DNA of 64,000 nucleotides from Hydra vulgaris. Taxonomy: Eukaryota > Cnidaria > Hydrozoa > Anthoathecata > Hydridae. The stretch's first letter is position 1. Each line of letters opens with the position of its first letter. The notes beneath the pieces are model-generated. The model had not been told where the DNA came from, made no database searches, and saw only the letters and a program-made list of their open reading frames with translations. The stretch covers positions 8,107,501 to 8,171,500 of the forward strand of contig NC_088934.1 in the NCBI RefSeq assembly GCF_038396675.1, read 5' to 3'. The position numbers were made by a program, and so were the translations under genes. Below, one piece after another: positions 1-64,000 of the stretch.

Positions 1-2
1 TA

Positions 3-10950
<10,948 letters not shown>

Positions 10951-12194
10951 TTTTATTTTTATAGGGTTTAAATTATAATTTATTTTTTAAAAAGATGTAT
11001 ATAAGGTGTTTAATATGAAAATATTGATTTTATTTAAGTTTTTTTATCAACTCTACTAAATGTGTTACAGGTTCACACTCAATCATCATGAAATTTTCAC
11101 AAAGCAATATTTTTGCGTTTGCGCTTAGAAGTTTTGTTTTAGTATGTAACTTTTTCAATTTTTAAATATCTAAAAGATATAAAAATAAAATTTTTATAAA
11201 TGTTTAAAGTAGTAGGTAATCTGTTAGCTTGTAATTTGCAGTTTTTAATTGCAAAAGTTTCACCATCCATGTTTTCCGTTAGAAGGTCGAAAATTTTTTT
11301 GTTTTGATTTTTTAAGTTTCTAGGTTACCTTTGGTCGTTCATCTGTTGGGTTTGGTGTTGGGAAAACTTCAAAATGCAGTCCTTTAATTGGCGATTTTAT
11401 ACCAAATAAAGTTCACTTTCATATTTACTTCCATCTGCATGTGATAAGTCTTTTAAAAACATTGCAACTTGGCAATAATTCTGTGCGGCTCTTCAATTCA
11501 GTACGTATAAAAACTTGTTCGGCTCCTTTTTCCAACCGTCTCTTATACAAGAGTTGTTTGTGATTTGTATAGCTGGCTGTATCCGTAAGCAACATCTTTA
11601 TTTATGATTATATAGTCTTGGTATCTTCTTTCTTTAGTAGCAAGAGTATAGCGTGCGTGTGTGTAAAACTTATAGAAAAAAGTAATGAAACTTGGTCAAC
11701 GTTCAGGCATTTGATAGTACAAATTCAAGGTATTGTGAAAATAAATTCCGATATTTATTACTTTTATGATATGTAAGAAGTATTTTATATTTTTTCTTTC
11801 GCTAACTATATCGTATAAAGCTTATAAATGCCTTATAAATACTGTCATACCTACATTCTTATTCCGCCTATTAATCATACGTGCATAGTCTTGTTAACTT
11901 CGTACTATTTTAAAATTTACATTGACATTGTATTTATTCTTTATATTTGCTCGACTCTGACGTTATATAATGAAAAAATTATTTAATGGTTCAAGCGTTA
12001 TATTTGGCATTATATTCATTTTATTTTACTAGCATTATATTAAAAATAATTTAAAAACGTTTAACATAACTACTACAGTGTTGTAGTTGCAATAAATTGC
12101 GAAAATTTATAATGTTTATTTATGAAGTTGTATTTTTCTAAAAAAACGTTACAATTAATAAAATGGTTTAAATTAAAATGGTTGAAATCAGTAT

Positions 12195-12196
<2 letters not shown>
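10951..12196. other. Intergenic stretch after the ZDHHC gene
   Basis: Holds the presumed ZDHHC 3' UTR and then AT-rich sequence with no coding signal, tRNA or recognisable repeat. Confidence 0.5.
11184..11189 (+). terminator. Candidate AATAAA poly(A) signal for the ZDHHC gene
   Basis: AATAAA lies about 233 bp after the ZDHHC stop codon. In DNA this AT-rich the hexamer is common by chance, so it is only a candidate. Confidence 0.3.

Positions 12197-12270
<74 letters not shown>
12197..12270. repeat. (TA)n microsatellite
   Basis: About 37 TA units. The next 60 bp (12271-12335) are unusually GC-rich (GCTCCCCTCCCTCCCCC). Short frames through the array are artefacts. Confidence 0.95.
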
Positions 12271-12273
<3 letters not shown>

Positions 12274-12335
12274 TGGGCTGCAGCGAGGGAGGAGGATCAA
12301 GGGCAACGCTCCCCTCCCTCCCCCACAAAAATTTT

Positions 12336-13725
12336 TCATATCAAGCCAAAACTTAGTATTTTAGTTAAAAATTGTAGGTGATGATTTCCGTTTCTTTTTT
12401 ACAAGTTTTTCATCAGTATTTTTGAATAAAAATCACTATTGAAAATTCCTAAAATCAGTCATAAATTGGATATTTATTTTTTCATGAAAAGCTGCTATTC
12501 TAATTTTCAATTTAATAATCAATCTAAAGATATATAAGTCAATACATTAAATTAAAAACCAAAAATATAAAAAGTATACGTACAATACGGAATAACAAAG
12601 GTATGATTTAAAATGTGGTATAAAAACAACACAATTATAATGTCGATGCGGTATAGCTTGCAATGAATATGAGTTTCTTTATTTTAATTATCTGCAGCTG
12701 ATTTTTTTAGGAATTATTAAGCGATAATAGATGTTTAAAATATACTATAGATATAATGTTTTAATTGCGGACTTTGCATTTTATATGGATTTTAAATTTA
12801 CTAAAGTATGCACTTTTTTACGTATTTTCATCTAGTTAAATATATGGAATATTTTATAAAAATAAAATTAAAATGAATATTTGAACTATTTTTAACATTT
12901 TAGGTAGCTAGTACGATTGTATATAGAAAAAAAAAATATTATTGAATATGTTTTTATAGAAATAAGACAAAAATGCTAGTATTTTTGATAACATAAAATA
13001 GGTATATTTTGGGAGCTTTAAAGTTGGATTAAATAATTATATCTGCAGCAAATTCTTTTTCTTTTGAATAATATATGCATATTAGGATTTAATAAAATCA
13101 TAAAATTTAAGGAAGAAGTTGAAATTGAAGAAGAAACTTTTATTTTATGCTAGTTTCAAGCATAAATAACTTATGCAAATATACAATAATAAAATATTAT
13201 TATTATTTCAAATTAAACTCTTTACTATAAAATTTGTTTTAAAAAAAAATCTATAATTTATCGAATAAAAATCGATGAATAAATCAAAAATTTATTCACC
13301 GATTTTTAATCGCTCGTGGATTCGGTTATTGGCTTTTCTTTCAAGAAAAAATATCAAGCTTATATATTTTTGAATAGCCTTGATAATGTTGTGTTTAAAA
13401 ATAATAACAATAACAAAAATTACATATATATATATATATTTTTCAATTTTGGCCAAAAATCAAGTTTTTCAGACCACTGTGCGCTGCACTCTCTTTAATG
13501 TTTCTAACGTAAGTAAATTAAGGAAAACTTTTTCTTTTTACCTATCAGCCAATATTGTTGTTACTAAAGACTTATAATCTTCCACTTTTTTTACACGAGT
13601 CTTATTACCTAATTTTATTACTTCTTTCAAGGATAAAACAAAACTATTTGAAATTTTAATTTTTTTACTAAGAAACATGATAAAGCAAACTGATCTTGAA
13701 AAGAAAAAAATTACTTGATCGGCGA
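12336..13725. other. AT-rich intergenic stretch with one hairpin
   Basis: No gene seen. A hairpin at 13260-13312 has 23-bp arms starting CGAATAAAAATCGATGAAT with two mismatches. Confidence 0.5.
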
Positions 13726-13729
13726 TTTT

Positions 13730-16350
13730 AACATAAACTCCTTTGATTATTATGAAAATTAAAGTTCGAGAAAATCTTTTAATGGTTTATTTGAAATTGA
13801 AACAATACCTTTAAATAATCGCCCGACTAGAATCACAAGTCATTCATCATCATTAATTGATAACATTTTAACAATCGTTTTTTTTAATAAGTCACTAAAA
13901 AAGGGAATTATAAAAATCGATGTTTCCAATCACTTACCGATTTTTTTTCTCTATAAATGTTCATTTAAAAAAAGAAAAGCTGGGAAATGTTTTTATAAAA
14001 AAACGGCTTATTAACAATAATAATTTAACTTCTTTCAGAGAACAATTACCACTTATTTATTAATGATAATATCAACATAATCTGCGACAACTTTTTCAAA
14101 ACCTTTTACCAAGTGTACGATTCCAATTTTCCTTTAATTGAAATGGTTTTAAGCGATAAAGAAATGTGATCTCCTTGGATTACTAAAGGTCTCAGAAAAT
14201 CGTCAAAAATTAAGCAGAAGCTATACATTAAATACCTAAAATCGAAATCAAAGAAATATAAACGACATTATAAAACTTATAAAAACTTATTTGAAAAGCT
14301 TCGCAAAAATGCAAAAAAAAAACTACTATTCAAACTTTCTTAATATATATAAGCACAACTCAAAACGCGTCTGGCAAATCATGAAGGAGGTGTCTGGAAA
14401 ACTTAACCCAAATAAAAGTTTACTCCCAAATTTTATACAAATTGACAAAAAATTAATAAATGACTCAAATGATACTGCATTTGAATTAATAAGCTTTTCA
14501 CCACTATCGGGACAAAGTTTAGCGATAGTATTTCTTTCATTAAAGATAAATCTGTCGGTGAGTTCGAAACATCAATAAGCTCTAATCTAAATTTTACTGA
14601 GTTAACTTTTAATGAATTTGAGGTTGCTTTTAAGTCATTAAAACGAAATAAAGCTACTGGGTATAATGATGTTAACACAAATACTGTGATTGATTCCTAC
14701 GATGTTATAAAAGATATTCTTTATAAAATCTTCAGAGCATCCATTGCACAAGAGTCTTTTCCAGATAAACTAAAAAAGCAAAAGTAACTCCAATCTTTAA
14801 GACATGGGGTCGTACGAATATAACAAATTATCGCCTTATTTCAGTTCTTCCAGTTTTTTCAAAAATTTTGGAAAGAATAATTTAAAACCCAATCTACTCT
14901 TATCTTGTTGAAAATAAAATTCGATACGAAAACCAATTTGGTTTTAAAAAAAATAATTCAACCGAGCATCCTATTCTTCAACTTACGCGCAATATAACTA
15001 ACTCTTTTAAAGACTCTTGTTTTAAAATAGGAGTGTTTTTTGATTTGTCTAAGGCATTTGATACTGTCAATCATCAAATCCTGTTAAAAAAAACTTATAT
15101 CACATGGTATTAAAGATAAAACCCTATTATGGTTTAAAAGTTATCTTACTAACCGTAAACAGTTTGTTTACAATAAAGATTCTATATCTCATCTACTAAT
15201 GAATATAACATGTGGTGTTCCACAAGGATCCATACTTGGTCCACTTATTTTTTTAATATACATAAATGATCTTCATAAAGCATCAAACAATATACATAAA
15301 TGATCTTCATAAAGCATCGACAATATTAGGGACTTTACCTTAAATACTAAAGATTCGAACCCAAATATCTTTACAACTTGACGTGATGGGGAAAAATGGT
15401 TTGCGTATTTGAAATCAGCATATTTAATTTGTTTTAAAAAATCACCTAGTTAACAAGATATGCACAATAAAATTTTATTTGTTGATCAGTGTAATATGAC
15501 GAGATAAAAAGAGAAAAAGTTACTAAGTTTTTCGGAATATATATTTATGAAAATCTATCTTGGAGAAATCATATTGACAATACCTCCAATAAAATTGCTA
15601 AATGCATCGGAATTCTCTATAAAGCAAGAAATATATTAAGTAAACACCAGTTAACACAATTATATTATTCATTTATACATTGTCATATAAACTACGCAAA
15701 TATTATATGGGGAAACACTCATAGAACAAAGCTAAAATTTCTTAAACTTCATCAGAAACACCCAGCTCAATAAATTTTAAAAATCGATTTTTTCATACCA
15801 AACAACTTTTTAAAGAAATGAATATTTTAAATGTATATCAACTAAATGTCTTTATTTTATGTTTCATGTTTAAATGTAGAAATTATTTGTTGCCAAATGT
15901 CTTTATTGCATGAAACCTAAAAACAAATATAATCTTCGAATTAATAACAACCTTATTGCCCCTTTTGCCGTAAAAGCAAAGACCAGTTTTTTGTTTCTTA
16001 TCGAGGTCCTTATCTCTGAAACAAAATAGTCTTACCAAATTTTGATTTTTCTTCTTAGATGACTTTTGTTTCATTTAAAGAAAAACTTAAAAAAATTATA
16101 TTTTTAATTGAAAATATCTTGATTTATTTTTAATTGTTTTTTGTTTGTTTGTTTTTTGTTGTTCTATTTTGTATATTATTTGGTTTAACATTTTATCTTG
16201 GCTTTTTAACATTTTATCTTGGTTTTTAAATGTTTTTTTATCATGATGTATTATTATTTCACTACAGACATTGTATTTTTATTAAAAATTAACCATATAT
16301 TGTAAAGGGCTTGATGACAAGATCCTCATGATCTTCAAGAAGTCCTGTCG
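13730..16350 (+). mobile_element. CR1-like LINE, 5'-truncated and decayed
   Basis: Begins in the C-terminal part of an apurinic endonuclease domain (PTRITSHSSSLIDNI, then SNHLPIFF). It continues through a reverse transcriptase with NYRLISVLP-like, KAFDTVNHQILL and GVPQGSILGPLIFLIYINDL motifs, and a C-terminal segment, NENLSWRNHID, to about 15770. Many stops and frameshifts show it is inactive, and the catalytic YADD/FADD region is disrupted. A 35-bp tandem duplication (ATACATAAATGATCTTCATA) at 15257-15325 interrupts the frame after the INDL motif. The 3' UTR runs to about 16350. It resembles the LINEs at 20830-22961, 33830-37480 and 44540-45220 in the RT C-terminal segment. Confidence 0.85.
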
Positions 16351-16446
16351 TTACTAAAGTAAAAATTATAAAATATATTTGGTTATTGTAATACTTTTAA
16401 ACGGCGAAATATTAAAAAAAGAAAGGTACTCAAATTATTTATACTT

Positions 16447-16499
16447 AATTTTATTCATCTCTTGAATCTATTAGATAGATTCAAGAGATGAATAAAATT
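16447..16499. repeat. Perfect 24-bp palindrome with 5-base loop
   Basis: Arms AATTTTATTCATCTCTTGAA(TCTA) and its exact complement around TTAGA. It lies about 100 bp after the LINE 3' end. There is no T-run, so a bacterial-type terminator does not apply. Confidence 0.9.
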
Positions 16500-17745
16500 A
16501 CTACACTCTTAGACAATTAGACTACACTCTTTTTAATATTCTAGAAAAACAGGTTAATCCGTTGTTAGACTTCCAAATCACTTTGTCATCCGTTGTTAAT
16601 GTAATTTGTTGCTTAAATTTTTTTACAGCTTATAGTTTAGATAACATTCCTCGCTTAAACTCTCTACAATTTTTTCTGAACGATTTTACTAAAACTTTTT
16701 TTAAAACAATTCAGAGGACTATAATTTTAAACCAATTTTATATTTTTTGTAGAAAATATGAAGCACAGGACACAAACAAAAAAATTTGTCTTATCTCACC
16801 CCACTCTCCCCTACCTTAGATTTTTTACTTCAAAGAATAAAGGTGCAACTCAGCATATTTAATAGTTCAGTATTACATAAATTACTTCTTCTTATATTGA
16901 TTTTTTTTTTTACGACATATTAAGATGAATGCAATCTGTTGTGAAGGGCACTATACCTCATAGTGGTTTTAAAGTATGACCTATGATTCTAACGTTCCAA
17001 AAAAAGAGATATAGCTGCTGGTTCAGAAGATTATTATGGAATTATTTTAGAGGACATAAATTCCAAGTATTTAAATACTTTCACTTTAATTATTTTTTTG
17101 AAATTTTAATAGCTAAATAGAGTTACAGAGCACTTGCAATTAGTTCTAAAACTTATGAAGGTATTTTTTTTAGAAGAGATGAATATCATGATAACGCTGA
17201 TGAAGTTTAATTTCAAGCTATATCACTTCGCATTGTCAAAATATTCTAAAAATACAATTGATTACTTATCATTTATAATCCACTATTATTTTTAAAATAA
17301 AAGTAATAAAGTTATAAATATAATTATTGTGTATTATTATAATTTATATATTTTAAAAATTTCTAAAGAAAATTTGAACTATATAAAGTTGATAAAACTT
17401 TATATAGCTCAAATTTTATGCATTTTTGTTAACAAAATATTTTTAACGAACAACTTCTTTATAACCTTTTTTGGTTTTAATCAAAATTTTCATTTAATTC
17501 ACAATAAAATTCTTTTTCAATAAATAGAAAGAACAGGTAAAAAATAATAGAAAAACTTTATTGTTAAAATAATATTAAAATTTATATCGTAAAAGATATT
17601 GAAATATATTTAGTTGTTTGAAAATATATCAAATATATTCAAATTAGGAATTTTATTTCCTACTTCGAAAAATGAATTCAAATTAGGTTATCAATTTCGT
17701 ACACTTCATTCAATTTCAGGTTATCATTTTATTTCAGTAGGTTAA
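16500..17745. other. Intergenic stretch downstream of TMEM175-like gene 1
   Basis: No gene seen. Contains a hairpin at 17369-17417 (arms starting AAAATTTGAACTATATAAAG, one mismatch). On the minus strand an AATAAA lies at 17562-17557, about 185 bp after the stop of the adjacent gene and a plausible poly(A) signal. Confidence 0.45.
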
Positions 17746-19446
17746 TTAATCTTCATTTTTAGCATTTTCGCTATTTGTGGGAATATCTTCTGAATTTTTA
17801 GGGATCTTTGGGTCAGTAATTTTTCGTAAAAGAAATTTTTTTTTACCAATGAGTCTATCAAAAATCAGCTTTAAACCAATAAAAGTTGCGATAGAGCAAC
17901 AAAAGCAACCGCACATTATATAAAAAATTATAGATACTGGCATACGTGATCCCAAAGTGCACAAAAAGGACCAGAATGGAAAATTAGCTGCTTTTAAGAC
18001 AGTATATATTTGTTGATATTTGTTTTTTTTCATATTACCGACTGCCCAACAATGTAAATATTTTTCTTTAGTGTACAAGCCGTATATTAAAATTATCAGA
18101 TTAAAAGTACTTGAAAAAAAAATTACCAAAGAGGTAACAAGAATGCTTTTTTTGGCATCACGATTTTGATTAGTAGCGTAAACAACCACCATGTTTCCAG
18201 CAAGTGGTGTTAAACATGCTAAAGCAAGTGAAATCTTTTGCAGATAAACTATTATGACATTTGTTGACTTAAACAAATGCAAGACACCATGGTTCGAATA
18301 CCATAAAGTTGAAATAATTGCAAAAATTCCAAAGTAAATAAAGAAATCTTTTTTCATATGCATTAATTCGTACGTCAAACCGTGATTTAAAACGTTTTGA
18401 TAAGTAGGAAATTCATCAATCGTAATGTCAAGAATTAAAATACAAGCAATTATTGCAAAGGCAGCGTCACTCATGGCAGTGACGCGTTCTATTGAAATAT
18501 TTCCTTTTGTGAAATGAAAAAAGAACGGAGATTTTTCTATTTTTGTTTGTGATACTGTATGACGTCTGATATAAAAAAAAAGTTTTTTAAATGGTGGCAT
18601 CAGAATTATCATGGCAATGAATACCCAAGCTAATACGTGGTTGAGTAAGATAAATAAACTGCCCATTATAAAAAATACAATATTAAAAATGTTTTGTAAA
18701 CATAGCATATTTCGAAACCTGCGTCGTTCAACTTTTGTCCAAGTATGCAATTCAACGTGTAAAATACTGGGATGTTCCATAGAATAAAATAAAACACACA
18801 AATCAGTAAGTTCGATTAGCGCCAGTAACGAGCATGTAATCCAAACAGAAATTGTTTCTCCAGGATAATGTCCTTCGAGTGACAAAGAAAACGGTAACAA
18901 CGACGTTAGAAACATTGTGAACATAGTCATAAAAAGCAGAATGTCGTCAACTCTTTTTATGAGCAACGATCTTATATTGATAGATTCCCATATCGTTAAT
19001 ACAACTAAGTAACCAAGTAAAAACATAATAAACTCCGTTCGATTTTCGTATAAATGATCGCCTAAAAAATGATTAGGGCTTATATCTTTTATTTTCCTCA
19101 ATGGAATTACTAAAAATGTTGCGCAAGTAGCCATCATGGCATCAACATAACCAAGCATTCGTTGTGGCGATACGATGTCGCCGCGATGAAGTAAATCAGG
19201 CATTATGTCATTCACATGAATATCATAATGTTCTTCCAGATGTTTTAACTTATTTTTATAGTTAACTAACGCCATTGAAACTTCATTCTGATCTTCTGAA
19301 AGAACTTTTCGTTTCTTAAAAAGACGTAAGAATATTTTAGGTTCCGATTTTGTTAAGTTGTTCTTCTGTATAAGTGATTCGTCAAGATTTTCATCGAAAT
19401 TTGTCGAGTTAGTAGTTTTGGAAAAAGATTCGTTTTCTGATACCAT
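17746..19446 (-). CDS. TMEM175-like lysosomal channel protein, paralogue 1
   Basis: A 566-residue protein in one uninterrupted reading frame. TMEM175 proteins are endolysosomal K+/H+ channels made of two 6-TM repeats, each starting with an R-x-x-x-F-S-D type TM1. Here repeat 1 has RMLGYVDAMMATCATFLVIP (about residues 98-117). Repeat 2 has RVTAMSDAAFAIIACILILD (about residues 318-337), followed by YFGIFAIISTLWYSNHG, which matches the family segment YFGSFATxxLLWFxHH. About twelve hydrophobic segments are visible. Cytosolic ends are polar; the N-terminal 60 residues are poorly conserved. Compared with human TMEM175 the F of each FSD is Y or M, and the gate position after MMA is Thr. The upstream ATG at 19446 is the first in frame. 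A sister gene in the same orientation lies at 45408-47117. Intronless structure suggests retroposition or ancestral intron loss. Confidence 0.88.
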   Translation of the reverse strand: MVSENESFSKTTNSTNFDENLDESLIQKNNLTKSEPKIFLRLFKKRKVLSEDQNEVSMALVNYKNKLKHLEEHYDIHVNDIMPDLLHRGDIVSPQRMLGYVDAMMATCATFLVIPLRKIKDISPNHFLGDHLYENRTEFIMFLLGYLVVLTIWESINIRSLLIKRVDDILLFMTMFTMFLTSLLPFSLSLEGHYPGETISVWITCSLLALIELTDLCVLFYSMEHPSILHVELHTWTKVERRRFRNMLCLQNIFNIVFFIMGSLFILLNHVLAWVFIAMIILMPPFKKLFFYIRRHTVSQTKIEKSPFFFHFTKGNISIERVTAMSDAAFAIIACILILDITIDEFPTYQNVLNHGLTYELMHMKKDFFIYFGIFAIISTLWYSNHGVLHLFKSTNVIIVYLQKISLALACLTPLAGNMVVVYATNQNRDAKKSILVTSLVIFFSSTFNLIILIYGLYTKEKYLHCWAVGNMKKNKYQQIYTVLKAANFPFWSFLCTLGSRMPVSIIFYIMCGCFCCSIATFIGLKLIFDRLIGKKKFLLRKITDPKIPKNSEDIPTNSENAKNED

Positions 19447-20587
19447 TTCAAATATATTAATTATTAATTTTTTCTTTACTTTGTTTTATTTATACTTTTA
19501 TTTCGCTATTAACTCTTAACTGTTCTTAACATCGATCGTTTTAAACAACTTATTCTTTCAATCTTTTTGTTGTTTTGTTTTTGTTGTAAACGTTCTTGAA
19601 AATGACTGTCCACGTGATCGTTTTATTTTGATAGCTCCCTCTTAGAACAGTAATATTATTAAGTATAAGCACTAATTTATATTACTTAACAGGTAGTAAT
19701 AATAACATGTAAATAAAGTTTTAATTTATTTTGTAAATAAATTTTTAACATAAAATATAATTAAAGAATTTTAATAAAAGTTTTTGTTGTACCTTTTTGT
19801 AGCTATTGTAATTTCTCTTGCTTACTTTGTTCAGAAAAAAAATGCAGAAGTTACGAAGCTTGATCTTATAACAGCGCTTTAACATTTACTTATACAAACA
19901 AGCGCGTTTTGTCAAATCTAAAAAAAATATCACAAAGATTGATAAGTTAAAAATAAATGTTATCATGACAAAGTTTTACTTATTTTTATTTGAAGATTAT
20001 TTTTCTTTCTTTCTTCTTTTATCGTCAATTCGTTTAAAAAAAATTTACTGAAAAATAATAAAATAAGTACTTAAATTATATAATCGTAATAAAATGTAAT
20101 TCAGAACTATTATATAATTATATTAATTTATGAGCTAATTAAAATTTATTATGTGCTAGATAAAGACAAGGTTTTGAAAAACCTCAAAATATTATCTTTG
20201 TTTACAAATTTGCTGACGATATTATTTTTTTATATACAGTGATTGGCAACAAAAATTTTTACAATATAAGAATATACAGTAAGATTAAATGGAGAGCCCA
20301 TTTGCAAAACGCGCCCGTTTGCAAAACGAAAGTCCGAGTAAACTGATTTTGAGAAAACAACAAAAAACTAAACTACTTCTAGTTGCGCATCAACAGAAAT
20401 TGATTTTTTCTTTGTCCATTTTTAGGACCAAAAATTTTTAAATTGGTCTAATATTTAAATAGATTTAAGTATATAGAACGTGGAATTTACTCAGTATATA
20501 TTTAGAATTTATTCAAATATATTCGAAATATATTCTGAGAACATTTTTTTTACCAACTCAGTCAACACGAAAGCCTTTAACTTTCAT
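19447..20587. other. Upstream region of TMEM175-like gene 1
   Basis: AT-rich and without coding signal. The proximal part should contain the promoter, but no distinct TATA/initiator pair stands out. Confidence 0.4.
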
Positions 20588-20710
20588 AGTGTCTTTTATT
20601 TATAAAATATCAGATAGTGTCTTTCATTTATAAAATATCAGATAGTGTCTTTCATTTATAAAATATCAGATAGTGTCTTTCATTTGTAAAATATCAGGTA
20701 GTGTCTTTTA
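20588..20710. repeat. 28-bp tandem repeat, about 4.4 copies
   Basis: Unit starts AGTGTCTTTCATTTATAAAA and ends TATCAGAT. Copies begin at 20588, 20616, 20644, 20672 and 20700, exactly 28 bp apart. One more copy lies at 23271-23298, on the far side of the nested LINEs, so the LINE insertion seems to have split the array. Confidence 0.9.
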
Positions 20711-20829
20711 TTAGTTAGTTAGTTTTAAGTTAGTTATAATAAGTTGTAATGCGAGCTTATCGGCTCACACGAAGTAACCCATCCAAGGATAAGCCACGGT
20801 AGCAACTATGCTGGAGGTTTTCCAGCCGA
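20711..20829 (-). mobile_element. 3' end of outer LINE (LINE B), distal part
   Basis: Minus-strand translation NRLENLQHSCYRGL, ending VSR-stop, continues in frame the segment TVNSETVNAFKN that ends at about 22962. Together they form the C-terminus of one LINE protein split by LINE A. A short (TAAC)n-like 3' tail lies at about 20745-20716, abutting the 28-bp array. Confidence 0.75.
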
Positions 20830-22961
20830 TTCTTTTTTTTTTTTTTTTTTTTTTTTAAATATATATTTGCTGTTTATATAATAAGAAAACATAGTTACAA
20901 AGAAACATTTACATACAAAAAAAAAAAGTTGATTTATAAAAAACAGGCAGGGGCTCAAAGAAGATATGGATGACTAAAGTCACCACAATCTTTTCATAGA
21001 GCCCCTATGTGGGCTTTACAAGTTTAAAATAGAATAAGATTGTTAAAAACACTATGTACAGTTCCAATATAATAAAAAGATAAAAACTTTCATAAATATT
21101 TACATTTAAAGAAAGAAAGTAAATAGTATCAATATAATTTTAACGATAGTCATTTAAAATACTGACAAATTATTTTAAAGATAAAAATAAGAGACAATCA
21201 AACAAAAAAATAAAAATAGAAAAAACTAAAAATAATGGAACTTGATGTTTATTTAGAAAAATTAAAAAATTATTTATAATGTTAAAAAATTTCATTTTTT
21301 ATTAGAAACTTAAAGGAGTTTAGTGATTTTACCGTATTTAAATGTTTAGTTTTTTGAAATGTGTTCCATAGTATCGGTCCACGGTATGCTATTCCATATT
21401 CAGATTACTTGCTCCTAATTCTAGGCAATTTATAAGTATTCCATTGATTTATTCAAAGAGAGTAATTATTGTTAACATTTTTCGTAAATTTATTATTAAA
21501 GGTTTTTGGAATCAGGCTGTTATTATATTTATACATAAAAATTAAGTGTTGGTAAATATTAACTTTATATATACTCATCATTTGCATGTCTTTCATTAGT
21601 GGTTTTGCATGTTCATATAATTTTTTTTCTTATATACAAGTCTGCATGCATGTTTTTGTAGAGAAAATATTTTTTTAAGTTTTGTTGGTTGAGTACTAGC
21701 CCATGTAATATTGGAATAGTAAATAAAACAATGTATTAGGCCAAAATATACAAGTTTCAGACTTTCTGATGTTACATAAGGGCGAATACGGTACATCAAA
21801 CCAATTGTTTTACTAATTTTTGATTGGATATAATTTATGTGAGGAAGCCATGATAAATTTTCATCAATAAGAATTCCTAAGATTTTTATTGACTCATTTT
21901 TTTCGATTAGTTTATCATCTAAAATTAAATTTGGTAATTTTAAGGGAAGGTTTTCTTGTTGTGATTTTTTATGGAATAGAGTATACTTTGTTTTATCTAC
22001 ATTGAGTGACAGTTTATTAGCCTTAAACCATTCACTGACATTCCTTAATTCATAGTTCATGTCAGAGTAAAGTTGCCTAATGTCACTTTTCATAAGAAAA
22101 GATTTGTGTCGTCAGCAAACATTATCGCGTTAAGTTTTGCTGAAGCATTATGCAAATCGTTTACGTAGATCAAGAACAGCAAGGGACCAAGAATTGACCC
22201 TTACGGAACTCCACACATAATTTTTAGTTCACCTGATTCCTTATTAATAACATATTGTTTTCTTTCAGTGAGGTAGCTTTTTAACCAATCATAGATTTTA
22301 TTTATTACTCCATAGTGTTTAATTTTTTCTAAAAGAATGAGGTGATCAACCGTATCAAATGCTTTTGATAGGTCAATAAATAATCCTAGAGTAAAGTTAT
22401 TGTTTTCGAATCCTTTAGTAATTTGGTCTACTATTTCAATTATTGCGTGTTCAGTTGAATGGGTTTTTCGAAAACCAAACTGTTTTAAAATAAATTATTT
22501 TCATTAAAATGGTTATAAATTCTATTATAGATTACACGTTCAAATATTTCGGAAAATACAGAAAGTACTGATACAGGTCTATAATTAGAGATTTCTGATT
22601 GATCATTGTTTTTGTAAATTGGGCATAATTTTGCCAACTTTAGTGATTCAGGGAAAATACCTTCATTAATTGAAAGTTTTATAATATGAATCAAAGGTCT
22701 GGAAATGTAATTTTTGTTTAAAATAATTATATTACTAGAAACGTCATCAAAGCCAGGTGATTTATTTTTTTTAAGAAAAGAAAAGACTGTTTCATATTTT
22801 TTAAGAGAAAAGTCGCTATCGTCAAGTATTACGTCATTTAACGATTTAAGATATATATGAAAAGAGTTGGATGTGGTTATAATTTTTTTAGCAAGGTTCG
22901 GGCCAATATTTGTAAAGTATTTATTTAACTCATTCGAGATTTTTAATTCTTAAATGCGTTG
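20830..22961 (-). mobile_element. LINE A: CR1-like LINE inserted inside LINE B
   Basis: Minus-strand reverse transcriptase, 5'-truncated. It starts with SNELNKYFTNIGPNLAKK near 22940. It runs through SPGFDDVSSN, LCPIYKN and NYRPVSVLSVFSEIFERVIY (22694-22485), then by frameshift through the region of the palm motifs to the C-terminal segment 22093-21596 (NVDKTKYTLFHKKS, DENLSWLPHINYIQSKISK). A 3' UTR follows, ending in a poly(A) tract (T-run 20832-20856 on the plus strand). The flanks share AAGAAT, the likely target duplication. Several frameshifts make it inactive. A fragment of the same family lies at 44540-45220. Confidence 0.88.
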
Positions 22962-23270
22962 ACTGTTTCTGAGTTCACTGTATGTCTGAGTTCACTGTAT
23001 AGTCGGATAGCGAGTTCCAATAGTTCACGATTCTGTTAGTGAAGAAATTACTTTGCAGTGCGCTATTACGGACTAATTCTTTGCTCAGTTTTCCTCTACG
23101 ACCAGCTCTTGACTCTCTTGTGGTTGTTGGTACATACCATTTCACTTAGTCGATTCCTTTTAATATTTTAAATTGTTGAATGAGGTCGCCCCTTTGTTGA
23201 CGTAAAGTTAGACTAGTTTGGTTGAGTTTGATTACCCTTTCTTCATAGCTATGTTGTCTCATTGCGTGAA
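22962..23270 (-). mobile_element. 3' end of outer LINE (LINE B), proximal part
   Basis: Minus-strand translation gives RGDLIQQFKILKGID, then WYVPTTTRESRAGRRGKLSK and FFTNRIVNYWNSLSDYTVNS. This is the well-known C-terminal signature of CR1-type LINE polymerase proteins. The frame is slightly damaged by a 17-bp tandem duplication (TGAGTTCACTGTATGTC) at about 22970-23005. The element is 5'-truncated at about 23270 and borders a single copy of the 28-bp repeat. Confidence 0.8.
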
Positions 23271-23679
23271 ACATCAGATAGTGTCTTTCATTTATAAAAC
23301 TTTAAAGTCAACTAAAATATTTGCACAGATGATAATCTTTTTAACTTGTAAATTATACTCGTGTAGTAGTTGCTTACGTAATTATTCATTTTTCTTTTAC
23401 GAAATCATTTAAAACTTAAACCTGGTGTGTTGTTGTGCGACTGCACAATAAGTTTAATTTTAGTTTTCTAATGATAGCGTTACGAGGGGCAAAATGAGAC
23501 ACTTAAGCACTAATTTATCTAATACTTTTGAAAAAATAACTTTTGAAAAAATAACTTAATATTTTTCAAATATTTTACCATCTTACTTGAAGCTTACAAA
23601 ATATGAGTTGCAAAACTGCAGTGGTTTGGTCACCAGAGATCATTTATTGACAGCACCTACCCATGAGACAGATTTTTTT

Positions 23680-24229
23680 TTTTGTGATTTAAATAAAGAT
23701 AAACAAAACAGATCTTTAAGAGAATTAGCAAGAAATACGATGAATACAACCCCTATATAATCGTATAAATACAATTTAAAGACAACCCCTGAGGTTTTCT
23801 TATTGAAAGGTCTGGATGTCTCTTCAAAAATCCACTTACAAAATCTCTTCCTGCAACACCATTATATTTATTAAATGGATGAACTATGTTATACTTTTCT
23901 ACATACTAGAAGACAATTTGTTGAATGTCACTTATCGACAACCTTTAATAAACTAAATCCATTTCTTTAATGTAGCTAACTAATTTATTTTCAGTATCGT
24001 CTGGCATTACTTTTTTAAATGAACCAAGTGATCTTTTATGAATATTACAAGATTCTAAATTCTTTAATTTTCTTTGAATCCTTCTATGTAAAGCATCTTT
24101 ATTTACACTAAATGTCAAAGCTGCTATTCTCAGTGACATTTCCTTTAATTTTACGGAGTCGATTGCCAATAACATGCTCTGCTCAGAAAAATTGCCACGA
24201 TCAGTTTTTCTTATATAGTTTCTAACCAT
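23680..24229 (-). pseudogene. pogo/Tigger-like transposase N-terminal fragment
   Basis: Residues 1-94 (24229-23945) start [20 protein letters not shown] and continue with KEMSLRIAALTFSVNKDALH, a psq-type helix-turn-helix as in pogo/CENP-B-like transposases. After a frameshift, the sequence down to about 23720 gives NKYNGVAGRDFVSGFLKRHP and DLSIRKPQG, the second DNA-binding (CENP-B-type) segment. The DDE catalytic domain is absent; homology fades near 23680. The 5' side stops at a TA array 10 bp upstream of the ATG. A shared origin with a host CENP-B/psq gene cannot be excluded. Confidence 0.75.
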
Positions 24230-24240
24230 ATTTCACTTTC

Positions 24241-26120
<1,880 letters not shown>

Positions 26121-26144
26121 AGATATTAAGGTACTTCAAAAAAA

Positions 26145-26320
26145 ATGTCGCTTATTTGGCTAGAGCCGGTGTCGCGTGACAAATGTTTCCCCATATTTTC
26201 TATAAATTGCCATACCATCTTTTCTATAAATTGCCAACTGAAATGCCAAGACAGCTGGATAAACACCGCAGTCCGATGCATTCGGTTGTAGTGCCTTCGA
26301 ATTAACAAGTCTAACATGAG
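26145..26320. repeat. Partial inverted relative of the 26560-26800 unit
   Basis: GCCGGTGTCGCGTGACAAAT, followed by TTCCCC, resembles the inverse of the TTTCGTGACACCGGC end of the unit at 26560-26800. A 26-bp near-repeat (ATTTTCTATAAATTGCCA) is duplicated inside it. Confidence 0.4.
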
Positions 26321-26390
26321 AAGTTGTTAGACTTGTTAATCCTAAATGTTAAAGCTCAAATGAGAAGTTATCTCATTTGAGCTTTAACAT
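26301..26390. repeat. Two back-to-back perfect hairpins
   Basis: Hairpin 1 (26301-26340) has 16-bp arms starting ATTAACAAGTCTAACA and an 8-base loop. Hairpin 2 (26346-26390) has 20-bp arms, ATGTTAAAGCTCAAATGAGA, and a 5-base loop. Both contain GAGAAGTT at the turn and are 5 bp apart. Confidence 0.9.
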
Positions 26391-26559
26391 AGTTTGAAAC
26401 TGACATTATTTTTTTTTTTATTGATGCGTTTGATTCAATTGAAACTTTGTTTTTTATGTAAGTTAATTTAGCATTTAAAGAGATATTTTTATTAAGATTT
26501 AGTATTTAATTAGATCATTCTTTAATATTTTATTGCGCAATCATTTCAATTTGTATATT

Positions 26560-26800
26560 TAAGAAAATATTTAGGGGGAACTAATGCAACGGAGGAAATT
26601 TTATTTCGCAGATGGAGAAAAAAATTATAGAAGAGGGGAATATTATTTCGAAATAAACTTTCCCCCCGGAAAGTATATTTCGGCCGGGGGAAGTTTTATA
26701 ATGGGGAATATTTATTTCGTGACACCGGCAGCGAACCTGTAACTTTTTGGTTCTGAGCCAAAACACTTAACATTGCGCAACGACTGCTATAAAAGTACTT
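26560..26800 (-). mobile_element. tRNA-like SINE unit
   Basis: On the minus strand, 26795-26715 resembles a tRNA head. There is a GCGCAATG A-box-like segment, then a 5-bp stem TTTGG/CCAAA enclosing CTCAGAA (anticodon-like CAG), then GGTTCGCTGCC as a degenerate B box. Downstream are G-rich stretches (GGGGGAAG, AGGGGGAAC). The acceptor stem does not pair, so this is not a functional tRNA. Confidence 0.45.
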
Positions 26801-28055
26801 GACAAATAGGAGCACCATTTTTTAAAATTTAAACATTAGCGTGTTCTCCTTTGTAAAAAGAGGACTCTAAAAGCCCTTGTGTAAAACACTGTATATACTA
26901 TATAAAATAAAATCTTGAAAAAATTTGTAATGAAAATTTAAGAGCGTATGCAAAGTTATTGAAAATTGATTTTTTCTAAATTTGTTAATCCTTTTAAAGC
27001 TTTCTCCGAAAAGGATGAATCTTAAAGTTTAAGATAATATATAACGAGTTTTATTCACTAATAAAATTTTTCTCTTTGTTGCCATAAAAACTAAACAGAA
27101 TGAAGTATAATAAATCAATTTACATTGCAAAAAAATTAATGAACTTTATGAAATAAATGAAAAAAAAATAATAATAATAAACTTTATTAAATTGATAAAA
27201 GGATTTTTTAAACATATAGGTAGTGTAATTTAGTTTTTAAAATATTCGTGTATTTAACTAATTATAATGTTTCATTTAGTTGCTAATTTTTTTTTTTATA
27301 TTAAAAAAAATATATATATTGTTGATACAATTAGTACTAACTGCTAACTCGGTAAACTTCAGTTTTACTGGAATTGTGTCATCAGAAGTGCCAGAAACAT
27401 TGAAGCTTCCTTATTGACCGTTTTATCACTTATTGTAGTATTGTTAGAGCTGCTGCATGCGCATAGGAGATATGAGAAATGCGTTGTTTGGACATACTAC
27501 TCTTATCTCATATCTTCTAAAAAAAAATTTGAAACAACGCTTCCATTTTACTTTATGAAAAAAATAGTCGTATAAATAAAAGTTGTTGTAAACCATTTCA
27601 GTCACAATTGGTTTACTGTATCCAGTAATTTTTTTTTTCAATAAATGTTGATAAGGATCTATAGGCTGATAGATATATTTTAAAAGCAAGAAAGAATAAA
27701 AGAATATAAAAATAAAATTTAAAAAAATCATTCAGGAATACATTTTTAAAGAGCATTTTAAAACATTGTTTGCTCTTTCTTTGCATTCCATCATTAAACA
27801 GCTTTTACTCAATTTTGAAAGGTATCTTTAGAAATTACATTTTCTGAATTCTAACCAGCAATAAGTTTTTCATATTAAATTTATGAATGTTACATAATTC
27901 CTTTATATCAATCAAAAAAGTGTTTTACTGAAACATAATTAAGCAGGGAATTATTGATTTCAAAAGTTATTTTATTGTTTAAACCGCGGATAAATAGTAA
28001 AGAACACCAGTAAAGTTTCCATATATTAAAACTTTATTGGTTTTGAACAAACATT
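26801..28055. other. AT-rich intergenic stretch
   Basis: No gene recognised. A 95-codon minus-strand frame at 27731-27444 is low-complexity and hydrophobic and has no recognisable domain. Confidence 0.45.
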
Positions 28056-28059
28056 GTCT

Positions 28060-28200
28060 TGATTTTTATAGTTTCGAGTAGCATTTCAGTGTATATGTTA
28101 TACAGGTGGGATGAGAGAACCGATCCTTGTCTAACTCCTTGCTTAAGAGCTAATTTGGACCCTAGGTATGATACAGTTCCACTGTTTTTATGGTATTAAG
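28060..28200 (-). pseudogene. Reverse transcriptase fragment of a different non-LTR family
   Basis: The minus strand reads KLALKQGVRQGSVLSSHLYN, then IYTEMLL, the RT block with G-V-R-Q-G-x-x-L-S. The other LINEs here have GVPQGSxLG, so this is from another family. Only about 45 codons remain. Confidence 0.65.
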
Positions 28201-28317
28201 AAGATATTGTGCTGACTATTTGGAACAAAGCCTTGACTATATTCACGTAATTTTTTGCATTTAATCTGCCAGTTTTTTAAATCTAATCTGGAGTTATTCT
28301 ACATATATATATATATA

Positions 28318-30205
<1,888 letters not shown>

Positions 30206-30399
30206 TGATTTTTTAATTACCTAATGTAGTTGATGCAACTTCCTGGCTGCAAAATACTTCAGTTATTACATAATTAATTATAACAATTCCCAACTTCCTG
30301 TGAAATAATTTTTCTATAATTTAAATTTTTTGATGTTAAGACATTCAGATGAACCTACTGATGGAGAAACATGCTGTTGAAGTCAATTACAAATTAAAT

Positions 30400-31069
30400 A
30401 AGTGTTTTTACTAATTTAACATAAAAGCCAGAAAAGAGTTTTGTCATAAATTTTATGCATGGACAAATAAGAAACGGGACACAGTTTTGTGGACAGATGA
30501 ATCTAAATTTAATATCTTTGGATCAGATGGTAAGCAGTTTTTCCGCAGACTACCAAATAAAAATACCTACATTACACTAAAAAAACACTTAAATTTGGTG
30601 CTGGATGCATTATGGTGTGGGAATGTTTCTCGTCATCTGGTATTGGTTTAATAACAGACACTATGACAGCTAATATTTATACTAAAATACTTAAAAAAAT
30701 AATGCTTCCTTATGCTGAGGATAATATGCCGCGGCTCAAGATATTTCAACAAGATAACGATCCAAAACATACAGCTTCTATCACAAAGAGATGGTTCCAA
30801 AAAAATGGTATAAGACAATTGGACTGGCCAGCATAATCGCTAGATTTAAATCCATTAGAAAATTTATGGAAAATTGTAAAGGATGAGGTTACAAAACAAA
30901 AGCCTCGGAACATAAGGGATCTGTGGGAGGCTGTGAAAACATCATGGTACGCTATTCCACTATCAATATGCCATAAATTGGTCAACAGCATGGCCAAAAG
31001 ACTAATCGAAATTAAAAAAATAAAGGACATGCAACAAATATTAGGCAATTTCTGTGAATATTATATTTA
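30400..31069 (+). pseudogene. Second Tc1-like transposase, catalytic part only
   Basis: Catalytic core in shifting frames: KRDTVLWTDESKFNIFGSDG (first D, about 30480-30530), MVWECFSSSGIGLI, FQQDNDPKHTASITKRWFQK (second D), then after an in-frame TAA, SLDLNPLENLW (third residue E), ending near 31069. The N-terminal DNA-binding half is missing and no terminal repeat was found on either side, so only a fragment remains between two TA arrays. It is a different subfamily from the element to its left. Confidence 0.82.
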
Positions 31070-31439
31070 GTGATTGATAAACCTTTTTAGAAAAAAAGAA
31101 AAGTTTGTTTTTGTTCTTAATTGTTTTTAATTTTTTTTGTTAAATACTTGTTTTATTAACATTGAATTTTCTTGATTTTTTTACATATACGATCAAATTA
31201 ACAATTTCTGTATTTATTATTTTTTTCCAGTAAATTTCCGTCTACTTTAAACAAAATTGTTAGTAACGTGAGGAAAATTGAAAAAAACTTCGTAATTTTT
31301 AAAAAAATATGATTTTTAACAATAAAGTTTATAAAAACATAAAAATAAATATCAGTTAACATCAATTGCTGTGAATAAAAAGCATTTTTCTAAATGTTTA
31401 GTCTATTTTTTTTTTTTCACCACTATATATACATATTCA

Positions 31440-31996
<557 letters not shown>

Positions 31997-32239
31997 CACA
32001 GTATCGGACAAAACGAGTGCAACCAAATAATGCTAATTTAGTTTCTTTATATAAAAGTGATGCATTTTTTCAATTTAGAGAAATAACTATGTAACTGTTT
32101 AGAGACAAAGTTTTTCAAGTTTCTTCAAGAAAATTAATAAACTAATCAAAAGTATTAAAAAAAGTTGATTTCCTTCTGGACAAAACAAGTGCAACTCGAC
32201 AAAATGTTGACCAAGCTGTATTTCGCTATTAATATTTCG

Positions 32240-33082
32240 TGGCGAATTCTTTGTTGTCGATCACAGCCTTGCATCTTCGAGGCATAGATTCGATCAGGTG
32301 ATCAATAAAACTTTGTGGAATTGCTGCCCAGGCTTTTTGGATTTGTTCAGTTGATCCTTATTACGAACACCTTCACAATTAATTCTGCGGTTGACGATCT
32401 CACACAGGTTCTCGATAGGGTTGAGATCCAGCGATTAAGGCGGCCAATCCATCACCGATAGGTTGTCTTGAAACCACTGCTTGACTACTTTTGCAGTGTG
32501 TTTCGGATCGTTGTCTTGCTGAAAAACCCATTTTATTGGCATATTCCATTCAGCATGAGGGAACATAACATCTTTCAGGATACTTTTATACATGAAACGG
32601 TCCATTATTCCATCGTTTCGATGTATTGGACCTAGACCGTTAGCAGAAAAACACCCCCAGACCATTATATTGCCTCCACCATGCTTCACGGTCTTATGGC
32701 AGTAACGTAAATCGAGGCGTTTTCCGGCCGGTTGACGTACACGGCAAATGCCATCGCTCCCAATGATGTTGAACTTCGATTCATCACTGAACAGGACAGT
32801 TCGCCAGATATCGACTGATGATATCCAGAGATCCTTCTTGACGGATCTGACGATCATAGAATCCTCTCTAGAAGTGGTGGAACGCGGTCTTCCACCTTTG
32901 TTATCTGCTGCCAACTTCCCCGTAGAACGATATTTGGAACATAGTCTTGATACGGTCCATTTTTTCACGCGATATTTATCACAAATACTTTTTTGTGACA
33001 TTCCACTTACGTAATCGTCAATAATATTCTTTCTCAGTTTCAATCCAAGACTGTCGGAAGCCATTTTCGCACTTGAAGTCAT
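32240..33082 (-). pseudogene. Tc1-like transposase with internal in-frame deletion
   Basis: The 215-codon frame (33082-32435) begins MTSSAKMASDSLGLKLRKNI; a second ATG gives MASDS. The helix-turn-helix region (SQKSICDKYRVKKWTVSRLC), GGRPRSTTS and RSVKKDLWISSVDI are intact. The protein then jumps directly to WRTVLFSDESKFN. About 60 residues usual for the family between these points are missing, without a frame change. First D is in FSDES and second D in FQQDNDPKHTA. A TAA follows DWPP, and the third residue E (LNPIENL) lies just after it; further frameshifts follow. As it stands it encodes a DNA-binding region with an incomplete catalytic triad. Confidence 0.88.
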
Positions 33083-33315
33083 AAAAATAATAAAAATAAA
33101 TAATCACGCTTCTCAAGGCTTACCATCTTACATTTACCTTGTGATGATACAATAATGCTCTGTGGAACACAACGTCTTGGTTGGATGTGGACTGTATTGA
33201 TGTAATGAAACACTTGTTGTATTTCACTTCTTGTATTGATGTTCTTCGATAAAACACTTTGATAAAACTCACTTCGATAAACTGTCTTGATAAAACTGAC
33301 TGATTGACTTGATAT

Positions 33316-33356
33316 ACTAACTGAATTACATGTCGATTTACATGTCTCTTATATAG
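33316..33356 (-). promoter_or_regulatory. TATA box and initiator of the Tc1-like transposase
   Basis: The minus strand has TATATAAG at 33355-33348 and TCAGTT (arthropod-type initiator) with its A at 33322. The spacing, 33 nt, is normal for TATA to start site. The predicted leader of about 240 nt is A-rich with repeated GTTTTATCRA-type units. Promoter function is inferred. Confidence 0.6.
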
Positions 33357-33378
33357 TAAAATGAACCTGTGTGAACCT

Positions 33379-33560
33379 GTTCTGGAAGATTCTAGATGCT
33401 TCTTTTCGATGCTTCTGGAAGCTTCTGGATGCGTCTGGATGCTTCTGAATGTTTCTCAATATTTCTGAATGCTACTGGATGCTTCCAGATGCTTCTTCTG
33501 GAAACTTCTGGAAGCTTCTGCATGCTTCTGGAAACTTCTGGAAACTTCTGGATACTTCCT
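33379..33560 (-). promoter_or_regulatory. Array of heat-shock elements
   Basis: 10-bp units of the form GCTTCTGGAA. TTCTGGAA occurs about six times (near 33380, 33413, 33497, 33507, 33527 and 33537), with degenerate TTCTGGAT or TTCTGAAT units between. The best run is TTCTGGAAGATTCTAGA at 33380-33396. This is the alternating nTTCnnGAAn 5-bp pattern bound by heat-shock factor trimers. The array ends about 25 bp upstream of the TATA box, on the correct side for the leftward transposase. No protein is encoded; frames through it are repeat artefacts. Confidence 0.7.
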
Positions 33561-33677
33561 TTAATTATTAAAAAACTGTTTGCTGTGGTAGTATAGTTCG
33601 TTTTGTTTTTAAGACATGTAAAATTAACACTTTTTAGCATTGTTCGATAATGGTTGCAAATGTTTTGTCCAATACTG

Positions 33678-33681
33678 TATA

Positions 33682-33771
<90 letters not shown>

Positions 33772-33812
33772 ATTATGTATGTAATTTTCATATATATATA
33801 TTTATATATGAA
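33678..33812. repeat. (TA)n array
   Basis: TA units to about 33767. A short inverted GAAAATTATGTATGTAATTTTC and a second GAAAATTATGTA follow. The array borders the right end of the Tc1-like element. Confidence 0.9.
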
Positions 33813-33966
33813 AATTATGTAATCAAAAGAAGCTTAATTTTCACGAACACTTTTTTGAAGAAAAAATTAAGACAGCTATTACTTCTCAGGAAAAAAAAAA
33901 ACATCTCACATCGAAAAGCAAAATTATAATTTCGACTATCTTAAAATAAAAAGTAAACTAAGAGAG

Positions 33967-34394
33967 ATGAAGAATAGATCTCGCAGAAACAATTTAAGGG
34001 TTGACGGGTTAAAAGAAAACGAATTTGAAACGTGGATTGACAGCGAATTAAAAGTCAGTAAAGTTTTTGAAGAGCATTTGGGGTTAACAAATATTAGGTT
34101 GAAAGAGATCATAGAACTGGTCAGAGAGATTTAAGCAAACCAAGAACAATTGTATTAAAACTGTTAGATTATAAAGATGAAGTTGAAATTCTAAAAAAAA
34201 CATCTCAATTAAAAGGTAAAAATATTTATATTAATGAAGATTTTTGTGCCGAAACTGTCACAATTAGGAAAGCTCTAAGCTCTCGGGATCAGATGAAAGT
34301 TGAACGAGCGGCTGGATAATATGCATTTATTTCTTACGATAAGTTGATCATTCGGGATTGGGCTGCGAACAAAAGTAAAATATTATTTTCGTAG
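33967..34394 (+). pseudogene. LINE ORF1 (nucleic-acid chaperone type), frameshifted
   Basis: Starts MKNRSRRNNLRVDGLKENEF, typical of LINE ORF1 RNA-binding proteins. After a frameshift near 34120 it continues SKPRTIVLKLLDYKDEVEIL, then RKALSSRDQM, a stop, then YAFISYDKLII, ending at 34394. It resembles the RRM and C-terminal region of CR1/L1-type ORF1 proteins. Confidence 0.7.
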
Positions 34395-34476
34395 CATATT
34401 TATACATGCTACAATCTTATTTTACTTTCTATATAATACTTTGTTTAATTAATTGTTTTAAATTTTACTTATAAAA

Positions 34477-36960
34477 ATGAAGGTCAAAATTTCATTTAAT
34501 TTTAATGATGAGAATGGTAGTAATGATAACTATTTTAATGGAAAAAATTTAGAAAGCGAGTATTATTCAATTTCTGAATCTACTCAATATCTCTGTCAGA
34601 ACAAAAATAACTTTTCTATATTAAATGTAAACATGCGAAGTATTAACAAAAAGTTCAAAAATCTTAAACTCTTATTGCATCAACTAAACCACGAATTTCA
34701 AATAATTTGTATCACGGAAACTTGGCTTAAAACTAACGGAAGAAATTCAAACTTTGAATTAAGTAATTACGTATCAGTTCACCAACCGCGTTTTAACTAC
34801 GCTAGTGGTGGTGTTTATATTTTTGTCCTTAAATCAATTAACTTTATTTTACGTAATGATCTTAATATTAATGAAACAGATTGTGAGTCGTTGCGCATAG
34901 AAATTATAAACAAACCACCAAAAATATTGTAATAATTCTATTTATAGACAACCATTTGGTACTTTAAGAAAATTTAAAACTTATTTAAGCAGTTTTTTAA
35001 CCAAAACTAGTTTAACACGGAAACATGTTTACTTAGCTGGTGGTTTTAACTTAAATTTCCTTAATACCAACAATAAATAAGTAAACAAGAATAACTAAGA
35101 CTACATCGTCATTACTTGATAATATAGTTACTAAGAATTTTCAAAACTGTCGTTTAGGAACGGGCATAATTAAATCTGATTTAACAAATCACTTTCTAAT
35201 ATTCTTAATTACTGATAACATTACCCAAAATAATCTCCCCTCGAACTCTACAGTTTTAACGCAACAGATCAATGAAAACTCCTATAATTAAATATATAAT
35301 TAAACAAATAATTGGTAAAAATAAATGTGTAAAAAATAATCTCCCCCCAAAGCTTTTAATTGACGGGGAAATGATTTATGATAAGAAAAAATAGCTGAAA
35401 AACTAAACTCATTTTTCTTGAAGTAGGGCCGAACTTAGCGTGTAAAATTCCGCCAAGTACCATAAAGTTTGAATCTTATATTAAACCGTGTAATACTTTT
35501 ATGGAAGAATCTAATTGAAATCTAAGCGAGATAAGGAATGCTTTTTATAGTCTTAAAAGTAATTAAAGTGCGGGCATTGACAAAATTAGTGTAAATATTG
35601 TTAAGTCAGCTTTTGATATCATTGAACCGTCATTATTTCATATTTTTGACCTTTCATTAAAACTAGGTGTTGTGCCAAAAAAACTTAAAGTTGCCGTAAT
35701 CACTCCGATTTTTAAATTTGGTGACAAAACTAATATTTCAAACCTCTTTTTGTCTAACCTTGCTTCTCAAAATTATTGGAACAAATTATGTACAACAGAA
35801 TTTATAACTATTTGATGTTAAACAGATTGCTATACAGTAAACAATTTGGGTTTAAAAAAGATAATTCAACTAACCATGCGGTAATCGAACTGATTAATCA
35901 TATATCAGATGCATTCAATAATGACTATTTTACCTTAGGAGTTTTTATTGATCTGTCAAAAGTCTTTGATGGAAAGTAGTTATTTTTGATTATTATTACA
36001 CAATTATTAATATAATATTGTTATAAATAATAATGACTATTTTACCTTAGGAGTTTTTATTGATCTGTCAAAAGTCTTTGACACTGTTAACCATAAGGTA
36101 CTTATAAAAAAACTGGAACTCTATTGAGTAAAAAGTAAAAACTAACTTTGGTTTGAAGATTACCTGGCGAACAGATCACAATGTATTATTTATAAAAAAA
36201 TTGAAAAAGAAAAACACATTAAATGTGGTGTGCCCCAAGGTTCAATCTTAGGACCATTATTATTTTTATTGTATATAAATGATTTATTATAAGCATCAAA
36301 TATTTTAAATGTTGTATTGTTTGCAGACGACTCCAATCTTTTTTATTTCAGCAAAAACATAAAAGTTCTCTTTAATATATTTAATGAAGAACTATTAAAA
36401 ATAAAACGAGTGGTTTACAAGTAATAGGCTTTCGTTAAATGTAGAAAAAACTAAATTTATTTTATTCTCCAAACCTAGTAAAGGTGATGATGTTCCTCTA
36501 AAATTACCTAATCTTTTAATCAATAAAACATTTATTAAAAAGGAAACAATCGTTAATTTTTTAGGAGTAATGCTAGATGAAAATTTGTCATGGAAACCTC
36601 ATATAAAATACTTAGAAAATAAAATCTTAATAAATATTTCCATATTATATAAAACTAAACCATATCTTTACATAGCTTCCTTAAAAAAAATATACTTTTC
36701 ATTTTTCATAGTTGTTTCTCTTACTGTAATATTGTATGGGGTAGTAGTAATTATGGTAAACTAAAAAAACTTTATAGTAAGCAAAAACACACATGCAGGA
36801 TTGTATTTGGTGCTCACAAAACTTTTCATTGCGAACCTCTTTTAAGGAAGTTTGTTGCCCTAAGTATCTATAAACTTAATATACACCAAGTTCTACAATT
36901 CATGTTTAAAATAAAACATGGGCTTTCTCCTATTGTATCTCAGTCTTACTTTAGTGAAAT
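34477..36960 (+). pseudogene. LINE ORF2: endonuclease and reverse transcriptase, broken
   Basis: The endonuclease N-terminus is open for 151 codons: ILNVNMRSINKKFKNLKLLL and IICITETWLKTNG, with the catalytic E in TETW. A stop ends it at 34932. Later pieces give SLLDNIVTKNF, IDKISVNIVKSAF, GFKKDNSTNHAVIELINHIS, VFIDLSKVFD, GVPQGSILGPLLFLLYIND, VVLFADDSNLFYF (FADD catalytic motif) and MLDENLSWKPHIKYLENKIL. A segment of about 52 bp around VFIDLSKVFD is present twice (35922-35973 and 36028-36081). Confidence 0.83.
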
Positions 36961-37480
36961 CTCGCACAAGTATCCTACTAAATTTTCAATTAACATTTTT
37001 ATTGTACCAAAAACTAATTTAAAACTAAGTTCTTACTAAATCCCATACCGTGGACCGTTTCTATGGAAACACTTTTCAAAATTTATTACAAAAAAAAATT
37101 ATATTCAAAACATCTCTTCGGAACAATTCAGGAAAGATTCTAAGAGTCTCTTATTACAAAATGACTTTGATTTAAATATCTTTTTTAAAATAAATACATA
37201 AATAATATAAATTATTTAAAAAATTGGTTATTGACACTACTTCTCTTTTGTTGCAGTTTTATTTTTATTTAATTTTTTTGTTAAGAAAATTTAATATTTT
37301 TATATTGCTGTTAATCTTTGATATATTGCGTTATATTTTAACACTAACATTTATATTATATTAATATTTATATTGTAACTAACGTGTGTAAAATTCGTAT
37401 TATGTACTAAGTTACTTTTCATTTTTGTATATAAACTGACGATTTTTTCAATGTAAATGGGACTCGATGATAAGTTTATG

Positions 37481-38985
37481 TCTTCTGTTTGCTCCAGCTC
37501 TCTTATAGTACAAACTATTTAAGCAATTTAAGTACAAACAATTTAAGTACAAATTATTTAAGCAATTCATAAAATGCATTATAAAATTGATATAAATTTT
37601 AAAACACCATAAAACTCACCAGATTCGTGTAAAAAAACACCAAATAAAATGCAATAACCGATAAAAACCAAATTGAAACGGATGAGTTTCTTTTATCTCC
37701 GAGCAGATGAATAAAATAAGGTATTCATTAAATTTATTAAATACTGGAATAACGTTCATACCGCGGTAATCGTTTGGATTGGTCATTGATTTTTTACAAG
37801 GTTTAACTAGATTTTCAAATTTCCGTAAAATTTCCGGTAATTTTCCGGAAATTTGAAAATTTTCTGAAACTGATTTTTCCTGTTATTTGCTAAGCATATT
37901 GATATTTATTGTTTTAGCAAGCTTTGTTTAAGATTTAACATAATTTGTATCCTCCCATCCCTAACGGGGATGGGGCATTTGTCAATATCTACTATATTGG
38001 CCAACAAGTTGCTGAAAACTCTAAAATTGTATATAAAAAGATTTGATTGACTATTTAAAGTATTTTACAATTTTTTCTTGATTTAAAGACGTTATTGAAA
38101 GGCAAAAAGCAAAGAAAATTTTTTTGCTAAATTTGAACTATTTAAAAATATAGTTAGCAATAAAAATGAAGAATTAATAATTTCGAGGTCGTAACTTCCA
38201 CCGCTATGTTGAAATAAGTGCTTTTAAAACTTGAGTGTCACCACCACCACGCTAGGGCACTTTTGACTTTATAAATCAATAAATTAAAAAAAGGAAGGAG
38301 GGGGTGAATCCGTTAAAAGAACCAACTGGTTTCTTAAAATAAAAAAAATAAAGGCTTTTAAAAACTAAACTTCAACCGACTGAATTGTGTCTATTATCCG
38401 ACTAGCCAACTAAGTTCGTCAAAAAACCGACTATAACTTAAAAATCACCTTCTTTGTGGGGTAGAACACCCCCTCCCTCACACACTCTCAACTTAAAATC
38501 GTTTTTGTATGCAATCTTTACACATAAAAAGTTTTTGTTTCTTTAAAACACTCTACAAAAATAATACACAATAAACTTGTTAATCTAAATAAGATTTTAT
38601 TCTTCGTATTTTGTGAACATTTTACATCGGAGTTGAGAGAAGTAAAAGCCAGAAATATGTTATACACAAGCTCAAACTCGGAAAAAATCTACTTTTTGTT
38701 GTTTCACAAAAGTAATGTAAATAAAAGTAGCATATAACAACTTGAGCGCTTTGTTGCTTTTTTAAAAAAATGTGCGATTCTTAAATTGACTATAAAAATT
38801 TGATCAAAAGATACACATTTTTCGCTTGTGGGTCTTTATTATTTTATATTTTTTGCTGAAGCATTTAAAGAATATCCAAATAATGCGTTAGTGCGTCACA
38901 TTGGGTATGCTTTAAATATTCTGCAGAGATATTAAAATGATAAATGCATTTATTTGATTTTAGGCATGAAATAACTGTTTTAATA
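37481..38985. other. AT-rich intergenic stretch
   Basis: No gene seen. Contains a short inverted repeat near 37795-37860 (TTTTCAAATTTCCG and inverse). Two C/G-rich inverted patches, AGGAAGGAGGGGGTGAA (38294) and ACACCCCCTCCCTCAC (38466), may bound a small degenerate MITE. Confidence 0.4.
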
Positions 38986-38989
38986 TTTT

Positions 38990-39800
38990 CATCAGTAATT
39001 CTTATCTTATCAGGACTTTTACAAGACGGAATTGACAATTAGTACATCTATGAGGTTTTTTTTAAGTGTTTAATTGTTTTTCAAAAATAGTAGCGAATTC
39101 GGCGGTGATAGATTCTTTATCTTTTTTATTGTTTATAATAAAAGTAAGTTATACAATTAAAAATATTTCAGTAATTTTTTGGCTTAAAGTTCCTTTTTCA
39201 TATTCTTTAGTTGCTGATTCGACTATCTTGGTCATATCAGCTTTAAGATACTTGCTCCAGAGTATTATTTTTAACTGCCTCTTTAACGTGTTCCATGCTT
39301 CTTTTTTTTTCCAATAAATGATTTTGTAGTTAATGGGATGTGCAAATTAACTGCCTTGTTACACTAGTCGATAAGGATTGAGCAGTTATCATTCATCAAA
39401 GAGTCTTTGAATATGTTGTTCCAGTCGTATGCTAGTATTCGTATTGAAATTTTATTTCTAGTTTTATAGTCTGCTCTACACCAGAAGTTTTATTTTTCGA
39501 GTTGTTTTCATTTGTATAGTTCATTGTGAATGATCCAATTATAAAACAGTGAGATTAGCCCACAGGTGTGTGGCCTAACAAGTCACCCTTTTCTAGTTTT
39601 TCAATTCTACTGGATGTGTGCTACTTGGATCCTCGTTTCTAGAGTTACAATAAGTTTTGAAGGTTATTACTAAGGTTATTTGAGTGAGGTGAAATTTAGT
39701 ATAACATTTCTGAAATTTCAAATTAGTTTGTCGTTCCTCTTCTACTTAGGTTGTGGTAGCTCTTCCGCCACTAATGTTAAGTACATCCTAGATTGTATGT
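38990..39800 (-). pseudogene. LINE fragment, endonuclease to RT linker
   Basis: Minus-strand pieces KLEKGDLLGHTPVG and HCFIIGSFTMNYTNE (39600-39520) look like the end of an endonuclease domain. YDWNNIFKDSLMNDN, KAVNLHIPLTTKSFIGKKK and AWNTLKRQLKIIL, down to SATKEYEKGTLSQK (39430-39130), look like the linker before the RT. Stops are frequent and no RT motif follows. The assignment rests on the order of weak motifs. Confidence 0.55.
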
Positions 39801-39959
39801 AGATTGTATGACTGAAATTATCATCATATCAAATTATCTGAAAAATCTTCATAGACTGACATTACTGAACAGCCTAAAGATATTAAATTGTTTTTGGCTA
39901 CTTTTATTGAACAGTTTTATTTTTAATAATTTTAAAAACTGGAAAACTGAGTTTATTTT

Positions 39960-42145
39960 TTAGCTATTTTTAGATGCTCTGAAAAAGATACTTTTGTAAT
40001 GAATGCACTGAAGATTTTTTAATAGATTTTAAATAGTTTTAAACGTATTTGTCAATAGTGGCTTTTACAATTGGAAAAAAGCTAAACAAACTATTTTCGG
40101 CCACGAAAACAGCAAGGAACATATTCAATGTATGAGAAAGTGGATAGAATTCATAAAACAAAATACTCATGTCGATGAATATACGGTAAACCAGATTAAA
40201 AGGGAATTTAATTATTGGTCTGCAATCTTAAATAGAATAGTAGCGGTTATTCGCTTTTTAGCCGGAAGAGGTTTAGCATTTCGAGGCCATAATGAAGTTA
40301 TAGGATCATCAAATAACGGAAATTACTTAGGCATGTTAGAACTGTTGACTCAATTTTATCCAGTTTTAAAGTAACACATTGACACTTTTGCAAATAAAGG
40401 CAAAGGTAATGTAAACTATTTGTCTAAAACTATTTGTGAAGAGCTAATTGATATTATGCCTCAAAGCGGTTTAACGCACATTATTACCGAAATAAAAAAA
40501 GCAAAATACTGGGGCATTATCGTAGATTCGACTCCTGATATTTCTCACGTGGATCAACTTTCTGTGATATTTCGTTATTATCTAAATGGCCACGTGTATA
40601 AACGATTTTTTTGTTTTCTACAAATTTAAAGCCACGACGGTAAATCTTTGATTACTGACATTTTAGATCTACTGGAAAGATATGATATTGATATAACCAA
40701 TTGTCGAGGACAGGCATACGATAATGCAAGCAATATGTCTGGTAAATATTCTGGATTACAAGCACGTTTAAAAGAGCGGAGTGAATTAGCTTTTTATATC
40801 CCCTGCGCTGGACATTCTTTAAATTTAGTAGGACAGTGCAGTGTCAGTGAGTGCATCAATTCTATCAACTATTTTGGCGTTCTCCAGAGTTTGTATTCAT
40901 TTTTTGTAGCTTCAACACATAGATGGGATTTGTTGAAAGGAAATTATGCTACACTCAAGCGCCTATCAGATGCACGATGGTCATGTAGGTCAGATGCTTC
41001 AAAAAGTTTAGTAGAAAATTTTGATGGGATTCATGCAGCGCCATGTCATATAGCTGAGGGTACAGAAGAAAAATCTGATACTCGTCATGAAGCTTTGTGT
41101 TTATTAAATAAGATCACTAAGCTAGAGTTTGCATTCATGGCTGTACTTTGCCATCACATACTTAAGAGGTTTAATGCAGTTAGCAAATTTCTTCAAAAAG
41201 TTGAATTAGATTTGCATACAGCAGGCAGTATGTTACTTTCACTAATTGACTTTGCCAAAAAAAATTAAGAAACGACTTTACGAGATTTGAGAATGAATCA
41301 AAAAAACTTAGCTCGTTTATTAAAAAAGACTATTCGGATAAGAACAAAAGAAAGGTAATTAAAAAATTGAGCAATGGAGAAAACCAAGTTGATTCTTTAG
41401 GCGTATTCGACAAGTTTCGAGTGAATACATTTTTTGTCATTATTGACAAACTTGTGACACAATTAACTATAAGAAGTAATGGTTACAACCACGTAAATAT
41501 GTTATTTGGATTTCTATCGAAGCTGTTAACTATTAGTACCATGGAATTGCAAGTTAGCGCGAAAAAAATTGTAGAAGTGTTCTCAAATGATTTAGAAGAT
41601 AGTTTCATATTTGAAATAGAACAATTTGTAACATTATTAAAGTTGCCTCTGGGTTTTTTTTCGCATAAAAAAGATAAATCTGAGACTGAAAACACATTGA
41701 TTCCTCTGCATGTTTTAAATTGGATTGTTACAAACCAATATTATTGATGTATTTCCAAATGTTTATATAGCATATCGCTTGTTTCTAACTATTCCCATAA
41801 CATATTGCGAGGCTGAGAGATCATTCTCTACTCTTAAAAGAGTTAAGAACATGCACCGATCAACAATGGTCCATAGTCGTTTAAGTAATATTGCAAGATT
41901 AGCTATTGAGTCGAACTTATTAGAAACTTTGGATTTCAGCGATGTGATTGCAGAGTTTGCGGGAAAGAAAAGCTAAAAAAAGTCACTCAACTTAATTCAA
42001 TAAAATAAATATAAAATTTGTAAATAAATAAATACCAGTGATAGCGTTTTCAAGAAAGTCTTTGTTTTACTAATTTTTGTCGTTGTTAGTGGAACGGGGC
42101 CTCCTACTTTTAAATAGTCCCCCGAAAAGTCTTAATCTGCCACTG
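39960..42145 (+). pseudogene. hAT transposase (DUF4371/ZMYM1-like), broken
   Basis: Coding remnant from about 40080 to 41976 in several frames. It opens EHIQCMRKWIEFIKQN, then AGRGLAFRGHNEVIGSSNNG and KAKYWGIIVDSTPDISHVDQ (first acidic residue). CRGQAYDNASNMSGKYSG (second) and PCAGHSLNLVG follow, and the hAT dimerisation tail reads LFLTIPITYCEAERSFSTLK. Stops occur at 40372, 40627 and 41266 and a shift at about 41745. The N-terminal TTF zinc-finger part is missing. A candidate right terminus, CAGTGGCAGATTAAGACTTT in inverse, ends at 42145; no left partner was found. Confidence 0.83.
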
Positions 42146-44540
42146 GCCAACCTTTATTAAATCTGGTAGTGAGTTTGTATTTTTGTCATGTTTTCTAATC
42201 ACCTCTCTCATATCTTGTTAGAAACGCTTAGAGTTATGTTTTTACTTTTGAGTAAAAAAATAACTCTAAGCAAGTTTGAGTAGTTACTTTTAAATAAAAA
42301 TTAGTAGTTACTTTTAAATTAAAACATTGAGAAATGATTGGAAACTTTAATTTTTTATTATTTCCCTTATTTCTCCTTAGCAAATTATTAAGGTGTTACC
42401 CTAAGAAATATAAAAAAGTTTCATCAGATAGTAAAACTTCATTTTTAAAACATAAATACATTATTACAGCTTTTTTGTGTAATACTTTCTTATTTTAAAA
42501 GATAGGCCTCGTTTACCCAACTAAAAAGTAAAAATAAGCAAATTTTTGAAAAATAAATACTCAAAATTTACAACTCATTTTAACATGAAATTTGGAAAAT
42601 ATTATAAACATAATCCAAAAATTAATTTAAGAGAAAAAAATGGGAAAAAATATTATTTTAGAAATGTGCATAAAAAGCTAACAAGCTCTAACAAATTAGG
42701 CGAGTCAAACAATATTTATATGATAAAATTTCAAGAACTAAAATGCATTGAACAAAAACTTTCAGTCAAATAGATTTCATTACTTTGAAGAACGAAATGT
42801 TAAAACTTCAGTTCTTTTCAATATTTATTTAAAAAGTAATCGTTTCGCAAATCTTTTACAAATGTTTTGTTTATATATCGGTTGCTAAGGCGATGTTACG
42901 TGAAAAAAATATTGATTTGGTAGACATAATTCCAAATTATTAACGCTTAATATTAAAATGTTAAATTAAAAGTTTTTTTATTCTGTGAACAAATGAATAA
43001 GCCAAATTTATTAATTTTTTTTAGCCAAATTTAAGTAATTTGTTTTCTTATTTTATTTTATTTTTTAGTAAACAATTTTTTTTTAATTATATTTTTAGTA
43101 AACAAATGAAATGTTTCAATTTTTAGTTTTTTTTCAGTTTTCAGTAAGTTGCTTGTAGCAACAGTTTATAACGATATTTTTTGAACGCTTGCTGATAAAC
43201 TATTTTGTTAAAATCTAATTGTTTTAATCAAAAACACACTATTGATTACATAAATATTTCGTAATCTTCATAATAAATTATTTACAAAACTTTTTAGTTA
43301 AGATATGATGGGAGCAGGCAGAAGAGAAAAGTCATATCATAAAGCCCCAATATATACTACAAAAATATACATTATAAAAAAAGACTCTTAAAAAAACCCC
43401 AGCAAAAACTACTCTTCTACGCTTAACTAACCTTAACACTTTAACTAATTACACCTTAAAACCTTAACTAAGTACTTTGTTTTTAAACTAATGGGTAAAG
43501 ATCTGGGAGATTTAGGTTTAAGTTATTTTTAAAATTTGCTTGAAAACACCAGATGTCAGTAAAAAAAACAAATTAAATAAGTGTTCCGTTTTTTTTTCAC
43601 TTCACTTCTTTTTCACTTTTTTTTTTTTTTTCCAAGAAAAAAAGATAATAAAAGTCTGTAAAAAACTTTTTTAGGAAATTTTTCTGAAAATTGTAGTTTT
43701 TCGTTTTTGCAATCAATTGTTTTCAAATACTCGTTGTTTTTTTCACTATAGCACTGGTAAATAAATATCTATTCGTTCAACAGCTTCAGCTCTATACATT
43801 TTAACTAGAAGATTTTGCAATTTTATGGAAATTTTACAAGGATTGCCTTATTTGTGTCCTCTTTTCCCTTCAACAAGTTTTTAAATGGTATTTGTTTTTT
43901 AGCTTTTTTATTTAAGTTTTTTTTCTTTAAGTTTTATTTAAGTTTTTCCTTTAAACCTAAGATTAGTTTTAACACTTCTGTCTTCAACTCAGACATTTTG
44001 CTTTTTTTAATTAGCTCTTTTGTTTTTTAAATTTATATCTTATTTTTCTTATTTTAATAATTAAAAAAGAAGTTTCTTCTTTTTCTTTATACTTTTATTT
44101 TAGTTCCAGTTTGAACTGTTTATTTTCTTTTTTAAAAACGTTAAATCGATTTCAAAATTTTGAAATCTTCCATGGAAAATTGTAATGAAGTTAATTTTTT
44201 GCATCTCTAATAATGAGTTGTAATAAAATTTTTGACCTTTACTTTAATTTGTTTTTAAAAGTGTAAATGTGTAATTTTTGACCATTATTTCTGCTTAGAG
44301 CAAAGATTTGATTGCAAAGATCGTTAGATAATTGAAATTTGTGAAATATTTTTTTTGAGAAAGTCTAAGTTTGTTGCGGTTTATAATTGAAATTAACTGC
44401 CGGTATAGTTGTATAATAATATTAATACAATAATATTATTTAATAATATTAATACAGTCTAAAATTATGTCTATGTTAAAAGTTAAAGGAATACAGTCTA
44501 AAATTATGTCACTCTATGTTAAAAGTTAAAGGAGTTTATA
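42146..44540. other. AT-rich intergenic stretch
   Basis: No gene seen. A hairpin at 42226-42271 has arms starting GCTTAGAGTTAT (two bulged bases). A direct duplication of about 43 bp begins TACAGTCTAAAATTATGTC, near 44454 and 44492. The short reading frame at 42546-42773 is Lys/Asn-rich and probably chance. Confidence 0.45.
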
Positions 44541-45220
44541 CAAAAATTTAAAATGCTTAAGTTGCGCAAACTTTATTTAAATGATGCAATAATTAAAAAG
44601 TAAGCAAGTATACTTGTATTTGTCGATGAAAAATTATCCCGGCTTCCCCATATAAATTATATAGAGTCAAAAGTTACTAAAACTATTGGTGTAATGTATC
44701 GAGTTTGATCATACATACTGAAGATGTAAAGCCTCAAATTGATATATTTTGATCTAATCAACTGTTTCATCAACAATGCAAATGTGTGATGGGCAAGGAC
44801 GCAAAAAAAAACTTCAAAAAGTTTATAGGCTCCAAAAACGTACTTGCCGTATCATATACTTTAAATATAAACAAGAACATATAAAACCTCTAATGAAAAA
44901 TATGAAAATGATGTATGCATTTGAAATAAATATCTATCAACAGTTAGTTTTTAAGTAAAGATACTATAACAACTTCAAGCAAACTTCAACATTAAGTTTT
45001 AAATAAATCTAAATGAAAAGTTTAATCTAAGATCAAATTGAAATAAAAACTATAAATTGCTTCGGAAATGTAATAAACTCTCAGAATTTTGTATATCTTA
45101 TCGGGACCTAAATTATGGAATTACTGTCTAAGCCTTTCTAGCGTTAACCCTAACCGTCAAACTTAGCAGAAACAATGCAGAAACGTGTTCAAAAAAATTA
45201 TTTAATTTATAAATTAAAAA
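44540..45220 (+). pseudogene. LINE RT C-terminal fragment, LINE A family
   Basis: Pieces VFVDEKLSRLPHINYIESKV, then TKTIGVMYRV, parallel the LINE A segment DENLSWLPHINYIQSKISK. KLQKVYRLQKRTCRIIYFKY and later tail motifs follow. Stops and gaps are frequent. It lies just downstream (3' side) of TMEM175-like gene 2, in opposite orientation. Confidence 0.75.
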
Positions 45221-45407
45221 ATTAAAAAAAGAATTTTTAAATTAAAAAATTAAAAAAGTTTTTTAATTAACTTTTGGATTTAATTTAAAGTTAAAATTCA
45301 CGTTTCAAATTTACATTTTGGTTTTTAAAAAAAAAAGCATCAAAAAAAGGAAAAATATTTCTTTCTTAATTGTTTGTTAGATTTTCATTTTTTATTGATC
45401 GTCGTTT

Positions 45408-47117
45408 TCATTGTTCGTCAGTTGTTTCAACGTTAATAACGACATCGGTAAAACGATTGTGCAAAATGAATTTTTCTCGTCCAATTAGTCGAATAAAAAT
45501 TAATTTTAAAATAATAAATGTTAAAATAGAACCGCAAAAAGAAACACACATAATGTAAAATACTACTGATTCGGGCAAAAACGAACCCATAGTACACGCT
45601 AAAGACCAAAACGGGATATTTGCTGTTTTAAGAAAAGTATATTTCTGCTGATATTTATTCAGGTTTTTGTTACCAACGGCCCAGGTGTGTAAAAATTTGT
45701 CTTTTGTATAATATCCATATAACATGATCATTAAGTTAAAAAAACTGGAAAAGAATATTACCATGGAAGACATCAGAATGCTTTTCTGAGCATTGGTATT
45801 CCCATCACTAGCAAAAGAAATTACCATGTTTCCTGCAAGTGGTGTCAAACATGCAAACGCAAGTGAAAATTTTTGGAAATAAATCACAATGACATTTGAA
45901 GTTTTAAACAAATGAAGAACACCATGGTTTGAGTACCAAAGCATAGACACAACGGCAAATATTCCAAAATAAATGTAGAACTCTTTTCTCATATGGATTA
46001 GTTCGTAGGATAACCCGTGCTTTTTTACGTTTTCATATGTCGGGAATTCTTCGACAGTAATGTCAAGAATTAAGATACAAGCAATAATTGCAAAAGCAGC
46101 ATCACTCATGGCGGTAATTCGTTCGTTTGATATGTTTCCTTTAGTCAAGTGAAAAAAAAACTGAGATTTTTCCATTTTTGTATGTGATATTGTATGCCGT
46201 TTAACATAAAAATAAAGTTTCCTAAGTGACGGCATTAGCACCAGCATTGAAATAAACACCCATGCTAATGCGTGACTAAGCAAAATTGAAAAGCTTCCCA
46301 AAATAATAAATAATATATTTACTAAATTATTTAAAAATAGTACGTTTCGAAATCGGCGTTGCTCGGGTTTTGTCCAAGTATGTAACTCGAAGTGTAAAAC
46401 GCTGGGTTGTTCCATAGCATACCAGACAATTAAAAAATCTGTTAATTCAAGTATTGCAAGCAGTGAACAACTTAACCAAACCGAAATCTGTTCTCCAGGA
46501 TAGTGCCCTTCCAATGACAAAGAAAAAGGCAGAAGAGAAGTGATAAACATTGAAAACATTGTCATGAAAAGCAGCATGTCGTCAACTCTTTTAATAAACA
46601 AAGAACGTATATTGATAGATTCCCATATTGTTAACACAACTAAGTATCCAAGAAAAAACATGACAAACTCCATTCTATTTACATATACATATTCTGCTAA
46701 GGAAGAACCCGGTGTCATCTTCTTAAAATTTCTCAATGGTATTACCAAAAATGTAGCACAGGTTGCCATTAAAGCATCGGCGTAGCCAAGCATTCGTTGA
46801 GGCGAAACTAAATCGCCACGATGAAGAGATTCTGGCATAATTTCATTCATATGAAAATCATAATGCTCATCGAGATGTTTCAACTTCTCTCTGCTATCCA
46901 TAGATAGCAATGAAGCTGTTCGTTTTTTTCTTACAGTGTCTATGCTGAATTCTTTATCAACACTTAAATTTATATTAGGCTCGGAAGCAGAACGATTTAA
47001 CGTATGTACAGATAACGAGCTGCTAGTTGCTTCTTTAATAGACGTAATGCTGTTAACGTTTTCGTTTTTTACTCCAATTTCCATATTTGAACTTTCAAAT
47101 GTAATTTTTAGAACCAC
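45408..47117 (-). CDS. TMEM175-like lysosomal channel protein, paralogue 2
   Basis: A 569-residue protein in one frame, clearly paralogous to 17746-19446 over the whole membrane part. Repeat 1 has RMLGYADALMATCATFLVIP; repeat 2 has RITAMSDAAFAIIACILILD, then YFGIFAVVSMLWYSNHG. The segment MMPES-LHRGDLVSPQ before repeat 1 and the loop SLSLEGHYPGE are nearly identical in both copies, while the first 80 residues differ. About twelve TM segments are seen. The start is either 47117 or the internal Met at about residue 12 (MEIGVKN). The stop is TGA, with an AATAAA on the minus strand only about 12 bases later (45396-45391), which may be too close to serve. Intronless, same orientation as its sister. 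Confidence 0.88.
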   Translation of the reverse strand: MVLKITFESSNMEIGVKNENVNSITSIKEATSSSLSVHTLNRSASEPNINLSVDKEFSIDTVRKKRTASLLSMDSREKLKHLDEHYDFHMNEIMPESLHRGDLVSPQRMLGYADALMATCATFLVIPLRNFKKMTPGSSLAEYVYVNRMEFVMFFLGYLVVLTIWESINIRSLFIKRVDDMLLFMTMFSMFITSLLPFSLSLEGHYPGEQISVWLSCSLLAILELTDFLIVWYAMEQPSVLHFELHTWTKPEQRRFRNVLFLNNLVNILFIILGSFSILLSHALAWVFISMLVLMPSLRKLYFYVKRHTISHTKMEKSQFFFHLTKGNISNERITAMSDAAFAIIACILILDITVEEFPTYENVKKHGLSYELIHMRKEFYIYFGIFAVVSMLWYSNHGVLHLFKTSNVIVIYFQKFSLAFACLTPLAGNMVISFASDGNTNAQKSILMSSMVIFFSSFFNLMIMLYGYYTKDKFLHTWAVGNKNLNKYQQKYTFLKTANIPFWSLACTMGSFLPESVVFYIMCVSFCGSILTFIILKLIFIRLIGREKFILHNRFTDVVINVETTDEQ

Positions 47118-48384
47118 TTTTTTTATCTTTTATAAATTTTCTTCATAAATACATATTTTTAAATATATTCTATATACCATCTATGCATCTTTCATACACC
47201 TTTGATCTTCTACAAAACAGTTAGCATAACACAATTATAAATTAATCTAATTATATATTAGTGTAGTTAAATATTATAATATAACTGTATGATATTTAAA
47301 TTAGCTAATCATTGTCAATTTTTTATCTAACTTTAAATTCAATGATTAATATATCTACAAATAAAAAAATGATGTTCTAGTATTTAAACATCTTTGCAAA
47401 CACGTTATCAAATGTTATAAAATTTGTTGCACTACATTATCAAATCAAACAATTTTGTATAAAATGTCAACATGTAGTCTTTTATCTTATTGCGGCCTTT
47501 CCAAAGTTAAAAAGCGCAGAAATAAATGCATTATTACACTAGAGTAAAATAATCTTTATTGAGGCCGTCGTTAGAGAAGCGATAATGAATTGAGGCCGTC
47601 GTTAGAGAAGTGATAATGAATTGAGGCCGTCGTTAGAGAGGCGATAATAAATGAAAGATCTTTCGACAATTTTTAATTAACTTCCAAATTGCATTTATTA
47701 AAGAATATTTTAAAAACTGATTGCATTTTTATTTGAAATTTATTCAGCTTTTTAAAATATTCAAATCTATCCCAAAATTCAATATGTTGCCCATTAAAAT
47801 TTTTGGGGAAAGGAGAAGGGGTGGTTAGGAAATAAAAATAAAAACATTTTCCTAAAAAGATACTTATATAAAAATATAAAACATAAAACTATTAATAAGT
47901 AGGTGGAATGTTGGGTGTAACATAAAAAATGTTATTACTACAGCTACAAATACACTTTAGCGGAAGTAGTAATTATAAACTTACTGTACAACATACACAC
48001 AACAGTTAAACTGGGGTTTTATAATTTACAAGACTTGTGGTGGCGGTTGTGTGTTGTACAATATGAATATATTTGGTGCGTGTATTATATTACAATACAC
48101 GAACGTTTTATACAAAGTTTAGGAAAAAATATGATTATCACTGATTATCATCATAATTAGCAATTAATTATTATGATTATCATCGTAATTAACACTATAG
48201 TTAACTTTTATACTTTTAACTTTTTTAACTTTTATAATGTTGAATTAATAATAGGATCCATAAAGCTAGAATTTCATAAACGAAATACGTAGTTAATGCT
48301 GAAAAAATTAATTTTTTAGGTAATACATTTTGCACATTATATTTTCAAGATTCCAAATACTTTTCATTTACTTTATATGAAGAG

Positions 48385-48388
<4 letters not shown>
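47118..48388. other. Upstream region of TMEM175-like gene 2
   Basis: AT-rich, no gene seen apart from the tandem repeat at 47559-47651. The part nearest 47117 should hold the promoter. Confidence 0.4.
47559..47651. repeat. 31-bp tandem repeat, three copies
   Basis: The unit is TTGAGGCCGTCGTTAGAGAA followed by GCGATAATGAA, at 47559-47589, 47590-47620 and 47621-47651, with one or two differences. It is GC-richer than its surroundings and lies about 450 bp upstream of the TMEM175-like gene 2 start. Confidence 0.9.

Positions 48389-48475
<87 letters not shown>
48389..48475. repeat. (TA)n microsatellite
   Basis: About 43 TA units, directly left of the Penelope-like element. Confidence 0.95.
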
Positions 48476-48478
<3 letters not shown>

Positions 48479-48479
48479 G

Positions 48480-49960
48480 AGATTCTACGAATAAAATGAG
48501 AAATTTTTTAAAAGAAATTTTCGCTGGATTATTGTGACCAGCGTCTTCAGCTTAAAAGTTTTTTTGTTTTTTTTTACCGCACGTTTGAACTTCTTATTTC
48601 TCTGAAAAATGATTTACGAACACGGTTCTTTAAACAAACTAATACAGTTAAATTCATTGAAAATGAACTCGTGAAAATACTTGAAACGAACGATTATAAA
48701 ACCCGTAAAAATAATCACTGAAAAAGCACGAGAAAATGTGTTCGTGAAATCAAGAGACAGATTAATCAAAAAATTTAAACTTCTTCAAGATTAACGCGAT
48801 AAGCGAACATCCCATGTTCGCTTATCAACATGTTTTAAATTTATGCAACGCAGAAATTCCAAAACAGCAAAAAAGTCTCCATAACCTTGGACCAAAATTT
48901 GTACCAACAATAAAATCTCTTCCGTATTTTGACATCATCTCAATAACCGAGTCATCAGCTCTAAAACTTGAATACAACAAAAAAGATGAAGCCGCGCAAA
49001 CGCTGAGGAGAGAAGTTTTAAGAGAATTAAAACTAAACAAAAATAATAAAAATGATAACCTGACTCGTGAACAAAGGAAAGCACTTACACAATTAAAAAA
49101 AGATAACAATATTGATATATACCCATTTGATAAAGGAATGGGCTTTGTAACAATCCCTCATGATAAAGTAATAAAAAAGATTCAAGAACAAAATGGGCTA
49201 ACTAAAGTTAGTTAGCCCATTTTCCGAAATTCAGGTATCATTGGACGTTATAAACTTATACCCGTCAATTCCTCTTAAAGAAGCGACTGAAGTACTCATA
49301 AATTTATTGGAGGTGAGCGATAATTTAAAAAAAGCGACAAAATTAAATATAAAAGAAGTAAAAATTCTTATAGAACTTTGTTTATACCAACCATACTTTT
49401 TATGGAACAATGAAGTACATGAACTTGAAAATTCAGGTCCGATAGGTCTTTCGTTTATGGTAGTTTTAGCTGAATCTTTTCTTCAACATCTTGTGAAAAG
49501 AGCACTTAATACAGCGCTGAAAAATAACGCACTTATTGATTTAAAGTCATTTTATAGATACGTAGATGACAATCATGCTAGAGTCCCTAACATTGCCCAG
49601 GCTGATCAATTTAAGACAATACTTAATCAACAGCATCCAAAAATATAATATACTATCGAATTTGAAAATGACAAAAAAACACTAAATTTTCTAGACATAT
49701 GCATAATAAATAACAAAAATGGTAAATATGAATTTAAAATACACAGAAAAAATACAATTACTAACATTCAAGTTAAGGCAACTTCAAATTACGACCTACA
49801 AATTTTAAATGGAATATTCAAGGGTTTCGTACATAGAGCATTTAATGTATGCAGTCAGAAACATATAGAAAATGAACTGAAACTCCTTATTCAAGTATTT
49901 GTCGAAAATGGCTACAAATAGTCCAATCTCATAAAAATCATAAATGAAATAAAATGAAAG
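48480..49960 (+). mobile_element. Penelope-like retroelement, internally deleted
   Basis: Reverse transcriptase of the Penelope type. N-terminal pieces before 48790 include LRTRFFKQTNTVKFIENELV. The frame 48814-49215 has CNAEIPKQQKSLHNLGPKFV and LKKDNNIDIYPFDKGMGFV, the usual DKG block. The frame 49241-49648 has LDVINLYPSIPLKEA, the SGPIGLSF block and FYRYVDDNHAR (YVDD catalytic motif). After a stop it continues with TLNFLDICI and a C-terminal region to about 49955. The stretch between DKG and DVINLYPS, normally about 100 residues, is missing. No GIY-YIG endonuclease is visible. TA arrays bound both sides. Confidence 0.85.
49190..49223. repeat. Perfect 16-bp palindrome at the PLE deletion junction
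   Basis: AAAATGGGCTAACTAA, then AG, then the exact complement. It ends the first PLE frame (NGLTKVS-stop) and precedes the resumed RT sequence. Confidence 0.9.
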
Positions 49961-50000
49961 AACGAAACATGACTCTGAGTAATGTTTTAAATAAATCGAG

Positions 50001-50115
<115 letters not shown>

Positions 50116-50427
50116 CATATTCTTAAAACTTGCTATTGGTTCTCACTAGCAGCTCGGTTAAATTTTTTTAAAATTTTATTGGATTTAGGAATAGCACAAG
50201 ACCCTTGAACACTTACTGGGTCCCTAATACTGTGAAAAAAAAAGTTTTTCAAAAGTATGTCATGTTGGGTCTCAAAAGAAGCAAAATTATATAAAAATTT
50301 CAAAAATAATAATCATTTTAATTAAAAAATTATTACTTTGAGTTTATTGCAGAAAAAATACCTTTTTATAACGAAAATGTAATAAGTGTACTTTTTTGAT
50401 AATAATTCCCAAAAAAATCTTAAATAA

Positions 50428-50433
50428 TATATA

Positions 50434-50504
<71 letters not shown>
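50428..50504. repeat. (TA)n microsatellite with short interruptions
   Basis: TA units with TATTTATA and TATTATA breaks. Next to it, 50519-50605, GAATAGTGATACATGTTCTA occurs twice with variants. Confidence 0.9.
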
Positions 50505-50507
<3 letters not shown>

Positions 50508-50823
50508 TTAAAATTTATTAGAATAGTGATACATGTTCTAAATAGTGATACATCTAACAACAGTGATAATCTAAATATTCTAGAATAGTGATACATGTTC
50601 TAAAGGACACGCATATCCATAAAATATGAAGGACTCTGACAACGTACCCTACTATCGCATAATACATGTGCTAGATAATTTAAAAAAAATATGTATATTA
50701 CTATTCTATATAATACCACAGTTATAAAAATTTTTTTTAGTATCGAGTTTACACTTTAGTTTGCGTAATTTGACTTTGTGACCTCGAGTGTAAATACAGT
50801 TGTTTAGTAAATATAGTTGTTCT

Positions 50824-50842
50824 ATATATATATGTATATATA

Positions 50843-50920
<78 letters not shown>
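50824..50920. repeat. (TA)n microsatellite
   Basis: About 45 TA units with TATGTATA and TATAATTATA breaks at the left. Confidence 0.9.
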
Positions 50921-50924
<4 letters not shown>

Positions 50925-52970
50925 AGAAAGTATCTATTTTTTAATTTTGACAAAATTCAATCAATTGATGCTAGGTTTATGCAGTTAAGATCCCGTAGTG
51001 ACTTTATTTAGAAATTTTGTGTACTGTGCGAGTTATTTGCTTTGAGAAAAATCAAGATCAGATTTAAAGACTATATATATGGAATGGGTTTGTGGAATTT
51101 AAGGGCTATATTCATGGGATGGGCTTGGTTGCTTTTTTTTCTAAACGTGTGGGCGGCGTTTTAAACTTTGCTTAGGGGAACCTGTTGAACCTTGGCACTA
51201 TGTGTACTTAGGCCACTAGTACGGAAGGAGGCATGAACTTCCTGTTAAATACTCTCCCGCGGTGCTCTGTGATAAGACCGTAAGGACTTCCGGAAGCATC
51301 TAAAATAACTACAAAAAAAAAAAAGAAAAAAGAAAATTAGTGAAGATGTTATTTACAGATATTATGACCATAAAAAGGAAGGGAACTGCGGACTTCCTAA
51401 AAAAGCATAAAGAATGCTACAAAGTTAAAATAGTTACCTGATTAAATGTTGCATGCATTAAATCTAAGAGTATAAGTTATATAGTTCATATTTGAGATCA
51501 GAAATATAACATTGCAGTTGTCCTGTTTGTTCTAGTAAGTTGTGTACTTTCACTTTTGTGTTTTTTAAAACACAATAATGATAAAATACTAACTGCAATG
51601 AAAACTATTAGAGAAAAGATTTAGGCTCTTTCTTGCACAGAACAGTTACAAAGTGTAACCATTTTTTAAAATTAATTCCTTAAAGAGTCCTTAAAAAATA
51701 AAAAAAAGAGATGTCAAAATTACTAAATCAGTAGATCCAGAACTAAAATATTTTAAAAAAGATGTATCATTAATTGTTTAAAAATTGAAATAACACTGGC
51801 TGTTTAGCTGTAACGTGTATATTTTGTTCTAATGAAATTGAAATTTGAACGCAAACCATCTGTCTGTCAACATTTACATTATAAATAGTCACAAAGTACT
51901 GCCTTAGTTTTATCAGATTGTATTTGTTTTAAAACCTCATTATTTGATTTAATTATACTTCACTTAGATAACTCTAAAATTGAAAACATTGACTTCTATA
52001 TCAATTAACTCACAGAAGATTCAAATGATATTAATACTTCAGGAAAAATTACACTTTTAAAAATAATACCAAAAGTGTCACTAATACCATTCTAAATAAC
52101 ACTGAAAATACTGATGTACAAAGCACTTATAACAGTTTAAAAGGCATAACATATTTCTCATTAATAAAGAGTGTTTTAATACCGGTATTGTAAATATTGA
52201 CCTTAGTAACTGCATGGCTCGAAAACGATGCGGTATTAATTACATAAACATAAAATAAAACACAAAATAGTGGCATGATGACAGAAAACATAAATACAGC
52301 TGGTTGACTATCTAATTTACTTGGTTTTTTTAGGAGACTTTTAACGTTTTATATATTAGAATGTTTTTGAAAATCAGACCATTTTTTGAAAACTTCTTTC
52401 TAAAGCTAAAGTTGAAAAATATCTATACTTTATTAGCCTAATCAACAATAAATATGGTTGCAGCCCTGATAAAGATTTGGGACCCTGATAGAAGAAGTTT
52501 GTTAGACTAGAAAACTCATGAACAACAAGTATAAAATTTTCCTCAATGTTGTGTTCAACACCAGCTACAGATTGAGTGTGCAGAGGCAAAACTTTATGTT
52601 TTTTAATTATACCTGCTAGAGACCAATACATCAAATATTTTTAAACTAAACAAAATAGTACCTTATTAGTCATTGTTAAAGAAACAGTAAATTCAAGATA
52701 TGGTTGGAAGAAAATAAAAAACTGAAATTATCTGGAAATCAAGTTATGCAATCTAATTTTGTTATGTTAAATGTCATATTTGGTAATCTTTTGTTATGTT
52801 AAAACCATTAAGAAAATTTATAAAAAAAGTTTGTTCCAGTTGTTATTTTTTTGAGATAAAAGTAATTTAAACATTTTGAAAATTTTAATTTTGAACTTGT
52901 ATATATGAAGGGTTCCTTTTATAATTTTTTTAACTATAATTTTCTTTTTAGATAGATAGATATTTGTTAA
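50921..52970. other. Intergenic stretch with a GC-richer block
   Basis: No gene assigned. Positions 51100-51300 are clearly GC-richer than the surroundings (GGCCACTAGTACGGAAGGAG, ACTCTCCCGCGGTGCTCTGT) and non-coding, probably a mobile-element UTR. The 86-codon minus frame at 52634-52374 has no recognisable domain. Confidence 0.4.
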
Positions 52971-52974
52971 AACA

Positions 52975-54490
52975 TCAAATACATGTTCTAAAGGACAGCG
53001 TGCCCATAAATAAAAAAAATTTAAAAAAATGCACCACTACAAAACCAATAACAAAATTATAAAGTTACAAATATTATAAAGAAACAAAGTTATAAAGAAA
53101 AAAATAGTTGTTCCTTTTAGAATAAATATTTGTTTAAGTCAAAAGAGTTAATCTTATTTTTAAATGATAAAATATTTTTTGCATTTGCAGCATCCAAGGT
53201 CATATTGTTCCTCATGTCAGCAATTCGGAAAGAAAAGTTATATTTTCTTGAATCCAAGCAACAAAATTGTTTGCGTATTTTATAAATATGACCCCGGGTG
53301 TGGCTATTGTTGTCAATCTCAAAGAACAAAGACTGTTCGGTACAAATAAGTTTACGGAAAATTTTAAAACACGTTACTATGTCAATTTTAAGGCGCTGAA
53401 CTTCAAGCGATTCCGAACTAAGCAGCTGTAGTCTATTATGATAGGACAAATTTCTAAGGTTCCTAATTTTCTTAGTAAATTTTTGTTCGACATTTTCAAC
53501 TGATTTAAACAATCCAATTTGGTGTGGCGACCAAACTGGAGAACAATATTTTAAAATTGGTCGTATATAAGTAGTGAAAGCTCTAACTAGGATACAAGGG
53601 TCGCGAGTTTTAAAACATTTCAAAATTAAGTTTGCTCTTGAGTTAGCTTGATGGATGACATTAGAAATATGTTTTTTATAATTAAGGTTACTGTCCATTG
53701 TAAGTCCTAGATCATTTGGGTTGGAGGACCAAGCTAAAGTACACTCACCTAATTTATAGTTAACCTTTATACTTTTGCATAATGAGGGAGATGCTATTCT
53801 AAGTGAAAAACACTTACTACTAGCAATTTTTAGCTGCCATAAATCTACCCATATTACGAATCTATTTAGAGCAACAACTAAATCCTGGCTTAGATCCATG
53901 TCACAGTATGAACGATATAACTTTATATCATCTGCATAAAGTTTTATACGACAATCCAGATTATTAGTTATAGCAGTTAAATCATTAACATATAATAGAA
54001 ACAATGTGGAACCTAACACACTACCCTGTGGAACTCCACTACCAATATGTATTGAGTTTGATAGATAACTATTGACTTTAACTTGTTGATACCTATTGGT
54101 AAGAAATGCGGAAATCCAATTTAAAAGCTTACCTCTTATGTTATACGATGCAAATTTAACTAATAATTTGGAATGCGAGACAGAGTCGAACGCTTTTTTG
54201 GAAAACAATATATACAACATCCGTTATTTGGTGGTTATAAAGTGCGGTGTTCCAATTGTTTGCAGATTCTAAGAGATTTGTACAGGTAAAGTGATTGTTC
54301 AGGAAACCATGATGATTATGAGTTATAAGACTACGTTGAGTTAGATACTCTATAACATACACATAGATCATTCTTTCCATGACGCGACAACAAGTGCATG
54401 TCAATGAGATGGGTCTATAATTATTTGGATCCGCAGTAGCTCCTTTTTTAATAATTGGAGAGACAAATACAATTCTTTGCTGAATTGTAT
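52975..54490 (-). mobile_element. LINE of another clade, RT mostly intact
   Basis: The minus strand begins with TADPNNYRPISLTCTCCRV (about 54450-54390). A frameshift near 54200 leads into a 367-codon frame (54220-53117). It holds SKKAFDSVSHSKLLVKFASY, SGVPQGSVLGSTLFLLYVND and IKLYADDIKLYRSY (YADD catalytic motif). The tail segments are WSSNPNDLGLTMDSNLNYKK, RAFTTYIRPILKYCSPVWSP and RRIRNLRNLSYHNRL-like. The TAA at 53117 is the natural end. The 3' UTR includes ATGTTCTAAAGGACA in inverse (52983-52997) and an (ATCT)n-like tail near 52955-52970. A short copy of the same 3' sequence lies at 50590-50625. It is less decayed than the other LINEs here. Confidence 0.85.
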
Positions 54491-54494
54491 TTTT

Positions 54495-55060
54495 TTTTCA
54501 GCATTTAACTTTGTTTTTATGATTGATTCAAGTTTTATTTTAGCTAGTCAGTTTTTTTTGAATCTTTTTTCATATTGTTTAAGTGGAATAATAATGTCTG
54601 GCAAAATGTTTGTATTTTATCTCTCTTTTTATAAACTTGTTTTAAACAACTTATATAGGTTAATTGTACACTTTCTGATCTTGGTAAATGATAGCATTTT
54701 GAGTAGACCATTCGAATCTTTTGATTTAAAATTACTATAAAGCATAAAGCAGAAGCACAATACAATTGAAACGTATTATGTAAATATTAGGATGTAGAAA
54801 AATTGTTTTTAATTTTTTATCAAACTGCTACCATTTTTTATTTTTTTCCCAACGTCGTAAACTTAAGCGTGCGGACCGCGTCAAATGAATTTGGCTAATT
54901 TAATCTGTGGTATTACCAATTAACTTATACTAAGTATTTAGCCATGATATAAACTAGGTAGTGATAATAGCTAAATGTAATTTGTATTATTATTTGTTAC
55001 AAAATTTTATTGTATTTTGCATTTTATTTTGAGTTTATATGTATTTAATTTGATTAATTA
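54495..55060. other. AT-rich stretch between LINE and hAT remnant
   Basis: The first part (to about 54760, minus) may be the upstream RT region of the LINE, with pieces such as LPDIIIPLKQYEKRF, but stops are frequent. Nothing else was seen. Confidence 0.35.
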
Positions 55061-55062
55061 AA

Positions 55063-57515
55063 TATGAGTGAACGCTATGCTACACAAAGTTTATTATAAA
55101 AATGGCTGGACAAACGTCCGAAAAATGAAATTACTAATGAGATTTCTCCGAATTCGAGTAAATCAAATGTCGATATCGAAAAACTATTAAATTCTCTAGA
55201 TCTACCTCTGTGTCTGCAAGCAATTAAAGATCAGAATAGTCAACCACCTATTGTAAGTACATCAATGAATGTGTGTAATGAATTTACTACCGACGTTGGT
55301 TACTTTGTACTAAAAAAAGAAACTGTATCAAATTCAAAATTACTGATACTATGAAATATAAATTGTTAGAGATGGCTAATATTCCTAGTGATAATTTTGT
55401 CTACCCATTTTTGGTACACATAAAAAAAAAATAAAGAAGGAAAGAGATTTCTAAAATGATTGCACTTTGAAAAACATAAGTGACATACTTATTCTGATCA
55501 TAAGAACAGATTGTTTTGTAAATACTGCGTGTTATTTTCTGATAAAGGTGGAAAAGATAGGGCTACGCTGTTAAAAAAATTTGTCAGTGAACCTTTAAAA
55601 AAGTATGCAAACTTGTGGGGAAAAATGGTGATTTGGAAGTACATAGCAAATTGCAATATCATATTCAACGTCTATTAATTACAGAAGACTTTAAACAAAG
55701 ATAACAAAATCCAGATATAGATATAATAAATATTATAAATGCAGAAAGAATAAATCAAATTAATAAAAACCGTAATAGATTAAAACCGATCATTGAAACT
55801 ATAATTTTTCTTGGGAGACAAAATATACCACTAAGAGGTCACCATGATTCTGGCAATTTTTTCAAAAACTAAATGGTTCAGTATCGACAACAGAATCTAA
55901 TGTTAATAAAGGTAATTTTTGAGAGACTTAAAAATTTAGAACTTTATGTAGGGATTCCAATCTAGAAAAGTCATTTAATGTCAACTAATTCCAAAGCTAC
56001 TTATATAAGCCCTATAATACAAATGATATCGAATGCTGTAAAGTTTATATAACTGAACAAATTCTTAAAGAAGTTCAAGAGAGTAAAGATTATAGAATAA
56101 TAACTGACAGCTCATATTTCGCAAATGAGTTTAGTGTTAAGATATGCTTACAACAATATAATAAAAGAAAATTTTACTTTTTTCGTTAAATGTCATAATA
56201 TTTATAGTGAAACAGAAACTGAAGACGAGGATTTAATGGAAAAAGACTCTATCAAATTTGAACCTAAATTAACTGGTGATATTGTACTTAATATGTTAAA
56301 AAAAATTTCACCTAATCTTACTAGCTGTCGCACTGACAGATGTAGTGTCATGGTTTCTACAGTACGAGGAGCTGTCACAAAAATACAACCACATGCTCCA
56401 AATGCCATTCATTGTCTGCGTTCTAACCACTCATGGAATCTTGCAATATCAAAGTCATCATCTATTTAAACAATAAGAAACTGTGTTGGACTAAAAATGG
56501 AAGTTATATCATTTTTTAATATGTCATCTAAACGAAATTTTGTTTTGAAGAAAATTTTAAATGGAAATCTACGTTTAATAAGCTTGTGCGAAACGAGATG
56601 GGTTGAACGTCACGATAGTGTTATGCTCTTTAAGTCATCTTTATCCTATTATAAAAACTCTAACATTAGTTTCCTATTGGCAAGAACACAACTCATCCTC
56701 AAAGGCAAAAATATTATTGACATCACAATGTAAATGTGAGTTTGTTGTTGGAATATTTTGTGTATCAAGTTTGTATCTATGTGTGACAACAATGGTGAGT
56801 AAGCTACTTCAAAGTAAATGGCAAGGTATTTGTAAAGCAAATGAAATTATCTCAGATGTAATTTTAAGTCTTGAAGAGAAGAGAAAAAAATGCTATGACT
56901 GGCTTTCATGAACTATATATTGAAATAAAAAAAATGATGTTAGACCTGGACATTAAAGAAAAATTGCCACGATTAACTAGCCATCTGACTTAAAAAGTCA
57001 ATCACGCTGTTGATTCTATTGAAGATTACTATAGAGTATCTGTGTACATACCACTAGTTGAAAATATATTAGGTGATATGAAGGCATGTTTCTGGTGTGC
57101 AAAAAATTAAGCATTTATATCTTAATTTAAACTTATTCCAAATAACATAATAATGAAGAAATTAAAAAAATTGTACAAAATATCATAAACCATTTTAAAT
57201 TTGGTGATGCAAAATGGATAAATATAGAAGAGATAGAGTTAAAAACTGAAATTGATTTATTGAAATTAAAAAGAACAAGAATCCAAAATAAAGGTAAAAT
57301 GTTCAAGTTGGCTTTAAATTCTATAAATAATAATTTTTAAACTTATTTTTGTTTAAAGTGGTGAAATTCAAACTGATGTTATCGCTAGTGCTGAGGCATG
57401 TAGTAAAGTCATCCTGCAATTAGAGAATTGCTTTTTATTACTTCTTGCTTTCCTGTTAGTGTCGCTTCTGCTGAAAGGTCGTTTTCCACTTTACGAAGTT
57501 AATGCCTAACGTTTT
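55063..57515 (+). pseudogene. hAT transposase (DUF4371-like), heavily decayed
   Basis: Starts near MSERYATQSLL at 55063, then KWLDKRPKNEITNEISPNSS, a zinc-finger-like piece (RLFCKYCVLFSDKGGKDRAT) and CHNIYSETETEDEDLMEKDS. SCRTDRCSVMVSTVRGAVTK, NAIHCLRSNHSWNLAISKSS and SLCETRWVERHDSVMLFKSS follow. The hAT dimerisation tail is SVASAERSFSTLRS at about 57450. More than ten stops or frameshifts interrupt it. It differs in sequence from both other hAT genes here, so it is a separate subfamily. Confidence 0.8.
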
Positions 57516-57686
57516 ACACTTTACAGGCATGCTTATTTGCGTTTTTTTTTTCTTTTTTGACTATTTATTAGAGCTCCTTGATCGTTTTACTATTTTGTGC
57601 ACAAATGCATGCATGTTGTTCATACTTGTTTCCATTTTTCTATTACTTGCTAATATTGGCCTAAAATATATTTTTGTAGATTGAAA

Positions 57687-60600
57687 CAGGGCCGTACCGA
57701 GCCAATATTGCGCTTCGGGCAAGAAAAGAAAATTGCGCCCCCTCTTCCCCTCCCTTCCCCCTCCCCCTCCTTAAAAAAAAAAGAAGAAAATTAAACGAAA
57801 AAAATGATTTATTGATCACAAAATTTATCACATCAAGTTATAAGTAAAACTTGTCATTAAGGTTGCACAAACTTTAGTTCAATGCCACTTTTCTGGCTTT
57901 TCTTGAGGCAAATTCACTAATGACATCATCAAAATAAATGTTGTTTGCCACTTCATTTTCAATTGAAATTATAGCCAGACTAGACAAACGTTCTTGGCCA
58001 ATTGTTGACCTCATATAGTGTTTTATGAGCTTAAGTTTACTGAAACTTCTCTCACACGTAGCAACTGTGACTGGTATGGTGAGGAAGATGCGAATAGCAA
58101 TTGTTGTGTTGGGATAAGCATCGGTCAAAGAATATTTATGAATGAGCTGCAAAATGTCGATCGGGCTAGATTTTTCAAAGTTGTTCATCATTGCGGCAGC
58201 TTGATATTTAAAGCTTGCCATTTCTGACTGGAAATCGGAAAAATCTAAATCTGCCTTGTCAATTTGAGATAAATTTGCAGCTTTTTTCTTGAGTTCATCC
58301 ACTGAACTTTTAGAGAGTGAATGCCCACTGAGGTAGCCAAAATCAGAGGATACAGCAGACATCAGTCTCAAACCGCCACTCTATTTTTGTAATAATGCTG
58401 TCAAACACAAAGTTGCACTGAGATCCGAATTCTGTTTCTGCTGTGAGAAGGTGAGAGTCATCTTCAGCTTCATAAAGTGCGATTCGCTTCACTTTGCGCT
58501 TCCTCTTAATTGGAAAGCCACCATCAATTCCGCTCTGGTTAGCTTTTTCTGTGGCATCTTTAATAATATTGTCCACCCCAACATCTCAAAAATTCTGAAT
58601 GAAAGCCTTCAACCATTTCATTTTTTTTACGGCAATGTCAATTGAAATGGTTTTTGACTGAAGCAGTTTGTTTTCCCGGTCAATTAGAGAAAGAATTTGA
58701 CACCAGAAATCCAACAAACACAAAAAACTGTAACCAATATGAATGAGAAGTTCTTTTGCACTGCTAACTGTGACAGCATTTGTCGTGGGATTGTGGATAA
58801 TGGATTCCAAAACTTGAAGAACATCTTTGATTTGTCTGTGCAATGGTGTAATTGCTTCTTTTTTGGTAGACCATCTTGTGTCACTATTTCCCTTTAATGA
58901 GATGGTCAACGTTTTCATCATTTTTTCCCATCTTGACGTGAAGCTTGAAAAAAAGTTAAAGATGGCTTGAACCTTTCCAAAAAACGTAATCATAAGTGGG
59001 GAAACCTCAACAGCATGAACACCAACAAGATTTAAAGTGTGAGCTGCGCATGGAACAAATCTTGCTGACTCATTAAGAGAATGGATGTGAGCTTTGACGC
59101 CATTGTATTTTCCAGACATATTGGCTCCATTGTCATAGCCTTGGCCCCGGCAATCGGAAATGCTTAGACCATCCTTCTCCAATTTTTCACTTATCTCTGT
59201 TGCAAGACCTTTTCCGGTTTTTTGGTGAGATTCAATGAAGTCCACAAAGCTTTCCTTACTTGCGCAGGTTTCATCACTGATGCGGACATACCTGATGATC
59301 TGAGTCATCTGCACTTTGTGGGAGGTATCTTGAGTGCAGTCAAACAGAACAGAGTAGTATTTAGCTTCTTTGATGTTTGACAAAATTTCTTTCCTGACTT
59401 TCTGCCCAAGTAACTCAATCAGCTCATTTTGAATACAAGGAGAAAAGTAGGATGTTGTGGTTTTTTTTGCTTTAACGGACGCAATGTGTTCAGCCACTAA
59501 AGGATAATAATGGCTAATCAACTCAATTAAGCTCAGAAAAATGCCACTGTTTTGTTGACCGATGTCTTCTGTTGTTCCCCGAAGGGCAAGATTGTTCTTG
59601 GCACAGAAAAAAGTTTGCATTTGCATCAACAATCACTTTTAAGATATCTCTCCGCTTTTTCATCTCTCCACTAATAACTCTTTACAGATCAGAATTCAGG
59701 GTCTTTCCTTCCTTGACGTTTTTTCAAGAGTTTTCCGATCAGAATAGCATCTTTGGTGTTCATTGTTGTTTTCATGCTCAGGAATTCTTGGGTTTAGTTT
59801 TTTCCAGTCACAAAACCCTTTAGAAATTTCTGAGAAATTGTTGGTTTTTGTTGTTAAAAATAACAAACAGCAAAAACAAAATAAAGAATCTTTTTTATTG
59901 CTGTACTGCAGCCAAGTGCGAACAAATTTTTTACCATTGGGATGAATTTTTTCATACCATTTTGAGCTGAAGTGTCGCATTCTGTTGTCAAAATCACACA
60001 GCGTGTTTGGGAAAAGTTCTCTTCTGTCTTGCTCTGGCCTATGCTTAATCAAAAAGCATCTTGTTTTGTCCGTTATTTTAGGCCATGTTGCTGGATCCCT
60101 ATGTTGAAAATTTTCTTCCGAGGCCACTGGAATTTCTGAGATTTCTGAATGAAGTTCATCCTCGTCCATTTCAGCTGGGCCTGAAAGCTAGGCATTTTCA
60201 TCTTCCCTGGTTGGTTCTGAATCAGTTGTGCAAAATTCTTCTTGACTTTGGCTGATGAAAATCTCCTCTTCAATTAATTCCAAATGATGATCTGAACTCA
60301 ATTAAAGTCAATTACAGGATCTGTTGAATTGTCATTAATTTCAATACAAATATCCTCTGAAATAATTTGTTTCTCCACTGAGTTTGTTACCAACCACTTT
60401 TTGAAACAGATTTGTAGTTTCTCGTCACTTTCTTGGCACTGTTTTTTATTCTTCTTAAATTCAGCACCAGATAAATTTTGGGTTCGACTCATAATAGAAT
60501 TATAATGCTCAAAAGTTATCAAAGGTATATTAGTGTTATAGGGCGCTTTTTTGTTCAGTATATGAGCTTTAATATTTAAGAGTTTGTGTCAAGAGGCGGA

Positions 60601-60752
60601 ATTTTAATTAATTTTCTTATCAACAGCAGCAACGCCGTGAAAATTAGTTTCATAAACTGATTATTGTTTTTTTAATTTATTAAAGTTTGCGCCCTCCCAA
60701 TTTTGGCGCCTCAGGCCGCGGCCCGGCCGGTCCCGCCCTTGGTACGGCTCTG
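57687..60752 (-). mobile_element. hAT element with TIRs and exact 8-bp TSD
   Basis: 3066 bp bounded by CAGGGCCGTACC (57687) and the inverse of CAGAGCCGTACC (60752), one mismatch in 12. The subterminal DNA is GC-rich on the right (CAGGCCGCGGCCCGGCCGGT). The 8-bp GATTGAAA directly flanks both ends (57679-57686 and 60753-60760). The transposase occupies about 60522-57874 on the minus strand. An exact TSD and few coding breaks suggest a fairly recent insertion. Confidence 0.93.
57874..60522 (-). pseudogene. hAT transposase (TTF zinc finger, DUF4371, hATC), few breaks
   Basis: The N-terminus is around 60490 (MSRTQNLSGAEFKKNKKQCQ). A TTF-type zinc-finger block is at 60169-59696 (DPATWPKITDKTRCFLIKHR, FCFCCLLFL). 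The DUF4371/catalytic block at 59632-58586 has NLALRGTTEDIG, YYSVLFDCTQDTSHKVQMTQ (first D), DCRGQGYDNGANMSGKYNG (second D), PCAAHTLNLVG and SDTRWSTKKEA. The C-terminal dimerisation block at 58371-57874 has IFLTIPVTVATCERSFSKLK. Breaks occur near 60290, 60180, 59690, 58580 and 58375. The gene resembles those annotated as zinc finger MYM-type protein 1 in animals, many of which are hAT-derived. Confidence 0.85.
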
Positions 60753-60913
60753 GATTGAAAACATGGTTAAGATTAAGATAAGGTTTGACTTTGCTGCATG
60801 TTCACAGGCATACTATTATATTCATTGATGATATAATTGACAAATTTTATAAAAGGAAATTAAGAAATATAGACTTTGTTATTTAAGTATTTAACTATCA
60901 ACCTTATGTTGGC

Positions 60914-62989
<2,076 letters not shown>

Positions 62990-64000
62990 TTATTTTAAGA
63001 ATTTTTTCAACAGACGCTTTGATGGCTCTGGTAAGGCTTCCCGATGAGTGCTGGCAATCTGTATTGCATTTGCTTTTCGTCTTTCGTTATCGAAGAGTTG
63101 AAGGTCTGGATTAAAGCAACCCTTCTCTCCGCACAGTCATTATCTACTTTCATTTACCTGGCAGTTTCCCTGAACTGAATACAAATTGGATCAATTTGCC
63201 AAAGGTCAGGTGGCATCGAGAGAAAAACTTTAGCCTTCTCTGCTCGGTTGTCGATAAGAAGGTCAAAAAGATGAGATGTTAGGCTTGTAACGTATGATTC
63301 CAATGGGTTTACTAGCTTGAATGTTTTGTCTTCAATTATCTTTGATGACATTTTCTTTTTGGCACGTTTAAGATTCTGAACCATGGCGGCTTTTGAATGA
63401 ACATCAACGTAGTGGTCAAAAAAGCCAAGCCAGTCAAATGTTCTGAAAAATACCATAGGTGTCTTTTAAAGGCTGTCGTTGCTGCATCTCTAACAACATT
63501 TTTGCAGATATAATCATTCAAAAGTCTCAACAGTCTCAAGTCATTATATGGGGCTCTTTCTGTCAACCAAGCTTCAAGCCAAAATTTTCCATAGACTAGA
63601 GCAACAAACAGGCTGATGTCGGTTAAAGCTTTTCTTTCATGAGCAGTGAGAGTCACTTGACTCTTGAAAAGAAGGACTTTGATGGAATAGATGCCCTTTG
63701 TCATCCACCTGGCGTGGTGCATGGCTCCAGGTGCTTGAAGTCGCGCTTCTTCTTTTGGACAACTACCAAGAAAGATAAAGCACAATTGTAGAAGCTCGCC
63801 ATAGTCTTGGCGAGCTTTTTTTTTTTCTTGGCCTTGAAGATGGCTTTTTACAGCTTCTTTGTAGTATGCAACCATTTCATTGCGGAGATCAGTCATGGAT
63901 CCACTGAAGAGCGTTTTATCAGCAGCATCATATTTGCTTTGGTCAAATGTTGGCCATTCTTTTTGAAATTGTTTGTATAAATCTACATCAGTTCCAGTGG
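62990..64000 (-). CDS. Unrecognised transposon-like protein, N-terminus outside window
   Basis: The minus strand is open from the right edge: GTDVDLYKQFQKEWPTFDQS, then MTDLRNEMVAYYKEAVKSHL (63896) and on to about 63440. The sequence includes LGSCPKEEARLQAPGAMHHA, RWMTKGIYSIKVLLFKSQ, ALTDISLFVALVYGKFWLEA and DAATTAFKRHLWYFSEHLTG. After a frameshift near 63440-63400 it continues MVQNLKRAKKKMSSKIIEDK, LESYVTSLTSHLF and DLWQIDPICIQFRETAR. It then passes through a TGA-type break into DCAERRVALIQTFNSSITKD and ends near 62990. The alpha-helical, GAMHHARWM- and AERxVAL-containing layout recalls large repetitive gene families in Hydra and insects that I believe are transposon genes. I cannot name the family, and no catalytic triad can be assigned with confidence. 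Confidence 0.6.

Follow-up and report, generated by a model that had tools for sequence, protein, structure and literature searches.

A candidate heat-shock-factor-responsive promoter in a Tc1-like transposon family of Hydra vulgaris

Could a mobile element of the Tc1/mariner kind place its own transposase under the heat-shock control of its animal host? The question is raised by a locus of Hydra vulgaris, in a stretch of 64,000 nucleotides which we call the window. There, a minus-strand transposase frame is preceded by a 10-bp array that resembles a series of heat-shock elements (HSEs), the sites recognized by heat-shock factor (HSF). We asked what the element is, whether the array fits HSEs better than chance, whether it belongs to the whole family, and which other meaning it might have.

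The transposon and its window copy

The element is a Tc1-like DD34E transposon of Hydra, of the cut-and-paste type and with IR/DR ends, and this supports the Tc1-like identity proposed in the initial annotation. Its parts in the window, those of the promoter being given further on, are the following:

31998..33682 (ends approximate), minus strand: Tc1-like element, window copy, delimited by end alignment and inverted-repeat matches
32006..32023: core of the left outer terminal repeat, GGACAAAACGAGTGCAAC, the same in copy L014
32178..32195: left inner direct repeat, GGACAAAACAAGTGCAAC, exact in the window copy and degenerate in L014
32435..33082, minus strand: remnant transposase frame, 215 aa, closed by an in-frame TAA ahead of SLDLNPIE
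32806..32808: junction at which the window copy lacks about 166 bp (about 55 codons) of other copies, from the protein alignment and the genome copies
33083..33322, minus strand: inferred 5' untranslated region, from A+1 to ATG, 240 bases, drawn from its similarity among copies (2.1% divergence) and the predicted start
33574..33577: junction at which the window copy lacks about 165 bp of other copies, among them the right inner direct repeat, from the genome copies
33653..33670: core of the right outer terminal repeat, GGACAAAACATTTGCAAC on the minus strand, the same in L014 and L007

Read on the minus strand, the order is outer repeat, array, TATA box, initiator, leader, transposase frame, inner repeat (32,178) and outer repeat (32,006); the positions of the inverted repeats bear out the earlier claim that the array lies inside the termini. 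The outer repeats are present as terminal inverted repeats at both ends of the window copy and of L014, and the left inner direct repeat sits 172 bp inside the left outer one, which is the IR/DR arrangement. The right inner direct repeat, exact in L014 and L007, is absent from the window copy (these being the copies examined), because it was removed by the deletion of about 165 bp that adjoins the array. The same ends are found in genome relatives of the window copy. The latter is inserted in a TA microsatellite; in the window copy and in L014 the element ends abut TA, yet they do so within TA microsatellites, so that a TA target-site duplication is indistinguishable from the repeat.

The remnant frame has matches to Pfam HTH_28 (E=4.4e-5) and to DDE_3 (E=6.8e-4), neither of which reaches the curated cut-off. 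In the alignment the full-length relatives measure about 335–341 residues, and the 55 or so residues missing from the window transposase fall between its DNA-binding and catalytic parts. In P0001, 34 residues separate, as read by eye on the alignment, the D of QQDNDP from the E of NPIE, two residues which we take to belong to the DD34E catalytic triad. The window copy itself does not show this spacing: its frame ends before the E, the TAA cutting off the SLDLNPIE motif that carries the third catalytic residue. Having lost about 165 bp at each of two places, and with a stop ahead of this residue, the window copy is a dead member of its family. At most it could serve as a promoter or an enhancer, or be mobilized by the transposase of other copies, and one of its inner repeats is missing.

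Two degraded Tc1/mariner-like remnants, recognized by eye from their translations, lie on the plus strand beside TA microsatellites (29460-30060 and 30205-31420); neither holds an HSE run of three or more units. The element is flanked on either side by minus-strand frames, 17746-19446 (566 aa) and 45408-47117 (569 aa), that are 65% identical and both match Pfam TMEM175 over the cut-off; their products are putative paralogous endolysosomal potassium channels. Rfam and tRNA scans of the 64-kb window gave no match.

The promoter and its 10-bp array

We counted as a perfect HSE run any series in which GAA and TTC alternate strictly every 5 bp. The features upstream of the transposase, all on the minus strand, are these:

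33319..33325, minus strand: initiator-like TTCAGTT with A+1 at 33322, from the sequence; the genomic core-promoter 36-mer ends in ATTCAG
33348..33355, minus strand: TATA box TATATAAG, its first T 33 nt upstream of A+1
33380..33558, minus strand: whole 10-bp HSE-like array, 179 bp, upstream promoter region of the transposase, from repeat and HSE scans
33380..33392, minus strand: proximal HSE GAATCTTCCAGAA, three perfect units (HSE scan), intact in 24 of 30 position-ordered copies
33413..33425, minus strand: HSE GAAGCTTCCAGAA, three perfect units (HSE scan)
33496..33518, minus strand: HSE GAAGCTTCCAGAAGTTTCCAGAA, five perfect units (HSE scan)
33526..33548, minus strand: HSE GAAGTTTCCAGAAGTTTCCAGAA, five perfect units (HSE scan)

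The array has a period of 10, 17.3 copies and 74% matches, and it contains four perfect runs: two have five units each, the other two have three. Contiguous inverted nGAAn units, three or more in a row, do stand near the element's own promoter. Outside the array, the remaining 63,818 bases of the window contain no run of three or more units. The strict three-unit motif matches eight times in the 64 kb, every time inside the array, and matches at 8 of 9 bases number 51, of which 15 are inside it. The initial annotation had described an initiator and a TATA box at 33-nt spacing, a 10-bp array upstream of the transposase and a unit repeated about six times: the first T does lie 33 nt upstream of 33322, the array is found at 33380-33558, and TTCTGGAA occurs exactly six times within it. 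By contrast, the run held to be the best has only three perfect units, and the five-unit runs at 33496-33518 and 33526-33548 are better. Likewise the described alternation holds for TTC, present in 15 of the 17 units, but not for GAA, since the partner position reads GAA in only six units, GAT in six and something else in five.

As a control, the ten unit columns of the window array were shuffled in 20,000 trials. The strict three-unit count was matched by 13 of the column-permuted arrays (0.065%), the 8-of-9 count was attained in 0.105% and a run of at least five units in 0.96%. Thus the real array scores better as a series of HSEs than shuffled 10-bp repeats do.

We favor, at a probability of roughly 60%, the reading of the array as an HSF-responsive upstream promoter of the transposase, with which this Tc1 family would have expanded. 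A compact promoter, made of the initiator, the TATA box and the HSE array, which extends from about 58 to about 226 bp before the predicted start, would drive the transposase; trimers of the host HSF would be expected to bind the three- and five-unit sites under stress and thereby switch it on, so that cut-and-paste transposition and copy number would rise during heat or other proteotoxic stress. In short, heat could wake the element because HSE-type sites stand before its own gene. The heat-shock promoter had already been suggested for this locus; the Tc1-like identity given there holds, and so do two conditions set on it, the presence of the array in other copies, as sampled, and an HSE fit above that of shuffled repeats. 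HSF binding, heat induction, mobilization under heat and any effect on neighbouring genes are what we infer, and the spread of heat-responsive enhancers, also put forward there, would be a possible consequence.

Two other explanations bear directly on the composition of the array. It could be a 10-bp minisatellite that hitchhikes in the element, produced by slippage in an ancestral copy, with a coincidental likeness to HSEs and no role in heat. The absence of GAA from 11 of the 17 units agrees with such an origin, which nevertheless accounts poorly for a strict site number that only 13 of 20,000 column permutations matched. Alternatively the array might be a platform for another protein, either an ETS-type factor or the transposase itself, for which it would provide subterminal repeats. 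The core recognized by ETS-type factors is GGAA or GGAT, and GGA(A/T) occurs in 10 of the 17 units; besides, the left inner repeat of the window copy is preceded by TTCT and reads TTCTGGA, like array units. However TTC, with 15 units out of 17, is more constant than the ETS core, the inner repeat of L014 has no likeness to TTCTGGA, and the array is one-sided and separate from the outer and inner repeats, which are the likely transposase sites. Binding of a protein other than HSF thus appears very improbable to us.

The array is also open in frame, with an 82-aa ORF in the window, and the predicted proteins P0121, P0122 and P0123-P0127 read through it in other copies, together with their TATA box and leader. 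P0127 is the nr record 'uncharacterized protein LOC124814402 [Hydra vulgaris]' and carries the translated array and promoter; P0126 extends only to the proximal HSE site; in P0005, found by the transposase search, the array peptide is joined to the transposase, and this fusion is probably a gene model. In spite of the open frame and of these predictions, we rejected a coding role as the likely meaning of the array, because a stop-free 10-bp unit can be open in every frame and because the TATA box is downstream of it. The array-bearing predicted proteins were therefore used as independent evidence of other copies: on back-translation each of the eight allows for one three-unit HSE or more, and seven of them allow for a five-unit HSE, which is compatibility and not proof. 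P0128, from another source, shows a similar QKLPDASRSFQ repeat, which may come from an HSE-like array of 10-bp units in an unrelated flank; at E = 1.0 it was excluded as not significant.

The array in other copies and the age of the family

The genome (911.5 Mb in 15 contigs) contains the core-promoter 36-mer, with up to three mismatches, at 1,109 + 1,143 = 2,252 places, and the reversed pattern, taken as a control, at none in the same genome. All 41 best-matching copies carry at least one perfect HSE run. In 29 of them the array is aligned from its outer end: all 29 have at least two runs, and 24 have a run of at least five units, up to seven. This sample leaves out the window copy (L001) and four duplicates (L016 = L002, L018 = L014, L020 = L022, L023 = L021).

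Because best matches are a biased set, we also took the first 30 exact core-promoter matches along contig 1 in order of position, a sample which itself leans to young copies since an exact match over 36 bases is required. A perfect run occurs within 210 bases upstream in 29 of these 30 copies, at least two runs in 26 and a run of at least five units in 19; within 210 bases downstream there is none in any of the 30. The exception is L069, where another sequence replaces the array. No run of three or more units was found in the 82,500 other bases, rest of the element and flanks, around these 30 copies. As L041 and L051 are the same copy, the two samples together amount to 70 distinct copies. The search for the array in other copies, proposed in the initial annotation as a check, thus turned out positive in 41 of 41 best matches and 29 of 30 position-ordered copies, and these figures refute a local microsatellite expansion in the window copy. 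If the 29/30 rate holds for all 2,252 places, which is an extrapolation, the genome would contain about two thousand HSE-bearing promoters.

From one copy to another the positions of the runs differ mostly by tens, i.e. by whole units. Such whole-unit differences speak for a hitchhiking minisatellite, and so does an array that drifts as fast as its surroundings (see below); on the other hand 41 of 41 best-matching copies and 29 of 30 position-ordered ones have their runs directly upstream of the TATA box. On the whole, we consider a minisatellite whose HSE likeness is coincidental to be unlikely.

At two places (C8:59395378-59398567 and C8:38222176-38225825) two copies of the element meet tail to tail, separated by about 100-170 bases; in each pair one copy is truncated near query position 280.

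Is the family still active? A search with P0001 gave 27,529 first-look candidates, out of which 118 matches were scored; by hand count 26 of the 118 have no stop in the matched frame. Copies L013 and L067 have frames of 346 and 341 codons, all three catalytic motifs and perfect HSE runs. L067 is the only position-ordered copy with such a frame; the absence of a full transposase frame from the other 29 of 30 speaks against the HSF reading, as does the presence of GAA in only 6 of 17 units. In the promoter region, copies differ from their majority sequence by 1.3-3.3%, which points to a recent expansion of the family and is consistent with the report that TcMar-Tc1 is among the families enriched in Hydra strain AEP compared with strain 105 (PMC12220107). 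In the same report TcMar-Tc1 counts as active and is expressed in cell populations of Hydra; active families, it says, are expressed in i-cells at least (PMC12220107). This would suit a promoter bound by HSF but serving constitutive, germline or stem-cell expression, heat mobilization not being its role; however, in its accessible text the Hydra paper speaks at the level of TE families and not of this element (PMC12220107), and we find a role of this kind quite improbable.

Over 23 copies the divergence amounts to 2.1% for the array, 2.3% for the core promoter and 2.1% for the leader/5'UTR. Within the array it is 1.65% for the HSE bases, 2.2% for the spacers and 2.35% for the rest, a weak gap. 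(L024 and L025, both included in the 41 best-matching copies, are not in this set.) The array diverges like its surroundings, therefore its conservation reflects youth rather than shown selection; and because young copies drift neutrally, its divergence neither supports nor excludes a function. No transposase relative was confirmed in viral contigs or prokaryote genome contigs, and pattern searches besides the genome search confirmed none for the terminal repeat, array and core-promoter patterns.

Host promoters, known systems and significance

How do the promoters of the host chaperone genes compare? The genome has 44 HSP70-family matches, counted exon by exon, so that the genes are fewer. 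Twelve loci were fetched and seven upstream regions read, over at most 450 bases each. Three loci were left out as equal to others (L078 = L077, L080 = L079, L085 = L084), and so were L086, a more distant family member whose 900 bases preceding the coding motif contain no run of two or more units, and L088, which belongs to the L087 gene as one of its later exons. In none of the seven regions did we find an array comparable to that of the transposon, which tells against the HSF reading. Two of them (L082, L087) have a strict three-unit site, over 300 bases upstream from the coding motif; in L077, L079, L081 and L084 the only site is a one-mismatch HSE, GAAAAATCnAGAA, located between -344 and -377 relative to that motif, and L083 has neither form in the approximately 210 bases scanned. 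The one-mismatch form GAAnnATCnnGAA is also spelled by the GAT units of the array (GAAGCATCCAGAA, minus strand). An imperfect HSE form common to HSP70 promoters and to the transposon is suggestive only, since the HSP70 genes are paralogues. At 6 of the 12 loci a strict three-unit match falls inside the coding part, hardly a regulatory place; this too weighs against the HSF reading.

Another sequence, ACCCCCGT, is common to six of the seven regions (L077, L079, L081, L082, L083 and L084) and missing from L087; it stands 11-42 bases upstream of a TATA-like sequence, a place at which one could expect a proximal HSE. Besides, both HSP70 genes and transposase copies form pairs in the genome whose members score equally, are inverted relative to each other and lie 2-20 kb apart: for HSP70, C12:14343380(+)/14361926(-), C12:19597516(+)/19607754(-) and C10:38563722(-)/38578453(+); for the transposase, C8:34455448(+)/34466684(-), C15:37215476(-)/37227751(+) and C6:6689169(-)/6691587(+). 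These pairs are either inverted duplications or an assembly effect.

Sleeping Beauty-type Tc1 elements of the IR/DR kind have, like the Hydra element, a DD34E transposase and outer and inner repeats at each end; to our knowledge no HSE promoter is known in them. HSE-bearing mobile elements are already known from the literature. In the accessible text of the open-access literature we found no Tc1/mariner element, and no cnidarian transposon, described as having an HSE promoter. One close case is that of the Caenorhabditis Helitrons (Helitron1_CE and others), which carry HSEs, are bound by HSF-1 on heat shock and increase their transposase mRNA (PMC6927752). Like the Hydra element, Helitron1_CE is a DNA transposon with HSEs; but it is a rolling-circle element of another superfamily and phylum, and binding and induction were shown there, whereas for the Hydra element both are proposed from the sequence. 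ONSEN is heat-active, and genes near its new insertions gain a heat response (PMC6927752); it is, however, a copia LTR retrotransposon of a plant, Arabidopsis. In Cryptococcus, TCN3 and TCN12 have putative HSEs in their LTR and a raised mobilization at 37 C (PMC12810828); these are fungal LTR elements, with one or two putative sites as against the Hydra array.

Tc1/mariner copies that carry motifs of host factors are reported in C. elegans and C. briggsae (PMC8896005), yet the HSF-1 sites described there belong with Helitrons, and the examples given for Tc1/mariner concern other factors, e.g. LSL-1 (PMC8896005). The transcription of salmonid Tc1-like elements is raised by toxicity, stress and bacterial antigens (PMC1192797); the stimuli named there are handling, toxic compounds, cortisol and bacterial antigens, and the accessible text of that source does not name HSF (PMC1192797). 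In another cnidarian, Nematostella, GAANNTTCNNGAA was taken as the canonical HSE and the number of HSEs was compared with the heat response (PMC13104882, a preprint); this is the same strict motif as the one we applied to the Hydra array. For transposons with HSEs, that preprint points to Caenorhabditis and Drosophila (PMC13104882).

It is possible, though we would hold it doubtful, that a Tc1 element under host heat-shock control has seeded about two thousand HSF-binding promoters in this genome, and that heat mobilizes the element and recruits or titrates HSF genome-wide. If so, the seeded promoters may outnumber and outclass the HSEs of the host chaperone genes, and their copy number would be sufficient to reshape the places where HSF binds. 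Hydra would then offer a heat-controlled Tc1/mariner element in an animal laboratory model. This bears on the old idea that stress activates mobile elements through host factors, not through a loss of silencing, and on the question whether transposons give their host heat-responsive promoters.
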